From Kaistia hirudinis (GTDB taxonomy: Bacteria; Pseudomonadota; Alphaproteobacteria; Rhizobiales; Kaistiaceae): 64,000 nt of DNA. Made by a program: the position numbers and the translations under genes. Where the stretch lies: the NCBI RefSeq assembly GCF_014196455.1, contig NZ_JACIDS010000005.1:310001-374000 (forward strand), read 5' to 3'. Numbering within the stretch: position 1 is the stretch's first letter; each line of letters starts with the position of its first letter. The notes beneath the pieces were generated by a model. The model searched no databases, was not told where the DNA came from, and was given only the letters and a program-made list of their open reading frames with translations. This document shows positions 1 through 64,000 of the stretch, piece by piece.

Positions 1-323
1 GTCGAAGGTTCAAGTCGCGACACCCGCAATCGTTCCTCGGCCCGACGCACGATCGCGCACTGAGACCAGGGAACAAGCACCGCCTCCGCGCATTGGCTCT
101 TCGATGCACCGCGCGTCAACCGGACGTGGCGGCAAGGGGAACGGGGCGATTTTTCCGGTTTCTCGCCTCGGCCAACGAAACGGCAGCCGAGCCCCTGTCC
201 CGCCCGCGGCGCATCACCTCTCCCGATCCTGCGCAGTCCTGATCGCCCGATCGTGACGCGCAGCAAGGCGCTGGTGCGCTATGCTCCGGGGGCTCTCGCA
301 AGAGCTTGGACGGAGGATGGACG
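1..323. other. Non-coding or unassigned left edge
   Basis: I see no convincing gene here. A reading frame open from base 1 to a TGA at 61-63 could be the 3' tail of a plus-strand gene that begins outside the window, but the 20 residues match nothing I recognise. The rest is probably the upstream region of the DoxX gene; no clear promoter stands out. Confidence 0.4.
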
Positions 324-734
324 ATGATGACCTTCCTCGAACGCTGGCAGCCGCATTGCCTCGCAGCGCTCCGGATCGTCGCGGCGTTGCTCTTCATCGA
401 GCACGGCACGTCGAAGCTCTGGGGCTGGCCCTATGTCGACGGCCTCAGCAACCTGCCGCCCTTCACCCTGTTCTGGACCGCCGGCGTCATCGAGATCGTC
501 GGCGGCGTGCTGCTCCTGCTCGGCCTTTTCACCCGGCCCGCGGCGTTCATCCTCTCCGGCGAGATGGCGGTCGCCTATTTCATGGAGCACCTGCCGATCG
601 ATTTCTTCCCGATCCGCAATCAGGGCGACGCGCCGATCCTGTTCTGCTTCGTGTTCCTGTATCTCGCCGCCGCGGGACCGGGCGCCTTCAGCCTGGACGG
701 GCTCCGGCGTGCTCAGGCGAGCGCGGACTCATAG
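324..734 (+). CDS. DoxX family membrane protein
   Basis: Small integral membrane protein of about 136 residues. It has the DoxX-family pattern: an N-terminal helix with the E-H-G-x-x-K motif (FIEHGTSKLWG), a second helix rich in Gly (GVIEIVGGVLLLLGLFTR), a third over AFILSGEMAVAYF and a fourth near the C terminus, giving four predicted helices. DoxX-family proteins are often tied to redox or thiol stress, but the biochemical role is uncertain. I chose the ATG at 324 because a GGAGG lies 7 bases upstream; a longer TTG form from 306 is less likely. The 3' end overlaps the convergent chaperone gene by 22 bases. The copper genes next door may be only neighbours. Confidence 0.8.
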   Translation: MMTFLERWQPHCLAALRIVAALLFIEHGTSKLWGWPYVDGLSNLPPFTLFWTAGVIEIVGGVLLLLGLFTRPAAFILSGEMAVAYFMEHLPIDFFPIRNQGDAPILFCFVFLYLAAAGPGAFSLDGLRRAQASADS

Positions 735-910
735 CCCACAGCATCGAGCGCCTGGCGGATTGCCTCGGCCCCGGCCGAGCTTTCGACCCGCACCGATTTG
801 GCACCGAGATCGGCAGCGACCGTCGCCTTGGGATCGACCGCATGAACGGCCCTCTCGATCGTCGCGACGCAATGGCCGCAGGACATGTCGGGTACGTTGA
901 GAACGAGCAT
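713..910 (-). CDS. CopZ-like heavy-metal-associated (HMA) copper chaperone
   Basis: A 65-residue single HMA domain with a beta-alpha-beta-beta-alpha-beta pattern and the metal-binding MSCGHC motif (Cys11 and Cys14) in the first loop. Proteins of this kind carry Cu(I) in the cytoplasm and pass it to P1B ATPases such as the CopA encoded divergently next door. The start is supported by GGAGA 7 bases upstream. A CueR-type promoter faces this gene at 939-969, so it is likely copper-induced together with copA. It overlaps the end of the DoxX gene convergently. Confidence 0.88.
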   Translation of the reverse strand: MLVLNVPDMSCGHCVATIERAVHAVDPKATVAADLGAKSVRVESSAGAEAIRQALDAVGYESALA

Positions 911-938
911 GAAGATCTCCTTCGATTGGATCGACCAG

Positions 939-969
939 AAGATGGCCCTTCCAACGATGGAAAGGTCAA
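939..969 (-). promoter_or_regulatory. CueR-type promoter for the copper chaperone gene
   Basis: Reading the minus strand, a -35 TTGACC (964-969) is followed by 19 bases and then CATCTT (939-944). The spacer holds a dyad with arms CCTTTCC and GGAAGG. An over-long 19-bp spacer with a centred dyad is the hallmark of MerR/CueR promoters. The -10 is weak, which is usual for activator-dependent promoters. Confidence 0.65.
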
Positions 970-994
970 GAGGATGAAACCTCCGATCCCGCCC

Positions 995-1025
995 TTGACC
1001 TTCCCATGATGGGAAGCTCTATCTA
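995..1025 (+). promoter_or_regulatory. CueR-type promoter of copA-cueR
   Basis: A -35 TTGACC (995-1000) and a -10 TATCTA (1020-1025) are separated by 19 bases. The spacer carries the dyad ACCTTCCC-N5-GGGAAGCT (998-1018), very close to the copA promoter known from Escherichia coli. It lies about 30 bases upstream of the copA start and mirrors the promoter facing the chaperone gene. Confidence 0.82.
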
Positions 1026-1055
1026 GGGTGCGTTCCCGAACAAGGAGGCGCGTCC

Positions 1056-3337
<2,282 letters not shown>

Positions 3338-3341
<4 letters not shown>

Positions 3342-3781
3342 ATATCGGCGAAGCGGCGAGCGCCTCTGGCGTCTCCGCCAAGATGATCCGCTACTACGAG
3401 CAGATCGACCTGATCCCGCCGGCCGGACGGACGGAAGCCGGCTACCGGATCTATGACGAAGACGCGATCGCGACGCTGCGCTTCATCCGCCGCGCGCGCG
3501 ACCTCGGCTTCTCCGTCGAGGAAATGGCGGCGCTCCTCGCGCTCTGGCGGGACAAGAACCGGGCGAGCGCGGAGGTAAAGCGGATCGCGGAAGATCATGT
3601 CGCCGACATCGAGCGGCGCATCCGCGAATTGCAGGGCATGGCGAACACGCTGCGCCACCTCGCCAGCCATTGCCATGGCGACCACCGGCCCGACTGCCCG
3701 ATCCTCGAGGACATCTCGGAGGGCGAAGCGGCGCCGGCCCTGCAGCCGCCCTCTCAGAGGACCGGCTTCAGGCGGCGGTGA
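3338..3781 (+). CDS. cueR: Cu(I)-responsive MerR-family regulator CueR
   Basis: A 147-residue MerR-family activator. The winged helix-turn-helix occupies residues 1-70 ([18 protein letters not shown]), followed by a long dimerisation helix. The metal loop has Cys112 and Cys120 in a C-x7-C arrangement, the signature of CueR/HmrR sensors of +1 ions, unlike MerR itself. It overlaps the copA stop by 4 bases, and the matching operators lie at 939-1025, so it most likely controls both copA-cueR and the divergent chaperone gene. The 3' end overlaps the convergent SDR gene by 14 bases. Confidence 0.93.
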
Positions 3782-4535
3782 AGCCATTGTCGACGAAGAG
3801 GTGGGTGCCGTTGACGAAGCTCGCCTCGTCGCTCGCCAGGAAGAGAACGGCGCGGGCGACCTCCTCCGGCTCGCAGATGCGGCCCTGTTGCGCGGCCAGC
3901 GCCGCATCCGAGACGTCGACGCCGTAGCGCATCAATTCGCTGACCTCGCGATTGCCGTGCGGCGTGCGCACGAAGCCGGGACAGACGGCGTTGCAGCGGA
4001 TGTTGCGGTCGCGGAACTCGACCGCGATCGCCCGCGCGAACATGTGGCAGGCGCCCTTGGTCGTGTCATAGAGCACCTCCATCGGCGTCGCCGCCACCGC
4101 CGAGATCGAGGAGGTGCAGACGATCGACCCGCCGCCGCCCGCGATCATGTGCGGCAAGACCGCCTTGGTCATCAGGAACATGCTCTTCACATTGATGGCC
4201 GTCAGGCGGTCCCATTCCTCCTCCGTGGTCTCGAGGAACGGCTTGATGACGATCGAGCCGGCATGATTGAACAGCACGTCGATCCGCCCGAACTGCGCGA
4301 TGACCCGCTCGACGGCATCCGCGACGTCGCTGGCGAAGGAGACATCCGCCGGCACATGGATCGCCGTGCCGCCGGCGGCGACGATCTCGCCGACGATCGC
4401 CTCCGCCGCTTCGGCATTGCGATCGACGATCGCGACGCGGGCGCCCTCCTGGGCAAAGAGGCGCGACGTCGCCCCGCCCATGCCGGTTGCCCCGCCCGAA
4501 ATCAGCGCCACCTTGCCTTCAAGCCGTCCCGCCAT
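3768..4535 (-). CDS. SDR-family oxidoreductase
   Basis: A 255-residue classical short-chain dehydrogenase/reductase. It has the NAD(P)-binding GGATGMGG (residues 14-21), NHAG in place of the usual NNAG, and the catalytic Ser and YDTTK active site. An acidic residue after beta-2 (VDRN) favours NAD(H). The start at 4535 is preceded by GGGGGAGAAG at good distance; a longer GTG/ATG form would read into the divergent promoter. The substrate is not evident. It is divergent from the monophosphatase gene and sits at the edge of the inositol region, so a polyol substrate is possible but unproven. Confidence 0.82.
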   Translation of the reverse strand: MAGRLEGKVALISGGATGMGGATSRLFAQEGARVAIVDRNAEAAEAIVGEIVAAGGTAIHVPADVSFASDVADAVERVIAQFGRIDVLFNHAGSIVIKPFLETTEEEWDRLTAINVKSMFLMTKAVLPHMIAGGGGSIVCTSSISAVAATPMEVLYDTTKGACHMFARAIAVEFRDRNIRCNAVCPGFVRTPHGNREVSELMRYGVDVSDAALAAQQGRICEPEEVARAVLFLASDEASFVNGTHLFVDNGFTAA

Positions 4536-4677
4536 CGTCTTCTCCCCCGCGCGTGTGTCGGATCGATATCGACACGCCGAAGCCGCGCAGGCAACGACCA
4601 AATGTCGCGATCGGCGGCCGTAGCCGAACTGTCATCGCTTGGGTCTATTGCGGGCGGACGCCAGCCGGAGGCCCGCC

Positions 4678-5499
4678 ATGCAGCAGCGACTGACCGATCT
4701 TCTCGCCATCGACGCCATCGCGCCGAGCCCCGTCACCCGCGCGATGCTCGCGGCCGCGATCGCCGGTGCTGAGGCGATCGGCCCGCTGCGGCAGCGCTTT
4801 GAGCGCGCCAATATCACGCTGAAAGGCGCGCGCGACCTGCAGACGGCAGCCGACATCGCCTCGGAACGCGCGATCACGGCGCGGCTTCAGGCCGACTTTC
4901 CCGGCCATGCAATCCGCGGCGAGGAGGGAACGGCGATCGATGGTTCGGAAGGCGAATTCCTGGTCGATCCGATCGACGGCACGACGAATTTCGCCTTCGG
5001 CATGCCCTTCTTCGGCATCTGCATCGCGCTGCGCCGCGGCGGCGAAACCGTCGCCGGCGTCGTGCTCGATCCCTCGCTCGGCGAGGCCTTCGTCGCCGAG
5101 ACGGGCAAAGGCGCCTTTCTGAACGGCACGCGCCTCGCCACAATCCGGCATGTCGCGCCAGACGAGGCGCTGATCGGCGCCAGCCTGCCGGTTCCCGGCC
5201 AGCTCCGCAGCATTCCGGTCGAGACCTATCACACCGCACTCCGCTCGGTGATGGACACAGCGACGGGCGTGCGGCGGCTGGGTTCGGCGGCGCTGAGCCT
5301 TTGTTATGTCGCCGCGGGCCGGCATGATGCCTTCTTCGAGGACGGCCTGTCGCCGCACGACTATGCCGCGGCTGCCCTGATCGTGACGGAGGCCGGCGGC
5401 CTCGTCACCGGCTTTTCCGGCGCGCCGGTCGACGCGCGCGGCGCCGTGCTCGCCGGCAATCCGTCGCTTCACCCCTGGCTCGTCTCGCTCCTCGCATAG
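4678..5499 (+). CDS. Inositol monophosphatase-family phosphatase
   Basis: A 273-residue protein of the Li+-sensitive, Mg2+-dependent phosphatase fold. The metal site is visible as GEEG (residues 81-84) and DPIDGTTNF (97-105), and the C-terminal motif appears as HDYAAAALIVTEAGG. These enzymes hydrolyse inositol-1-phosphate, histidinol phosphate or related phosphomonoesters. The ATG at 4678 follows GGAGG at 6-7 bases; the upstream TTG at 4639 lacks support. It converges on the phosphodiesterase gene with a 31-base overlap. Placement beside iol genes suggests release of free inositol, but the family is broad and substrate assignment is inference. Confidence 0.88.
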   Translation: MQQRLTDLLAIDAIAPSPVTRAMLAAAIAGAEAIGPLRQRFERANITLKGARDLQTAADIASERAITARLQADFPGHAIRGEEGTAIDGSEGEFLVDPIDGTTNFAFGMPFFGICIALRRGGETVAGVVLDPSLGEAFVAETGKGAFLNGTRLATIRHVAPDEALIGASLPVPGQLRSIPVETYHTALRSVMDTATGVRRLGSAALSLCYVAAGRHDAFFEDGLSPHDYAAAALIVTEAGGLVTGFSGAPVDARGAVLAGNPSLHPWLVSLLA

Positions 5500-6344
5500 A
5501 GCGCGGCGAGCGCGATCGGCTCGTCGGTCGTGATCTGGTCGACGCCGAGGGCGACGAGCGTGCGCAGCGTGCCGCCGGCATAGGGCTCGCGCGTGTTGAG
5601 CGTATAGGCATCGATCAGCCGGCCGGCGTCCTGGAAGGCGTGCACGATGTTGAAGCCGAGCGTCGCCGCCTTCAGGATCAGCGGATATTCGAGATAGATG
5701 GTCGTGGCCTGCGGCGCGCGGGCGAGCGCCTCAGCGACAAAGGCGTCGAAGGCGGAGCGCTCGACGAGCCGCTCGATCACCCCGCCATGGCAAGGATCAT
5801 AACCGGTCGCGAGCCCCGGCGTCGCGGCGGCGAGCCGGCTGACCGCCTCGAAATCCCCGCCGGACAGCACGAAGCGGCCGGCAACCGGCGCAACGACCGC
5901 CCCGAACCGCGCGGCAATCGCCGCGTCGATCGCATCGGCGCCGACCTTGAGGTCGAGCTGGATGAGCGCACCCGGCTCGGCCGCGCTGGCGGCGCCCTCC
6001 GCCAGATCTTCCAGCAGCATCAGCGCCTGATCCGTCGCCGCTCCATCGGGAGCGCGCATGCGCAGCGTGCGGATCGTCTCGACGCGCGCCTCGCGGACAG
6101 GGCCGTGACCGGTCGTCTCGCGGTCGAGCGTCTCGTCATGCAGCACGACGAATCCGCCCTCCCCGTGCAATTGCAGGTCGATCTCGGCCGAGGCCCCAAG
6201 GGCAAGCGCCTCGGCGAGGATCGCAGGCGTGAACGGGATATCGCCGGCGCGCCGCTTCATGCGGTGCCATTTGAGGCGCACGACATGATCGTGCGCATGA
6301 ATCGCGACGCCGTCTATGTCGGGCTGAGAGGTTTCGTCGGTCAT
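5469..6344 (-). CDS. Glycerophosphodiester phosphodiesterase-family protein
   Basis: A 291-residue TIM-barrel protein of the GDPD family. The motif EIDLQLHGEGG followed by LHDETLDRETTG matches the catalytic core (E-x-D and H-D) of these enzymes, and the C terminus has the usual GVDQITTDEP strand. No signal peptide is seen, so it should act in the cytoplasm. GDPDs cut glycerophosphodiesters to glycerol-3-phosphate and an alcohol. The first catalytic His-arg element (usually H-R-G) is altered here to WHRMKRRAG, so activity should be checked. Lies between the monophosphatase gene and iolG; glycerophosphoinositol is an attractive but unproven substrate. Confidence 0.8.
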   Translation of the reverse strand: MTDETSQPDIDGVAIHAHDHVVRLKWHRMKRRAGDIPFTPAILAEALALGASAEIDLQLHGEGGFVVLHDETLDRETTGHGPVREARVETIRTLRMRAPDGAATDQALMLLEDLAEGAASAAEPGALIQLDLKVGADAIDAAIAARFGAVVAPVAGRFVLSGGDFEAVSRLAAATPGLATGYDPCHGGVIERLVERSAFDAFVAEALARAPQATTIYLEYPLILKAATLGFNIVHAFQDAGRLIDAYTLNTREPYAGGTLRTLVALGVDQITTDEPIALAALYARSETSQG

Positions 6345-6416
6345 GCCGCCCTTCCCTGATTGGAGCGGGCGGACCCTATTGGCGTGGAGTGACAGCCCCG
6401 TGAAGCCGCAAGTGGA

Positions 6417-7412
6417 TCACAGCGCCACGTCGACGACGCGCTTCTCCCGCGCCGAGGTCAGCGCCGCATCGGCAAGCAGCAGCGCCTTGAGGCCGTCTTC
6501 GCCCGACGGCGAGATCGGACCGCCCTGCTCTACCGCGGCGACAAAGGCCTGGATTTCCGCGCGATAGGCCTCGGTGTAGCGCGTCATGAAGAAGTTGAGC
6601 AGCGGCTCCCGCCGATAGCCATCGGCGCCGGCCACCTCGACATTGGTCGCGCGGACATTCTCGGCGCTGACCAGACCCTTCGAGCCATGCGCCTCGATGC
6701 GCTGGTCATAGCCATAGCTGGCGCGGCGCGAGTTCGAGATCTGCGCGATCCGCCCCGATCTTGTCGTCAGCACGATCGAGGCGCTGTCATAATCCCCGAG
6801 CGCGCCGATCTCCGGATCGACCAGGACCGAGGCGCTGGCATAGACGGTGACGGGCTCCTCACCGAGCAGGAAGCGGGCGATGTCGAAATCATGGATGGTC
6901 ATGTCGCGGAAGATGCCGCCGGACCGCTTGATATAGTCGGCCGGCGGGGCGCCCGGATCGCGGGACGTGATCGAGACCATCTCGACCGAGCCGATCGCAC
7001 CCGCATCGATCTGCCGGCGCACCTCGGCGAAGTTCGGATCGAAACGGCGATTGAAGCCGACCATCAGCTTGGCGCCGGTTTCGGCGACCACGGCGAGGCA
7101 GGAGCGGACGCGCGCGACGTCGAGATCGATCGGCTTCTCGCAGAAGATCGCCTTGTCAGCCCTTGCCGCCCGCTCGATCATGGCGGCGTGCAGATCGGTC
7201 GGCGTGGTGATCAGGACCGCGTCGATATCGGACGCGTCCATGATCGCATCGACGCTGCGCACCTCCGCGCCGGCGCTCGCCGCCAGAGCGGCGGCCGCGT
7301 CGGGGAAGGCGTCGGCGACGGCGATGAGCCGCGCGCGGGGGTTTGCGGCGATTGCCTCCGCATGCACCTTGCCGATGCGCCCGGCGCCGAGCAGGCCCAG
7401 TCTGACGGTCAT
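6417..7412 (-). CDS. iolG: Inositol 2-dehydrogenase IolG
   Basis: A 331-residue Gfo/Idh/MocA-family enzyme that oxidises myo-inositol to 2-keto-myo-inositol with NAD+. The Rossmann motif GAGRIG is at residues 9-14, the EKP motif with catalytic Lys at about 93, and GGIFRDMTIHDFD with catalytic Asp170 and His174. The sequence and length agree with bacterial IolG. It is the second gene of a two-gene minus-strand unit, 25 bases downstream of another Gfo/Idh/MocA gene, and is divergent from the iolR-iolCDEB block. Likely repressed by the RpiR-type regulator encoded at 8768. Confidence 0.9.
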   Translation of the reverse strand: MTVRLGLLGAGRIGKVHAEAIAANPRARLIAVADAFPDAAAALAASAGAEVRSVDAIMDASDIDAVLITTPTDLHAAMIERAARADKAIFCEKPIDLDVARVRSCLAVVAETGAKLMVGFNRRFDPNFAEVRRQIDAGAIGSVEMVSITSRDPGAPPADYIKRSGGIFRDMTIHDFDIARFLLGEEPVTVYASASVLVDPEIGALGDYDSASIVLTTRSGRIAQISNSRRASYGYDQRIEAHGSKGLVSAENVRATNVEVAGADGYRREPLLNFFMTRYTEAYRAEIQAFVAAVEQGGPISPSGEDGLKALLLADAALTSAREKRVVDVAL

Positions 7413-7437
7413 GTTTCCCTCCCGGAAAGATCGAATA

Positions 7438-8559
7438 TTATGAATGGTTTACATCGACCCACCCGCCCGACGCGAACGAGCGCGCCATGGCGTCGACGGT
7501 TCGCTCGATCGAAAGGCCGGTCTCGAAATCGATGAGATGCGCCGGCTCCCCGGCGATGGCGCGCAGGATCGCGCGCGCCTCGATCACCTTGAGATCGTTG
7601 AAGCCGAGGCCATGGCCGGGCGCGACGACGAAGCGGCCATAGGGCGGATGCGACGGCCCCATGAGAATGGTCCGGAAGCCCTGCGATGCGGGAGCTCCCC
7701 GCGCCTCATAGATCTGGAGCTCGTTCATCCGCTCCTGGTCGAACAGGATCGTGCCCTCTGACCCAAACACCTGCAGCGCGATGCGGCCCTTTCGGCCCCA
7801 GGCGGACCGGCTGAGCTGGATCGTGCCGCCGACGCCATTCTCCAATCGAAACAGGATGTTGGCGATATCCGCCGTCTCGACGGGACGCGCTGTTCCATCC
7901 TCCACGCGCCGCGTCGGATAGGGCTTCGCCATGTCGGTGACGACACGGGCGACGCGGCCGAAGAAGACGGTCAGCAGCGAGAGCGGATGAACGCCGAAAT
8001 CATCGAGCGCGCCATGACCGGACCCGGCGGCGCTTTTCCAGCCGAACGGCGCCGCCGCATCGGCCATGAAGTCTTCGTCCATCTCGATGCGGATCTGGTT
8101 GACCGTGCCGATCGAACCGGAATCCACCAGCGATTTCATATGGTTGAGCGCCGGATTCTGGATGTAGTTGTAGCCGAGCGCCGTCACCTGCGCGGATCGG
8201 CGCGCCGCTTCCGCCATGGCCTCGGCATCGCCGAGTGCTGTCGCCATCGGCTTCTCGCACCAGACATGCTTGCCTGCTTCCAGCGCCGCGATTGCCATTT
8301 CGGCATGGAAGGCGTTCGGCGTGGTGATCGAGACGATGTCGACCTCGGGGTCGGCGATCAGCGCGCGCCAGTCGCCGCTCGCCCTGGCGAAGCCGAACTC
8401 CGCCGCCTTGCGCGCAGCCAAATCATCCGTGATTTCAGCAAGATGGACGAGGTGCGGCCGCGCCACGTCGCCAAAGGTCGGCGCCACTGCGTTCCAGGCG
8501 AGCGCATGGCACTTGCCCATATAGCCGGTCCCGATCAGGCCGACGCCGAGTGACTTCAT
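7438..8559 (-). CDS. Gfo/Idh/MocA-family oxidoreductase
   Basis: A 373-residue NAD(P)-dependent dehydrogenase. It has the Rossmann GTGYMG near residue 10, the EKPMA motif near residue 102, and the family C-terminal domain with GALDDFGVHPLSL holding the likely catalytic Asp and His. It is longer than IolG and only distantly similar, so it is not a simple duplicate. Position directly upstream of iolG and divergent from the iol regulator suggests action on inositol isomers (scyllo- or chiro-inositol) or on a related sugar. Substrate cannot be read from sequence. Confidence 0.85.
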   Translation of the reverse strand: MKSLGVGLIGTGYMGKCHALAWNAVAPTFGDVARPHLVHLAEITDDLAARKAAEFGFARASGDWRALIADPEVDIVSITTPNAFHAEMAIAALEAGKHVWCEKPMATALGDAEAMAEAARRSAQVTALGYNYIQNPALNHMKSLVDSGSIGTVNQIRIEMDEDFMADAAAPFGWKSAAGSGHGALDDFGVHPLSLLTVFFGRVARVVTDMAKPYPTRRVEDGTARPVETADIANILFRLENGVGGTIQLSRSAWGRKGRIALQVFGSEGTILFDQERMNELQIYEARGAPASQGFRTILMGPSHPPYGRFVVAPGHGLGFNDLKVIEARAILRAIAGEPAHLIDFETGLSIERTVDAMARSFASGGWVDVNHS

Positions 8560-8695
8560 GCCGCCTTCTCCGATCGAACCGAGCTAACCTTCGCAGTCGA
8601 TTTTAATAAGCCAGACTTATAAAAACCTGGACCATCGCCCCCAGACCGCCGCCACCGGCGCCCCAATGGAATGAATTGACCGCTCGCGGAATGTC

Positions 8696-8711
8696 TGGAA
8701 CATTTATTTCG
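8696..8711. promoter_or_regulatory. Candidate RpiR/IolR operator (copy 1)
   Basis: TGGAACATTTATTTCG lies in the divergent region between the Gfo/Idh/MocA gene and the RpiR-type regulator gene. It shares TGGAAC-N5-TTTC with a site upstream of iolC at 9634. IolR of Sinorhizobium is reported to use GGAA-N6-TTCC-like palindromes; this copy matches three of four bases in the second arm. Confidence 0.4.
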
Positions 8712-8767
8712 CATCTCGCAGAGCCGTCAAGCGATGTCGCCGCGACGGCCGGGCGCAGGAACCATGG

Positions 8768-9610
8768 ATGACGGACGAGACCGGGACGGCAGCGCCGCGT
8801 GACTTCTGGACGCTGCGCAATCTGATCGTGACGCGCAAGGACGCGCTGCCGAAGCGGCTGGCGCAGGTCGCCCTCTATGCCATGGCGAGCCCGGACGACA
8901 TCGCCTTCGGCACCGCCGCCTCGATCGCCGAGAAGGCCGCGGTCCAGCCCTCGACCCTCGTCCGCTTCGCCCAGGCCTTCGGCTATCAGGGCTTTTCGGA
9001 ACTGCAGGAGGTGTTTCGTGACCGGCTGCGCGACCGGCCTTCCACCTATGACGAGCGGCTGTCGCAGCTCCGCGCACATAAGGATGGCGGCTCGAAGACG
9101 GAGCGCCTGCTCGCCGGCTTTTGCGACGCGGCGGAGCGCTCCGTGGGCTCGCTCCGCGAGCGGATCGATGCGCGCCAGATCGAGGCGGCGGTTGCATTCC
9201 TGGCGCGCGCCGAGACGATCTATCTGATCGGCCAGCGCCGTTCCTTCCCGGTGACCAGCTATATGAGCTACGCCTTCGGCAAGCTCGGCGTGAAGACGGT
9301 CCTCGTCGGCTCGGCCCAGGGCACCGACCCCGAGACGCTGGCCTTCGCCGGACCGCGCGACGCGGCCATCGCGATCTCGTTCACGCCCTATGCCTCGGCG
9401 ACGCTCGCGCAGGCACGCCAAGTCTCAGATCAGGGCACCCCGCTCGTCGTGATCACCGACAGCCCGTTCAGCCCGCTCGTGCCGAAGCTCGGCGTCTGGT
9501 TCGAAGTCGTCGAGGCCGACTATGAGGGCTTCCGCTCGCTCTCGGCGAGCCTCGCGCTCGCGATGACGCTGACCGTCGCCGTCGCGGAGGTCAGGCGACA
9601 GGATGGATAG
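8768..9610 (+). CDS. iolR: MurR/RpiR-family regulator, probable IolR
   Basis: A 280-residue regulator with an N-terminal HTH_6 domain (residues about 10-85; SIAEKAAVQPSTLVRFAQAFG is the recognition region, split here as AEKAAVQPSTLVRF) and a C-terminal SIS sugar-phosphate-binding domain (about 120-270). This is the architecture of the rhizobial IolR repressor, which senses an inositol-catabolic intermediate. Position immediately upstream of iolCDEB and divergent from iolG matches the known iolR-C-D-E-B order. Two sites sharing TGGAAC-N5-TTTC flank the gene at 8696 and 9634 and are candidate operators. Confidence 0.85.
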   Translation: MTDETGTAAPRDFWTLRNLIVTRKDALPKRLAQVALYAMASPDDIAFGTAASIAEKAAVQPSTLVRFAQAFGYQGFSELQEVFRDRLRDRPSTYDERLSQLRAHKDGGSKTERLLAGFCDAAERSVGSLRERIDARQIEAAVAFLARAETIYLIGQRRSFPVTSYMSYAFGKLGVKTVLVGSAQGTDPETLAFAGPRDAAIAISFTPYASATLAQARQVSDQGTPLVVITDSPFSPLVPKLGVWFEVVEADYEGFRSLSASLALAMTLTVAVAEVRRQDG

Positions 9611-9633
9611 ATCATTCCGGATTGACGATATTG

Positions 9634-9649
9634 TGGAACCTATGTTTCA
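9634..9649. promoter_or_regulatory. Candidate RpiR/IolR operator (copy 2)
   Basis: TGGAACCTATGTTTCA is a near-palindrome (TGGAAC-N4-GTTTCA, one mismatch) in the 168-base gap between the regulator gene and iolC, about 130 bases before the iolC start. It shares ten fixed bases with the copy at 8696. Proposed as the operator for iolCDEB. Confidence 0.45.
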
Positions 9650-9778
9650 TTCCGCTCCACTGATCGCGCCCGCTTACAAGAGGCGGGCGCGCGTGAGCCG
9701 TGTTCGCCCGAAGGCCGCCATTGGCGAAACGAGCGGGACGAACGGGCTCGTTTGCGGAATGATCCGGAGGAGATGACG

Positions 9779-11707
9779 ATGAACGACGCCAGCGGAGGGA
9801 ACCGGACGCTCGACGTCATCACGATCGGACGTTCCTCCGTCGACCTCTATGGCCAGCAGATCTGGTCCCGGCTCGAGGACATCGCCTCCTTCGCGAAGTC
9901 GGTCGGCGGCTGCCCCTCCAACATAGCGATCGGGACCGCGCGGCTCGGACTCAGGTCCGGAGTCGTCACCCGGGTCGGCGACGAGCAGATGGGTCGCTTC
10001 ATCCGCGAGCAGATGGCGCGCGAGGGCGTATCGACCGCGGGCATCGCCACCGACAAGGAACGGCTCACCGCGCTTGTGCTTCTCGCCGTCGAGGACGAGG
10101 GCGTCTCGCCGATGATCTTCTATCGCACCGATTGCGCCGACATGGCGCTTTCGGAGGCCGATATCGACGAGAGCTTCATCGCCTCGGCGCGCGCGATCGT
10201 GGTCACCGGCACGCATTTCTCCCGCGACAACACCGATGCAGCACAGCGCAAGGCTATTCGCATTGCGCGGGCCGCCGGCAGCAAGGTCGTGTTCGATATC
10301 GACTATCGGCCGAACCTCTGGGGCCTCGCCGGTCATGCCGCGGGCTTTGAGCGCTATGTGAAATCGGATCGCGTTTCGGAGCGGCTCAGAACTGTGCTGC
10401 CGGATTGCGACCTCGTCATCGGCACCGAGGAGGAAATCCGCATCGCCTCGGGCGCCGACGACGTGCTCGGCGCGCTCAAGGCCATCCGCGCTTTGACGCC
10501 GGCGACGATCGTGCTGAAGCGCGGTGCCATGGGCTGCATCGTCTATGACGGCCCGATCTCCGACGATCTCGAGGCCGGCGTGGTCGGCGATGGCTTTCCG
10601 ATCGAGGTCTATAATGTGCTCGGCGCCGGCGACGCCTTCATGTCCGGCTTCCTGCGCGGCTGGCTGAAGGGTGAGGCGCTGAAGACCTGCGCGACCTGGG
10701 CCAATGCCTGCGGCGCCTTCGCGGTGTCGCGCCTTCTCTGCGCGCCGGAATATCCGACCTGGCCGGAACTGACGCATTTCCTCGAAAAGGGCAGCACGGA
10801 GCGCGCGCTGCGCAAGGATGCCGACCTCGCCCATATCCACTGGGCGACCACGCGCCGCGAGGAGAGCAACGAACTCCTCGCCTTCGCCATCGATCACCGC
10901 TCGCAGCTCGAGGCGGTCGCCGACCGGCTCGGCGTCCCGCGCCAGCGCATCGACGCGCTGAAGGCGCTCGCCGTCGAGGCGGCCGCCCGCGTCGCCAAGG
11001 GTCGGCCCGGCTTCGGCATGCTGCTCGATTCGACCTATGGCCAGAAGGCGTTTCCGCGCGCCGCCCGGGAGGGCTTCTGGATCGGCCGCCCGGTGGAGAA
11101 GCCGGGTTCGCGCCCGCTCGATTTCGACCATCTCGCCGATCTCGGCAGCCATCTCGTCGAATGGCCGGTCGGCCATACGGTGAAGTGCCTCTGCTTCTAT
11201 CATCCGGACGATCCGGCCGAGCTGAAGGCGGAGCAGGAGCGGACGCTGCTCCGGCTGAACGACGCCGCGCGGACCGTGGGGCGCGAGCTTCTGGTCGAGA
11301 TCATCGCCGGCAAGCACGGCCCGCTCGACGAGACGACGATCCCGCGCGTCCTGGCGCGGCTCTACGATCTCGGCATCCGCCCCGACTGGTGGAAGCTCGA
11401 ACCGCAGAAGAACGTCGCGGCCTGGCGCGCGATCGAGAGCGAGATCCGCGCGCGCGACCCCTTCTGCCGCGGTATCGTCGTGCTCGGGCTGGAGGCGCCG
11501 GAACACGAACTGGTCGAGGCCTTCGCGGCGGCCGCCACCTCGCCGCTGGTCAAGGGCTTCGCCGTCGGCCGCACGATCTTCGCGGAAGCCGCCGAAGGCT
11601 GGCTCTCGGGGAAGATGAGCGACGAGGCGGCGGTGGCGGACATGGCGCGGAAATTCGAGAAGCTGGTCGCCGCATGGCGGAGCGTAAGAAGGACGGAGGC
11701 GGCGTGA
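9779..11707 (+). CDS. iolC: 5-dehydro-2-deoxygluconokinase IolC fused to a DUF2090 domain
   Basis: A 642-residue cytoplasmic fusion. Residues about 10-330 are a PfkB-type sugar kinase: SVGGCPSNIA near the N terminus and the catalytic NVLGAGDAFMSGF near residue 280. It phosphorylates 5-dehydro-2-deoxy-D-gluconate (DKG) in inositol breakdown. Residues about 345-635 form a DUF2090 domain, an aldolase-like TIM barrel often fused to IolC in alphaproteobacteria, perhaps supplying the next step (DKG-phosphate aldolase, IolJ role). The ATG at 9779 sits 8 bases after GGAGG; the ATG at 9773 is too close to it. First structural gene of iolCDEB. Confidence 0.92.
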   Translation: MNDASGGNRTLDVITIGRSSVDLYGQQIWSRLEDIASFAKSVGGCPSNIAIGTARLGLRSGVVTRVGDEQMGRFIREQMAREGVSTAGIATDKERLTALVLLAVEDEGVSPMIFYRTDCADMALSEADIDESFIASARAIVVTGTHFSRDNTDAAQRKAIRIARAAGSKVVFDIDYRPNLWGLAGHAAGFERYVKSDRVSERLRTVLPDCDLVIGTEEEIRIASGADDVLGALKAIRALTPATIVLKRGAMGCIVYDGPISDDLEAGVVGDGFPIEVYNVLGAGDAFMSGFLRGWLKGEALKTCATWANACGAFAVSRLLCAPEYPTWPELTHFLEKGSTERALRKDADLAHIHWATTRREESNELLAFAIDHRSQLEAVADRLGVPRQRIDALKALAVEAAARVAKGRPGFGMLLDSTYGQKAFPRAAREGFWIGRPVEKPGSRPLDFDHLADLGSHLVEWPVGHTVKCLCFYHPDDPAELKAEQERTLLRLNDAARTVGRELLVEIIAGKHGPLDETTIPRVLARLYDLGIRPDWWKLEPQKNVAAWRAIESEIRARDPFCRGIVVLGLEAPEHELVEAFAAAATSPLVKGFAVGRTIFAEAAEGWLSGKMSDEAAVADMARKFEKLVAAWRSVRRTEAA

Positions 11708-11788
11708 GGATGCAGCGGGGAGCGGGTGCAGGCTGGCCACTCCCCGACCCTCCCCCACTTCGCGGGAGAGGGAGAAGAGCGGCGACCT

Positions 11789-12128
11789 CTTCCCTTGAAC
11801 CCTCCCCTTGAGGGAGGGTCAAAACCGCGCAGCGGTTTTGGCGAGGGGTCGGGTTGGTGGGGCAAGTGGCGGCAGCGTTGCAGGACGGACGCCGTCATGC
11901 CGGCGAAGGCCGGCATCCATGCAGCTGTAGCGCCAGCCGCGCTCCGCCTCAGGCTGGATGGATCCCGGCGTTCGCCGGGATGACGCCAGCGAGGTGGCGG
12001 TACGGCCACCCAAGAGAAGAACGGGCAGATGCGCTGCCCCAACGCGATGATGACCGAGAGACAGCAACCCCTCCCCGAAAACGCCAAGGCGTTTTCGACC
12101 CTCCCTCAAGGGGAGGGTTCAAGGGAAG
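11789..12128. repeat. Outer inverted-repeat pair (about 61 bp arms)
   Basis: The arm at 11789-11849 and the arm at 12067-12128 are imperfect reverse complements. Each begins or ends with CTTCCCTTGAACCCTCCCC, contains an internal hairpin of CCTCCC/GGGAGG, and carries a second hairpin whose stem differs between copies (AAAACCGC/GCGGTTTT versus GAAAACGCC/GGCGTTTTC) in a compensating way. This is typical of REP-like elements that are dispersed in Hyphomicrobiales genomes. Confidence 0.75.
11894..11984. repeat. Inner inverted-repeat pair (32 bp arms)
   Basis: The arm at 11894-11925 (GTCATGCCGGCGAAGGCCGG...) is an imperfect reverse complement of the arm at 11953-11984 (...CCGGCGTTCGCCGGGATGAC). 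Each arm also has its own small hairpin. It resembles the element at 20998-21121, so it is a dispersed family. Confidence 0.75.
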
Positions 12129-12165
12129 GACGGTATAGCGAGAAACGACCGGAGGAGCCGCAAGC

Positions 12166-14013
12166 ATGACCACCATCCGCCTCACCATGGCGCAGGCGCT
12201 GGCCCGCTTCCTGACCAAGCAGATGACCGAGGTGGATGGGGAGAAGGTGCCCATCTTCGGCGGCGTGTTCGCGATCTTCGGCCATGGCAATGTCGCCGGC
12301 TTCGGCGAGGCGCTCTATGGCGTGCGCGACGAATTGCCGACCTTCCGCGCCCATAATGAGCAATCCATGGCGCATGCCGCGATCGGCTTCGCCAAGGCGA
12401 GCTTCCGCCGCCGCATGATGGCCGTGACCTCGTCGATCGGGCCAGGCGCCACCAATATGGTGACGGCGGCGGCGCTGGCGCATGTGAACCGCCTGCCCGT
12501 CCTGCTGCTCCCCGGCGATGTCTTCGCCAATCGCCGGCCGGATCCGGTGTTGCAGCAGGTCGAGAGCTTCGAGGACGGCACGGTTTCGGCCAATGACTGC
12601 TTCCGCCCGGTGTCGCGCTATTTCGACCGCATCACGCGGCCCGAGCAGATCATCCCCGCCCTGCATCGCGCCATGGCCGTGCTGACCGATCCGGCCGAAT
12701 GCGGCCCGGTCACGCTGTCGCTCTGCCAGGATGTGCAGGCCGAGGCCTATGACTATCCGGAGAGCTTCTTCGACGAGCGGCTCTGGCTGCCGCGCCGCAC
12801 CCGCCCGTCCGAGGACGAGCTGGCGGCCGCCGTCGCGGCGCTGCGCGGCGCGCAGAAGCCGCTGATCGTCGCCGGCGGCGGTGTGCTCTATTCCGGCGCC
12901 ACCGAGGCGGTAAGGGCCTTTGCCGAGACCTATGGCATCCCGGTTTCAGAGACGCAGGCCGGCAAGTCGTCCCTTCCCGCCGCGCACCCGCTCAACATGG
13001 GCTCGATCGGCGTCACCGGCACCTCCGCCTCGAACCGCCTCGCCGAGGAAGCCGACGTCATCCTCGCCATTGGCTCGCGCCTGCAGGATTTCACCACCGG
13101 CTCCTGGGCGCTGTTCAAGAGCCGGCAGCAGACGGTGATCGGCCTCAACCCGCAGCTCTTCGACGCCACCAAGCATCGCGCCCTGCCGCTCGTCGCCGAT
13201 GCGCTGGCTGGCCTCAAGGATATTTCCGCCGATCTCGGCAGCTGGCGCGCGCCGGAAAGCTGGACGCGATCGGCCAAGGAAGGCCGCGCTCAATGGTTCG
13301 TCGATGCCGACAAGGCGACGGCGCCGACCAATGCCGAACTCCCTTCCGACGGCCAGGTGATCGGCGCTGTGAACCGCGTGCTCGGCTCGGAGATGACGCT
13401 CGTCTGCGCCTCCGGCGGCTTGCCGGGCGAACTGCACAAGCTCTGGCAGGCGGGCAGCCCCGGCTCCTACCATCTCGACTATGGCTATTCGACCATGGGC
13501 TACGAGATCGCCGGCGGGCTCGGCGTCAAGATGGCGAAGCCCGACAAGGACGTCGTCGTGATGCTGGGCGACGGGTCGTATCTCATGCTGAATTCCGAGA
13601 TCGCGACATCCGTCATGCTCGGCCTCAAGCTCTATATCGTCGTGCTCGACAATTCCGGCTTCGGCTGCATCAACCGGCTGCAGATGGCGACCGGCGGCGC
13701 CAACTTCAACAATCTCTTCAGGGATACGCGGCATCAGACTCTGCCCGCTATCGATTTCGCCGCCCATGCCGCGAGCCTCGGCGCGATCTCGAAGAAGGTC
13801 GCCTCCATCGCCGAGCTCGAAACGGAGCTGGAGGCGGCCAAGGGCAATGACCGCACCACCGTCCTCGTCATCGACACCGACCCGCTGATCACCACGGAAG
13901 CCGGCGGCGCCTGGTGGGACGTGGCAGTGCCCGAAGTCAGCGACCGGCCGAGCGTCAACGCCGCGCGCGAGGCCTATGAGGCAGCGATCAAGGCGCAGCG
14001 GATCGTGAATTAG
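12166..14013 (+). CDS. iolD: 3D-(3,5/4)-trihydroxycyclohexane-1,2-dione hydrolase IolD
   Basis: A 615-residue thiamine-diphosphate enzyme that opens the ring of the inositol-derived diketone to 5-deoxy-glucuronate. The N-terminal PYR domain has the catalytic Glu in HNEQSMAHAA (near residue 64); the C-terminal PP domain carries the ThDP motif GDGSYLMLNSEI ending in NSGFGCIN. Length is typical for IolD. The ATG at 12166 follows a GGAGGAG site. It lies behind a repeat-rich gap, so it may be read through from iolC or have its own promoter. Confidence 0.95.
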   Translation: MTTIRLTMAQALARFLTKQMTEVDGEKVPIFGGVFAIFGHGNVAGFGEALYGVRDELPTFRAHNEQSMAHAAIGFAKASFRRRMMAVTSSIGPGATNMVTAAALAHVNRLPVLLLPGDVFANRRPDPVLQQVESFEDGTVSANDCFRPVSRYFDRITRPEQIIPALHRAMAVLTDPAECGPVTLSLCQDVQAEAYDYPESFFDERLWLPRRTRPSEDELAAAVAALRGAQKPLIVAGGGVLYSGATEAVRAFAETYGIPVSETQAGKSSLPAAHPLNMGSIGVTGTSASNRLAEEADVILAIGSRLQDFTTGSWALFKSRQQTVIGLNPQLFDATKHRALPLVADALAGLKDISADLGSWRAPESWTRSAKEGRAQWFVDADKATAPTNAELPSDGQVIGAVNRVLGSEMTLVCASGGLPGELHKLWQAGSPGSYHLDYGYSTMGYEIAGGLGVKMAKPDKDVVVMLGDGSYLMLNSEIATSVMLGLKLYIVVLDNSGFGCINRLQMATGGANFNNLFRDTRHQTLPAIDFAAHAASLGAISKKVASIAELETELEAAKGNDRTTVLVIDTDPLITTEAGGAWWDVAVPEVSDRPSVNAAREAYEAAIKAQRIVN

Positions 14014-14051
14014 AGCCGCCGATCTTCGTTACGGCGTCGCCTTCCATAGCA

Positions 14052-14159
14052 CTGTCATTGCCGGGCTTGACCCGGCAATCCAGACTTACTCTTCTACGCC
14101 TCAACGCTCGTTCGCCCGACAGAAAGGCTGGATTGCCGGGTCAAGCCCGGCAATGACAG
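14052..14159. repeat. Perfect 32-bp inverted repeat between iolD and iolE
   Basis: The arms 14052-14083 and 14128-14159 are exact reverse complements, separated by 44 bases. Each arm contains its own palindrome, TTGCCGGG-N5-CCCGGCAA. The unit is of a kind seen many times over in Hyphomicrobiales genomes. In mRNA it could form a stable stem between the iolD and iolE coding parts. Confidence 0.85.
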
Positions 14160-14211
14160 GCGGGACGTGAAAAACGATTACGGCCAACAGGCCTCCGGAG
14201 GAACCCACCCC

Positions 14212-15099
14212 ATGATCCGCATCGGCGCCAATCCGATCTGCTGGTCCAATGACGACAAGCAGGACATCGGCGGCGACATTCCGCTCGAGCAATGCCTCAC
14301 CGACGCCCGGGCCATCGGCATCGAGGGCATGGAACTCGGCCACAAGTTTCCGCGGGACGCGGCCACGCTCGGCCCGATCCTCGCCCGCTACGGGCTCGAC
14401 CTCGTGTCGGGCTGGTATTCGACCTTCCTGATCGAGCGCGACGCGGAGAGCGAATACAAGGCCGCCCGCGCCCATATCGACCTCCTGAAGGCCCTCGGCG
14501 CCAAGGTGCTGATCGCGGCGGAATGCACGCGCACCATCCATGGCAACGAGACTGCGCCGCTTTCGACGCGCCCGGTCATGAACGAGGAGGAATGGGCGCG
14601 CTTCAATACGGGCCTGACCAAATTCGCCGACTTCCTCCAGGAAGAGGACGGGCTGACGCTGGTCTATCACCACCATATGGGGACGGTGATCCAGACCGAG
14701 GACGAGATCGACCGCATGATGGCCTCGACCGGCCCGGCGGTGCATCTCCTGCTCGACACCGGCCACGCGACCTGGGCCGGCGCCGATCCGGCGGAGCTCG
14801 CGCGGAGCTATCGCAGCCGCATCGCCCATGTGCACACCAAGGATGTCCGCGCCGATGTCGCGCGCGAGGCGATCGCGAACGACTGGTCGTTCCTCCAGTC
14901 CGTGCTCGCCGGCGTCTATACGGTACCCGGCGACGGCTCGGTGGATTTCGTCTCGGTCTTCAAGGCGCTGCCGAATTATTCCGGCTGGGTGGTGATCGAG
15001 GCCGAGCAGGACCCCGTCAAGGCGCCGCCGGCCCGCTATGTGAAGCTCGGCTACGACAACCTCGTCCGCTTCTTCGCCGAAGCAGGCTGGAAGCGATAG
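14212..15099 (+). CDS. iolE: Inosose dehydratase IolE
   Basis: A 295-residue TIM-barrel enzyme that dehydrates 2-keto-myo-inositol (inosose) to the trihydroxycyclohexane-dione used by IolD. The start MIRIGANPICWSND, the barrel segments YHHHMGTVIQT and LLLDTGHATWAGAD, and HVHTKDVR hold the expected His, Glu and Asp metal ligands. The ATG at 14212 has CCGGAGGAA ten bases upstream; a longer frame from 14167 reads out of the repeat and is rejected. Third enzyme gene of the iolCDEB order. Confidence 0.94.
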   Translation: MIRIGANPICWSNDDKQDIGGDIPLEQCLTDARAIGIEGMELGHKFPRDAATLGPILARYGLDLVSGWYSTFLIERDAESEYKAARAHIDLLKALGAKVLIAAECTRTIHGNETAPLSTRPVMNEEEWARFNTGLTKFADFLQEEDGLTLVYHHHMGTVIQTEDEIDRMMASTGPAVHLLLDTGHATWAGADPAELARSYRSRIAHVHTKDVRADVAREAIANDWSFLQSVLAGVYTVPGDGSVDFVSVFKALPNYSGWVVIEAEQDPVKAPPARYVKLGYDNLVRFFAEAGWKR

Positions 15100-15109
15100 G
15101 AGAGCCGCC

Positions 15110-15913
15110 ATGCGCAGGTCCGATCTCGTCGTCCACCCCTCCGGCCATGAAGGCTGGACCATCAACATCACGCCGGAGAGCGCGGGCTGGCACTATGTCG
15201 GCTTCGACGTCTATGAGCTGGAGCCGGGGGAAAGCGCCCATCACGACACGGGAGACCGCGAGGTCTGCCTCGTGCTGATCGCCGGCAGAGCGAACATCGT
15301 CGCCGGCGGCACGGATTTCGGCACGGTCGGCGAGCGCATGTCGCCCTTCGAAGGCAAGCCGGATTCGGTCTATGTCCCTGGCGGCTCAAACTGGAAGGCG
15401 ACGGCCGAGACCAAGGTGACGCTCGCCGTCTGCTCGGCGCCGTCGCTGAAGGGCGCCCTGCCGGCGCGGCGCATCGGCCCGGGCCACACCTCGCAGGAAG
15501 TGCGCGGCAAGGGCTCGAACACGCGCTATGTCACCAACATCCTGCCCGAGAACGAGCCGGCGGATTCGCTCCTCGTCGTCGAGGTGATCACGCCCGGCGG
15601 CAACACGTCGAGCTATCCCCCGCACAAGCACGACCGCGACGCGCTGCCGGAGGAATCCCTGCTCGAGGAGACCTATTACCACCGCCTGAACCCGCCGCAG
15701 GGCTTCGCCTTCCAGCGCGTCTACACCGACGATCGCACGCTCGACGAAACCATCCTGATCGAGGACGGCAATGTGACGCTGGTGCCCAGGGGTTACCACC
15801 CCTGCGCCACCATCCACGGCTACGACCTCTATTACTTGAACGTCATGGCCGGCCCGAGGCGCATCTGGAAGTTCCACAACGCGCCGGAACACGCGTGGCT
15901 GCTGAAGGGCTGA
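15110..15913 (+). CDS. iolB: 5-deoxy-glucuronate isomerase IolB
   Basis: A 267-residue double-cupin enzyme converting 5-deoxy-D-glucuronate to 5-dehydro-2-deoxy-D-gluconate, the substrate of IolC. Metal-binding residues are visible in the C-terminal cupin as YPPHKHD, EETYYHRL and HPCATIHGYD. It starts 10 bases after iolE with a GGAG site, so translation is coupled. Last gene of the iol operon; IolA and an inositol transporter are not in the window. Confidence 0.94.
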   Translation: MRRSDLVVHPSGHEGWTINITPESAGWHYVGFDVYELEPGESAHHDTGDREVCLVLIAGRANIVAGGTDFGTVGERMSPFEGKPDSVYVPGGSNWKATAETKVTLAVCSAPSLKGALPARRIGPGHTSQEVRGKGSNTRYVTNILPENEPADSLLVVEVITPGGNTSSYPPHKHDRDALPEESLLEETYYHRLNPPQGFAFQRVYTDDRTLDETILIEDGNVTLVPRGYHPCATIHGYDLYYLNVMAGPRRIWKFHNAPEHAWLLKG

Positions 15914-15919
15914 GGAGCC

Positions 15920-17029
15920 TCAGGCGGCGGCGGACGCGACGCCAATGCCGCGTTTCGCCTGCGCGCGCTTGATCAGGCGCTTGCCGAGCTCGATGCCGGG
16001 CGCCTCGATGAAGCGATAGGTCAGCATGGCGAGCGGCGTGACGATCGCGAGCGTCAGTCCGATGGAGAGCCAGAAGCTCACCGCGTCGGACTTGCCGATG
16101 CGCGCCGCATAGATCCAGCGATAGGCCGGTGAAAGCGCATAGACGATCGGCGGGTGCAGCAGATAGACGGAATAGGAAATCCGGCCGTAGAAGCGCGTCA
16201 GCGGATTGACGTAGAGGCCGACAGGATTGAGCGACAGTCCGACCAGCAGCAGCGCGTAGCAGATGCCTTGGCCGTAGATGTTCGAGGCGGCGGGCAGATA
16301 GCCGGCGATGATCGCTGCATAGGCCAGAATGCTGAGCGCGACCAGCGCGCCGCCGATATCGCGTGCGTTGGGCAGTTCATGCGTGCGTCGCGCGACATCG
16401 AACGCGACCATGCCGATGCCGAAAACCGGCAGGAAGCGCAACAGGCCGAAATTGGTGAAACCGGCGCGAGTCTGCTCATCCATGTGGAGATAGGGCAGGA
16501 GCGAGAAATAGATCACCGTCACCAGCCCTAGGACGAAGACCAGCATCAGCCGACGCCAGAGCGTGGCTCCGGCACAATAGAATAGCGGAAACAGTACGTA
16601 GAACAGAAACTCAACGCCGATCGCCCAGCTCGCCCAGACAAACCCTTCCTGCTGCTGCGGCACGAAGTTGAAGATGAAGGCGAGATTGATGAAGACCTGC
16701 CAGGGCGTATGCCAGGCATCGTAGACGAAGATGTCGCGAATATAGGTCACGATCATCATGAAATAGAACAGCGGCGCGATGCGGAAGAAGCGGCTGATGA
16801 AATAGCTCGAAAGCGGGATGCCGCTCTTCTCGTGCCGCGGCCAGGTGAGGCACAGCGAGAAGGCGCTGACGACGAAGAACAGCATGACGCCGGTGCCGCC
16901 CGCCAGGAAGAACGGCGCATACCACTGGGGCACCACGAGTTGCGGCTGCGCGACGAGAATGGCGTGGTAGATGAGGACGTAGACGGCCGCGATCCCGCGA
17001 AGACTGTCGAGATAACCGAGCCGCTTCAT
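15920..17029 (-). CDS. Acyltransferase 3 family membrane protein
   Basis: A 369-residue integral membrane O-acyltransferase of the OafA/WecH (acyltransferase 3) family. It opens with the family signature LDSLRGIAAVYVLIYH, has about ten hydrophobic helices and the HYxxxR-like F-F-x-I-x-R-F-x-R-I-x-P segment (ISRFFRIAPLFYF). These enzymes transfer acetyl or other acyl groups to sugars or lipids of the envelope. The ATG at 17029 is 6 bases from GGGGAG; an upstream in-frame ATG at 17035 abuts that site. It nearly abuts the convergent iolB gene and lies near a glycosyltransferase gene, suggesting surface-glycan work. Confidence 0.88.
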   Translation of the reverse strand: MKRLGYLDSLRGIAAVYVLIYHAILVAQPQLVVPQWYAPFFLAGGTGVMLFFVVSAFSLCLTWPRHEKSGIPLSSYFISRFFRIAPLFYFMMIVTYIRDIFVYDAWHTPWQVFINLAFIFNFVPQQQEGFVWASWAIGVEFLFYVLFPLFYCAGATLWRRLMLVFVLGLVTVIYFSLLPYLHMDEQTRAGFTNFGLLRFLPVFGIGMVAFDVARRTHELPNARDIGGALVALSILAYAAIIAGYLPAASNIYGQGICYALLLVGLSLNPVGLYVNPLTRFYGRISYSVYLLHPPIVYALSPAYRWIYAARIGKSDAVSFWLSIGLTLAIVTPLAMLTYRFIEAPGIELGKRLIKRAQAKRGIGVASAAA

Positions 17030-17200
17030 TGCCATCTCCCCATGCAGGCGCCCGGCAAGTCTTATCGGGGCGCGTAATGCGGCGGTCAACCGCCGCGCGA
17101 CGAATGATGGCGACAATTCGGCGGCGCGATTTCGGACTGGAGCGTGACACCGGCCGGCATCGCGTCGCTGCACCTCGAGCGCCGTCGCTGAAACGCGGCG

Positions 17201-17884
17201 TCAGCGCCCCTCGAACAGGCCGAGGCCGCCCGGCAGCGGGCGGCCGGTCAAGCCGTGATAATCGGCAAAGCGTGGATGCGGCGTCTCGGCCGCCCCGCCA
17301 TGCGTCATGGTCGCATGGGTCGCCGTGATGACGACCACTGGTGCGCCTGCATTCTCCGCGGCGGCGATCCCCGCTGGCGCATCCTCGAAGACGAGGCAGC
17401 TCTCCGGCGCGACGCCGAACCGGGCGGCGGCAAGCAGATAGGGATCGGGCGCCGGCTTGCCGCGCTCGACATCCTCCGACGCGATCATCAGGCCGGGGAG
17501 CGGCAGCCCGGCCGCCTCGATGCGGCGCGCGGCCAGCGCACGCGGCGCCGATGTCACGATCGCCCAGCGCTCGCGCGGCAACGCCTCCAGGAACGGCGCG
17601 ACACCGGGAATCGCCTCGATCCCGTCGACATCCTCGATTTCCGCCTGTGTGATGGCCGCCGCCTCGGCCTCCGCATCGATGCCCGGCAGGTTGAGCGCGC
17701 GCACCGTGTCGATGGAGCGCTTGCCATGCAGCGTGGCGAGGAGCATCGCGACGTCGACGCCATGCCGTTCCGCCCAGCGGATCCAGACGCGCTCCGCCGC
17801 GACGAGCGAGGTGAGGATCGTCCCGTCCATATCGAACAGGAAGGCGGAGAAGCTGCGTCCGGGAAAGACCTCGACAAGAGACAT
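17201..17884 (-). CDS. HAD-family phosphatase (beta-phosphoglucomutase-like subfamily)
   Basis: A 227-residue haloacid-dehalogenase-fold phosphatase. Motif I is FDMDGTI with nucleophile Asp (residue about 18), motif II is VTSAP, motif III Lys lies in GKPAPDPYLL, and motif IV is VFEDAPAGIAAA. The cap between residues 25 and 95 is the helical C1 type found in sugar-phosphate phosphatases and phosphoglycolate phosphatases. Substrate is unknown. The gene is alone, with 57 bases to the downstream end of the glycosyltransferase gene on the same strand. Confidence 0.87.
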   Translation of the reverse strand: MSLVEVFPGRSFSAFLFDMDGTILTSLVAAERVWIRWAERHGVDVAMLLATLHGKRSIDTVRALNLPGIDAEAEAAAITQAEIEDVDGIEAIPGVAPFLEALPRERWAIVTSAPRALAARRIEAAGLPLPGLMIASEDVERGKPAPDPYLLAAARFGVAPESCLVFEDAPAGIAAAENAGAPVVVITATHATMTHGGAAETPHPRFADYHGLTGRPLPGGLGLFEGR

Positions 17885-17941
17885 GGGCGATCCGCTATGG
17901 CTGGGACGAAGAGTTCGGGGGTGAGCCCTCGCCTCTTCGCA

Positions 17942-18904
17942 TTACCGATCAGCGCTGTCCACCGATCCGCCGCCGTCGGCATGGTACTCATTGTACCGGC
18001 CGAGTTCGGTCATCACCTGAGCGACCTTCATCTGCCAGGAGAAGGCTGCGAATTGCAGCCAGCGCCACTTGATCTGCCGCCACAGGCGGCGTGGCCGCGA
18101 ATATTCTTTGGGCGTGGGCGTACGGCCATAGAGGATGCGGTCCAGGCGCACGAAGCTCTGGCCATAGCCGTAATGCAGCCGCATCATATAGACGAAGCCG
18201 AAACGCTTGGGGTTCAGGTGGTGCCGGAGCGACAGGGCCGGCACATACGCGTTGCCGAGCCCGACCCGTGTCGCACCCCGCATCATCAGCGAATCGTCGC
18301 AGGAAGCCAGCCCCCAGCGCCCGCTGCGGCCGAGCTTGAAGAAATCGGGCGATTCCTTCGACCAGCGCACATAGCGATCGAGCACGCTCCGATGAACCAC
18401 GGCGCCGGCGCCGGCCGGCTCCCATTCGCCCCAGCAATCCTGGTCCATATTGATGATCGGCTCGGGACCGTAGTCGCGGACGCCCAGACTGGCCAGGAAG
18501 GGTCCTACCCATTCCGCAGGCTGGAGTTCGCGCGGCAGGAGCAGTCTGCCACCGAACGCACCGATCTGCGGATGTGCGCGCGCGAAGGCGATGGCGTTCT
18601 CGACATAGTCGGGCGCGAGTTCGTTGTCGTCGTCGACGAAAAGGATGTAGTCGTCGTCGGTCTCGGCGATTGCCTTCAGGCGGGCCCGCGACAGCCCGGC
18701 CTGCGGCTCGACGACGATCCGCGCGCGGATGCCGGCGGCCAGCAGCGGCTCGATGCGTTCCGGCCCGAGCGGAGGAGTCGACCCGTTGTCGACGATGATG
18801 ACGTGAAACGCGTCTCGCGGCGCACTCTGGCGCACCAGCGCATCGACGACGATCCGCCAGCGCGCGGCTGGCGGGTTGTACGTGCAGATGCACACGGCGA
18901 TCAT
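17942..18904 (-). CDS. Family 2 glycosyltransferase
   Basis: A 320-residue GT-A glycosyltransferase. It starts with CICTYNPP, has the metal-binding DDDN (a DxD-type motif in LFVDDDNELAPDYV, split for brevity) near residue 90, and an acceptor-site region with WGEWEPAGAGAVV and CDDSLMMRGA. No membrane helix is obvious. It probably adds a sugar to a polysaccharide or lipid in the cytoplasm. The ATG at 18904 has GGGAGGAA nine bases upstream; the longer GTG form at 18967 lacks a site. Divergent from the TetR gene. Confidence 0.87.
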   Translation of the reverse strand: MIAVCICTYNPPAARWRIVVDALVRQSAPRDAFHVIIVDNGSTPPLGPERIEPLLAAGIRARIVVEPQAGLSRARLKAIAETDDDYILFVDDDNELAPDYVENAIAFARAHPQIGAFGGRLLLPRELQPAEWVGPFLASLGVRDYGPEPIINMDQDCWGEWEPAGAGAVVHRSVLDRYVRWSKESPDFFKLGRSGRWGLASCDDSLMMRGATRVGLGNAYVPALSLRHHLNPKRFGFVYMMRLHYGYGQSFVRLDRILYGRTPTPKEYSRPRRLWRQIKWRWLQFAAFSWQMKVAQVMTELGRYNEYHADGGGSVDSADR

Positions 18905-19001
18905 GCTGGCGCGTTCCTCCCGACGGACGGTGCCTTTTACATGGCGGCGCCAAACAGGTGAAGACACCGATTTAAAATAATTCCAACAAAAATGGCTTCC
19001 G

Positions 19002-19697
19002 ATGGCAGACGATCAAGACATGGATCAGCAGAGCGATGAATATCTGACCAAAGGAAAGTCCCGGCCGGCCAATCATCGCGATCCGGAAGGAACGTCCCGG
19101 TCCATCCTCAATGCTGCGACTCGCGAATTCGCCGAACACGGCCTCTCCGGCGCCCGCATCGATCGCATCGCCGCGCTGGCCGGCATCAACAAGCGGATGC
19201 TGTATCACTATTACGGCGACAAGAACGCCCTCTACCTCGCCGTTCTCGAAGCCGCCTATGCCCGTATCCGCGCCGCGGAAGCGGAACTCGCACTCGACGC
19301 GCTGGAGCCGGAGGCGAGCCTGCTGCGCCTCGCCCGGTTCACCTTCGATTATTACCTGGCCAACCCCGAGTTTCTCAGCCTGCTCGCCACCGAGAATCTG
19401 CACCGCGCGGAGCATATCTCGGCCTCCGAAAGGCTGCGCAGCATGCACGCGCTCTTCCTCGGCGATCTCGGGCGCGTTCTGGAACGCGGCGCCGAGACGG
19501 GCGTCTTCCGCCCCGGGCTCGACGCGCTCGACATCTATATGACGATCGCGGCGCTTGGCGCCTTCTATCTCTCCAACCGCTTCACCCTCTCCGCGATCTT
19601 CGGCCGCGCTTTGTCGGATCCGGAACGCGTCGCCGCCTGGCGCGATCACATCGGCGATGTCGTGCTCGCCTATGCCCGGGCGGAAGGCCGCGCCTGA
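19002..19697 (+). CDS. TetR-family transcriptional regulator
   Basis: A 231-residue repressor-type protein. The helix-turn-helix lies at residues about 30-75 (RSILNAATREFAEHGLSG, then INKRMLYHYYGDKNALY), and the C-terminal all-helical domain should bind a small ligand. A perfect 20-bp palindrome just downstream (19714-19759), ahead of the DUF993 gene, is a strong candidate operator. It shares a strand with that gene 95 bases downstream and is divergent from the glycosyltransferase gene. The inducer cannot be guessed. Confidence 0.88.
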   Translation: MADDQDMDQQSDEYLTKGKSRPANHRDPEGTSRSILNAATREFAEHGLSGARIDRIAALAGINKRMLYHYYGDKNALYLAVLEAAYARIRAAEAELALDALEPEASLLRLARFTFDYYLANPEFLSLLATENLHRAEHISASERLRSMHALFLGDLGRVLERGAETGVFRPGLDALDIYMTIAALGAFYLSNRFTLSAIFGRALSDPERVAAWRDHIGDVVLAYARAEGRA

Positions 19698-19713
19698 CGC
19701 CATTGCTTGACGC

Positions 19714-19759
19714 GCGCATCGCCATCTTGTAACCAATCAGTTACAAGATGGCGATGCGC
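19714..19759. promoter_or_regulatory. Perfect 20-bp palindrome, candidate TetR operator
   Basis: The arms 19714-19733 and 19740-19759 are exact reverse complements around a 6-base centre (CAATCA); the core reads TTGTAAC-N6-GTTACAA. It sits between the TetR stop codon and the DUF993 gene, with the DUF993 start only 34 bases further. No T-run follows, which argues against an intrinsic terminator. Confidence 0.65.
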
Positions 19760-19792
19760 CAGGCCGGCGATCGTCGCGCCGCGGAGAAAATC

Positions 19793-20953
19793 ATGGCCAC
19801 GATCGTCCTGCCCGTTATCGGAGGCACCGCCCCCTACACGCCGACCGGCGTCCCGCTGCCGCGTACGGCGACCGCGCCGGCGTTCAACCGCGTCGCCTAT
19901 GCCGCGGCGCATGTCGTGGTCGATCCCTTCGCGGACAATGATCCCTCGCTCGACGTCGCCTTCGACTGGGAGCGTACCCTCGCCTTTCGTCATCATCTCT
20001 GGGATCTCGGTTTCGGCGTCGCCGAGGCGATGGATACGGCGCAGCGCGGCATGGGCCTCTCCTGGGAGAACGCGCTCGAGCTTTCCAAGCGCGCCATCGC
20101 CGAGGCGCGGACCCGGCCCGGCGCCGTCATCGCGTGCGGCGCTGGCACCGACCAGTTGGAGCCCTCGCCCGACGTCACGATCGACGATGTCATCGCCGCC
20201 TATGAGACGCAGGTCGAGGCGATCGAGGCCGCGGGTGGACGCATCATCCTGATGGCGAGCCGGGCGCTCGCCCGCGCGGCGCGCTCGCCCGACGATTATC
20301 TCCGCGTCTACGGGCGCATCCTCGAAGGCGTGCGCGAGCCGGTCGTGCTGCACTGGCTCGGCGAGATGTTCGACCCGGCGCTCGCCGGCTATTGGGGCAC
20401 GGACGACCATTACGCGGCGATGGACACCGTGCTGGAACTGATCCGCCGGCACGCCGCCAAGGTCGACGGCATCAAGATCTCGCTCCTGTCCGCGGACAAG
20501 GAGATCGCGCTGCGCCGTCGCCTGCCGGATGGCGTGAAGATGTATACGGGTGATGATTTCAACTATGCGGAACTGATCGCCGGCGACGCCGAGGGCCATT
20601 CCCACGCGCTGCTCGGCATTTTCGACGCGATCGCGCCGGTGGCCTCGCAGGCGCTCGCCCATCTTGCGTCCGGTGAGACGGAGACATTCCGCGCGCTGCT
20701 CGATCCGACCGTTCCCCTGTCGCGGCACATCTTCAAGGCGCCGACCCGCTTTTATAAGACCGGCGTCGTCTTCCTCGCCTGGCTCAATGGCCACCAGGAT
20801 CACTTCCTGATGGCGGGCGGCCAGCAGAGCGCGCGCTCGATCCAACATTTCGCGGAGCTCTTCCGCCTCGCCGACCAGGCGCGCTGCCTCGCCGACCCAG
20901 ACCGCGCAATCGAACGCATGCGCCGCCTGCTGGCGGTCGCGGGGATCGTTTAG
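19793..20953 (+). CDS. DUF993 family protein (predicted TIM barrel)
   Basis: A 386-residue protein matching the DUF993 family, annotated in some genomes as related to dihydrodipicolinate synthase/N-acetylneuraminate lyase barrels. Visible landmarks are VVDPFADNDPSLDVAFDWE near the N terminus (given in part), CGAGTDQL, LHWLGEMFDP, DGIKISLL with a likely Schiff-base Lys, and FLAWLNGHQDHF near the C terminus. The reaction is unknown. The ATG at 19793 has GCGGAG eight bases upstream; an earlier frame from 19748 reads from inside the palindrome. Likely controlled by the TetR protein encoded just before it. Confidence 0.82.
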   Translation: MATIVLPVIGGTAPYTPTGVPLPRTATAPAFNRVAYAAAHVVVDPFADNDPSLDVAFDWERTLAFRHHLWDLGFGVAEAMDTAQRGMGLSWENALELSKRAIAEARTRPGAVIACGAGTDQLEPSPDVTIDDVIAAYETQVEAIEAAGGRIILMASRALARAARSPDDYLRVYGRILEGVREPVVLHWLGEMFDPALAGYWGTDDHYAAMDTVLELIRRHAAKVDGIKISLLSADKEIALRRRLPDGVKMYTGDDFNYAELIAGDAEGHSHALLGIFDAIAPVASQALAHLASGETETFRALLDPTVPLSRHIFKAPTRFYKTGVVFLAWLNGHQDHFLMAGGQQSARSIQHFAELFRLADQARCLADPDRAIERMRRLLAVAGIV

Positions 20954-20997
20954 GCCAGGTGGAGGTCGGTGCTCCGCCCCGCGCCCCACGCTGCGGC

Positions 20998-21121
20998 GTC
21001 ACCCCGACGAAAGTCGGGGCCCATACAGCCTGAGGCGCTGATGGTTCGAAGACGTTGTGCCGTTCGGCGCTCGGACACTGCCCGTCACGGCTGAATGGAT
21101 CCCGGCGTCCGCCGGGATGAC
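20998..21121. repeat. Dispersed palindromic repeat
   Basis: Two imperfect inverted arms (20998-21033, GTCACCCCGACGAAAGTCGG...; 21089-21121, ...CCCGGCGTCCGCCGGGATGAC) resemble the inner repeat at 11894-11984. They lie between the convergent DUF993 and binding-protein genes, where such elements often act as or near transcription ends. Confidence 0.6.
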
Positions 21122-21167
21122 GGCGGAGAATGGTCTGGCGCCGGCCCTTCCGGACCCTGCCCCCGCC

Positions 21168-22049
21168 CTACCGCGCCCAGATGTTCATCTGCAGCAGATA
21201 GTCGCGCGTCGAGCGGTCGAGCGGATAGGGCATGACGCCGTCGCGGCCGAACCATTTGTCGTGGATGGCCATATAGGGTCCGTCATAATCGTCGAGGCCG
21301 GCCATGAGATCGACGATCGTCTTGTCGACGAGGTCGCGCCAGGCGCTGTCGTTCTGCGGCAGGATGCAAGCCATCGCCTCGTTGCCATAGGGGCGCGAGC
21401 GCGGCAGCAGCACGACCGAGCGGTTCGGCTCCAGCTTGCGCGACAGGCCGAGCAGGATGACGCCGATATTGGCGACGCCCTGCACCTCGCCCTTGCCGAG
21501 CGCGGCGAAGGCCGCGTCCATGTCGGGAAAGCTTTTCGTCTTGATGCCGGGCAGCGCGTCTTCGAGGATGCTCTGCGTCGTCGTGCCCTCGGCAACGCCG
21601 ATTAGCATGTCCTTGGGGTCGGGATGGGTGCGCAGCGTCTCGCGAAAGGCGAGGATGCGCGTGCCGTCGCGGAAGAAGGGGATCGAGAAGTCGACGGTCT
21701 TCTCCCGCGCCCAGGTCGGCGTGGTGATCTCGCAGACGACGTCGAGTTCGCCGGAGGCGATGCGCTCCAGCCGGTCCTTGGTGGTCACCGTCTGCAGCTT
21801 GAGCTCGACCGGCCGGCCGAGCCGCGCGGCCGTGGCGGCCCTGACCTGCTCGAGCAGATCGACCGAAAAGCCGGCCGGCGTCCCGTCAGGGCCGGTGAAG
21901 GCGAAGGGAACGGCGTCAGCGCGCGTGCCGGCCGTGAGCACGCCGCTCTCCGCGACGCGGTCGAGCACGCCGGCCCCGGCTGCGCCCGGCAGAAGCAGCG
22001 CCGCAACGACCATCGACGCCCGGACGAGCCGACCCACCGTGATGACCAT
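21168..22049 (-). CDS. Periplasmic amino-acid-type substrate-binding protein
   Basis: A 293-residue SBP_bac_3 protein. Residues 1-26 form a signal peptide (basic start, hydrophobic core ending GAAGA). The mature part has the family pattern: FAFTGPDGTPAGFSVDL, DRLERIASGELDVVCEITT and VDFSIPFF. It should bind a polar amino acid or similar ligand in the periplasm. The ATG at 22049 has GGAGG five bases upstream. It is divergent from the binding-protein/permease fusion gene, from which it is separated by a 127-base promoter region; no ABC ATPase gene is nearby. Confidence 0.87.
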   Translation of the reverse strand: MVITVGRLVRASMVVAALLLPGAAGAGVLDRVAESGVLTAGTRADAVPFAFTGPDGTPAGFSVDLLEQVRAATAARLGRPVELKLQTVTTKDRLERIASGELDVVCEITTPTWAREKTVDFSIPFFRDGTRILAFRETLRTHPDPKDMLIGVAEGTTTQSILEDALPGIKTKSFPDMDAAFAALGKGEVQGVANIGVILLGLSRKLEPNRSVVLLPRSRPYGNEAMACILPQNDSAWRDLVDKTIVDLMAGLDDYDGPYMAIHDKWFGRDGVMPYPLDRSTRDYLLQMNIWAR

Positions 22050-22176
22050 GTGACCTCCGCGCGAAACGATCCGTCCTGTTGCCGTTTCGGCAGGACTCGG
22101 GCGATACAATGGTGCGATCCGCCGCCCGCTGTCCACGGCCAATCACTCGGCCGGGCGCCCGTCCGAGGTTCCGTCC

Positions 22177-23769
22177 TTGCCGCCCTCTGTCATCGCCGCG
22201 CACCGGCCGAAGGCCGAACGGCTCGCCGCGCTGCTCTGCGCGATGGCGGCGCTCTATTTCGCGCTGACGGCCTTCGCGCAGGCCGACCGGCTCGACGAGA
22301 TCCGCGCGCGCGGCGAGTTGATCGCCGGTGTCAAGACGGACTACGAGCCCTTCGGCTTCCGCGATGCCAGCGGCGAGATCGTCGGCTTCGATGTCGATGT
22401 CGCGGGGGGCCTGGCCGAGGCGCTCGGCGTGCGCCTGCGGCTCGTGCCCGTGACCAGCGCCAACCGATTGCAGAAGCTCGCGGCCGGCGATGTCGACGTG
22501 CTGGTCGCGACGCTCGGCGACACGCTCGACCGCCGCCGCCTCGTGCGCATGGTGGAGCCCGGCTATTATGGCGGCGGCGCCTCGATCCTCGTGCCCGAGG
22601 CGAGCCCGATCCAGGGCTGGCAGGATGTGCGCGGCCGAACGCTCTGCGGCGTGCAGGGCGCGCTGTGGAACCGCCTCGCGGCTTCCCGGCTCCTCGCCGA
22701 GGTGCACGCCTTCGGCAATCTGCGCGACGCCGCGCTCGGCCTGCATGAGGGCAGCTGCGAGGGCTTGCTCTATGACGAGACGGCGCTGAAACACGCGGCG
22801 CTCAATCCGGAATGGAACGGCTATCGCCTGTTGCCGCCGGATTTCGTCTCTCCCTGGGCGATCGCCGTCGCATCGGACGGGCGGCTCGCGGCCTTCGCCG
22901 AGGACCAGGTCGCGGCCTGGCTGCGCGACGGCCGCCTCACGTCGCTCGAAGCCAAGTGGAAACTGCCGCCGTCGGAATATCTGCGCGAGGCGAGCGCGCG
23001 CTGGTCGGCGCGTGACGCGCAGGGCCAGTACGTCTGCGCGCGGCAGGCCGATGGCGCCTGGCCAACGCAGTGCCGCGAGCTGAAGCTGATCGAATCGCGC
23101 CAGCTCGTCGGTCTCGCGGGCCTGGCGCTGTCGCTGCGCGACAGCCTTGGCCTCGATCTGACGCCGTTCTACGATCCGCTCGACCGTGCTTCCCTCGTCA
23201 ACGGCCTGCTGACCACCATAGCGCTGGCGCTTTCGGTGCTCGTCGGCAGCCTCGTCGTCGGCATTGCCGGTGCCGCCGCGCTCCGGGCCGGCATCCCGAT
23301 CCTGACGCCGCTGGTGCGCCTCGTCGTGACGCTCGCCCGCATGACGCCGCCGCTGCTGCAGCTCTATCTCGTCTTCTTCGGCCTCGGCGCGCTCATCGCG
23401 GCGCACGGCATCTCGCTCGGCGCCTTCTGGACCTCTGTCGCCGTGCTCTCGCTCTATGCCGGCGCCGCCAATGCGGCGGCGATCGCGGAGGCGGCGGCGA
23501 CGCTCGCGCCCGGCCTGCCGCACCGGACCCGCCGCATCGCCGCCCTCGCCCACCCGGCCGTCATGGGCAGCTGCATCAATGTCGTGAAGGCGACGGCGAT
23601 GGCGAGTGCGATCGCCGTGCCGGAACTCGTGCATGTCAGCACGGCCATCGCCGCCGACTACGGCAATGTCGCGGTGATGATGAACCTGATGCTCGCCTGC
23701 TATGTCCTGATCGTCCTGGCCGTGGCGCATGCCTTCACGCTGTTCGAGCGACGGGTTCTGCGCCGATGA
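22177..23769 (+). CDS. Substrate-binding domain fused to an ABC permease domain
   Basis: A 530-residue fusion. A signal anchor (residues about 15-36) precedes a second SBP_bac_3 domain (40-265; GVKTDYEPFGFRDASGEIVGF-like start, LQKLAAGDVDVLVATLGD). After a linker with two Cys residues (270-320) comes a membrane domain (about 340-525) of the HisM/GlnP amino-acid permease type, with an EAA-like loop around HPAVMGSCINVVKATAMAS. Binding-domain/permease fusions are known for GlnP-like importers. TTG at 22177 is the likely start, with GAGG eight bases upstream. It overlaps the next gene by 4 bases (ATGA). Confidence 0.85.
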   Translation: MPPSVIAAHRPKAERLAALLCAMAALYFALTAFAQADRLDEIRARGELIAGVKTDYEPFGFRDASGEIVGFDVDVAGGLAEALGVRLRLVPVTSANRLQKLAAGDVDVLVATLGDTLDRRRLVRMVEPGYYGGGASILVPEASPIQGWQDVRGRTLCGVQGALWNRLAASRLLAEVHAFGNLRDAALGLHEGSCEGLLYDETALKHAALNPEWNGYRLLPPDFVSPWAIAVASDGRLAAFAEDQVAAWLRDGRLTSLEAKWKLPPSEYLREASARWSARDAQGQYVCARQADGAWPTQCRELKLIESRQLVGLAGLALSLRDSLGLDLTPFYDPLDRASLVNGLLTTIALALSVLVGSLVVGIAGAAALRAGIPILTPLVRLVVTLARMTPPLLQLYLVFFGLGALIAAHGISLGAFWTSVAVLSLYAGAANAAAIAEAAATLAPGLPHRTRRIAALAHPAVMGSCINVVKATAMASAIAVPELVHVSTAIAADYGNVAVMMNLMLACYVLIVLAVAHAFTLFERRVLRR

Positions 23770-24914
23770 CCCGCGACACCTTCGCCGCCCTCCTCGCCTG
23801 GACGCCCTTCCTCGCCGGCGGCTTCCTGTGGAACATCGTGATCTCGCTTGCGACGATGGCGATCGGAACGCCCGCCGGCTACCTGCTCGCCCGTGGCAGG
23901 CTGAACGGATCGCGGGTCGCGGGTTTCCTCACCGCGGCCGCCCGCGTGCCGCCGACCTTCGTGCTGATCTATTATCTCGCCTATCTGCTGCCGCCCGAGA
24001 TCGTGCTCGGGCCGCTCGCCCTGCCCCTCCCCGGCTGGGTCAAGGCCTCGCTGGCGCTCGCCGTCGCGGTCACGGGCTTCGTCTCCGACAATGCGCTGCA
24101 GGCGCTGAGACATCTGAAGCGCGGCGAGCGGGTCGAGGCGCTCTATTTCGTGCCGGCGTGGACGACCTATTTCCTCATCATCGTGATGGCTTCGTCGACC
24201 GCCTCGGTGATCGGCGTGCCGGAGATCGTTCAGCGGGCGAACACCGTCATCGCAGCGATCGGCGACAGCGGCGCGATCCTCGCCGTCTACCTCTACGTCA
24301 TGGCCTTCTTCCTCGTCTTCTGCTGGCCATTGGCGCGCTTGCTCGGCTATGCGAGAGTCCGTCTCGGCCGGCGGGCGGGCAGCGAGGTGGGCGTGCGCGT
24401 ATCGCCGGAGAGCCCGGCCGGGACCGAGGCCGTCCTGGCGACATCGTCGCGCGGAGATGCTGGCGTGGATCCTGACGCGACCCCTGACGACAGCTTCGAG
24501 CTACCCGTGGCACCGGCCTCGGTCGCCGCGATCCAGAGCCGCGTCGAGACGGTCTGCGGCGAGCGGCTCGATCCGGCCGCGCTGTTCCGCCTGTCGCTCG
24601 CCGTCGAGGAACTGGTGACGAACGTCGTCAAATATGGCCATGCCGGCGGCGAACCGATCCGCGTCGCGGTGCGCCATGACGACAGCCGCGTCACCGTCGA
24701 CCTCGCCTATGGCGGTCCGCAATTCGATCCGTTCCGCGATGCGCCGAAGCCCGATCTCACGGCCGATATCGACGAGCGCCATATTGGCGGGCTCGGCATC
24801 CACCTCGTCGCCAACATGATCGACGAGGCCGTGTATCACCACAGTGGCGGGACCAACGCGATCCGCCTCGTCATGTTGCGACCGGGTGCCCACGCCGGAG
24901 CGACAGCCTCGTGA
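23766..24914 (+). CDS. ABC permease domain fused to an RsbW-like HATPase domain
   Basis: A 382-residue fusion. Residues 1-200 are an amino-acid-type ABC permease with about five helices (VPPTFVLIYYLAYLL; loop around LKRGERVEALYFVPAW). After a flexible, acidic linker (205-245) comes a serine-kinase-type HATPase domain (250-375) of the anti-sigma regulatory family: N box LAVEELVTNVVKYG (Glu281, Asn286), G1 box VDLAYGGP (Asp312), and G2 box HIGGLGIHLV (340-349). It is followed with a 4-base overlap by an RsbU-like phosphatase gene, so the HATPase most likely phosphorylates a STAS protein such as the one at 26849. Permease-kinase fusions of this sort are unusual. Confidence 0.85.
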   Translation: MTRDTFAALLAWTPFLAGGFLWNIVISLATMAIGTPAGYLLARGRLNGSRVAGFLTAAARVPPTFVLIYYLAYLLPPEIVLGPLALPLPGWVKASLALAVAVTGFVSDNALQALRHLKRGERVEALYFVPAWTTYFLIIVMASSTASVIGVPEIVQRANTVIAAIGDSGAILAVYLYVMAFFLVFCWPLARLLGYARVRLGRRAGSEVGVRVSPESPAGTEAVLATSSRGDAGVDPDATPDDSFELPVAPASVAAIQSRVETVCGERLDPAALFRLSLAVEELVTNVVKYGHAGGEPIRVAVRHDDSRVTVDLAYGGPQFDPFRDAPKPDLTADIDERHIGGLGIHLVANMIDEAVYHHSGGTNAIRLVMLRPGAHAGATAS

Positions 24915-26830
24915 CGCTCTCCCGCCGCCTCGTCCTGACCACCGCCATCGCCATCGCGCTCGCGATCCTGGTGACGAGCATCGTCTTCGGCCTGCTCGGC
25001 CGCCGCGCGCTCGTTGAGCAGGCGGAGGGACAGGCCGCCGTGGTGGCGCGGATCATCGCGGAGAGCGCGCGCCTCACCGAAGTGTCGCTGGAAGAGACCG
25101 AGGCCGTGGTCGGCGATATCCTGACCTCGCTCGCCCTGACGGCCGATCACATCGAGGGCCGTACGGCGGCGGATCTCAGCGACCGCCTGGCCGAGATCGT
25201 GGCGCGCGGCGGGCTCGATTCGATCTGGCTGATCGACGACCAGCTCAACGTGGTCGCAAGCTCCATCGGCGGCTACAGCGCGGTGCTGCGCGGCGAGGAG
25301 GTGCCGGTCCATCTCTCCCGTCAGGCGCTGCTCGATCTTGCCAGCGGCGAGCGCTACAGCGCCGATTTCGGCCCCTCCACCGACGGCGTGCACTATGTCG
25401 GCGTCCGCGCGCCGGGCAATCGCGCGATCATCGTCGGGCAGCCGGTCGCCGCGCTCGACGCGGTCCGCGAGGCGAACAGCGTCCCCGTGCTGATGCGCGA
25501 ATTGCTCGACCGCGACAACATCATCTCGATCCGCGTCGTCGACGATACGCAGAAGCTGCTCGCCTCGGCCGGGCCGCAGGCCGAGCCCGCCTCCTATGCC
25601 GATCTCATCAGCGGCGCGATCGCGACCAATGCGCCGAGTTCCGCCATCCGGCTCGGGCATTTCTGGGTCGCGGCGCCGATCCATGACATTGCGGGGATCG
25701 TGATCGGCGCGGCGGTGATCGAGATGTCGAACCACCGCCTCAACCATCTGCTGTGGAACCTGCTGCTCTACGGGACCGCCGCGTGCCTGATCGTCATCGC
25801 GATCGGCGTCACCATCGCGACCTTCTCGGCGCGCCGGATCGCCCGACCGGTCGAGGCCATGACCCAGGCGGCACAACAGATCGACGCCCGCACCTTCGCG
25901 CCTGAGAGCCTCGACGGCCTCGCGGCGCAGAGCGACGAGCTCGGCACGCTGGCGCGCGTGTTCCGTCACATGGCGATCGAGGTCCAGCGCCGCGAGGAGC
26001 ATCTCGAACAGCTCGTGCGCGCCCGTACGAAGGAACTCGAGCAGAAGAACCAGCTCCTCGAGGAAGCCGCGCGCCGCGTCGAGGCGGAACTGATGGCCGC
26101 CCGTTCGCTGCAGGCCGCCATGCTGCCGCAGACGCTGCCGGCCGATCCCGCCTTCACGGGCACGGCGGCCATGCTTCCGGCGCGCGAGATGGGCGGCGAT
26201 TTCTACGATTTCTTCGCGCTCGACGACCGCCGGCTCGGCATCGTCATCGCCGACGTGTCGGGCAAGGGCGTCTCGGCGGCGTTCTTCATGGCGATCTCGC
26301 GCACGGTGCTGCACGCCCAGGCGCGCGAACAGGCCTCGCCCGGCATCTGCCTCGCGCGCTCCAACGATGCGCTCTGTGCGCAGAACCCGATGGAGCTGTT
26401 CGTCACGGCCTTCTACGGCATTCTCGATGCCGCGACGGGGCAGCTGACCTATGCCAATGGCGGCCACAACCCGCCGCTCGCGGTGCGGCGGAGCGACGGC
26501 GTCGTCGAGGAGGTGCCGCGCACCGGCGGCCTCGCGCTCGGCGTGATGCCGGAGGTCGCCTATACCGAGCGGACGCTGCAATTGCAGCCGGGCGACACGC
26601 TGTTCCTCTATACGGACGGCATTTCGGAGGCGATGGACGGCGGCGGACGCGAGTTCACCGAGGCGCGGCTCAAATCCGTCCTGAGCGGCACCGACATGCA
26701 GTCGGTCGATCTCGTGCTCGCGAGCGTGACGGATGCGGTGAGCGATTTCGTCGGCGATGCGCCGCAATCGGACGACATCACCTGCCTGGTGATCCGCTAT
26801 CTCGGCCAGCCGGAAACCGCGGCCGCCTGA
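24911..26830 (+). CDS. Membrane sensor PP2C-type phosphatase (Cache-HAMP-SpoIIE, RsbU-like)
   Basis: A 639-residue inner-membrane signalling phosphatase. One helix at about 8-28, a periplasmic Cache-like sensor at 35-270, a second helix at about 278-302, a HAMP domain (305-355), a coiled coil (355-400) and a C-terminal PP2C/SpoIIE domain (400-630). The catalytic metal-binding Asp residues are in GGDFYDFF, DVSGKG, YTDGISEA and SDDITCLV. Such phosphatases dephosphorylate STAS-domain antagonists in partner switching. GTG start overlaps the previous stop (GTGA), so it is co-translated with the permease-HATPase protein. Confidence 0.9.
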   Translation: MTLSRRLVLTTAIAIALAILVTSIVFGLLGRRALVEQAEGQAAVVARIIAESARLTEVSLEETEAVVGDILTSLALTADHIEGRTAADLSDRLAEIVARGGLDSIWLIDDQLNVVASSIGGYSAVLRGEEVPVHLSRQALLDLASGERYSADFGPSTDGVHYVGVRAPGNRAIIVGQPVAALDAVREANSVPVLMRELLDRDNIISIRVVDDTQKLLASAGPQAEPASYADLISGAIATNAPSSAIRLGHFWVAAPIHDIAGIVIGAAVIEMSNHRLNHLLWNLLLYGTAACLIVIAIGVTIATFSARRIARPVEAMTQAAQQIDARTFAPESLDGLAAQSDELGTLARVFRHMAIEVQRREEHLEQLVRARTKELEQKNQLLEEAARRVEAELMAARSLQAAMLPQTLPADPAFTGTAAMLPAREMGGDFYDFFALDDRRLGIVIADVSGKGVSAAFFMAISRTVLHAQAREQASPGICLARSNDALCAQNPMELFVTAFYGILDAATGQLTYANGGHNPPLAVRRSDGVVEEVPRTGGLALGVMPEVAYTERTLQLQPGDTLFLYTDGISEAMDGGGREFTEARLKSVLSGTDMQSVDLVLASVTDAVSDFVGDAPQSDDITCLVIRYLGQPETAAA

Positions 26831-26848
26831 GGCGAGAGCCGCTTCGGC

Positions 26849-27184
26849 TCAGCGCAGCTTCGTCAGCGCTTCGGCCCGCTTCGCCACCACGTCGAGAATG
26901 CCGAGGAAGCCGCTGATCTCGAACACGTCACGAATGTTCGGCTGCAGCCCGCACAGCACCAGCGGCCGGCCGGCCTGCTTCATCCGCTTGGCGACCACCA
27001 GCACGACCCGCAGCCCCGCGCTCGAGATATAGTCGAGCCGAACGAGATCCAGCACCACCGGACCGGTCGTCGCCGTCACGCGCTCCAGAAGCGCGCCCTC
27101 GACTTCCGCAGCATTGGCGCTATCGAGCCGACCGAGCAGGTCCACGACGAGAACAGGACCCGTCGTCTCGAAAGTGATGCTCAT
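26849..27184 (-). CDS. STAS-domain anti-sigma-factor antagonist (RsbV/SpoIIAA-like)
   Basis: A 111-residue single STAS domain. The segment VVLDLVRLDYISSAGLRVV matches the phosphorylation loop of SpoIIAA; Ser55 aligns with the phosphorylated Ser58. It should be the shared substrate of the HATPase kinase (23766) and the PP2C phosphatase (24911). It converges on the phosphatase gene with an 18-base gap and is divergent from the NCS2 permease gene. No sigma factor gene is adjacent, so its downstream target is unknown. Confidence 0.9.
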   Translation of the reverse strand: MSITFETTGPVLVVDLLGRLDSANAAEVEGALLERVTATTGPVVLDLVRLDYISSAGLRVVLVVAKRMKQAGRPLVLCGLQPNIRDVFEISGFLGILDVVAKRAEALTKLR

Positions 27185-27380
27185 TCAGTTCGACTCCCGA
27201 AACCATGCCGCCCGCAAAAAGGGTGACTTGCGGCCTGACGCACATAAAAAGCATTTGCAGCACTTTATCCAGCGGGCGATGCTCGCGCACGGCCTATCTG
27301 GCGCTGGGGACGAGAATGCATCGATCGGGGGAAGCCAGCAATCACGGCCGCGGGGTGGCGGCTGCCGGGGCGATTGGCCG

Positions 27381-29144
27381 ATGATCAGCCTCCGCCTTCC
27401 GCCGTCCCGGCCACGCCGGCGTCCGCAGGAGCTCTCCTACGCGGCCGACGAGCGCCCGCCCTTCGCCACCATGATGACGCTGGGCATCCAGCACGCCATC
27501 ATGGCGCTGGCGCTGTCGGCCTATGCGCTGGCGCTCGCAAAGGGCGCCCATCTCGACATCGGACAGACGCGGGCGCTGCTCGCCGTCACGATCATCGCCA
27601 TGGCGATCGGAACGTTCCTGCAGGCCTGGGGCGGACGGTTCGGCTCGGGCTCGCTGATGATCCACATGCCGACGCCCTTCATCCTGCCGCTCGCCGTGCC
27701 GGTGCTGGAGCAGGTCGGCCCGGGCGGGCTGGTCCCGATCACCATCGTTTCGGCCATCACCACGCTGCTGGTGGCGCCGCTGGCGCAGAAGCTGCGCGGG
27801 CTGTTTCCGCCAATCGTCGCGGGCCTCGTCGTGCTCATCGGCGGGTTGTCGCTGATCCGCGAGGCGTTCGAACACTCCATGGGCCTTTCCGAGGACATGG
27901 AGATCAACCGGAACAGCGTGATCATCGCCGGCGTCACGCTGGTTCTGATCATGGGCCTTTCGGTCTGGGGCACGCGCAAGATGCGCCTGTTCGCCCTCCT
28001 CGCCGGCATCGTCGGCGGCGTGATCGCCGCCGCGCTGCTTGGCGAGCTCTCCGGCGGGGCCGAACTTCTGGCAACACCGACCTTTGCCGTTCCGACGCTG
28101 GTGGCGCCGAGTTTCGACGTGCCGATCGGCGCCCTGATCGGCCTCGCCTTCGTCGCCCTGCTGGTGCAGATCGATTCGATCGGCTCCTTCATCCTGATCG
28201 ACAAGATGGACGACGCCGACTGGCGCCGGGCCGACATGCGCCAGGCGAGCCGCGGCGTGCTCGGCGCCGGCATCTGCGATTTCATCGGCGGCCTGCTCGG
28301 CGCCATGCCGACCGCGACGTCCTCCGCCAATATCGGCCTGACCCATGCCAGCGGCTCGACGACGCGCTATGCCGGCCTCGCCGCGGCGGCCGTGCTGCTG
28401 CTGGTCGCCTTCCTGCCGAAGGCGACGCTGATCCTGACGCTGATCCCGACCCCGGTGATCGGCGCGATCGAGCTCTATGCCGCCGCCTTCCTGATCGCCT
28501 CGGGCGTCGACCTGCTCGCCTCGCGCGAAATGGACCCGCGCGGCATCTTCATCGTCGGCATCTCGACGGTCGGCGGCGTCGGCACGCTGCTGATGCCGGG
28601 CCTCGCCGAGCATGCCTCGCCGGGGCTGCGCCATCTCGTCGGCTCCGGCTTCATCGTCACCGGCGTGCTGGCGATCCTGCTCAACCTGCTCTTCCGCCTC
28701 GGCATCAAGAAATCGGAGAGCATCCAGCTCGACCGCAATGCGGACAGCCAGCCGCTGTCGATCCAGATCACGGACTTCGTCGAGGCCATGGGCGGCGCCT
28801 GGGCCGCGCGGCGTGACGTGGTCCGCCGGGCCGCGCTCGCCGCCGTCGAGGCGTCCGAGGCGATCGAAGCCTCCGGCGACGGCCGCAAGGTGATCGGCAT
28901 CGGCGGCTCGTTCGACGAGCTCAACTTCAACATCGACCTCGTGCATCTCGGACCGCCGCTGCCGGTGGCCGGCGCCGGTCCGACCGACCTCGCCGCGATC
29001 CTGGAGGGCGACGACGACAGCGCGATCGACGCGGCGATCCAGTCGGTCTCGGGCACGCTCGTGACCCGCCTGGCCGATCGGATCAAGGGCGAGAAGGGCC
29101 CGACGCCGGGAACGTCGGTCCTGCATCTGCATTTCGACCACTGA
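27381..29144 (+). CDS. NCS2-family (uracil/xanthine-type) permease with a HATPase-like C-terminal domain
   Basis: A 587-residue inner-membrane protein. Residues about 30-450 form a nucleobase/ascorbate (NCS2) transporter with 12-14 helices; the NCS2 signature appears as SSANIGLTHASGSTTRYAG and the TM8 region as LVQIDSIGSF. Residues 457-587 do not belong to NCS2: they read like a degenerate HATPase of the anti-sigma type, with AALAAVEASEAI in place of the N box (Glu490 kept, Asn lost) and IDLVHLGPP in place of the G1 box, the same D-L-x3-G-P as in the permease-HATPase protein. The ATG at 27381 has only a weak GGGGCG site, so the start is less certain. Substrate unknown. Confidence 0.8.
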   Translation: MISLRLPPSRPRRRPQELSYAADERPPFATMMTLGIQHAIMALALSAYALALAKGAHLDIGQTRALLAVTIIAMAIGTFLQAWGGRFGSGSLMIHMPTPFILPLAVPVLEQVGPGGLVPITIVSAITTLLVAPLAQKLRGLFPPIVAGLVVLIGGLSLIREAFEHSMGLSEDMEINRNSVIIAGVTLVLIMGLSVWGTRKMRLFALLAGIVGGVIAAALLGELSGGAELLATPTFAVPTLVAPSFDVPIGALIGLAFVALLVQIDSIGSFILIDKMDDADWRRADMRQASRGVLGAGICDFIGGLLGAMPTATSSANIGLTHASGSTTRYAGLAAAAVLLLVAFLPKATLILTLIPTPVIGAIELYAAAFLIASGVDLLASREMDPRGIFIVGISTVGGVGTLLMPGLAEHASPGLRHLVGSGFIVTGVLAILLNLLFRLGIKKSESIQLDRNADSQPLSIQITDFVEAMGGAWAARRDVVRRAALAAVEASEAIEASGDGRKVIGIGGSFDELNFNIDLVHLGPPLPVAGAGPTDLAAILEGDDDSAIDAAIQSVSGTLVTRLADRIKGEKGPTPGTSVLHLHFDH

Positions 29145-29173
29145 GCGGTCCGTCGGCGCGTCCCGGCGACCCA

Positions 29174-30010
29174 ATGAAAGCTCCCAGCTTGTCCTCCCCG
29201 CGCCCCAATGAGCGCCGGCCGACGCCGCCGGCACTCCCCGACATGATCGAGAGCTACGACGCCTATTTCCGCTCGGGGCTCTATCATGCGCGCTATCCGC
29301 GGCCGAACCGCCGCACGCTCCGCTTCGTGCGCCGCCATCTCGGCCAGGGCGGCCGCCTGCTCGATTTCGGCGCCGGCGAAGGCCGCTATGCGCTCGACCT
29401 CGCCGCGCGCGACGGCGCGCGCGTGCTCGCCGTCGATGTCAGCCCCGTCGCGCGCGATCTGCTCGCGGCCGAAGCGGCGCGCCGCGGCCTCGCCGACCAT
29501 CTGACCGTCACCGACACGCACGATGCGGCCTATCGCGATAACGCCCTCGGCTCGCGCGCCTTCGATGTCGCGCTGCTCGGCTTCGGCGTGCTCGGCCATA
29601 TCGCTGGCCGGTCCGAGCGCATCGCGGTGCTCCGCGCCATGCGCTCCAGCCTCAAGCCCGGCGGCCGGCTGATCATGGGCCTGCCCAATGCGGCCCGGCG
29701 CTTCCGGGCGGCGCAGGCCGAGGCCGCCCCGCTGGTCGCCGCCGGCACGCTGGAGGCGGGCGACATTCTCTATTCGCGCGGCTCCGAGGCCGGCGCGATC
29801 GCGCTCTACTACCACCTCTTCCGCCGCGACGAGATCCTGGCCGACCTCGCCGAGGCCGGCTTCGTCGTCGACCGGCTGACCAATGAGAGCACGCTGCCGG
29901 AGCGGGCCGTGACGACCTCGCGCGTCCTCGCGCTCCTCGACGACGCCGTCTCCGCCATCCTGCCGACGCGTTGGGGCTATGGCTATCTGGTCGTCGCGCG
30001 GCCGGCCTGA
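29174..30010 (+). CDS. Class I SAM-dependent methyltransferase
   Basis: A 278-residue Rossmann-fold methyltransferase. Motif I is LLDFGAGEGRYALDLA (residues about 62-77), the acidic end of beta-2 is LAVDVSP, and the post-motif region FDVALLGFGVLGHI follows. The acceptor is unknown. It begins 29 bases after the NCS2 gene on the same strand and could be co-transcribed with it, but nothing in the sequence ties it to signalling. Confidence 0.87.
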   Translation: MKAPSLSSPRPNERRPTPPALPDMIESYDAYFRSGLYHARYPRPNRRTLRFVRRHLGQGGRLLDFGAGEGRYALDLAARDGARVLAVDVSPVARDLLAAEAARRGLADHLTVTDTHDAAYRDNALGSRAFDVALLGFGVLGHIAGRSERIAVLRAMRSSLKPGGRLIMGLPNAARRFRAAQAEAAPLVAAGTLEAGDILYSRGSEAGAIALYYHLFRRDEILADLAEAGFVVDRLTNESTLPERAVTTSRVLALLDDAVSAILPTRWGYGYLVVARPA

Positions 30011-30012
30011 CG

Positions 30013-31023
30013 CTATTCGGCGGCCGGCGCGGTGATCACGACGTTCCGCCCCACGGCCTTGGCGGCATAGAGCGCACGGTCGGCAGAGGCGAACAGCCGA
30101 TCGGGCGTTTCAGCCGACTGTGTCGAGGCGACGCCGAGGCTCGCGGTCAGCTTGCCCCTCGGGCCGGCCGGATGCGCGATGCCCTCCGCCTCCAGGCGGG
30201 TGCGGATCCATTCAGCCCGTTCCGCGGCGGCCGGAAGGTCGGTCCCGCCGAGGATGAGAGCGAACTCCTCGCCGCCGACCCGGGCCACGACATCGTCGGG
30301 CCGCCGCGCGATGTCCCGCAGCGCCGAGGCGACCCGGACAAGGGCCGCGTCGCCGGCAGGATGGCCCGATGCGTCGTTCAGCTGCTTGAAATGGTCGATA
30401 TCGAGCAGAATGAGTGAGGCCGGCTCCCCCGTGCGCTTCGCCCGCCGACACGCCCGCTCGATCTCCTCGTCGAACAGGCGGCGATTGCCGAGACCCGTCA
30501 GCTTGTCGGAATGGGAGAGCAGCTGGAGCTCCGAATTGCGGCGGCGGAATTCGATCAGATCGAGTGACAGCGCGGCGAGATCCCGCAGCACGGCGGTCGT
30601 GAAGCCCTCAGGCTTTCCGGGTGTCCGGCTGAGGATACAGAGCGTCCCGATCGTCCAGCGACCATCCAGAATCAGCGGCACGCCGGCATAGAATCGCCAG
30701 GGTGAGCCGTGCACGGCATGTCCCGCGAGAAGCGGCGACGTACGAATGTCGTCGATCACGAGTTCCCGGCCGCTGGCGATGATCAACGTGCAGATCGAAT
30801 CGTTGCGACCGGAAATCTCGGGGACATCCGTGCTGGTGCGCGACTTCATCCATTGCATGGAGCCGTCCACCAGGCCGAGGAACGCCACGTCCGCGCCATA
30901 GAACAACCGGGTGAGCTGCGTCACACGGTCGAAACTGGGATCGGGTAGCGAATCGAGCAGACCGCAACTTTCCAGAACTTCGACCCGCTCGCGCTCGGCG
31001 GGCGGAGAGGGGGACTGCCACAC
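30013..31023 (-). CDS. GAF-GGDEF diguanylate cyclase
   Basis: A 336-residue cytoplasmic enzyme expected to make cyclic-di-GMP. An N-terminal GAF domain (about 10-155; LVDGSMQWMKSR, CTLIIASGRELVI) is followed by a GGDEF domain (about 175-330). The active site is GGEEF (250-254), and an inhibitory I-site RPDD (241-244) lies exactly five residues upstream, so product inhibition is likely. No EAL domain or membrane helix. The start is uncertain: GTG at 31023 has CGGAG seven bases upstream, while a TTG at 31092 would add 23 residues. Converges on the methyltransferase gene with a 2-base gap. Confidence 0.88.
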   Translation of the reverse strand: MWQSPSPPAERERVEVLESCGLLDSLPDPSFDRVTQLTRLFYGADVAFLGLVDGSMQWMKSRTSTDVPEISGRNDSICTLIIASGRELVIDDIRTSPLLAGHAVHGSPWRFYAGVPLILDGRWTIGTLCILSRTPGKPEGFTTAVLRDLAALSLDLIEFRRRNSELQLLSHSDKLTGLGNRRLFDEEIERACRRAKRTGEPASLILLDIDHFKQLNDASGHPAGDAALVRVASALRDIARRPDDVVARVGGEEFALILGGTDLPAAAERAEWIRTRLEAEGIAHPAGPRGKLTASLGVASTQSAETPDRLFASADRALYAAKAVGRNVVITAPAAE

Positions 31024-31330
31024 TACACGGCTCCGGATGGCGAAAATCTCCGATTTCACTTGCACATAGCCACGTTCCGGCGCCGCAATCAATCAGGCTT
31101 CCGATCATCTTCTTGTTGTTCCTTCGCGCGGCGGCGGAAGACACCGTCCGCGCGCGCCGCAGGTGCAACCTCCTGGTTGCGTCGGCTTCGCGCCGCAGCC
31201 CCGTGCGACGAAGTGGGACGGTTGCGGCAGACACGATCTCGGCGTCATTCTCCGCCAGAGGACACCCTCCGTGCCGACGAGACGGCCAGGAAGCGAAGCG
31301 GATCGTAGAGTGAGCGACGTGGTCGAGGGC

Positions 31331-33100
31331 ATGAGGCGGCGTGAGGGCAATGGGGGGCGTGCCGCCCTGTGGGCGCGGCTGCTCGAGCCCTATCGCAAGC
31401 TGATCCTCTTACTGATCCTCTGCCAGGCCGGGCAGTCCATCGCGTCGCTCGCGCTGCCCAGCCTCAGCGCCAATGTCATCGACCGCGGCATTCTCGACGG
31501 CGACCACGCCTATATCTTCCGCACGATGGCGATCATGCTGGCCGCAGCGGTCGCCCAGATCCTGTTCGCGACCGGGACGGCCTGGCTCGGGGCGCGGATC
31601 GCGATCGGCTTCGGCCGCGACCTCCGCGCCGCCGTCTTCGCCCGCGTGCAGAGCTTCTCCCTGACCGAACTGCGCATCTTCGGCACGCCGTCGCTGATCA
31701 CGCGCACCACCAACGACGTCCAGCAATTGCAGACCGTGCTGGTGATGTTCCTGACCATGGTCATGACCGCTCCGATCATGGGAATCGGCGCGGTGATCAT
31801 GGCGATCCGTCAGGACAGCCACCTCTCGCTGCTGCTGCTCGTCAGCGTGCCGGTGCTCGGGCTGATCATCGGCGTGCTGATGGTCAAGAGCCTGCCGCTC
31901 TTCTCCGCCATGCAGGGCCAGATCGACCGCGTGAACCAGATCCTGCGCGAGCAGATCACCGGGCTGCGGGTCATCCGCGCCTTCGTGCGCGACACGCATG
32001 AGCGCGATCGCTTCGCGGTCGCCAATGACGCGCTGACCGACACGGCGCTCAGGGTCGGCCGCCTGATGGCGCTGAACATGCCGGCGGCGATGATCGTGAT
32101 GCAGCTTTCCAGCATCGCGATGGTCTGGTTCGCGGCGCACCGGATCGCCTCCGGCGCGATGCAGGTCGGCTCCCTCGTCGCCTTCATCGCCTATATCGCG
32201 CAGGTGCTGATCTCCGTGATGATCGCCTCGATGCTGTTCGCCATCGCGCCGCGCGCGCTGGTCAGCGGACGGCGCATCCGCGAGGTGCTGCAGACCGAGA
32301 CCTCCGTCGTCGAGCCGGCGGCGCCGGCAAAGCTCGGCGCGGCCGCGATGACGCGGTGCGCGGTCGAATTCCGCGACGTGACGTTCTCCTATCCCGGCGC
32401 CGAGGCCGCGGTGCTGAGCCATGTCAGCTTCCGCATCGATCCCGGCGAGACCGTCGCGGTGATCGGCTCGACCGGTTCCGGCAAGAGCACGCTGGTCAAC
32501 CTGGTTCCGCGCCTCTTCGACGTCACCGGCGGCAGCGTGTGCCTCGACGGGATCGACGTGCGCGCGCTGCCGCTCCAGACGCTCTGGAGCCTGATCGGCC
32601 TCGTGCCGCAGGAGAGTTACCTCTTTTCCGGCACGATCGCCGACAATCTGCGCTATGGCCGCGCCGATGCCGACGAGGCGGCGCTGTGGCACGCGCTGGA
32701 AATCGCGCAGGCGAAGGATTTCGTCGAATCGCTGCCGCTCGGCCTCGATGCGCCCGTGGCGCAGGGCGGCGGCAATTTCTCGGGCGGGCAGCGCCAACGC
32801 CTCACCATCGCGCGCGCCCTCGTTCGCCGCGCGCCGATCTATCTGTTCGACGACAGCTTCTCGGCGCTCGATTATGTGACGGACATGCGGCTCCGCCAGG
32901 CGCTCGCCCGCGAGATGGGTGACGACGCGGCCATGCTGATCGTGGGCCAGCGCGTCTCCTCCGTGCGCCATGCCGACCGCATCCTCGTGCTCGACCGCGG
33001 CGTGATCGTCGGGGCGGGACGGCACGAGCAATTGCTCGCCGAGTGCGCGGCCTATCGGGAAATCGTCGAATCCCAGCACGCCGAGGAGCTCGCGCCATGA
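31331..33100 (+). CDS. ABC exporter half-transporter with degenerate ATP site
   Basis: A 589-residue type IV exporter half: six helices (about 15-310) and an ATP-binding domain (345-585). Walker A is GSTGSGKST (about 379-387) and the signature FSGGQ is intact, but the catalytic Glu after Walker B is Asp (LFDDS, residue 508) and the switch His is Gln (IVGQRVSS, about 540). This matches the non-catalytic partner of heterodimeric exporters such as TM287 or BmrC. The start is uncertain; GTG at 31310 is also possible. It overlaps the next gene by 4 bases. Probable lipid, peptide or drug export. Confidence 0.88.
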   Translation: MRRREGNGGRAALWARLLEPYRKLILLLILCQAGQSIASLALPSLSANVIDRGILDGDHAYIFRTMAIMLAAAVAQILFATGTAWLGARIAIGFGRDLRAAVFARVQSFSLTELRIFGTPSLITRTTNDVQQLQTVLVMFLTMVMTAPIMGIGAVIMAIRQDSHLSLLLLVSVPVLGLIIGVLMVKSLPLFSAMQGQIDRVNQILREQITGLRVIRAFVRDTHERDRFAVANDALTDTALRVGRLMALNMPAAMIVMQLSSIAMVWFAAHRIASGAMQVGSLVAFIAYIAQVLISVMIASMLFAIAPRALVSGRRIREVLQTETSVVEPAAPAKLGAAAMTRCAVEFRDVTFSYPGAEAAVLSHVSFRIDPGETVAVIGSTGSGKSTLVNLVPRLFDVTGGSVCLDGIDVRALPLQTLWSLIGLVPQESYLFSGTIADNLRYGRADADEAALWHALEIAQAKDFVESLPLGLDAPVAQGGGNFSGGQRQRLTIARALVRRAPIYLFDDSFSALDYVTDMRLRQALAREMGDDAAMLIVGQRVSSVRHADRILVLDRGVIVGAGRHEQLLAECAAYREIVESQHAEELAP

Positions 33101-34983
33101 AGGCGCCGGGACAACCGACCGAGCGGGCGCCGGATCTCGCCACCGCACCGACGCGTGCCCCGATGCCCACGCCGGGAGCCCGCATGGGGCCGGGCGGTGC
33201 CGCGCAGATCGGGGCCGGCGCCAAGCCCCGGAATTTCGCGTCCTCGATCCGGCGCCTTGCGCGGATCATGCTCGCCGAGCGCACCAAGCTCGCGATCATC
33301 CTGGCCTGCACGCTGGTCAGCGTGGGCTTCGGCATCCTCGGTCCGTGGCTGCTCGGCCATGCGACCGATCTCGTCGTCAGCGCCGTCTCGGCGTCGAACG
33401 CGATCGACTTCGGCTCACTCGCGCGTCTGCTCGGCCTCGCCATCGCGCTCCAGCTCGTGGCGGCGGTCGCCAACTGGCAACAGGCCTGGCTCACCAATGG
33501 CGTCGTGCAGGGCACCAGCCGGGCGCTGCGCCGGCAGGCGGAGGAAAAACTCGCCCGCCTGCCCCTCGCCTGGTTCGACCGCCAGCCGCATGGCGAGGTG
33601 CTGAGCCGCATCACCAACGACATCGACAATATCAGCCAGAGCCTGCAGCAGCTGCTGAGCCAGTTGCTGATGTCGCTGCTGCAGGTGATCGGCGTCATCA
33701 CCATGATGCTCGTGCTCTCGCCGCTCCTGACGCTCGCGGCCCTCACCAGCCTCGCCATCTCGCTGCTGGTCACGCGGCTTCTGGCGCGCTGGTCGCAGCC
33801 GCGCTTCGTCGAGCAATGGCGCTGGACCGGCGTGCTCAACGGCAATGTTGAGGAGAACTTCACCGGTCATGCTCTGGTGAAGGTGTTCGGGCATCAGGAG
33901 ACGGCGCGCGCCGAATTCGAGAAGGCCAACACGGCGCTGCGCGACAATGCCTTCGTCGCGCAGTTCCTCGCCGGCGTGATCCAGCCGGCGATCATGTTCA
34001 TCGGCAATCTCAGCTTCATCGCCGTCGTCATCGGCGGCGCGCTGCGCGTCGCGGCCGGCGGGCTGACCATCGGCACGCTGCAGGCCTTCATCCAATATGT
34101 GCGCCAGCTCAACCAGCCCGTCTCGCAGGTTTCCAGCATGGCCGCGATCCTGCAATCGGCGGCGGCTTCAGCGGAGCGCGTCTTCGAACTGCTGGACGCG
34201 CCGGAACTCGCACCCGATCCGGCGGAGCCCGCGCGGATCGCGGCGCCGCAGGGCCATGTCGTCTTCGATCACGTGCGCTTCCGCTATGACCCCCCCGTTC
34301 CGCTGTTCGAGAATGTCGACCTCGAAGCCCTGCCCGGCCAGACAGTGGCGATCGTGGGACCGACCGGCGCCGGCAAGACGACGCTCGTCAACCTGCTGAT
34401 GCGCTTCTACGAGATCGACGGCGGCTCGATCACGCTCGACGGCGTCGACACCCGCGCCATGAGCCGGGAGGCGCTCCGGCGCAATTTCGGCATGGTGCTG
34501 CAGGACGCCTGGCTCTTCAGCGGCACGATCCGCGACAACATCGCCTATGGCCGCGAGAACGCCACCGAGGCGGAGATCGTCGAAGCGGCGCGCGCCTGCC
34601 ATGTCGACGAATTCGTGCGCACCCTGCCCAAGGCCTATGACACCCCGATCGACGAGAACGGCTCCAGCCTCAGCGTCGGCCAGCGCCAGCTCCTGACGAT
34701 CGCCCGCGCCTTCCTCGCCCGCCCGGTCGTGCTGATCCTCGACGAGGCGACCAGCTCGGTCGATACGCGCACCGAGCTTCTCGTCCAGCGCGCGATGGCG
34801 CGCCTCAGAAGCGGACGCACCAGCTTCGTCATCGCCCATCGCCTCTCGACCATCCGCGACGCCGACCTGATCGTCTACATGGAAAACGGCAATGTGCTCG
34901 AACAGGGCACGCACGACACGCTCGTCGCCCGCCGCGGCCATTACTGGCGCCTGCACCAGTCACAATTCGCCGAGGTCGACTGA
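33097..34983 (+). CDS. ABC exporter half-transporter with catalytic ATP site
   Basis: A 628-residue partner of the preceding half-transporter. A Pro/Ala-rich cytoplasmic N terminus (1-45) precedes six helices (about 60-350) and an ATP-binding domain (385-625). Walker A is GPTGAGKTT, the catalytic Glu is present (ILDEATSSVD, residue 550) and so is the switch His (IAHRLST, about 581). Its own signature is LSVGQ rather than LSGGQ, which in the heterodimer would face the degenerate site of the partner. Translation is coupled through ATGA. It converges on the ferredoxin reductase gene, 14 bases away. Confidence 0.9.
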   Translation: MKAPGQPTERAPDLATAPTRAPMPTPGARMGPGGAAQIGAGAKPRNFASSIRRLARIMLAERTKLAIILACTLVSVGFGILGPWLLGHATDLVVSAVSASNAIDFGSLARLLGLAIALQLVAAVANWQQAWLTNGVVQGTSRALRRQAEEKLARLPLAWFDRQPHGEVLSRITNDIDNISQSLQQLLSQLLMSLLQVIGVITMMLVLSPLLTLAALTSLAISLLVTRLLARWSQPRFVEQWRWTGVLNGNVEENFTGHALVKVFGHQETARAEFEKANTALRDNAFVAQFLAGVIQPAIMFIGNLSFIAVVIGGALRVAAGGLTIGTLQAFIQYVRQLNQPVSQVSSMAAILQSAAASAERVFELLDAPELAPDPAEPARIAAPQGHVVFDHVRFRYDPPVPLFENVDLEALPGQTVAIVGPTGAGKTTLVNLLMRFYEIDGGSITLDGVDTRAMSREALRRNFGMVLQDAWLFSGTIRDNIAYGRENATEAEIVEAARACHVDEFVRTLPKAYDTPIDENGSSLSVGQRQLLTIARAFLARPVVLILDEATSSVDTRTELLVQRAMARLRSGRTSFVIAHRLSTIRDADLIVYMENGNVLEQGTHDTLVARRGHYWRLHQSQFAEVD

Positions 34984-34997
34984 CCGGGGCCACCGCT

Positions 34998-36260
34998 TCA
35001 GGACGAAACCACCGCCGCGCGGGCCGACGTCTTCGGTTCCCCTTCGAGCAGGCTCCGAAGATCCGCCCCGGCGTCGCGCACCATCGCGATCGGCGGCGCG
35101 ATGCCGGCGGCCAGCAGCTTGCGCCCCAGCATGTGATCGGATGGGCGGTTAACGGTCTCGATCGAGAGCAGGCGATCTCCGCGATAGCGGAAGACCGAGA
35201 AGGCGCCGGATTGCGGATCGCCCCGCACCACGTCTCGATCGGGATCGTAGGCAAGGCCGACCATCTGCAGCCGCGCGTCGCCCTGGTCCGACCAGAACCA
35301 TGGCACGGCGCGAAACGGCGCCGGACGTCCCAGGAGGTGCGCAGCCGCGGAGCGCGCCTGGTCGGTGGCGTTCTGGACGGATTCGAGCCGCAGCACCCGT
35401 CCGGCCAGCCAGTGCTCGTAGCTCGCGACGTCGCCGACCGCATAGATATCGGGAGCACTCGTCCGGAAAGCGGCGTCGACCGCGATGCCGTTCGAGAAGG
35501 CGAGCCCGGCCGCCGCGGCGAGTTCGACATTCGGCTCGACGCCGATGCCGATCACCACCAGTTGCGCCGGCAGCGACTGTCCGTCGCCGGTCGTGATGCG
35601 CCGCACGCGACCCGCCTCCCCCGCGATCGCCGCCAGCCCCGTGCCGGTCAGGATCCGGATCCCCGATGCCACAGCCCTGTCGGCAAGGTGATCGGAGATC
35701 AGCGGCGACACGGCACGTCCGAGGATGCGCGGCGCCGCCTCCAGCACGGCGACGGACCGGCCGAGCGCTGCGAACGTGCTGGCGAGTTCCATGCCGATGA
35801 AGCCGCCGCCGACGACCACGACATCGCCGGCCGCCGGCAGCGCGGCGCGAAGCGCCAGCCCGTCAGCCCGGTTGCGCAGCGCCAGGACGCCTTCGAGATC
35901 AGTCCCCGGCACCGCCGGCAGGCGCGGCCGAGCGCCCGTGGCGAGGACGAGACGATCGAACGACAGCACACCGCCATGCGTGAATTCGAGCCGCTTGCCG
36001 GCCGGATCGATCGCCGAGACGCACCGCCCCGACAGAAGCTCGACGCGGTTGCGCGCATAGAAATCTTCGGGCCGCAGCAATTGCAGCTGCGGGACATCGT
36101 CCTTCAGGAAGGTCTTGGAGAGCGGCGGCTTGTGATAGGGAAGATCCGTCTCCTCGCCGATCAGGAACAGTTCGCCCTCGAAGCCGTCCTGCCGCAGGCT
36201 GGCAGCGGCCTGCACGCCGGCATGCCCCGTCCCGACGATCGCGATCCGGCCGATGCCCAT
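34998..36260 (-). CDS. FAD-dependent ferredoxin reductase (P450 electron donor)
   Basis: A 420-residue NAD(P)H:ferredoxin reductase of the putidaredoxin-reductase type. FAD-binding GTGHAG (residues 10-15), the NAD-binding GGGFIGME (near 155) and the FAD motif YAVGDVAS (near 280) are in order, with the family C-terminal interface domain ending around 410. It should pass electrons from NADH to the ferredoxin encoded just upstream (1-base TGATG overlap) and so to the P450 at 43133. It is the last gene of the nine-gene operon and fills the CreE role of the cre pathway. Confidence 0.92.
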   Translation of the reverse strand: MGIGRIAIVGTGHAGVQAAASLRQDGFEGELFLIGEETDLPYHKPPLSKTFLKDDVPQLQLLRPEDFYARNRVELLSGRCVSAIDPAGKRLEFTHGGVLSFDRLVLATGARPRLPAVPGTDLEGVLALRNRADGLALRAALPAAGDVVVVGGGFIGMELASTFAALGRSVAVLEAAPRILGRAVSPLISDHLADRAVASGIRILTGTGLAAIAGEAGRVRRITTGDGQSLPAQLVVIGIGVEPNVELAAAAGLAFSNGIAVDAAFRTSAPDIYAVGDVASYEHWLAGRVLRLESVQNATDQARSAAAHLLGRPAPFRAVPWFWSDQGDARLQMVGLAYDPDRDVVRGDPQSGAFSVFRYRGDRLLSIETVNRPSDHMLGRKLLAAGIAPPIAMVRDAGADLRSLLEGEPKTSARAAVVSS

Positions 36261-36580
36261 CAGACCACCTCCACCACGTTGAGCACCAGCCCTTCGAGAT
36301 CCGGCCGCAGCTTGATCTGGCAGGAAAGGCGGCTCGCCGGCGATACGTCGTCGAGGACGCTCTCCAGCATCTCCTCCTCGATCGCCTCGCGCGGCCCGAT
36401 ACGCGCATCGTCCGCCTCGCTCACCTGGACATGGCAGGTCGCGCACATGCAGGCGCCGCCGCATTCGCCGACAATGCCGTCGACGCCGGCCCGCACCGCC
36501 GCCTGCATGCCGCTTTCGCCGGCCTTCGCGTCGACTTCGCGGCGCGTTCCGTCCGGCTGGATGAAGACGATCGTCGTCAT
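36260..36580 (-). CDS. [2Fe-2S] ferredoxin (adrenodoxin/putidaredoxin type)
   Basis: A 106-residue electron carrier. The cluster ligands are Cys40, Cys46, Cys49 and Cys87 (C-x5-C-x2-C...C), with an additional Cys44 inside the loop, as in P450-linked ferredoxins. The C-terminal end LNVVEVV is short. It sits between the SDR and the reductase genes, and should carry electrons to the operon's P450, the CreF role. The ATG at 36580 was chosen because it begins the conserved beta strand TTIVFIQPDG. Confidence 0.93.
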   Translation of the reverse strand: MTTIVFIQPDGTRREVDAKAGESGMQAAVRAGVDGIVGECGGACMCATCHVQVSEADDARIGPREAIEEEMLESVLDDVSPASRLSCQIKLRPDLEGLVLNVVEVV

Positions 36581-36593
36581 GCTCGGATCTCCG

Positions 36594-37355
36594 TCAAAGG
36601 AACTGGCGGCCGCCATCGACGACGAGCGTCTGGCCGGTGATGAAGGCGGCATGGTTCGAGGCGAAGAACAGCGCCGCGCCTACCATGTCCTCCGAGAGCG
36701 CGGCCCGTTTCAGCGCGCCGCGGGTGACGCCATAGCTGGCGGCGTCCTCGATCAGGCCGCGGCTGGCCTCGGTCAGGGTGAAGCCGGGCGCGATGGCATT
36801 GACCGTGATGCGGTCGTCGCCGAGTTCGCGGGCGAGCGCCCGCGTCATGGCGATGACCCCGCCCTTCGACGTCACGTAGTGCAGCCATTGCGGCGAGCCG
36901 CTCATCACCGTTGCCGACGAGACATTGATGATCGCCCCCTGCCCCCGCGCCCGCATCGACGGCGCGAGGCATTTGGTGCAGAGCCAGACGCCCTTGAGGT
37001 TGACCGCGATGACACGATCCCACTCGCCCTCGTCGATCGCATCGAAGGGCTGGCGACTGAGGCCGGCATAGATGGCGGCGTTGTTGACGAGAACATCGAC
37101 GCCGCCGCCGAACGCATCGGCGGCCTCGGCGAGCGCCGTCACCGAATCCTGACGCGTCACGTCGACCGCTGTACCGAGCGCCGATCCGCCGCCCGCCCGG
37201 ATGCGGGCGGCCGTCTCCGCGGCGCCGGCTTCGTTGACATCCGCAGCGACGACGCGCGCGCCGGCGGCGGCGAAGGCCTCTGCGAAGGCGCGGCCAAGGC
37301 CGCCCGCGGCGCCGGTGACGACCACCGTCTTGTCGTCTAGTCCGAGGCTGGTCAT
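36594..37355 (-). CDS. SDR-family alcohol dehydrogenase of the cre-like operon
   Basis: A 253-residue classical short-chain dehydrogenase. NAD-binding GAAGGLG (residues 15-21), an acidic ADVNE after beta-2 favouring NAD, NNAA, and the catalytic Ser-Tyr-Lys set in INVSS and HYVTSKG (Tyr160, Lys164). In the operon it would oxidise the benzylic alcohol made by the P450, the step given to an alcohol dehydrogenase (CreC) in C. glutamicum. It starts inside the stop of the upstream HD gene (ATGA overlap) and ends 13 bases before the ferredoxin gene. Confidence 0.85.
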   Translation of the reverse strand: MTSLGLDDKTVVVTGAAGGLGRAFAEAFAAAGARVVAADVNEAGAAETAARIRAGGGSALGTAVDVTRQDSVTALAEAADAFGGGVDVLVNNAAIYAGLSRQPFDAIDEGEWDRVIAVNLKGVWLCTKCLAPSMRARGQGAIINVSSATVMSGSPQWLHYVTSKGGVIAMTRALARELGDDRITVNAIAPGFTLTEASRGLIEDAASYGVTRGALKRAALSEDMVGAALFFASNHAAFITGQTLVVDGGRQFL

Positions 37356-37966
37356 GTGGCGGATCCCCCGGCCATGGCGTGATCGAGATGCACCGACGCG
37401 TATTGCTCGGCGAGCAGCGCCTCCGCCATGGCGCGACCCGTGGCGGTGCAGAATTTCGGCAGCACGAAGCTCTCGAGCATGGCGACCGTCTCGGCCGCCG
37501 GCGTGTCGAACCAGCCGCCTATGGTCGCGACCCCATGCGCGGTGAAGCGCCAGAGCTTGTCGGCGTCCTTCATCAGCGCGTCCTCCAGCGAATGCGGTTC
37601 GGCGCGCGTGTCGTGGCCGTCGATGATCGCGATGACCGGCTCGACCGGGATCGACGGATCGGCCACCGCCGCCAGGATGTCGCGCGCAATTGCGACGCCG
37701 GCGATCTCGTGCTCGCGCTGCAGTTCTGGATATTTCGGCGTCGGCCCGACCGCCGCCGCCAGCTTGTCGGCCGGCATCAGCTTCCACCCGGTATCGTGCA
37801 GCACGATTGCCGGCAGCACGATCGACGCCGCGGCTTCCGGATTCTGCCGGAGCAATGCGATGCCGAGGCGATAGGAAATGAGCGTGTGCACGTCGTTGGA
37901 GCGCACATCGAGGAAAGGGCGAGCCCGCTCCCAGAGCGGCGCGTCGCGGGGATCGAGGATGCTCAT
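37352..37966 (-). CDS. HD-domain phosphohydrolase (second copy in the operon)
   Basis: A 204-residue HD-superfamily protein. Metal ligands are seen as His27, the HD pair His57-Asp58 (LHDTGWK), a further His in IIDGHDTR and Asp in DADKLWRF. HD proteins hydrolyse phosphate esters, and the cre pathway needs one to dephosphorylate the aryl phosphate acid (CreD role). It is clearly paralogous to the protein encoded at 39425, sharing HD.GW, IIDGHDTR.EP.SL and DKLWRF. ATGA overlaps join it to the aldehyde dehydrogenase and SDR genes. Confidence 0.83.
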   Translation of the reverse strand: MSILDPRDAPLWERARPFLDVRSNDVHTLISYRLGIALLRQNPEAAASIVLPAIVLHDTGWKLMPADKLAAAVGPTPKYPELQREHEIAGVAIARDILAAVADPSIPVEPVIAIIDGHDTRAEPHSLEDALMKDADKLWRFTAHGVATIGGWFDTPAAETVAMLESFVLPKFCTATGRAMAEALLAEQYASVHLDHAMAGGSAT

Positions 37967-39408
37967 GCCAGCACCCCGCGATAGGTCAGGTAGGTCGTCT
38001 TGTATTCGAGATAGGCCTCGACGCCGTAGCGGCCCTTCTCGCGGCCGATGCCGCTCTCCTTGACGCCGCCGAACGGCACGTCATGCCGTGAGCGATGGAT
38101 GTCATTGATCCAGACCGAGCCGGCCTCGATCGCATCCGCCATCGTGAGCGCGATCCCGACATCGCCGCTGAAGACGAAGCCGGCCAGCCCATAGGGCGTA
38201 TCGTTGGCCCGCTCGATCGCTTCTAGATCGCTGTCATAGGGCATGACGCCGAGCACCGGACCGAACGTCTCCTCGCGCATCACCTTCATGCCGTGATCGG
38301 CATCGGCGACGATGGTCGCGGGAAGAAAGAAGCCGAGGTCGAAAGCGCCTCCGGTGAGCCGCCGGCCGCCGGTCAGGATCCGGGCGCCCTTGGCTTCGGC
38401 ATCCACGATCTGCGCATAGGCGTTGGCAAAGATCTTCTCGTTGACGAGCGGCCCCATGGCCACGTCCTCGGCGAAGCCGTCGCCGACGGTCAGCCGTCCG
38501 GCATGCTCGGCGAGGCGCGCGAGAAGCGGTTCATAGATCGCGCGCTGCGCATAGACGCGGTTGACGCGGTAGCAGAACTGGCCGGAATTGGCGAAGGCAT
38601 GGTTCACGATCGCCCGCGCCGCGACGTCGAGATCCGCGTCGGCGCGCACGATCGCCGGGCACTGGCCGCCGAGTTCCAGCGTCACGCGCTTCATCGTTTG
38701 CGCGGCGAGCGCCGCGATCTTCTTGCCCGCCTCGGTACCGCCGGTGAAGGCGATCTTGCGCGGGATGCGGTGGCCGATCAGCGCCGAACCGATCTCGCTG
38801 CCGCGGCCGGTGACGACATTGAACACGCCGGCCGGAATCCCCGCCTCATGCAGCACGCCGGCGAGCGCGAGTGTCGAAAGCGGCGTGTCGTCGGCGGGCT
38901 TCGCCACCACCGTGCAGCCGGCGATCAGCGCGGCGCCGAGCTTGAAGACGAGAAGATTGATCGGATAGTTGAACGGCGTGATCGCGACGACGACGCCGAC
39001 GGGCTCCCGGCTGACGAGGACCTTCTCGCCCGGCAGCGTGGATTGCCTCAGCTCGCCATGGATCCGCACGCCCTCCTCCGCATAGACATCGAGCAGATCC
39101 GCCGCGCGGCGTACCTCGGCGACGGCGCCCTTCAGCGGTCGGCCGAGCTCGAGGCAGAGCAGGCGGCCGATCTCGCCGCTCGCAGCGCGCATCGCCTCGG
39201 CGGCGCGGTGCTGCAGCCGCGCCCGCTCCTCGACCGGCACCTTGCGCCAGCGCGTCAAAGCGGCGGCAGCGGCCTGCAACGCCCTGTCTGCGTCGTCCGC
39301 CGTGCCCCAGGGCACCGTGTCGATGACGGCGCCCGTCGCCGGATTGCGGACGTCGCGCGTGGCTCCCGACGCCGTGGCGGTCCACGCCCCGTCGATGAAC
39401 ATGTCCAT
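37963..39408 (-). CDS. Aldehyde dehydrogenase of the cre-like operon
   Basis: A 481-residue NAD(P)-dependent aldehyde dehydrogenase. Landmarks are the cofactor-binding TPFNYPINL (144-152), FTGGTEAG (221-228), catalytic Glu245 in LELGG and catalytic Cys279 in NSGQFCY. In this setting it would oxidise the aryl-phosphate aldehyde to the acid, the CreG role. It is not closely similar to the two aldehyde dehydrogenases at 47385 and 54576, which form a separate pair. It begins 16 bases after an HD gene and overlaps the next HD gene. Confidence 0.88.
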   Translation of the reverse strand: MDMFIDGAWTATASGATRDVRNPATGAVIDTVPWGTADDADRALQAAAAALTRWRKVPVEERARLQHRAAEAMRAASGEIGRLLCLELGRPLKGAVAEVRRAADLLDVYAEEGVRIHGELRQSTLPGEKVLVSREPVGVVVAITPFNYPINLLVFKLGAALIAGCTVVAKPADDTPLSTLALAGVLHEAGIPAGVFNVVTGRGSEIGSALIGHRIPRKIAFTGGTEAGKKIAALAAQTMKRVTLELGGQCPAIVRADADLDVAARAIVNHAFANSGQFCYRVNRVYAQRAIYEPLLARLAEHAGRLTVGDGFAEDVAMGPLVNEKIFANAYAQIVDAEAKGARILTGGRRLTGGAFDLGFFLPATIVADADHGMKVMREETFGPVLGVMPYDSDLEAIERANDTPYGLAGFVFSGDVGIALTMADAIEAGSVWINDIHRSRHDVPFGGVKESGIGREKGRYGVEAYLEYKTTYLTYRGVLA

Positions 39409-39424
39409 GATCGGTCTCGTCTCG

Positions 39425-40030
39425 TCAGAGCAAATGAAGTTTCAGCGACCGCTTCGTTTCCGCGAGCGCTTCCTCGGCCATCGCGCGGCCGGCTTCGGTC
39501 TCCATCGAGCGCGCGATGTCGCGCTCGAGGCGCGCCGCATATTGACCGGGCGTCATCTTGAACCAGTCGCAGGCGACGGCGACGCCGGTCTCCGTGAAGC
39601 GCCACAGCTTGTCGGAATCGCGCACCAGCCGGTCGTTCAGCGAGCGCGGCTCGCGACGGGTATCATGGCCGTCGATGATCGCGCCGACGGCGGCGATGAC
39701 CTCCTCGGGCCAGTCGAGCGCGGTGAGGATCTCGCGCGACAGCCGCACCCCCTCCGCCTCATGGCGGAAGCGCACCTCCGATTCCATCATGTTCGGCCCG
39801 AAGCCCTTGGTGAAGATCTCCTCGGAATCGATCGTCCACCAGCCGATGTCGTGCAGCAGGATCGCCAGCAGCACGATGTCGCGATCGGCTTCCGGATGGT
39901 GCTGGAGAAGCTGCTCGGCGAAGGCATAGGAGAGCGGCACATGCACGTCGTTCTTGCGCGCCCGCAGATAGGTTTCGGCCGCCCGCCAGACCGCGTCGTA
40001 GCGCGTCTCGTCGACATGGGTGTTCAGCAT
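39425..40030 (-). CDS. HD-domain phosphohydrolase (first copy in the operon)
   Basis: A 201-residue HD-superfamily protein with His30, the HD pair His60-Asp61 (LHDIGWW), IIDGHDTR and DSDKLWRF. It is paralogous to the protein at 37352. It lies directly after the two phosphotransferase subunit genes, as expected for an enzyme acting on the phosphorylated product or correcting unwanted phosphorylation. Which of the two copies is the CreD equivalent cannot be settled by eye. Confidence 0.83.
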   Translation of the reverse strand: MLNTHVDETRYDAVWRAAETYLRARKNDVHVPLSYAFAEQLLQHHPEADRDIVLLAILLHDIGWWTIDSEEIFTKGFGPNMMESEVRFRHEAEGVRLSREILTALDWPEEVIAAVGAIIDGHDTRREPRSLNDRLVRDSDKLWRFTETGVAVACDWFKMTPGQYAARLERDIARSMETEAGRAMAEEALAETKRSLKLHLL

Positions 40031-40086
40031 GATCCGTCTTCCTCGGATGGCGCGGGCGGCGCCGGAGACGACGCCCGCGGAGTTGC

Positions 40087-41895
40087 TCAGGAAAGGACCG
40101 TCACTTCGCCGGTCGTCCCGTCGACGCGCAGCATCTGGCCGTTCTGGATGCGCGAGCTCGCCGTGCCCGTGCCGGTGACGGCGGGCAGCCCGTATTCGCG
40201 ACAAACGATGGCGGCATGCGACATCATCCCGCCGACGTCGGTCACGATCGCCCGGATGCGGCCGAAGACAGGCGCCCAGCTCGGCGCCGTGACGGGCGCG
40301 ACCAGGATCTCGCCCTCCTCGATCTCGTCGAGTTGCGAGGCGGAGCGGATGACGCGGGCCCTGCCCTCGACAAGTCCGGGCGAGGCCGCCATCCCCGTGA
40401 TGTGCCCTTCCTTGTCGTCGCCGCCGAGCCAGGCGTTGATGCGATCCGTGGTGATACCCCAGAGCATGATCGTGAAGGGCTCGGTGATCACCGCCGGCGG
40501 CTCGTTCAGGGCCGGCTGCGGCGGCCGCGTGGCGAGCGCCTTCATGATGGCCGCACGGCGCTCGATCTCATCCGGCCAGTAATCCGGGCCGGCGGCCTTG
40601 GCGCCGACAGCCCAGCCATTGCCATAGTCGAAGATGACGTCGCGGATTTCCTGGCGCGTCAGATAGAAGATGTCGTTCGCGTCGTGCCAGAAGCCGGCCT
40701 GCTGCAGGATTTGGCCGAGCTCTCGCATCTTCCGCCAGAACACGCTCATCGACCAATGCTCGATGTAGAAATTGTGGTTCTCGACATAGGGGAAGACGGT
40801 CCGGGCGAGGCCGAGCTTGCCCTCGAACGCGGCGCGGGCGTCGTCGTCCAGCAGTTCCGCATATTCGGCGGTGATGCGGTCGCGCTCGGCAGCGATCTTG
40901 GCCGTGGGCCGCTCGATCGTCTCGCCGCGCTTCACGCGGACGATGTAGTCGCGGATATAGCCGAGCGGCAGGTCGAGATGCTCGATCCAGTACTTGTCGT
41001 CGGAATAGAAGCCATTGCCCGAGGTGAAGTTGAACCAGGGGTCCTGCGCGTCCTTCCACGCCTTGAGCCAGACGTCGCCGCCCGGCACCTGCCCGACGGC
41101 CGCGAGCGCCTCGTCGACAGTGCCCGTGGCCAGTGCCGCGTCGACGCCGAGTTCGACCGCGAGGCGCGCCAGCTTCTTCAATTCGTCGTCGGGGCGGAAG
41201 AGATCGACCTCCACGCCCTGCACCATCTTGGCGATCGCCTGGTCGGGAATGCTCGGAAAGAGGCTCTTCATGAAGCCGAAGAAATCGAGATAGGCGGCGT
41301 AGCCGAGATTCAGGAACTCGAAATGATACTGCCAGGTCTTGTAGAGGAGCTGGATCAGGCGGTCATAGCTCTCGGTCAGCGCATAGGTATTGTCGAGGCC
41401 GACGCCGCCCTTGATCCATTCGATCGGCACCGCATCCGGCAGGGCCTCGAAATGGATGGTCTCCATGTCGGCAATGTTGGCGCGGACCTTCTTGTCCCAG
41501 TTCTCCAGCAGCGACTGCCAGTTCTGGAAATAATGGCCGGCCCGCTCTAAGAACTGCGGCACGCGATCGGCGATCAGCTCCGGCGCGACCGCGACCGGGC
41601 TCATATAGCAATAACCGTTGTGAATCCGGTACTCGACGCCGTTGGCCGGCGGCACGAGATAGTGCCGGGTATTGTACTGGCCGAGGCATTTGACCGCGAA
41701 CTCGACCGTGATGGCATCGAAGGGCTTGAACGGGCTCGGCCAATGCTGCGCGTCGCAGAACCAGAACTTGGCGTCCTCCTCGCTCCGGAGCTTGTCCTTG
41801 AAGGTCAGGTAATAGGGATAGAGATCCTTCCACCCCTCGGCGCCCGGCGGCGGCGCGAGGTCGTAGGGGCTCGGGAAACGGGCCTGCTGCGTCAT
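40087..41895 (-). CDS. PEP-synthase-like phosphotransferase, phosphohistidine subunit (CreH/CreI-like)
   Basis: A 602-residue protein. The C-terminal swivelling domain carries the phosphohistidine motif GGMMSHAAIVCREYGLPAV with His560; the N-terminal 480 residues, rich in aromatic residues, are probably the substrate-binding part and lack the PEP-binding barrel of true PEP synthase. With the ATP-grasp subunit encoded upstream it makes a split enzyme like phenylphosphate synthase of Thauera (about 70 plus 40 kDa) or 4-methylphenyl-phosphate synthase CreHI. Expected reaction: ATP plus phenol to aryl phosphate, AMP and phosphate. A P450 and no UbiD-like carboxylase nearby favours the cre role. 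Confidence 0.85.
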   Translation of the reverse strand: MTQQARFPSPYDLAPPPGAEGWKDLYPYYLTFKDKLRSEEDAKFWFCDAQHWPSPFKPFDAITVEFAVKCLGQYNTRHYLVPPANGVEYRIHNGYCYMSPVAVAPELIADRVPQFLERAGHYFQNWQSLLENWDKKVRANIADMETIHFEALPDAVPIEWIKGGVGLDNTYALTESYDRLIQLLYKTWQYHFEFLNLGYAAYLDFFGFMKSLFPSIPDQAIAKMVQGVEVDLFRPDDELKKLARLAVELGVDAALATGTVDEALAAVGQVPGGDVWLKAWKDAQDPWFNFTSGNGFYSDDKYWIEHLDLPLGYIRDYIVRVKRGETIERPTAKIAAERDRITAEYAELLDDDARAAFEGKLGLARTVFPYVENHNFYIEHWSMSVFWRKMRELGQILQQAGFWHDANDIFYLTRQEIRDVIFDYGNGWAVGAKAAGPDYWPDEIERRAAIMKALATRPPQPALNEPPAVITEPFTIMLWGITTDRINAWLGGDDKEGHITGMAASPGLVEGRARVIRSASQLDEIEEGEILVAPVTAPSWAPVFGRIRAIVTDVGGMMSHAAIVCREYGLPAVTGTGTASSRIQNGQMLRVDGTTGEVTVLS

Positions 41896-41964
41896 GGGAC
41901 TGTTCCTCCTTGCGGGATTGTTCCCGTCTGGTTCCGTGCGCGGCCTGGCCGCTGGTTCGTTTCG

Positions 41965-43068
41965 TCAGTGCTTGATCTGGACCGGGGACAGCAGCGTGCC
42001 GAGCACGCCCTCGATGCCGGTGGCATAGGCCGTCTTCGGCCGCGTTGCGGCCTTGCGGCTCCAGACCGTTTCCGGACGGCTCTGCAAGGCGACGACGTCC
42101 GCGCCGGGCGGCAGATCACGATCGATCGCCCATTCGACGTCCTGCGGGCAGCCCATCTGCCGCTCCAGCGCCTTGGCCAGACGGGCGACGGCCAGCACGT
42201 CCTCGTCGGAGAGCGAGGGCTGGCTGCGACGCTCCGGCTCGATCACGCGCTCGACCGTGCAGCGGGCGGCGCGGTCGACGACCAGCTCGAAATCCTTGTG
42301 CGCGATGTTGCGGCGGGCGATCTCGAGCAGGACCTTGTCGAGAACGAAATTGTCCGGCGTGATCTCGCCGGAAACGACCGGCTCGCCGAGCCCAAACGCG
42401 GAGTCGATCACGATGCGGGATCGGTCGCCCGTCACCGGATCGAGCGTCATGGCAACGCCGGCCGCGCGGGCGTCGACCATCTTTTGCACGGCGACGCTCA
42501 TCAGGACATTCGTCTCACCGAGCCCGTTGCGGGCGCGATAGGCGATGGCGCGGGCGTTGAAGAGGCTCGCCCAGCACGCCCGGACGCGGTCGATCACCGC
42601 GTCGGCGCCGACCACCCAGAGATAGGTATCCTGCTGGCCGGCGAAGCTCGCATCGGGGAGATCCTCGGCCGTTGCGGAGGAGCGCACCGCAACGGCGAGA
42701 TCGCCGCCGAAGGGCGCCGACAAGGCTGCATAGGCGGCGCGGATCGCCTGTTCGACGGCCTGCGGCATCACGCGGCGCGTGATCGCCGCGCGGATCGCAT
42801 CGGAGGTCCGCGCCTGATCGCCGACATCCTCGATATCGAGCTTCGCCATCAGCGCGTCGATCTCCGCGCCGAGCCCGTCGGCGCGCAGCATCTCGGCATA
42901 GGCCTCGGTCGCGACGGAGAAGCCGGGCGGCACCGAAACGCCGGCCGCCGTCATGCGGGCGAGGCTGGCGCCCTTGCCGCCCATGCGCTCGAAATCATCC
43001 GGGCCGGCGCTGTCGAAGGGGATGGTGTAGGCGATTCCGGATAGATTCCGGGCGTCGAATGCGGACAT
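41965..43068 (-). CDS. PEP-synthase-like phosphotransferase, ATP-grasp subunit (CreH/CreI-like)
   Basis: A 367-residue PEP/pyruvate-binding ATP-grasp domain standing alone. Landmarks are GGKGASLARM near residue 30, VAVRSSATAEDLPDASFAGQ (near 108; Arg and Ser-rich loop of the nucleotide site), GVAMTLDPVTGD, and QSRPETVW near the end. It ends where the swivelling His domain would begin in PEP synthase; that part is the next gene. It should load phosphate from ATP onto His560 of the partner. The ATG at 43068 has GGAGGAG eight bases upstream; a longer frame overlapping the P450 gene is rejected. Confidence 0.86.
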   Translation of the reverse strand: MSAFDARNLSGIAYTIPFDSAGPDDFERMGGKGASLARMTAAGVSVPPGFSVATEAYAEMLRADGLGAEIDALMAKLDIEDVGDQARTSDAIRAAITRRVMPQAVEQAIRAAYAALSAPFGGDLAVAVRSSATAEDLPDASFAGQQDTYLWVVGADAVIDRVRACWASLFNARAIAYRARNGLGETNVLMSVAVQKMVDARAAGVAMTLDPVTGDRSRIVIDSAFGLGEPVVSGEITPDNFVLDKVLLEIARRNIAHKDFELVVDRAARCTVERVIEPERRSQPSLSDEDVLAVARLAKALERQMGCPQDVEWAIDRDLPPGADVVALQSRPETVWSRKAATRPKTAYATGIEGVLGTLLSPVQIKH

Positions 43069-43132
43069 CGGTCGAACTCCTCCGGTGTGTGGGGCCGGGA
43101 GGCCCGGCAGGTTCGGGACGCTGGCGGTCGGC

Positions 43133-44419
43133 TCAACCGACCGGCCGGTCCCAGGCCGCGAGAACGGCGTTCGGCACGCGGAACGAGATGTTGCGCACGA
43201 ATGCCGTCTCCTGCGGCTGCAGCCTGAGACCAGGCAGCCGACGGCTGAGCGCTTCGAGCGCGATGCTCGTCTCCAGCTTGGCGAGCTGGAAGCCGAGGCA
43301 GAAATGGATGCCGTAGCCGAACGAGATATGGTTGCGGGCATTGGCGCGGCGGATGTCGAAGGCCTCGCCATCGGCGAAGACCTCCTCGTCGCGATTGCCC
43401 GATCCCATGACGAGGACCAGATCGGAGCCCTCGGGGATCGCCACGCCCCCGACAATCGCATCGGCCTTGGCGCGCCGCCGCCAGGCGACGATGGACGGGC
43501 TGAAGCGCAGCACTTCCTCGACCGCATTAGCAATCAGCGAGGGATCGTCGCGCAGATCCGTCCAGGACGTGCCATGCGCCAGCAATTCGCGGATCGCGTT
43601 GCTCATCAGCGTCGTCGTGGTCTCGTGACCGGCGAACAGCAGGCTGTAGCAGATCGACGCGATCTCATGGTCGGTGATCTCGGCGCCCTCGTTCTGGAGC
43701 GCGACGAGATCGCCCGGCAGGTCGTCGCTCGGTGTCTCGTGCCGGCTGGCGACCAGCGCCTGGCAATAGCTCCAGTAGCGAACCATGTTGTGGGCGTGCG
43801 GGATCTGCTCGTCCGGCGAGAGATTGCCCCAGGTCAGGAGCGCACGGCTGGCGGCCCAGTCCTTCACGTCGCGGACGTCGGATTGCGGCACGCCGAGCAG
43901 GCGGAAGAGAACCAGAGCGGGCACATCATAGGCGAACTCGGCCAGGAGATCGGCCTCGCCGCGGCCGGCGAAGGCGTCGATCGCGCCCTCGACGATGGCC
44001 CGGATCTGCGGCTCGATCGCCTTGAAGCGCTTCGGCCCGAAGCAGCCCTGCACGATCTTGCGGATGCGGGTGTGGTCCGGCGGAATGCGGGCGGAAAGGC
44101 CGGAATAGGCCGTGAAGCCGCCCTCCTTCATCACGCGCTTCGCCTCGTCGGAAATCGGGCGCAGCGGCGCCTGGGCGTTCTCGGACGAGAAGGTCTGCCA
44201 GTCGTCGAACACCGCCTTGATGTCGGCGTGACGCAGGACGATGTAGGCGCCGATCTCCTCGGAGAAGAACACCGGCTCGTCCCGCCGCGCCATGGCATAG
44301 AACGGGAACGGATCGCTGAGATCAAACGGATCGAACGTTTCGGCGAGCGATGCGGTATGGCTCGGTGCGGCGCCATGCACCGGACAGCCGCGCGGCGGCG
44401 CGGCAAGGCTTGTGCTCAT
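43133..44419 (-). CDS. Cytochrome P450 (CreJ-like)
   Basis: A 428-residue soluble class I P450. The I-helix oxygen motif is AGHET (263-267), the ExxR pair is Glu302-Arg305, and the heme motif FGYGIHFCLG has the ligand Cys374. As first gene of an operon that also encodes a ferredoxin and reductase, it has its own electron chain. By analogy with CreJ it would oxidise the para methyl group of a phosphorylated 4-alkylphenol. The start is supported by GGGAGG five bases upstream. A SARP-type operator and -10 (44483-44514) lie about 65 bases ahead of the start. Confidence 0.93.
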   Translation of the reverse strand: MSTSLAAPPRGCPVHGAAPSHTASLAETFDPFDLSDPFPFYAMARRDEPVFFSEEIGAYIVLRHADIKAVFDDWQTFSSENAQAPLRPISDEAKRVMKEGGFTAYSGLSARIPPDHTRIRKIVQGCFGPKRFKAIEPQIRAIVEGAIDAFAGRGEADLLAEFAYDVPALVLFRLLGVPQSDVRDVKDWAASRALLTWGNLSPDEQIPHAHNMVRYWSYCQALVASRHETPSDDLPGDLVALQNEGAEITDHEIASICYSLLFAGHETTTTLMSNAIRELLAHGTSWTDLRDDPSLIANAVEEVLRFSPSIVAWRRRAKADAIVGGVAIPEGSDLVLVMGSGNRDEEVFADGEAFDIRRANARNHISFGYGIHFCLGFQLAKLETSIALEALSRRLPGLRLQPQETAFVRNISFRVPNAVLAAWDRPVG

Positions 44420-44482
44420 GTCATCCTCCCGGACGATCCGGCCTCCCGGCCAAGCGGCCTCCGGTTCGTCTCCTCGCAGACG

Positions 44483-44514
44483 ACCCTAGCACCCGATCTT
44501 TGGTTTTTCTTTGG
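44483..44514 (-). promoter_or_regulatory. SARP-type operator and -10 for the P450 operon
   Basis: On the minus strand, the heptamer CCAAAGA occurs twice (44508-44514 and 44497-44503) separated by four bases, an 11-base period. Eight bases after the second copy comes TAGGGT (44483-44488), a plausible -10, and no -35 is seen. Two heptamer direct repeats with 4-base spacing, 8 bases before the -10, is the known layout for SARP activators such as ActII-ORF4 and DnrI. The SARP-like gene at 44542 is immediately upstream. Confidence 0.68.
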
Positions 44515-44541
44515 CTTTTACGGCAATGCCGCCGGGCTCGT

Positions 44542-46005
44542 TCACGACGCCCGGAGCCGCTCATAGAGCGCCTTGAGCGCCGGCACGCCCGGCCTTCCCT
44601 CCTGCCGGCCGAGGGCCGTGGTGTAGAGCCGGTATTGGCGCTCGATAGCGTCGCGCCGGCCCTGCGCATGCAGCACCAGCATCGCCTCCTCATGCGCCAT
44701 CTCGCTCACGGGATCGAGGGCGAGCGCCTTCTGGCAATGGAACAGCGCCGCCTTGAGATCGCCCTTGCCGCGCTGGATCCGCGCCGCGTCGCGCTGCACG
44801 CGAACGAACATCTGCCGGAACCAGAAGCGCCGGCTGAAGCACCAGTCGCGTTCGCTGTCGTCGGCATAGTCCGGCGGAATGTCCTCGAACAGATCGCCGG
44901 TATAGAGCCTGTCCGCGGCTTCGAGGCAGATCAGCGCCTCGTCGAACTCGCCGGCGCGGATATGACCGTCCGACTGGCGACAGAGCTGCTCGAACGTCGC
45001 GATGTCGATCCAGCTGCCCTCGGGCGGCACCAGCACATAGCGCGAATCCTCGCGCCGCACCGGCGAGGCGGCGCGATCGTCGCCATCGGCGCCGAGCACC
45101 TGACGGAGCGAGCGGACCGTGTGATAGAGGCGGTTGCGGCTCTGCTCCAGCGCCTCGGCCTCGGGCCACAGGAGATCGGCGAGTTCGTCAATGGCCGCGC
45201 CCTGCGCGCCCTTCTGCAGCAGATAGGCGAAGAGCGTCTTCGTCTTGCGCGTCGCGCCGCCCTTGATCGACCAGTTCACCGTCGACCCGTCATTGCGATA
45301 GATGCGCAGGCGGCCGAAGCAGCGGATCTTCCAGCGCTGCTGCGGCGAGCCATCGGGCGTCGCGGCTGGATCGGGCATGCGCTCGAGCCAGCCCGGAAAG
45401 GTGATCCCGCCCTGCGGCGTCGACACGGGCGGTGGCGACGGCGTGTCGGCGAGGCGCGCGAACCAGTGATCGAACTGCTGGCGCGGCGTGCCGCGGAGCG
45501 CAATCTCGGGCGGCAGCCAGTGCGGATTGCTACGCGCACCCTGCTCCGTCAGGATCCTGGGATGGCCGCGCAGGCCGATCATCAGATGCTCGTCGAGCAG
45601 GGTCCGGCGATTATAGAGCGAGACGACGGTCAGCCCGGTCTCACGCGCGATCTCCATCGCCGCGCCCGGCCAGAGCGGCAGATTGGCGGTGGCCGATGTC
45701 GTGCGCATCGCCCAGCCCATGTCGATCGCGAGGATCGTCGTCCCCCGCCGCCGCCCCTGCAGCGCGGAGGCGGCCCATGCGGTGATGTCGGCGCGGATGC
45801 GGCCGAAGGAAAGCGGCGCACGATGAAAGCCGAGATCTTCGGCCGAGCGGAAGGCCGCGAGCGCCGGCTCGGCGGACGTCGGGGCGAGGTCGCTGTCCGC
45901 GACCAGCGCCAGGCTGCCGGCGCGCAGCTTGGGCAGCAGGCGGGCCAGGGCGGCGACGACGTCCTGCTGCTGGTCGAAGAAATAGGCGAGGCTCGCAGCC
46001 TCCAA
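44542..46005 (-). CDS. SARP-like transcriptional activator (wHTH-BTAD) with an N-terminal sensory domain
   Basis: A protein of about 487 residues. The C-terminal half has an OmpR-type winged helix (about 222-320; KTKTLFAYLL, ELADLLWP, LYHTVRSLRQVLG) and a bacterial transcriptional activator domain (about 336-480; DEALICLEAADRLYTGD, CQKALALDPVSEMAHEEAM), the SARP pair. The N-terminal 200 residues (starting AYFFDQQQDVVAAL, with IDMGWAM and LYNRRTLLDEHLM) resemble MEDS/DcmR-type sensory domains. Likely activator of the P450 operon just downstream. Start uncertain: TTG at 46005 has GGAGGAG at good distance; GTG at 46014 or 46059 are alternatives. Confidence 0.78.
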   Translation of the reverse strand: MEAASLAYFFDQQQDVVAALARLLPKLRAGSLALVADSDLAPTSAEPALAAFRSAEDLGFHRAPLSFGRIRADITAWAASALQGRRRGTTILAIDMGWAMRTTSATANLPLWPGAAMEIARETGLTVVSLYNRRTLLDEHLMIGLRGHPRILTEQGARSNPHWLPPEIALRGTPRQQFDHWFARLADTPSPPPVSTPQGGITFPGWLERMPDPAATPDGSPQQRWKIRCFGRLRIYRNDGSTVNWSIKGGATRKTKTLFAYLLQKGAQGAAIDELADLLWPEAEALEQSRNRLYHTVRSLRQVLGADGDDRAASPVRREDSRYVLVPPEGSWIDIATFEQLCRQSDGHIRAGEFDEALICLEAADRLYTGDLFEDIPPDYADDSERDWCFSRRFWFRQMFVRVQRDAARIQRGKGDLKAALFHCQKALALDPVSEMAHEEAMLVLHAQGRRDAIERQYRLYTTALGRQEGRPGVPALKALYERLRAS

Positions 46006-46112
46006 CGACGTCACCTCCTCCGTCGTCCCGCGCGGCAACCCGGCGCGATCGCCGCGCACTATGATCTGGCGAAAACACGGGTGCAAGCCGCGCTTGCGCA
46101 GTGGCCGGCGCC

Positions 46113-47042
46113 CTATGGCCAGGCGGCGAAGGAGGTCTGCTCGCTGGCGGGGCGCGTGCGCGGCGCGCGCTGGCGGTAGGCGGCGGGCGTCATGCCGGCG
46201 AGGCGCTTGAAGAAGCGGCTGAAATAGCTCGGATCGCGGAAGCCGAGGCTGTAGCCGATCTGCTCCACGGGAAGATCCGTCTGGATGAGGCGCGATTGCG
46301 CCTCCTCGAGCCGCCGTGTGTGGATGAGCGCGAGCGGCGTCTCGCGGGTGGCGCGCAGGCATGCATCATGCAGATGCGCGCGCGTCACCCCGAGGCGGTC
46401 CGCATACTCGTCGATGCCGAGATTCTCGCGATAGTGAAGCTCGACCAGTTGGCGAAAGCGCTGCACCGTCGCCGCGCCGCTGCCGCGCTGCACGATCGTC
46501 GTGCCGTGACCCGATGCCCGCCACAGATGCAGCAGCGCGATGCCGAGATGCAGCGCCATGAGCGCGCCGGCCGCCGGACCTCCCTCGCGCGATTCGCGCA
46601 CCAGGGCACCGAGCGACATGCCGATCTCGCCGAGCTGCGGCGCGATCCGTTCCGCCGGCGCCACGGCCGCGCGCTCCAGCATCGGCCGCAGATGGGCCGC
46701 GATCGGGCTGTCGCCGACGACGCGCCAGGCGAAATCCTCGGCGATCGTGGCGGCGACGCCGTCGCTCCCCGCCTCGAGCCGGAACGCGCCTTCGACCGGG
46801 CGGGGCAGCCAGAGCATGAAGGGCGCTGACAGTTCGAGCTCGTGGCCGTCACGGCCGGCGAAGCGCGCCTGGCCGTGCAGGATGAAGAAGAGATGGCAGG
46901 TGCCGTTCGATCCGGGGCCTGCGATCGACCAGGTACGCTCAGCCAGCGCCGTCTCGACGCGGCTCGCGACCACCACGGCGCCGGCCCGCGCCGCCCTCTC
47001 CGGCCGCGTCGCCGGAGCAGCCCCTTGCGATGTCCGCTCCAT
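46113..47042 (-). CDS. AraC-family transcriptional regulator
   Basis: About 309 residues: an N-terminal cupin-like sensor domain (10-170; TCHLFFILHGQARF) and a C-terminal AraC double helix-turn-helix (about 205-300; IDEYADRLGVTRAHLH and the hallmark IGYSLGFRDPSYFSRFFKR). The layout is that of regulators of aromatic catabolism such as HpaA or PobR. It lies upstream of the SARP gene on the same strand and is divergent from an aldehyde dehydrogenase gene, so it may control either. Start at 47042 is a guess; ATG at 47096 would add 18 residues. Confidence 0.85.
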   Translation of the reverse strand: MERTSQGAAPATRPERAARAGAVVVASRVETALAERTWSIAGPGSNGTCHLFFILHGQARFAGRDGHELELSAPFMLWLPRPVEGAFRLEAGSDGVAATIAEDFAWRVVGDSPIAAHLRPMLERAAVAPAERIAPQLGEIGMSLGALVRESREGGPAAGALMALHLGIALLHLWRASGHGTTIVQRGSGAATVQRFRQLVELHYRENLGIDEYADRLGVTRAHLHDACLRATRETPLALIHTRRLEEAQSRLIQTDLPVEQIGYSLGFRDPSYFSRFFKRLAGMTPAAYRQRAPRTRPASEQTSFAAWP

Positions 47043-47384
47043 GCCGCGCGGCCCCGATCGATGAAAACAAGCCCGGATTATCCACAAAAGTCCCATCTAT
47101 GTCGAGAAAAGTGCATTCCACTCGCCACGGGAGTGGGCTTACCTAGTCATGTCAGTTCAGCCGAAGAGCTGAATGAAAGAAGCAGTATGGGAGAGGAGCT
47201 CCGGGAAAGACTTCGCCTTCTGAGGAGAAAGAGCGAAGGCCCCGCATCTTCAAAAATCTGAAGTCATCATAAGCGGTCGTTCTTGCGACGCCGCGAGACG
47301 AACTTCGCAATGCACAATCTCATCCCCTGGAAACATGCGTTTCCCGGCCCGGTCTTTTATGCGCTGTCGTCGGAGGAGGACGCC
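47043..47384. other. Divergent promoter region without a supported gene
   Basis: This 342-base gap separates the AraC gene from the first plus-strand aldehyde dehydrogenase gene. It is less GC-rich than its surroundings. It contains a small inverted repeat TTCAGC-N6-GCTGAA (47156-47173), a possible regulator site, and a 24-codon open frame at 47187 that I do not count as a gene. Confidence 0.5.
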
Positions 47385-48836
47385 GTGCTGGATGTTCCGC
47401 TGCTCGTTCGCGATCGCGATCTGCCTGCGTCCAACGGCGCGGCCTTCGAGCGGCTCAATCCGATCACGGGCCAGGTCGCGAGCCGTGCCGCGGCGGCAAC
47501 CCCCGACGATGCCGCCGGCGCCGCGATCGCCGCTGCATCCGCCTTTCCGCTCTGGTCGCGCCTCGGGCCGAACGAGCGGCGCGCGCGACTGATGGCGGCT
47601 GCCGACTGCATCGAGGCGAGGCGCGCCGACTTCATTGCATCGATGGCCGACGAGACTGGCGCGACGGCGGCCTGGGCCGATTTCAACGTCTCGCTCGGCG
47701 CCGCCATTTTGCGTGATGCCGCCGGGCTGACCACCTCGGTCGCGGGCTCGACGATCCCGTCCGACAAGCCCGGCATGATGGCCTTCGGCATTCGCCAGCC
47801 GGTCGGCGTCGTTCTCGGCATCGCACCGTGGAACGCGCCCGTCATTCTGGGGGTGCGCGCGGTCGCGACCCCGCTCGCCTGCGGCAATACCGTCGTCCTC
47901 AAGGCCTCCGAGCTCTGTCCGCGGACCCACCGCCTGATCGGCGAGGCGTTCCGCGACGCCGGGCTCGGCAGGGGCGTGGTCAACGTCGTCACCAACGCCC
48001 CGCCGGATGCCGCGCGCGTGGTCGAGGCGCTGATCGCGCATCCGGCCGTCCGCCGCGTGAACTTCACCGGCTCGACCCGGGTTGGCCGCGCGATCGCCGA
48101 AGTGGCGGCGCGCCATCTGAAGCCGGTGCTGCTGGAACTCGGCGGCAAGGCCCCCTTCCTGGTCCTCGACGACGCCGATTTGGACGAGGCCGTGAAGGCC
48201 GCAGCCTTCGGCGCCTTCATGAACCAGGGCCAGATCTGCATGTCGACAGAGCGGATCGTCGTCGACGAACGCGTCGCCGATGCCTTCGTCGAGAAGCTCG
48301 CGCAGAAGGCGGCGACACTCGTCGCCGGCGATCCGCGGCTCGCCAATACGCCGCTCGGCGCCGTCGTCGGGCTCGATGCGATCGAGCGCATCGACGCGCT
48401 CGTCAAGGACGCCTTGTCGAAGGGCGCCGTGCTGCGCGTCGGCGGACATGCCAATGGCACGCTGATGGACGCGACCGTGATCGACCGCGTCACGCCGGTG
48501 ATGCGCATCTATGCCGAGGAGTCCTTCGGCCCCGTCGTCGCCATCGTGCGGGTGCGCGGCGTGGACGAAGCGGTCCGTGTCGCCAACGACACCGAATACG
48601 GGCTGTCCTCGGCCGTGTTCAGCCGCGACATCCGCCGCGCGATCGACGTCGCGCAGCGCATCGAATCGGGCATTTGCCACATCAACGGCCCGACCGTTCA
48701 CGACGAGGCCCAGATGCCGTTCGGCGGCGTCAAGGCATCGGGCTATGGCCGCTTCGGAGGAGTCGCGGCCATCGCCGAATTCACGGAACTGCGCTGGATC
48801 ACCGTGTCCGAGGCGCCCGGCAGCTACCCGATCTAA
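47385..48836 (+). CDS. Aldehyde dehydrogenase, salicylaldehyde/vanillin-dehydrogenase type (copy 1)
   Basis: A 483-residue NAD(P)-dependent aldehyde dehydrogenase. APWNAPVILGVRA (147-159), IPSDKPG, catalytic Glu251 in LELGG and Cys285 in NQGQICMSTER match the aromatic aldehyde group (vanillin, salicylaldehyde, benzaldehyde). The GTG at 47385 follows GGAGGAGG by five bases and gives an N terminus that aligns with the paralogue at 54576; a longer TTG form from 47283 does not. First gene of a plus-strand block with a LIV-type importer. Confidence 0.87.
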   Translation: MLDVPLLVRDRDLPASNGAAFERLNPITGQVASRAAAATPDDAAGAAIAAASAFPLWSRLGPNERRARLMAAADCIEARRADFIASMADETGATAAWADFNVSLGAAILRDAAGLTTSVAGSTIPSDKPGMMAFGIRQPVGVVLGIAPWNAPVILGVRAVATPLACGNTVVLKASELCPRTHRLIGEAFRDAGLGRGVVNVVTNAPPDAARVVEALIAHPAVRRVNFTGSTRVGRAIAEVAARHLKPVLLELGGKAPFLVLDDADLDEAVKAAAFGAFMNQGQICMSTERIVVDERVADAFVEKLAQKAATLVAGDPRLANTPLGAVVGLDAIERIDALVKDALSKGAVLRVGGHANGTLMDATVIDRVTPVMRIYAEESFGPVVAIVRVRGVDEAVRVANDTEYGLSSAVFSRDIRRAIDVAQRIESGICHINGPTVHDEAQMPFGGVKASGYGRFGGVAAIAEFTELRWITVSEAPGSYPI

Positions 48837-48877
48837 CGATCGGCCTGCCAGCGCCTGTCATAACAGGGAGGAAGAGA

Positions 48878-50191
48878 ATGACCCATGCCAAGAATGGCCT
48901 GATCGGATTCAGGCCGACCCGCCGCCAGTTGATGGCCGGCATCGGCGCCGGCGGCCTCGCGCTCGCGACGCAGGGCCGCGCCTTCGCGGCCGGCTCCGAG
49001 AACGTGCTGAAGATCGGCTTCGTCAGCCCCCGCACCGGCGCGCTGTCCGGCTTCGGGCAAACCGACGGCTATGTGCTCGACCTCGTCCGCAAGGCGCTGG
49101 CCAACGGCCTCGCCGTCGGCGACAAGACCTACGAGGTCCAGATCCTCGATGTCGACACGCAATCCGATCCTTCGCGCGCCAGCCAGCTCGCCAAATCGCT
49201 CATCAACAGCGACAAGGTCGACCTGATCCTCGCCGTCTCGACGCCTGAGACGATCAATCCGGTCGCCGACGCCGCCGAGGCGGCGGGCGTGCCGTGCCTG
49301 TCGACCGTCATGCCCTGGGAGGCCTGGTATTTCGGCCGCGGCGCCAAGCCCGGCGCGCCCTCGCCCTTCAAGTGGACCTATCATTTCGGCTTCGGCGTCG
49401 GCGAGTTCCACCGGACCTATGTCTCGCAATGGAACCTGCTCGAGACCAACAAGAAGGTCGGCGTGCTCTATCCCAACGACGCCGACGGCAATGCCGTGCG
49501 CGCCAATCTCGCGCCCCTGCTCGAGAAGGACGGGTTCACGATCATCGATCCGGGCGCCTATGAGGACGGCACGACGGACTATTCCGCCCAGATCGCGCTG
49601 TTCAAGAAGGAGAAGGTCGAGATCTTCAATTCCTTCCCGATCCCGCCGGACTTCGCCGCCTTCTGGCGCCAGGCCGCACAGCAGGGTCTGCGGAAGCAGT
49701 TGAAGATCTGCCAGGTTGCCAAGACCGGCCTGTTCCCGGACGGGATCGAGGCGCTGGGCAGCCTCGGCTTCAACATTGCGAGCGCCGCCTACTGGCACAA
49801 GACTTTCCCCTACACCTCCAGCCTCACCGGTGTCACGGGCATCGAACTCGCCGATGGCTACGAGGCGGCGACCGGCAAGCAGTGGACGCAGCAGCTCGGC
49901 GCGACGCTCGCGCTGTTCGACGCCGGAGCGGCGGCGGTCAAGGCGAGCGGCACCCCGACGGACAAGGCGGCGCTGGCCAAGGCGATCGCCACGCTCAACA
50001 CCACCACCATCGGCGGCAAGGTCGATTTCACCAGCGGTCCCGTCCCCAACGTCTCGCCGGGCCCGATCATCGGCACGCAGTGGGTCAAGGCTCCGTCCGG
50101 GTCGAAGTTCAAGCTCGACTATGTCGTGACCGAGAATGTGACCGATCCGAACGTGCCCGTCGGCGCCAAGCTGCTGCCGCTGAACGGCTGA
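48878..50191 (+). CDS. LIV-type ABC importer substrate-binding protein
   Basis: A 437-residue periplasmic binding protein of the Leu/Ile/Val type (Peripla_BP_6). The N terminus has a twin-arginine-like signal (TRRQLMAGIGAGGLALA, ending near AFAAG). The mature part shows LKIGFVSPRTGALSGFG, the ligand-binding fold and FWRQAAQQGLRK. In alphaproteobacteria, homologues in such settings bind aromatic acids or alcohols rather than branched amino acids. GGGAGGAAGAG precedes the ATG. Its four partner genes follow. Confidence 0.87.
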   Translation: MTHAKNGLIGFRPTRRQLMAGIGAGGLALATQGRAFAAGSENVLKIGFVSPRTGALSGFGQTDGYVLDLVRKALANGLAVGDKTYEVQILDVDTQSDPSRASQLAKSLINSDKVDLILAVSTPETINPVADAAEAAGVPCLSTVMPWEAWYFGRGAKPGAPSPFKWTYHFGFGVGEFHRTYVSQWNLLETNKKVGVLYPNDADGNAVRANLAPLLEKDGFTIIDPGAYEDGTTDYSAQIALFKKEKVEIFNSFPIPPDFAAFWRQAAQQGLRKQLKICQVAKTGLFPDGIEALGSLGFNIASAAYWHKTFPYTSSLTGVTGIELADGYEAATGKQWTQQLGATLALFDAGAAAVKASGTPTDKAALAKAIATLNTTTIGGKVDFTSGPVPNVSPGPIIGTQWVKAPSGSKFKLDYVVTENVTDPNVPVGAKLLPLNG

Positions 50192-50270
50192 GATCGTACC
50201 ACATTCGCCGCGCCGCCCGGCTTCTCGAACAGAGGTCGGGCGGGTCCGCCCCACCGGATGGAATGACGAC

Positions 50271-51011
50271 GTGAACGAGGCAAGCAATCAGCCCATTGTC
50301 ACGGTCTCGGGCCTCGAGAAGCGCTTTCGCGCGCTGGTCGTGCTCGATCAGATCGATTTCTCGATGCGAGCCGATGAGGCGGTCGGCATCGTCGGCCCGA
50401 ACGGCGCCGGCAAGACGACGTTCCTGAGCGTCCTCGTAGGCGCGCACGCGCCCACCAGCGGCACGATCACCTTCGCGGGCGAGGACGTCACCCACCTTCC
50501 GGCGGCCGAGCGCAGCCGGCGCGGGATCATCCGCACCCATCAGATTCCACGCCCCTTCGGCGGGATGACCGTCTTCGAGAACGTCTTCGTGGCGGCCGCC
50601 AATGGCGGCAACTTCGCCCGGGAGGAAGCCTATGAGCGCGCGAGCGAGTCGCTGCGGCTCTGCGGCATGTTCCATCTCGCCAACCGGCGCGCCGAGACGC
50701 TCGGCCTTCTCGACCGCAAGCGCCTCGAACTCGCCCGCGCGCTCGGCACCAACCCGAAGCTGCTGCTGCTCGACGAGATCGGCGGCGGGCTCACGGACGG
50801 CGAGGCGAACGAACTGGTCGGCACGATCCGCGAGCTCCGCCATCGCGGCATCGCGATCGTCTGGATCGAGCACATCGTCCACATCCTGCTGCAGATCGCC
50901 GACCGGCTGATCTGCATGGATGCCGGCCGCATCATCGCCGACGGCGACCCGGAGACCGTCATGAAGACACCCGCCGTGGTCGAGGCCTATCTCGGAGGCA
51001 GCGTCGAATGA
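50271..51011 (+). CDS. LIV-type ABC importer ATP-binding protein (LivG-like)
   Basis: A 246-residue ATPase subunit with Walker A GPNGAGKTT (about 43-51), Q-loop in RTHQIPRPFGGM, a signature region LLDRKRLELARALG (atypical, lacking a full LSGGQ) and Walker B LLLLDEIGGGL. LivG-type proteins commonly show a modified signature, here stronger than usual. GTG start at 50271. It overlaps the LivF-like gene by 4 bases. Confidence 0.87.
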   Translation: MNEASNQPIVTVSGLEKRFRALVVLDQIDFSMRADEAVGIVGPNGAGKTTFLSVLVGAHAPTSGTITFAGEDVTHLPAAERSRRGIIRTHQIPRPFGGMTVFENVFVAAANGGNFAREEAYERASESLRLCGMFHLANRRAETLGLLDRKRLELARALGTNPKLLLLDEIGGGLTDGEANELVGTIRELRHRGIAIVWIEHIVHILLQIADRLICMDAGRIIADGDPETVMKTPAVVEAYLGGSVE

Positions 51012-51733
51012 GCCTCCTCGAAATCCGCAATCTCGATGTGCGCCACGGCCTGCTCCAGGCGGTGCGCGACCTGAGCCTTTCCGTCGAGAAGGGCGAGACG
51101 ATCGCGCTCGTCGGCGCCAATGGCGCCGGCAAGACGACGCTTCTCAGAACCATCGCGGGCGCCCATATGCCGGCCGGCGGCAGCGTCGTCTTCAACGGCA
51201 TCGACATCACCACCATCCCGGCCTATCGGCGCGTCGGCCTCGGCGTCGCCTTGGTGCCGGAGGGGCGGCGCCTGTTCGGCCAGATGAGCGTCGAGGAGAA
51301 CCTCGTGCTCGCCCGCTCCGCCGGACGGCGCGGCGACTGGACCGTCGAGCGCGTGCTGGAGGCATTTCCCAATCTGAAGCCCCGCCGTCACGCGAAGGCC
51401 GGCAATCTCTCCGGCGGCGAGCAGCAGGCGACCGCCATCGGCCGCGCGCTGATGACCAATCCGGAAGTACTGATCCTCGACGAGGTCTCGCTCGGCCTCT
51501 CCCCGCTCGCCGTCGACCGCGTCTACGCCTCGCTGCAATCCCTGATCGGCGGCGGGACCACCATCATCCTGGTCGAGCAGGATCTGCGCCGCGCCATGCG
51601 CGTCGCAGACCGCATCGTCTGCATGCTCGAAGGTCGCATCGTGCTCGAAGGCAAGCGCGGCGAGATCAGCCGCGAACAGGTGTCGGAGGCGTATTTCGGC
51701 CTCGGCACCGACAAGGGGAGGGTTCACGCATGA
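51008..51733 (+). CDS. LIV-type ABC importer ATP-binding protein (LivF-like)
   Basis: A 241-residue ATPase subunit with Walker A GANGAGKTT (about 38-46), LVPEGRRLFGQMSVEENL typical of LivF, signature LSGGEQQ and Walker B VLILDEVSLGLSP. It pairs with the LivG-like protein on the cytoplasmic face of the importer. ATGA overlaps on both sides show a tightly coupled operon. Confidence 0.92.
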   Translation: MSLLEIRNLDVRHGLLQAVRDLSLSVEKGETIALVGANGAGKTTLLRTIAGAHMPAGGSVVFNGIDITTIPAYRRVGLGVALVPEGRRLFGQMSVEENLVLARSAGRRGDWTVERVLEAFPNLKPRRHAKAGNLSGGEQQATAIGRALMTNPEVLILDEVSLGLSPLAVDRVYASLQSLIGGGTTIILVEQDLRRAMRVADRIVCMLEGRIVLEGKRGEISREQVSEAYFGLGTDKGRVHA

Positions 51734-52629
51734 TGATCTGGGTGAACCAGATCGTGCAGGGCATCCTGCTCGGTGGCTATTACGCGGTGATTGCCTGCGG
51801 GCTGTCCTTCATGTTCAGCGTCATGCGCATCATCAACCTGGCGCATGGCAGCCTCGCGATCGTCGCGGCCTTCGGTCTCTACGTGCTGGCCGACCAATTT
51901 GGCTTCGATCCATTCGGCGCGCTCATCATCGTGCTGCCCGCCATGGGCGTGATCGGCTGGGTGCTGCAGCGGACCATCCTTGAGCGCAGCCAGCGCGGCG
52001 GCATGCTGGTGCCGATCCTGTCGACCTTCGGTCTGTCGATCGTCATCGACAACCTGCTGTTCGAGCATTTCGGCGCCGATACGCGTTCGCTCGCGCCCTA
52101 TATCGACGAATTGTCATGGGACAGCTGGCAGCTCACCGACGACATCTCCATCGGCAAGCTGGCGGCCATCACCTTCGTGACGGCGGTCCTGATCCTCGGC
52201 GGCCTGCAGCTCTTCCTGACGCGGACCCAGCTCGGCCGCGCGATCCGCGCCACCGCCGAGGATCCGGATACGGTCGGCCTCATCGGCATCAATGCGCGGC
52301 GCGTCAATGCGGCCGCGGCGGCGATCGCCATGCTCACGGTCGGCGTCGCCGGCGCCTTCCTCGGCATGCGTGCGACCTTCGATCCCTATGCCGGCGGCCC
52401 GCAGCTGATCTTTGCCTTCGAGGCGGCCGTTATCGGCGGTGCCGGCTCGCTCTGGGGCACGCTGATCGGCGGCATCGTGCTCGGAGTCGCCCAGAGCATC
52501 GGCGCCCAGATCAACCCGCAGGGCTTCCTGATCACCGGGCATGTCGTCTTCCTGGTGGTGCTCCTCGCCCGCCTGCATGTCGACGAGATCGGCACCCGTT
52601 TCCGCAAGACCATGAGGCGTTCGGCATGA
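51730..52629 (+). CDS. LIV-type ABC importer permease (LivH-like)
   Basis: A 299-residue membrane subunit with about eight helices. The N terminus WVNQIVQGILLGGYYAVIACG, the INLAHGSLAIVAAF segment and GIVLGVAQSI are typical of LivH. Coupled by 4-base overlaps to livF upstream and livM downstream. Confidence 0.9.
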   Translation: MMIWVNQIVQGILLGGYYAVIACGLSFMFSVMRIINLAHGSLAIVAAFGLYVLADQFGFDPFGALIIVLPAMGVIGWVLQRTILERSQRGGMLVPILSTFGLSIVIDNLLFEHFGADTRSLAPYIDELSWDSWQLTDDISIGKLAAITFVTAVLILGGLQLFLTRTQLGRAIRATAEDPDTVGLIGINARRVNAAAAAIAMLTVGVAGAFLGMRATFDPYAGGPQLIFAFEAAVIGGAGSLWGTLIGGIVLGVAQSIGAQINPQGFLITGHVVFLVVLLARLHVDEIGTRFRKTMRRSA

Positions 52630-53693
52630 GCCTTGACCAGACCATCCGCATCGAGCGCTGGACGCCTCTGTCGCGGGCGGCGATCCTGATCGCCGCGCTC
52701 GTCCTCGTGTTGCTCGCCGCAGGGCCGCTGCTGTTCAGCAACAACGCCATCGACAAGCTGACGACGCTGTTCATCTACGTGATGCTCGCCGTGTGCTGGA
52801 ACGCGCTCGCCGGCTATGGCGGGCTGGTCTCGGTCGGCCAGCAGGCGTTCTTCGGCCTCGGCGCCTATGCGGCGGTGCGCCTCGCCGATGCCGGCCTCAG
52901 CGTCTATCCGGCGCTCGTCATCGCGGCCGTGCTCGTCGCGATCGTGTCGCTGCCAATCTCGGCCTTCATGCTGCGCCTCAAGGGCGGCGAGTTCGCGATC
53001 GGCATGTGGGTCGTGGCCGCGCTCTGCCACCTGCTCGTCAATCTCGACTCGCTCGTGCAGGGCGAGACAGGAACCTCGCTGATCGCGCTCAATGCCTATG
53101 AGGCCGATACCCGCCACGCCCTGACCTATTGGGTGGCGCTCGGGTCGATGACGGCGATCCTCGCGATCCTGTTCGCGCTGCTTCGGAGCCGGGTCGGCTC
53201 CGCGATCCAGGCGATCCGCGACAATGAGGAGGCCGCGGCCTCGGTCGGCGTCCGGGTGATGTCGACCAAGCGCATCATCTTCGTTTTCGCCGCCTTCGGC
53301 GCGGCGCTGGCCGGCGCGCTCTGGCTCGCGACCGCCATCACCTTCCAGCCCAAGACCTATTTCGGGGTCCAGTGGACGGCCTACATGATCTTCATGGTGC
53401 TGGTCGGCGGGCTCGGGACATTTGAAGGGGCGATCCTCGGCGCGGTGATCTTCTTCGTGATCGAGGCGTGGTTCGGCGCGTCCGGCGTCTGGTACCTCGT
53501 CGGCCTCGGCGCAACGGCGCTGGTCTTCGCCCTGTTCCTGCCGCGCGGCCTCTGGGGCTGGCTGGAGCGGCGCTACGACCTCGCGCTCCTCCCGCTCGGC
53601 TACCGCGTGACGATCGGCGGGCAACCGCCGTCCCGTGAGCGGACCCCGCAAGGCGGTCCCGCCGCGCCGGCCCCGACCGGCAACGCCGGCTGA
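52626..53693 (+). CDS. LIV-type ABC importer permease (LivM-like)
   Basis: A 355-residue membrane subunit of the LivM type, with about nine helices; markers are AGYGGLVSVGQQAFFGLGAY, LRLKGGEFAIGMW and RDNEEAAASVGV (the loop that meets the ATPase). It has a Pro-rich cytoplasmic tail of about 25 residues not usual in LivM. Completes the five-part importer that begins at 48878. Confidence 0.9.
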   Translation: MSLDQTIRIERWTPLSRAAILIAALVLVLLAAGPLLFSNNAIDKLTTLFIYVMLAVCWNALAGYGGLVSVGQQAFFGLGAYAAVRLADAGLSVYPALVIAAVLVAIVSLPISAFMLRLKGGEFAIGMWVVAALCHLLVNLDSLVQGETGTSLIALNAYEADTRHALTYWVALGSMTAILAILFALLRSRVGSAIQAIRDNEEAAASVGVRVMSTKRIIFVFAAFGAALAGALWLATAITFQPKTYFGVQWTAYMIFMVLVGGLGTFEGAILGAVIFFVIEAWFGASGVWYLVGLGATALVFALFLPRGLWGWLERRYDLALLPLGYRVTIGGQPPSRERTPQGGPAAPAPTGNAG

Positions 53694-53734
53694 TCCCGAC
53701 CTCCATTCGACGACCGAAGTAGAAAGGCAGTTCC

Positions 53735-54520
53735 ATGCTGTTCGGCAAAACCATCCTCATCACCGGCGTCTCGTCCGGCATCGGCGCGCGCACCGCGGAG
53801 CTGGCGCTCGCGCTCGGCGCCGACGTCATCGGCGTGGACCAGCGTGCGCCCGGCGCGGCGATCGCATCGTTCATCGAGGCGGACCTCTCCGCGCCGGCCT
53901 CGATCCAGAGCCTTGTCGAGCGCCTGCCCCAGCGCATCGACGGCCTCGCCAATGTCGCTGGCGTCTCGGGTACGCTCGGGGCGGCCAAGACCATCGCCAT
54001 CAACTTCTACGGCCTGCGCGCCCTGACCGAGGCTGTCGCGCCGCGGATCCGCGAGGGCGGCGCCGTGGTCAATGTCGCCTCCATCGCCGGCTATGGCTGG
54101 CGCGCCAATCTCGAACGCACCAAGGGCCTCGTCGGCGCGCAGGGCTTCCCGGATCCGGATGCGATCGTGAAGGAATTCGCGATCGCCGAGGGCGAGGGCT
54201 ACCCGGTCTCCAAGGAGGCGCTGCTTCTGTGGACCCAGCGGGCGGCGCATCAGAAGCTGTTCCGCGACCGCGACGTGCGCGTCAATTCCGTCAGCCCCGG
54301 CCCGGTGACGACACCGATCCTGAAAGAATTCCGCCAGGTCTTCGGCGATGCACGCGTCGACAGCGACATCACCCGCGTCGGCCGCGCCGGCAACGCGCCC
54401 GACATCGCCCCGGCGATCCTGTTCCTGCTGTCCGACGGCGCGCGCTGGATCAACGGCGCGAACCTGCCCGTCGATGGCGGGCTCGAAGCCTCGATCAACG
54501 CGGACGTCATCGGCTTCTGA
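53735..54520 (+). CDS. Coniferyl-alcohol-dehydrogenase-like SDR
   Basis: A 261-residue short-chain dehydrogenase. NAD-binding GVSSGIG (residues 11-17), an acidic GVDQR after beta-2, NVAGVSG, and the active site with VNVASIAGYGW and YPVSKEAL. The long insert between the Ser and Tyr (WRANLERTKGLVG...) is typical of the 3-alpha-hydroxysteroid/coniferyl alcohol dehydrogenase group (CalA). It probably oxidises an aromatic primary alcohol to the aldehyde, which the next gene's product would take to the acid. It follows the importer by 41 bases. Confidence 0.83.
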   Translation: MLFGKTILITGVSSGIGARTAELALALGADVIGVDQRAPGAAIASFIEADLSAPASIQSLVERLPQRIDGLANVAGVSGTLGAAKTIAINFYGLRALTEAVAPRIREGGAVVNVASIAGYGWRANLERTKGLVGAQGFPDPDAIVKEFAIAEGEGYPVSKEALLLWTQRAAHQKLFRDRDVRVNSVSPGPVTTPILKEFRQVFGDARVDSDITRVGRAGNAPDIAPAILFLLSDGARWINGANLPVDGGLEASINADVIGF

Positions 54521-54575
54521 CCGAGCACCGGACCTCTACGGCGCCGAAGGCGCCGACGACACAAGGAGACACGAC

Positions 54576-56018
54576 ATGAAGATCGGCTTCATCATTGACG
54601 GGACGGCGGCCGACGCCGCATCCGGCGCCACCTTCGACCGCAAGGACCCCGTTACCGGCGCCGTCGCGACGAGCGCCGCCGCGGCGGGCGTCGCGGACGT
54701 CAACAAGGTCGTCGCCTCGGCGGCCAAGGCCTTCGAGACCTGGTCCGAAACCGGCCCGAGCGAACGGCGCGCGCTGCTGCTCAAGGCGGCTGACCTGCTC
54801 GAAAGCCGCGTCGACGACTTCACCCGCCTGATGCTGGAAGAGACCGGCGCGACCGCGCCCTGGGCCGGCTTCAACGTGCACCTCGCCGCCGGCATCCTGC
54901 GCGAGGCGGCGGCGCTGACCACGCAGATCACCGGCGAGGTCATCCCGTCCGACAAGCCCGGCATCCTGTCGCTCGCCATCCGCCAGCCGGCCGGCGTCGT
55001 GCTCGGCATGGCGCCCTGGAATGCGCCGGTCATCCTCGGCGTCCGCGCCATCGCCGCGCCGCTCGCCTGCGGCAACACCGTGATCCTGCGCTCTTCCGAG
55101 GCTTGCCCCGGCACCCACCACCTGATCGGCCAGGTTCTCAACGACGCCGGCTTCCCCAAGGGCGTCGTCAACGTGATCTCGAATGCGCCGGCCGATGCGG
55201 CGACGATCGTCGAGACGCTGATCGCGCATCCGGCCGTGCGCCGGGTGAACTTCACCGGTTCGTCCAAGGTCGGCAAGATCATCGCCAAGCTGGCGGCCGA
55301 ACATCTGAAGCCGGTGCTGCTCGAGCTCGGCGGCAAGGCGCCCTTCGTCGTCCTCGATGACGCCGATATCGATCAGGCGGTCAATGCCGCGGCCTTCGGC
55401 GCCTTCCTGAACCAGGGCCAGATCTGCATGTCGACGGAGCGCTTCATCGTCGACGAGAAGGTCGCCGACGAATTCGTCGCGAAGCTCGCTGCCAAGGCGT
55501 CGCACCTGCCGGCGGGCGATCCGCGCGGCCATGTGGTGCTCGGTTCGCTGATCGACCTGAAGGCCGCCGAGCGCATGGATGATCTGATCGCCGATGCGGT
55601 GTCGAAGGGTGGCGTGGTCGTGGCCGGCGGCAAGCGCGACGGCTCGATCGTCGAGGCTACGGTGATCGATCACGTCACGCCTGCCATGCGGATCTATTCC
55701 GAGGAGTCGTTCGGCCCGGTGAAGCCGATCATCCGCGTCAAGGGCGTCGATGAGGCGGTGCGCGTCGCGAACGACACGGAGTACGGTCTCTCGTCGGCGG
55801 TGTTCGGGCAGGACATCAAGCGCGCGCTCGCCGTGACCAAGCGGATCGAGACCGGCATCTGCCATATCAACGGCCCGACCGTGCATGACGAGGCGCAGAT
55901 GCCCTTCGGCGGCGTGAAGTCGTCCGGCTATGGCCGTTTTGGCGGCAAGGCCGTGATCGCCGAATTCACGGAGCTGCGCTGGGTCACCATCGAAGGCCCG
56001 CAGCAATATCCATTCTGA
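54576..56018 (+). CDS. Aldehyde dehydrogenase, salicylaldehyde/vanillin-dehydrogenase type (copy 2)
   Basis: A 480-residue aldehyde dehydrogenase with APWNAPVILGVRA (146-158), Glu250 in LELGG and Cys284 in NQGQICMSTER. It is a close paralogue of the protein at 47385, roughly two thirds identical by eye. It lies directly after the CalA-like alcohol dehydrogenase gene, suggesting alcohol to aldehyde to acid conversion. AAGGAG lies upstream of the ATG. It converges on pcaQ. Confidence 0.88.
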   Translation: MKIGFIIDGTAADAASGATFDRKDPVTGAVATSAAAAGVADVNKVVASAAKAFETWSETGPSERRALLLKAADLLESRVDDFTRLMLEETGATAPWAGFNVHLAAGILREAAALTTQITGEVIPSDKPGILSLAIRQPAGVVLGMAPWNAPVILGVRAIAAPLACGNTVILRSSEACPGTHHLIGQVLNDAGFPKGVVNVISNAPADAATIVETLIAHPAVRRVNFTGSSKVGKIIAKLAAEHLKPVLLELGGKAPFVVLDDADIDQAVNAAAFGAFLNQGQICMSTERFIVDEKVADEFVAKLAAKASHLPAGDPRGHVVLGSLIDLKAAERMDDLIADAVSKGGVVVAGGKRDGSIVEATVIDHVTPAMRIYSEESFGPVKPIIRVKGVDEAVRVANDTEYGLSSAVFGQDIKRALAVTKRIETGICHINGPTVHDEAQMPFGGVKSSGYGRFGGKAVIAEFTELRWVTIEGPQQYPF

Positions 56019-56036
56019 CAACGGCAGCGCATCGGC

Positions 56037-56990
56037 TCAACGGGGGCCGATGCGCTCCGCCACGACGGCGCGCACGGACTGCGCGAACAATTGGACCGGC
56101 AGCGAAGGCGGCGTGTCGGTTCGCGTCGTCAGGCCGACGGGACCGAGCGTATCCGACATGTCGGCGGGAAGCCGCATGAGCAGCCCATGATCGATGTCGT
56201 CGACCACGACACCCTCGGAGATGATCCAGACCGCGTCGCTCGATCTCGTGTAGCTGCGGGCGAAGGAATCCGACACCGTCTCGATCTCGTCGGCCAGAGG
56301 CCCGATCGCATTGGCTACGAGGAAGCGGTCGACGGTCGGGCGGATGATCGAGCCGGGCGGCGGCATCAGCACCTGATAGCCGCCGATCGCGCCGATATCG
56401 AAGACGCTCGGCTGCAGCAGGGGATGGCCCGGCCGCACCACGAGCGCGATCCGCTCGGAATAGAGATGCTCGAACGAGAACCCCTTCATTACGTCGGGCT
56501 CCGCCATGCGCCCGATGACGAGATCGACTTCGCCGAGCCGCAGCTGCGAGATGATGTAGCCGTTCGGCCCGGTGATGATGCGCGGCTTCATGCCGTAGCG
56601 CTGCGCCGAGAAATGGGTGACTGCCGCCGGCAGGATGCGCGCCGAGACGGTCGGCAGCGCACCGACGGTGAAGGAAACCCCTCCCTCGACCTGCGTGACC
56701 GACTGCATGCCCTGCTTGAGCGCCGTGATGCTGGCGCCCGCATAGCGCAGGAATACCTCGCCGAAGCTGGTCGGCACGAGATTGCGCCTGCTGCGGTCGA
56801 ACAGCTCGACGCCGAGGATGGCCTCGAGTTCCTGGATCGTCTTGGATGCGGCCGGCTGGCTGAGGCCGAGCATCGACGCCGCCCCGCTGACGCTCTTTAG
56901 CCGCGCGACCTCGAGGAAGCAGGTGAGATGCCTGAGCTTGATCCTCCCATCCAGCAGGTCCCCGCGCATCTCCGGCATTTCATGACCCAT
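56037..56990 (-). CDS. pcaQ: LysR-family activator PcaQ
   Basis: About 317 residues. The winged helix-turn-helix spans residues about 18-77 (LRHLTCFLEVARLKSVSGAA, LSQPAASKTIQELE), and the effector domain follows. Sequence and its place divergent from pcaD match rhizobial PcaQ, which activates pcaDCHGB in response to beta-carboxy-muconate or a nearby intermediate. A PcaQ-like box at 56982-56997 covers the annotated ATG, so the true start may be the ATG at 56978 or 56969. Confidence 0.9.
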   Translation of the reverse strand: MGHEMPEMRGDLLDGRIKLRHLTCFLEVARLKSVSGAASMLGLSQPAASKTIQELEAILGVELFDRSRRNLVPTSFGEVFLRYAGASITALKQGMQSVTQVEGGVSFTVGALPTVSARILPAAVTHFSAQRYGMKPRIITGPNGYIISQLRLGEVDLVIGRMAEPDVMKGFSFEHLYSERIALVVRPGHPLLQPSVFDIGAIGGYQVLMPPPGSIIRPTVDRFLVANAIGPLADEIETVSDSFARSYTRSSDAVWIISEGVVVDDIDHGLLMRLPADMSDTLGPVGLTTRTDTPPSLPVQLFAQSVRAVVAERIGPR

Positions 56991-56997
56991 AGGTTAT
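56982..56997. promoter_or_regulatory. PcaQ-type operator
   Basis: ATGACC-CATA-GGTTAT agrees at 10 of 12 fixed bases with the published PcaQ site ATAACC-N4-GGTTAA of Sinorhizobium meliloti. It lies about 90 bases before the pcaD start and overlaps the first pcaQ ATG. Confidence 0.7.
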
Positions 56998-57086
56998 ACA
57001 ACGGCACCGATATGTCATTTTACATGAATTCTGGACGGGCGTAATGCTGCTTGCGGTAGCATGATCGCTGGGGACCCGACACCATC

Positions 57087-57881
57087 ATGGCCTTCTCGCG
57101 ACTGAACGATCACGTAATCCACTGGGACGATTCCGGGCAGCCGGACCGGCCGGCGGTGCTGTTCGCCAATTCGCTCGGTACGGATCTCAGGGTCTGGGAT
57201 GCGGTCGCGGCCGAGCTCGGCAAGCGCTGGCGTGTCGTCCGGCACGACAAGCGCGGCCACGGCCTTTCCGACGCGCCGCCCGCTCCCTATTCGATCGACG
57301 ATCATACGGACGACGTCCTCGCGCTCGCCGACCAACTCGGCATCGCCTGCTTCGCCTTTGTCGGCCTGTCGATCGGCGGGCTGATCGGCCAGAACCTTGC
57401 GCTCCGCGCTCCCGAACGGCTCTCCGCCCTGGTGCTCGCCGACACGGCCGCCAAGATCGGCACGGCCGAGAGCTGGGCCGCTCGCATCGGCGCCGTCGAG
57501 ACCAACGGCCTCGCCTCAATCGCCGATGGGGTGATGGAGCGCTGGTTCACGGTGCGCTTCAGGAGCGAGCAGCCGGTCGATCTCGCCGGCTGGCGCAACA
57601 TGCTGATCCGCACGCCGGATGCCGGCTATATCGGAAGCTGCACCGCGATCCGCGACGCCGACCTTACCGACCGGATCGGCACGATTGCGATACCGACCCT
57701 TGCGGTCGCGGGCGACCAGGATCTCTCGACGCCGCCCGACCTCGTTCGTGCGACCGCCGATCGCATTCCCGGCGCGCGCTTCGAACTGATCACCGGCTCC
57801 GGCCACATCCCGCCGGTCGAGCAGCCGGCCGCACTCACGGCCCTCATCGCGCGCCATCTCGAGGAACATGGACATGTCTGA
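57087..57881 (+). CDS. pcaD: 3-oxoadipate enol-lactonase PcaD
   Basis: A 264-residue alpha/beta hydrolase. The nucleophile elbow is GLSIGG (Ser near residue 94), with the acid in VAGDQDLSTPP and His in GSGHIPPVEQP. It hydrolyses 3-oxoadipate enol-lactone to 3-oxoadipate. It is first in the pcaDCHGB order of rhizobia and overlaps pcaC by 8 bases. Expression should depend on PcaQ bound at 56982-56997. Confidence 0.94.
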   Translation: MAFSRLNDHVIHWDDSGQPDRPAVLFANSLGTDLRVWDAVAAELGKRWRVVRHDKRGHGLSDAPPAPYSIDDHTDDVLALADQLGIACFAFVGLSIGGLIGQNLALRAPERLSALVLADTAAKIGTAESWAARIGAVETNGLASIADGVMERWFTVRFRSEQPVDLAGWRNMLIRTPDAGYIGSCTAIRDADLTDRIGTIAIPTLAVAGDQDLSTPPDLVRATADRIPGARFELITGSGHIPPVEQPAALTALIARHLEEHGHV

Positions 57882-58269
57882 ACCCTCCGAGCGCTACAAG
57901 ACCGGCATGAAGACGCGCCGCGCCGTCCTCGGCGCGCACTATGTCGATGCCGCGGTCGCCGCGACCGACGAGTTCAATGCGGATTTCCAGACGCTGATCA
58001 CCGAGAGCGCCTGGGGCTCGGTCTGGTCGCGCGAAACGATCAGCAAGCGCGAGCGCTCCATGCTGACGATCGCGCTGCTCGCGGCGCTCGGCCATCATGA
58101 CGAAGTCTCGATGCATGTCCGCGCGACGAAGAACACCGGCGCGAGCATCGACGACATCAAGGAAGCGCTGCTGCACGTGGCGATCTATGCCGGCGTGCCG
58201 GCCGCCAACCACGCCTTCAAGATCGCCCGGACGGCGCTTGCCGAACTGGACGCGGAATCAAAGGCCTGA
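57874..58269 (+). CDS. pcaC: 4-carboxymuconolactone decarboxylase PcaC
   Basis: A 131-residue all-helical protein of the carboxymuconolactone decarboxylase family, with RRAVLGAHYVDAA at the start, KRERSMLTIALLAALG, HHDEVSMHVRATKNTGAS and HVAIYAGVPAANHAF. It converts gamma-carboxymuconolactone to 3-oxoadipate enol-lactone. The ATG at 57874 has GAGGAAC at a good distance; one at 57868 is too near it. Confidence 0.94.
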   Translation: MSEPSERYKTGMKTRRAVLGAHYVDAAVAATDEFNADFQTLITESAWGSVWSRETISKRERSMLTIALLAALGHHDEVSMHVRATKNTGASIDDIKEALLHVAIYAGVPAANHAFKIARTALAELDAESKA

Positions 58270-59052
<783 letters not shown>

Positions 59053-59053
59053 A

Positions 59054-59680
59054 ATGGTCCAGCGCCTCGACCGCCTGAAGGAGAGCCCGTCGCAGACTGC
59101 GGGCCCCTATGTCCATATCGGCACCACGCCGCACTTCATCGGCATCGACAATGTCTACCCCGTCGACCTCGGCTCACTGCCGGTGCCACCCGAAGTCAAG
59201 GGCGAGCGGATCGTGATCACCGGCCGCATTTTCGACGGCAGCGGCAACGCACTCCGCGACGCGCTGATCGAGATCTGGCAGGCCGATGCGAACGGCCTCT
59301 ATCCCGGCCGCGGCGAGCATCGCGGCACCGCCGATCCGGCCTTCTCCGGCTGGGCGCGCCAGCCGGTCGACGGTACGACGGGCATTTACCGCTTCGAGAC
59401 CATCAAGCCCGGCTCGGCCCCCTATTCCGACGGCAGGCCGATGGCGCCGCACATCACATTCTGGATCGTGTCGCGCGGCATCAATGTCGGCCTGCACACG
59501 CGGCTCTATTTCGGCGACGAGGAAGCGGCCAATGCGGCCGACCCGGTCCTCGGCCGGATCGAACTCAAGAGCCGCGTGCCGACCCTGATCGCGTCTCGCT
59601 CGGATGAAAGCGGTGTTCCGACCTACACCTTCGACATCCGCCTGCAGGGCGAGAACGAGACCATCTTCTTCGACATCTGA
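59054..59680 (+). CDS. pcaG: Protocatechuate 3,4-dioxygenase alpha subunit PcaG
   Basis: A 208-residue partner of PcaH with the same fold (QTAGPYVHIGTTP, DALIEIWQADANG, ETIKPGSAPYSDG, PHITFWIVSRGIN) but without the full iron-ligand set, as is normal for the alpha chain. It forms the active site jointly with PcaH. Confidence 0.95.
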   Translation: MVQRLDRLKESPSQTAGPYVHIGTTPHFIGIDNVYPVDLGSLPVPPEVKGERIVITGRIFDGSGNALRDALIEIWQADANGLYPGRGEHRGTADPAFSGWARQPVDGTTGIYRFETIKPGSAPYSDGRPMAPHITFWIVSRGINVGLHTRLYFGDEEAANAADPVLGRIELKSRVPTLIASRSDESGVPTYTFDIRLQGENETIFFDI

Positions 59681-59689
59681 CAGGCCGCC

Positions 59690-60739
59690 ATGCGCTCGCT
59701 CGTGCTCCGTACCCTCGCCGGCGATGGCGAAATCGAAACGGCGCTCTCGGATGAAGCCGAGATCGCCGCGATGCTCGATTTCGAAGCTGCACTGGCGGCG
59801 GCGGAAGCCGACGTTGGATTGGTGCCGCAGCAGGCTGCGAACGCGATCGAAGCCGCGTGTCGAAGCATCGCGATCGCGCCCGACGCCCTCGCGCCGGGCA
59901 TCGAGAAGGACGGTGTCATCGGCCCGGCGTTCGTGGCGGTGCTGCGAAAGGCCGTCGGCGCCGAACATGGCCGATGGCTGCATCTCGGCGCGACGAGCCA
60001 GGACCTGACCGACACCGCGCTCGTGCTGCGGATGCGCGACGTGATCGCGATCCTCGGACGCCGCCTCGACGCACTGCTCGACCTGCTGCGCCGGCTCCGT
60101 GACGAGGCGGCCGCGACGCCGCTGATGGCGCATACGCGCATGCAGCGCGCACTCCCCTTCACCGGCGGCGACAAGGTCGATAGCTGGATGCGCCCGCTGG
60201 CGCATCTGCGCGAAAGGCTCGCCTCCGTTCGCGAAGAGCTTCTGGTGATCCAGTTCGGCGGCCCGATCGGCACGCGCGAGGGGCTGAACGGTCTCGGCGA
60301 CCGCGTCGCCGAAGGCCTGGCCGGCCGCCTCGGCCTCGCGCCAGCCCCCGTCTGGCATTCGGCGCGCCAGCGCATCGTCGAATTTGGCGACTGGCTGTCG
60401 CTTGTCTCGGGCACGCTCGGCAAGATCGGCATCGACATTGCGCTGATGGCGCAGAACGAAGTCGGCACCGCGATCATCGCCGGCGGCGGCGCCTCCTCGG
60501 CCATGCCACACAAGTCCAATCCGGTCGCGGCCGAGCTTCTGATCGCGCTCGCCCGCTTCAATGCCGGCCTCTGCGGCACGCTGCATCAGGCGCTGGTGCA
60601 CGAGAACGAACGCTCCGGCGCGGCCTGGACGCTCGAATGGCTCGTCCTGCCCCAGATGGCCGTCACCACGGGCGCCGCGCTGCGCCACGCGCTGGGGCTG
60701 GTCGAGGCGCTGACGCTAAGGGCGGAACCCACGCGCTGA
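59690..60739 (+). CDS. pcaB: 3-carboxy-cis,cis-muconate cycloisomerase PcaB
   Basis: A 349-residue member of the fumarase/aspartase superfamily, shaped by HLGATSQDLTDTA, MAHTRMQRALP and the signature GASSAMPHKSNPVAAE. It turns 3-carboxymuconate into gamma-carboxymuconolactone for PcaC. The length is that of the shorter alphaproteobacterial form. It abuts the convergent AraC gene with no gap. Confidence 0.94.
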   Translation: MRSLVLRTLAGDGEIETALSDEAEIAAMLDFEAALAAAEADVGLVPQQAANAIEAACRSIAIAPDALAPGIEKDGVIGPAFVAVLRKAVGAEHGRWLHLGATSQDLTDTALVLRMRDVIAILGRRLDALLDLLRRLRDEAAATPLMAHTRMQRALPFTGGDKVDSWMRPLAHLRERLASVREELLVIQFGGPIGTREGLNGLGDRVAEGLAGRLGLAPAPVWHSARQRIVEFGDWLSLVSGTLGKIGIDIALMAQNEVGTAIIAGGGASSAMPHKSNPVAAELLIALARFNAGLCGTLHQALVHENERSGAAWTLEWLVLPQMAVTTGAALRHALGLVEALTLRAEPTR

Positions 60740-61615
60740 TCAGGCCGCAGCGCGATAGTCAGACGGTGCGACACCGGCGCGCGCCGCGAAGAAGCGCGAG
60801 AAATAGGCTGGATCGGAAAATCCAAGTGCGAAGGCGATCTGGGAAACCGGCATCGACGTGTAGACGAGGTGTCGCCGCGCCTCGAGCATCATGCGGTCAT
60901 GGATGACGCGCACCGCCGACAGGCCGAGCGTTTCCCGGCAGGTGCGCGACAGATGCGGCACCGAGACGCCAAGGCGCCGCGCATAGGCCTCCAGCGGACG
61001 ATGGCTGCGGAAATCGGCTTCCACGCATTCGATGAAGCGTCCGACCAGCGCCGCGTGGCCATCCCTGGGCGGCGCCGAATCGGCCCGCGCCCGTCGCGTG
61101 GCACGCCAGAACCAAAGCGCAATCAGCCCGGCATGGGCAGTGAGCGCCACCTCGCGCCCGCCCTGGTTCCGCGCGAATTCGGTCAGCGCCGCCTGCATCA
61201 CGCCGGCAAGCTCGGCGTATTCGGCATCGTCGAGGCCCAGGCCGAACACCGCGGGACGCATGAGTTCGTTATGCGCGTCCGCCTCCGCATCGAACAGCCG
61301 GCGGAGGCCCAGTTCGGCGATGCTGGCGACGAAGCCGTCGGTGCCGCGCTCGAAACGGAACTCATGGATGTGAAGCGGCGGCATCAGCACGGCCGTGCCG
61401 GGCGCGAGCCGATGGTCAACCCCGTCGATGCGCGCCGTGCCGCCGCCGCGAGCGATGAGAAAGAATTGATGCAGGCTTTGGTGCCGGTGCGGCTCGATCC
61501 GCCAGTCATGCAGCGTGCTGCGCGAGACGATGGTCTCGATATGCAGCGCGTCGGGAAAGCGATCCGTCCGCCGCTCGCCATAGAGCCAATAGGCAGGGAC
61601 GGATTGATCCGACAC
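60740..61615 (-). CDS. pobR: AraC-family regulator, probable PobR
   Basis: About 291 residues: N-terminal cupin sensor (HQSLHQFFLIARGGG, LMPPLHIHEFRFE) and C-terminal AraC helix-turn-helix pair (LEAYARRLGVSVPHLSR, IAFALGFSDPAYFSRFF). It is divergent from pobA, the arrangement of alphaproteobacterial PobR, which activates pobA in the presence of 4-hydroxybenzoate. The GTG at 61615 has GGAG seven bases upstream; the GTG at 61645 would add ten residues. Confidence 0.87.
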   Translation of the reverse strand: MSDQSVPAYWLYGERRTDRFPDALHIETIVSRSTLHDWRIEPHRHQSLHQFFLIARGGGTARIDGVDHRLAPGTAVLMPPLHIHEFRFERGTDGFVASIAELGLRRLFDAEADAHNELMRPAVFGLGLDDAEYAELAGVMQAALTEFARNQGGREVALTAHAGLIALWFWRATRRARADSAPPRDGHAALVGRFIECVEADFRSHRPLEAYARRLGVSVPHLSRTCRETLGLSAVRVIHDRMMLEARRHLVYTSMPVSQIAFALGFSDPAYFSRFFAARAGVAPSDYRAAA

Positions 61616-61736
61616 CGCGATCTCCGATCGATTTGTCCAAGACACTGCGCGAATGCTCCATTCATGTCAACGGAGTTCAGCGCGACACTGCCCTCAGGAT
61701 CGGCGCGCGCACGAGCGTCGCGCCATGGGAGGATAA

Positions 61737-62909
<1,173 letters not shown>

Positions 62910-63033
62910 GGCCAATGCCCCCGACATGCGCGCAGGCATCGGAACAGCGTCTTCGGATCAATGTCGTCGCGAGCCTCAATCTGAGAACACGCTGCATGGG
63001 CACGAGGATCTTATCCGTGTCGCTTCGATGCTT

Positions 63034-63798
63034 TCACCGGCTCGTATAGCCGCCGTCGATGACCAACACCTCCCCGGTGACGTAACGGGACGCTTCCGAG
63101 CAGAGATAGACGGCGGCGGCGCCGATGTCCCTTGGCGTGCCGATCATCGGCAGCGGCGTCATCGCCCTCCAGACGGGCGACCATTCCGGGTTGGCGAGAC
63201 CACCGGCTGTCATATCGGTTTCGATGTAGCCGGGCGCGATCGCGTTGGCTCGAATGCCTTCGCCGGCATATTCGCTGGCAATGCTCTTCGTCAGCATATG
63301 CACCGCCGCCTTCGACGCGTTGTACGCCGCCTGCGACTGCGGAATGTTGGAGATGTAGCCCGAGATGGAGCCGATATTCAGGATGACGCCACTCTTTTGC
63401 CGGCGCATCGTCCCGAGGGCCGCCTGGCAGGCTCTGAACACGGCATCGACATTGATGTCCATCAGCCGCCGATAGTCGGCTTCGGCAAAGCTGTGCGTGT
63501 CGCCGTGATAGGCAATCCCGGCATTGTTGACGAGGATGTCCAGCCGGCCATGCAGGGCCGTCGCATCGGCAACAAGCTTGGCCGGCGCCGCCGGGTCCTC
63601 CATGTCGGCCTGAATATACGACACCTTGTGTCCGGCCGCTTCGAGCGATGCCATCACGTCCGGCTTGGGCAGCCGCGACGAGAGGATGACATGGGCCCCC
63701 ACGTCGGCGAGCGCCTCCGCTATGCCAAGCCCGATGCCACGGGTGGCGCCAGTGACCAGGGCAACCTTGCCGGAGAGGGAAAACAGATCGAGGATCAT
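63034..63798 (-). CDS. SDR-family oxidoreductase
   Basis: A 254-residue classical short-chain dehydrogenase: GATRGIG near residue 17, SSRLPKP after beta-2 (basic, suggesting NADPH), NNAG, and the catalytic Ser with YNASKAAVH. It starts 11 bases after the stop of a GMC oxidoreductase gene and has an AGGAATGGG site, so the two form an operon. Substrate unknown; an alcohol or sugar is likely given the GMC partner. Confidence 0.87.
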   Translation of the reverse strand: MILDLFSLSGKVALVTGATRGIGLGIAEALADVGAHVILSSRLPKPDVMASLEAAGHKVSYIQADMEDPAAPAKLVADATALHGRLDILVNNAGIAYHGDTHSFAEADYRRLMDINVDAVFRACQAALGTMRRQKSGVILNIGSISGYISNIPQSQAAYNASKAAVHMLTKSIASEYAGEGIRANAIAPGYIETDMTAGGLANPEWSPVWRAMTPLPMIGTPRDIGAAAVYLCSEASRYVTGEVLVIDGGYTSR

Positions 63799-63809
63799 GG
63801 TCCCATTCC

Positions 63810-64000
63810 TCAGTTTGTCGTCGTGGGTTGATCGAGCCCGAGTATGAAATCGACGCAGCGATCGCCCAGCATCATGGCCGGGGCGGTCGTATTGCCGGCA
63901 TTGATATTGGGCACGGCCGAAAGATCCGCGACCCGCAGATTGTCGACACCGCGAACCCGAAGCCGGGCGTCCAGCACTGCCATCGGATCGCCATCCGCCC
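63810..64000 (-). CDS. GMC-family oxidoreductase, 3' end only (cut by the window edge)
   Basis: The frame read from 63998 down to a TGA at 63810-63812 gives 62 residues: LDARLRVRGVDNLRVADLS then VPNINAGNTTAPAMML. These are the C-terminal motifs of GMC flavoenzymes (choline or alcohol dehydrogenases), including the conserved Asn of the active-site HN pair (N-x-N-A-G-N-T). Most of the gene lies outside the window. Confidence 0.82.
   Translation of the reverse strand, partial: ADGDPMAVLDARLRVRGVDNLRVADLSAVPNINAGNTTAPAMMLGDRCVDFILGLDQPTTTN

Follow-up and report, generated by a model that had tools for sequence, protein, structure and literature searches.

A motor-less polar-amino-acid importer in a partner-switching gene module of Kaistia hirudinis: a candidate amino-acid receptor

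Both permeases encoded in a gene module of Kaistia hirudinis, found in a 64,000-nt stretch of DNA (hereafter the window), descend from a polar-amino-acid ABC importer, and on balance sequence analysis favours the view that this importer has become an amino-acid receptor setting the phosphorylation of a STAS protein in a nitrogen context. In the proposed mechanism, an amino acid bound by the tethered substrate-binding protein (SBP) would shift the heterodimer of permeases A and B (permA and permB); the attached PP2C phosphatase and, where attached, the HATPase would respond in place of the ABC motor and set the phosphorylation of STAS at Ser55, and unphosphorylated STAS would switch its partner. 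The likeliest partner would be a nitrogen-acquisition protein: the NCS2 purine permease in the window, reached via its pseudo-HATPase tail, and a component linked to the adjacent ammonium transporter and type III glutamine synthetase in Rhodospirillales-type loci. The overall effect would be to adjust nitrogen uptake according to an extracellular amino acid.

Gene layout and distribution of the module

A lone family-3 SBP (SBPsolo, 21168..22142, minus strand; Pfam SBP_bac_3, 2.8e-22) is encoded divergently from the operon, which starts on the plus strand with a fusion of a family-3 SBP and permA (22177..23769; SBP_bac_3, 7.8e-24), the EAA segment of the latter being shortened. Two overlaps of 4 bases, 23766-23769 and 24911-24914, both of them real as claimed in an earlier note on this DNA, join it to the 382-aa permB/HATPase_c_2 fusion (23766-24914, plus strand) and the latter to a membrane sensor-HAMP-SpoIIE-type PP2C (24911..26830, plus strand; Pfam SpoIIE, 9.6e-52; HAMP, 5.9e-7). 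These are followed by the STAS gene (26849..27184, minus strand; Pfam STAS, 4.9e-19), an NCS2 (xanthine/uracil family) permease with a pseudo-HATPase tail (27381..29144, plus strand, ATG 27381 being the most likely start; Pfam Xan_ur_permease, 1.4e-42) and a class I SAM methyltransferase (29174..30010, plus strand; Pfam Methyltransf_12, 3.8e-15). All genes and domains listed in the earlier note are thus present, except that its Cache-HAMP-PP2C label holds for HAMP and PP2C and is unconfirmed for Cache, as no Pfam Cache domain was detected in the sensor region at E up to 1. The methyltransferase, which that note lacked, is a conserved module member that adjoins the other genes in 20/22 loci. 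Neither promoter and terminator scans of the DNA nor a comparison with Rfam families yielded anything useful.

The layout is not due to chance, since five further genomes of the genus retain all genes in identical order at 56-85% identity. The full-length permB-HATPase fusion is found in 6/14 genomes of the genus, and a sequencing or assembly artefact is ruled out by its presence in eight loci. The homologue search showed that the parts do travel together, with 22 distinct loci identified (the window, L037, L041, L042 and L057-L074, while L038-L040 are contigs of L057-L059), 22 of them with PP2C, 19 with HATPase and 18 with STAS. L064 and L065 are near-copies, L070 and L072 come from one MAG, and L069, a 4.5 kb contig, has neither HATPase nor STAS. 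HATPase and STAS were not found near the module in L064/L065 (with some 36 kb of a single contig covered for L065), and no STAS was found within the 18.6 kb of L061. Carriers of the module are some soil and wastewater bacteria.

Kinase, phosphatase and STAS protein

The constant partner of the permeases is PP2C, which follows permB or is fused to it in all 22 loci; three Defluviicoccus loci carry a permB-PP2C fusion in place of the permB-HATPase one. Its metal-binding Asp motifs are retained in 26/26 rows, in agreement with membership in the SpoIIE/RsbU family, and the SpoIIE gene of the window genome is single. The STAS protein conforms to its family as well: Ser in front of the A-G-L motif (Ser55 in the window) is conserved in 17/17 aligned rows, and judging by the alignment it is likely the phospho-acceptor, which we take to be equivalent to S56 of RsbV and S58 of SpoIIAA.

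The position of the HATPase is more variable, as it is fused to permB in 8 loci, encoded by a separate gene in 4, placed at another point of the cluster in 7 and undetected in 3, and it is not an obligatory partner. The earlier note had put a kinase on the permease at the core of the system and regarded consistently split homologues as evidence to the contrary. The fusion is real and occurs in two lineages, but by that criterion it is a lineage-specific state and not the rule.

The HATPase domain on permB of the window (residues 247-369, 24504..24872, plus strand; Pfam HATPase_c_2, 3.7e-20) is of the RsbW/SpoIIAB type according to both Foldseek and PDB sequence search. As expected for this family, it has the HATPase_c_2 fold, and all 16 of 16 HATPase rows share, without change, Glu and Asn of the N-box as well as the GGLG box; the G1-box Asp expected in the same family is missing in the window, where Tyr315 (24708..24710, plus strand; alignment to RsbW 6m36) occupies its position. 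This Asp forms the contact with the adenine of ATP. Each of the six Kaistia-group fusions, from the window and its five closest relatives, has Tyr or Phe instead, while Zavarzinia, the split versions and all other readable HATPase rows retain it. Because of the replacement of this ATP-contacting residue, the ability of the Kaistia-group fused HATPase to phosphorylate STAS is, judging by sequence, in doubt.

It is possible, though less probable than the receptor mechanism proposed above, that in Kaistia the fused domain is a pseudo-kinase tether that binds STAS without ATP, PP2C being the only regulated enzyme and STAS being phosphorylated by another kinase or never. The G1-box replacement in six of six rows, set against the Asp of the split and Zavarzinia versions, agrees with such a tether, and so does the fusion of PP2C rather than HATPase to permB in Defluviicoccus. 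The invariance of the N-box and GGLG residues argues against it. Moreover, an intact PP2C requires a phosphorylated substrate, and a second strong RsbW-type HATPase (HATPase_c_2) is lacking in the window genome, where the best match scores 75.5 bits and the next one 37.0 bits.

The STAS output and nitrogen neighbours

The 22 loci have frequent neighbours related to nitrogen, namely NCS2 permeases (10/22), Amt (7/22) and type III glutamine synthetase, GSIII (6/22); in Rhodospirillales-type loci an ammonium transporter and a type III glutamine synthetase neighbour the module. The NCS2 tail (at about 28737-29141) had been described earlier as HATPase-like, which is true of its predicted fold, but not of its motifs. 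Its model (pLDDT 83.5) is RsbW-like, and the best Foldseek matches are anti-sigma factors (best E 1.1e-3, so that no match reached 0.001), and some of those that follow are histidine-kinase ATPase domains; profile comparison with HATPases gives 48% probability at E 1.8e-4. At the same time, it has no Pfam match, the PDB sequence search returned one irrelevant match, and the nucleotide-binding motifs are absent. The tail is therefore probably a binding domain rather than a kinase, and gene neighbourhood together with the predicted fold points to STAS as its putative ligand.

A classical output, with a sigma factor under the control of STAS and HATPase as in RsbV/RsbW or SpoIIAA/SpoIIAB, would fit the resemblance of these two proteins to RsbW/SpoIIAB and anti-sigma antagonists. 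We consider it rather doubtful: no sigma-factor gene was seen beside the module (the neighbours were read without a sigma-factor model), and conservation around it extends to transporters, glutamine synthetase and the methyltransferase. The most specific form of the receptor proposal, equally tentative, is that a type I importer swapped its motor for a kinase/phosphatase pair and became a receptor of external amino acids, whose STAS output would gate nitrogen uptake directly, and not through a sigma factor, via the dead RsbW-like tail of the purine permease and elsewhere on the ammonium transporter/glutamine synthetase side.

Permeases, ligand sites and known systems

The importer origin of the permeases is seen from the NCBIfam HEQRo amino-acid permease domain (1.3e-11 in the first permease, above the cut-off; 1.1e-4 in the second one, below the cut-off) and from the match of the permB profile to the amino-acid ABC permease 4YMS (E 1.8e-4). 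Foldseek also matched the permB part (23766..24410, plus strand) to 4yms_D (E 1.5e-3, from a poor model). The helix loss described below rests on alignments, because AlphaFold, supplied with 6 rows, modelled the fusion poorly (mean pLDDT 56.6).

In permB, exactly 20 residues bearing the EAA coupling helix are missing in 25/25 module-type rows and in none of 37 others, so that the stretch N109-W132 comprises 24 residues in the former and 44 in the latter (37/37); in the window the missing segment maps to residues 115-132 (24108..24161, plus strand). The EAA segment of permA has 40-49 residues in 24/24 rows, being 9-18 residues shorter than the 58 residues of 37/37 others; the permA evidence is this length count, since the permA of two EAA-less rows, the window and L042, also fits a loose EAA motif. 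The 25 EAA-less permB rows are the 22 module loci, L128, L129 and L121, which is cut by a contig end and has no permA (thus n=24 for permA); both counts exclude L038-L040 and three loci without permB. The 37 comparison rows include two repeats (L085 = L047, L093 = L046) and three rows of the sister genus.

The EAA-less permB form one clade (support 100/99), also when the EAA columns are removed. The sister genus of this clade retains the EAA helices and the ABC ATPase, and its importer genes are clustered with those for STAS, PP2C, methyltransferase and HATPase. A module-like PP2C is absent at 1e-40 from the genomes of two divergent pairs of EAA-less permeases (L128, L129), and therefore motor loss need not go together with partner switching; the clade of 21 module rows apart from these two has low support in the two trees (59/75 and 70/68), one of which excludes L093, L085, L069, L050 and L121, and the other, additionally, L054 and L129.

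The ligand site is retained. In amino-acid binding by SBPs, a conserved Arg holds the carboxylate, and a conserved Asp has a role as well. The fused SBP, which matches the SBP structure 4YMX (4.4e-21), has both residues in 31/32 rows, including all 22 module rows; the lone SBP, adjoining the module in 21/22 loci (the remaining one being a truncated contig), has the Arg and lacks the Asp in 24/24 rows. Hence, among the traits of an importer, the amino-acid-binding SBP is present in its fused form, and neither a coupling helix in each permease nor an ABC ATPase encoded with them is found; loss of the motor interface with a retained ligand site is the combination expected of a transceptor.

Continued import under the control of the partner-switching genes, whether energised by a shared ABC ATPase or proceeding by secondary transport or through a channel, is unlikely. 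It would account for the conservation of the SBP and membrane parts, and several loci have other ABC ATPase genes at a distance of some kilobases (31163-34983 in the window). However, both coupling helices are gone, and none of the 25 EAA-less rows has an ABC ATPase gene within 1500 nt 3' of permB. The two window ABC genes, whose translations (645 and 646 aa) are of exporter-fusion size, were rejected as candidates for the lost motor; the first of them has no more than weak matches in other module loci. For the same reason, the loss of both coupling helices and of the ABC ATPase, transport state, suggested in the earlier note as an input, is unlikely to be one.

If the receptor proposal is true, a path from pump to sensor can be read in four states: an unmodified importer; one that shares a cluster with partner-switching genes; joint loss of the ATPase and coupling helices; and their replacement by a fused kinase or phosphatase. 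It also raises the questions of whether an SBP-loaded permease pair can signal without ATP hydrolysis and whether partner switching may act on transporters rather than on sigma factors. In agreement with the earlier note, no equivalent of this layout was found in the open-access literature.

Polar-amino-acid ABC importers (type I; 4YMS, 4YMX) share with the module an SBP and two permeases in equal order, but the module lacks the ABC ATPase and EAA coupling helices. The RsbW/RsbV/RsbU and SpoIIAB/SpoIIAA/SpoIIE systems, as described in PMC11418112, likewise combine an RsbW-type HATPase, STAS and PP2C; here, unlike there, a membrane complex of importer origin carries the kinase or phosphatase as a fused domain, no sigma factor is seen beside the module, and in Kaistia the G1 Asp is absent. 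SiaABCD of Pseudomonas aeruginosa resembles the module in its membrane PP2C, kinase, STAS-like switch protein and nutrient response, but is described without a permease (PMC7647112), and its diguanylate cyclase target is not conserved here. A SiaABCD-like output through the nearby GAF-GGDEF cyclase gene (30013-31092) is very improbable even though the best NCBIfam match of HAMP-PP2C is the SiaA model (121.6 bits, far under the 700-bit cut-off), as this gene, rejected as a module part, is not conserved with the module, with only a weak, distant match in L061 among 24 loci.

CbrA and SLC5/STAC histidine kinases (PMC13022988, PMC7096432; see also PMC9100948) also unite a transporter domain with a kinase domain and are linked to amino acids; they consist of a still transporting SLC5 symporter and a histidine kinase, whereas the module has an ABC-type permease pair with a Ser-kinase/PP2C pair. 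The published prokaryotic parallel (PMC11109136) is formed by ECF S-components and 5TMR receptors, and not by SBP-bearing type I importers. There, as here, an ABC-type membrane part serves as a receptor and the docking motif for the ATPase module is lost, and a 5TMR-SpoIIE fusion is mentioned; still, ECF S-components are type III and have another fold, while the module combines a type I permease pair with an SBP in a partner-switching cluster.

Gene layout and distribution of the module

The module genes lie on contig C5 of a 5.26-Mb genome. In the window, they encode a lone family-3 substrate-binding protein (SBP; 21168-22142, minus strand), an SBP/permease fusion (SBP-permA, 22177-23769), a 382-aa fusion of a second permease with a HATPase (permB-HATPase, 23766-24914), a HAMP-SpoIIE phosphatase (PP2C, 24911-26830), a STAS protein (26849-27184, minus strand), an NCS2 permease (27381-29144) and a SAM methyltransferase (29174-30010). 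The 4-base gene overlaps described in an earlier note are real; its Cache label for the PP2C sensor region is unconfirmed, Pfam giving no Cache domain there. A GAF-GGDEF diguanylate cyclase gene (30013-31092) adjoins the module and is not conserved with it. At 19002-20953 lie a DUF993 gene and a putative regulator gene, judged by eye to be TetR-like; among 24 loci compared, both recur in L037 only.

The permB profile scan of named genomes yielded 18 loci, which together with the window, L037, L041 and L042 make 22 distinct module loci. Nearly all scan loci carry the label Alphaproteobacteria in their records (Kaistia, genus-mates listed under different labels, Oryzicola, Zavarzinia, Corticibacterium, Aquamicrobium, Defluviicoccus and Rhodospirillales MAGs), the others being one MAG labelled Anaerolineae and one Gammaproteobacteria. 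The modules of L064 and L065, in MAGs labelled Anaerolineae and Alphaproteobacteria, are near-identical, which suggests that the Anaerolineae MAG is misbinned. One Defluviicoccus MAG carries two different module copies (L070 and L072). Judged by permB, Kaistia soli is the closest of the named relatives, and the full-length permB-HATPase fusion is present, in identical gene order, in six of the 14 genus genomes. Modules of this type are rare. At the order level, permB scores about 400 bits in 7 of 397 genomes, 21 others having ordinary relatives only (76-93 bits); the class sample has permB in 5 of 385 genomes (one match being partial), and in the phylum sample of 398 genomes the matches came from the genome of the window plus two divergent genomes.

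The earlier note proposed to check whether PP2C, STAS and SBP genes travel with the permease-HATPase fusion, and the parts do go together. PP2C is downstream of permB or fused to it in all 22 loci, and 21 have the lone SBP, the exception being a truncated contig. STAS is found in 18/22 loci and the HATPase in 19/22, as a permB fusion in eight, as a separate gene between permB and PP2C in four and elsewhere in the cluster in seven. The methyltransferase is present in 20/22 loci, NCS2 with a HATPase-like tail in 10/22, an ammonium transporter in 7/22, and a type III glutamine synthetase in 6/22 (in one case its first part only, at the locus end).

The ATPase-docking segment of the permeases

By the alignments, the permeases of the module have lost their motor interface. 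In module permB, exactly the stretch of EAA, the coupling helix where an ABC ATPase docks, is missing: the segment between N109 and W132 is 24 residues in 25/25 module-type or divergent EAA-less rows and 44 residues in 37/37 other rows. The corresponding permA segment is 40-49 residues in 24/24 vs 58 in 37/37. Nine distant relatives (L045-L052, L054) are importer operons with the ABC ATPase directly after permB, one of these ATPases being truncated by the contig end. The ATPase is directly downstream in 35 of the 37 EAA-keeping rows; in L122 and L123 it is encoded on the same contig, within an adjacent group of genes. No Walker-A protein was found within 1500 nt after EAA-less permB in any of the 25 rows, two of which had less sequence left. 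Other ABC genes, some kilobases off in L041, L057-L059 and L064-L066 and at 31163-34983 in the window, are taken as separate transporters.

An intermediate state exists within the class: a sister genus (G537, G637, G718) retains the EAA helices in SBP-permA and permB, and its cluster combines an ABC ATPase (identified by Pfam in L126 only, 3.8e-37, by motifs in L123 and by similarity in G537) with HATPase, PP2C, methyltransferase and STAS. In L126 all genes are consecutive, the HATPase gene coming immediately after that of the ATPase. On the permB tree the sister genus is placed next to the EAA-less clade, which is supported at 100/99 with or without the EAA columns. The simplest reading, the root of this tree not being proven, is that partner switching was recruited first and the helix and ATPase were lost once afterwards. 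Divergent SBP-permease pairs of another class (L128:7320-9675, L129:9252-11518) also lack the EAA segments; they have no ABC ATPase nearby, and no module-like PP2C was found in their genomes, so they argue against motor loss being strictly coupled to partner switching. The methyltransferase gene recurs in the sister genus and even next to the L128 pair with its missing PP2C.

Fusions and catalytic residues

Six Kaistia-group and two Zavarzinia loci carry the permB-HATPase fusion; in three Defluviicoccus loci, permB reads without a stop into PP2C, with the junction at the first membrane helix of the latter. Fusion of each enzyme to permB in different lineages argues that both opposing activities act at the permease, whose C-terminus is presumably cytoplasmic.

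PP2C motifs are intact in 26/26 rows, the STAS acceptor Ser is present in 17/17, and the HATPase conserves its GGLG box and the Glu and Asn of its N-box without exception in 16/16. In the six Kaistia-group rows, and in no others, the G1 Asp, which contacts adenine in related ATPases, is replaced by Tyr or Phe (Tyr315 in the window aligns with the Asp of RsbW), as would be expected if the fused Kaistia HATPase were a dead kinase. However, a single SpoIIE and a single strong HATPase_c_2 match (75.5 bits) are found in the window genome; another seven matches over the cut-off score 27-37 bits, the best being in an ORF that starts like a response regulator, and thus no other RsbW-type kinase is evident.

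Ligands, output and known systems

In the fused SBP, the Arg and Asp typical of amino-acid sites, contacts of the carboxylate and the amino group, respectively, are conserved in 31/32 rows, including all 22 module rows. In the lone SBP and its homologues the carboxylate Arg is kept and the amino-group Asp is missing (24/24 rows), so its ligand may, judging by these residues, be other than an alpha-amino acid.

The NCS2 tail was modelled with good confidence (pLDDT 83.5), and in structure it resembles anti-sigma factors most closely (8ih8_C and 8jzt_B, with E 1.1e-3 to 1.3e-3 and probability 1.00); its nucleotide-binding residues are absent. STAS might bind this tail. Similar degenerate tails are carried by five NCS2 permeases outside the module (L148:7887-9662, L149:7925-9634, L150:7845-9542, L151:4754-6532, L152:9444-11159), with a STAS gene adjacent in L149 and L150 and a HATPase_c_2 gene following in L150. 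Genes of the GPP34 (Golgi phosphoprotein 3) family turn up repeatedly next to STAS, PP2C and NCS2-tail genes, including outside the module (L067, L068, L070 and L074, at about 600-1400; L149:9682-10359; L155:10206-10895). Rhodospirillales-type modules are adjoined by the ammonium transporter and type III glutamine synthetase; with NCS2, these make nitrogen acquisition the common theme of the module neighbours.

The open-access literature searched yielded no type I ABC importer that has undergone such a conversion. Partner switching (PMC11418112, PMC7647112), transporter-kinase fusions such as CbrA (PMC13022988, PMC7096432) and ECF S-component receptors (PMC11109136) each have some features in common with the module, and the ECF S-components follow the same logic, having lost the ATPase-docking motif and serving as receptors. 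Thus, the new element is the exchange of the ABC motor for a partner-switching pair.
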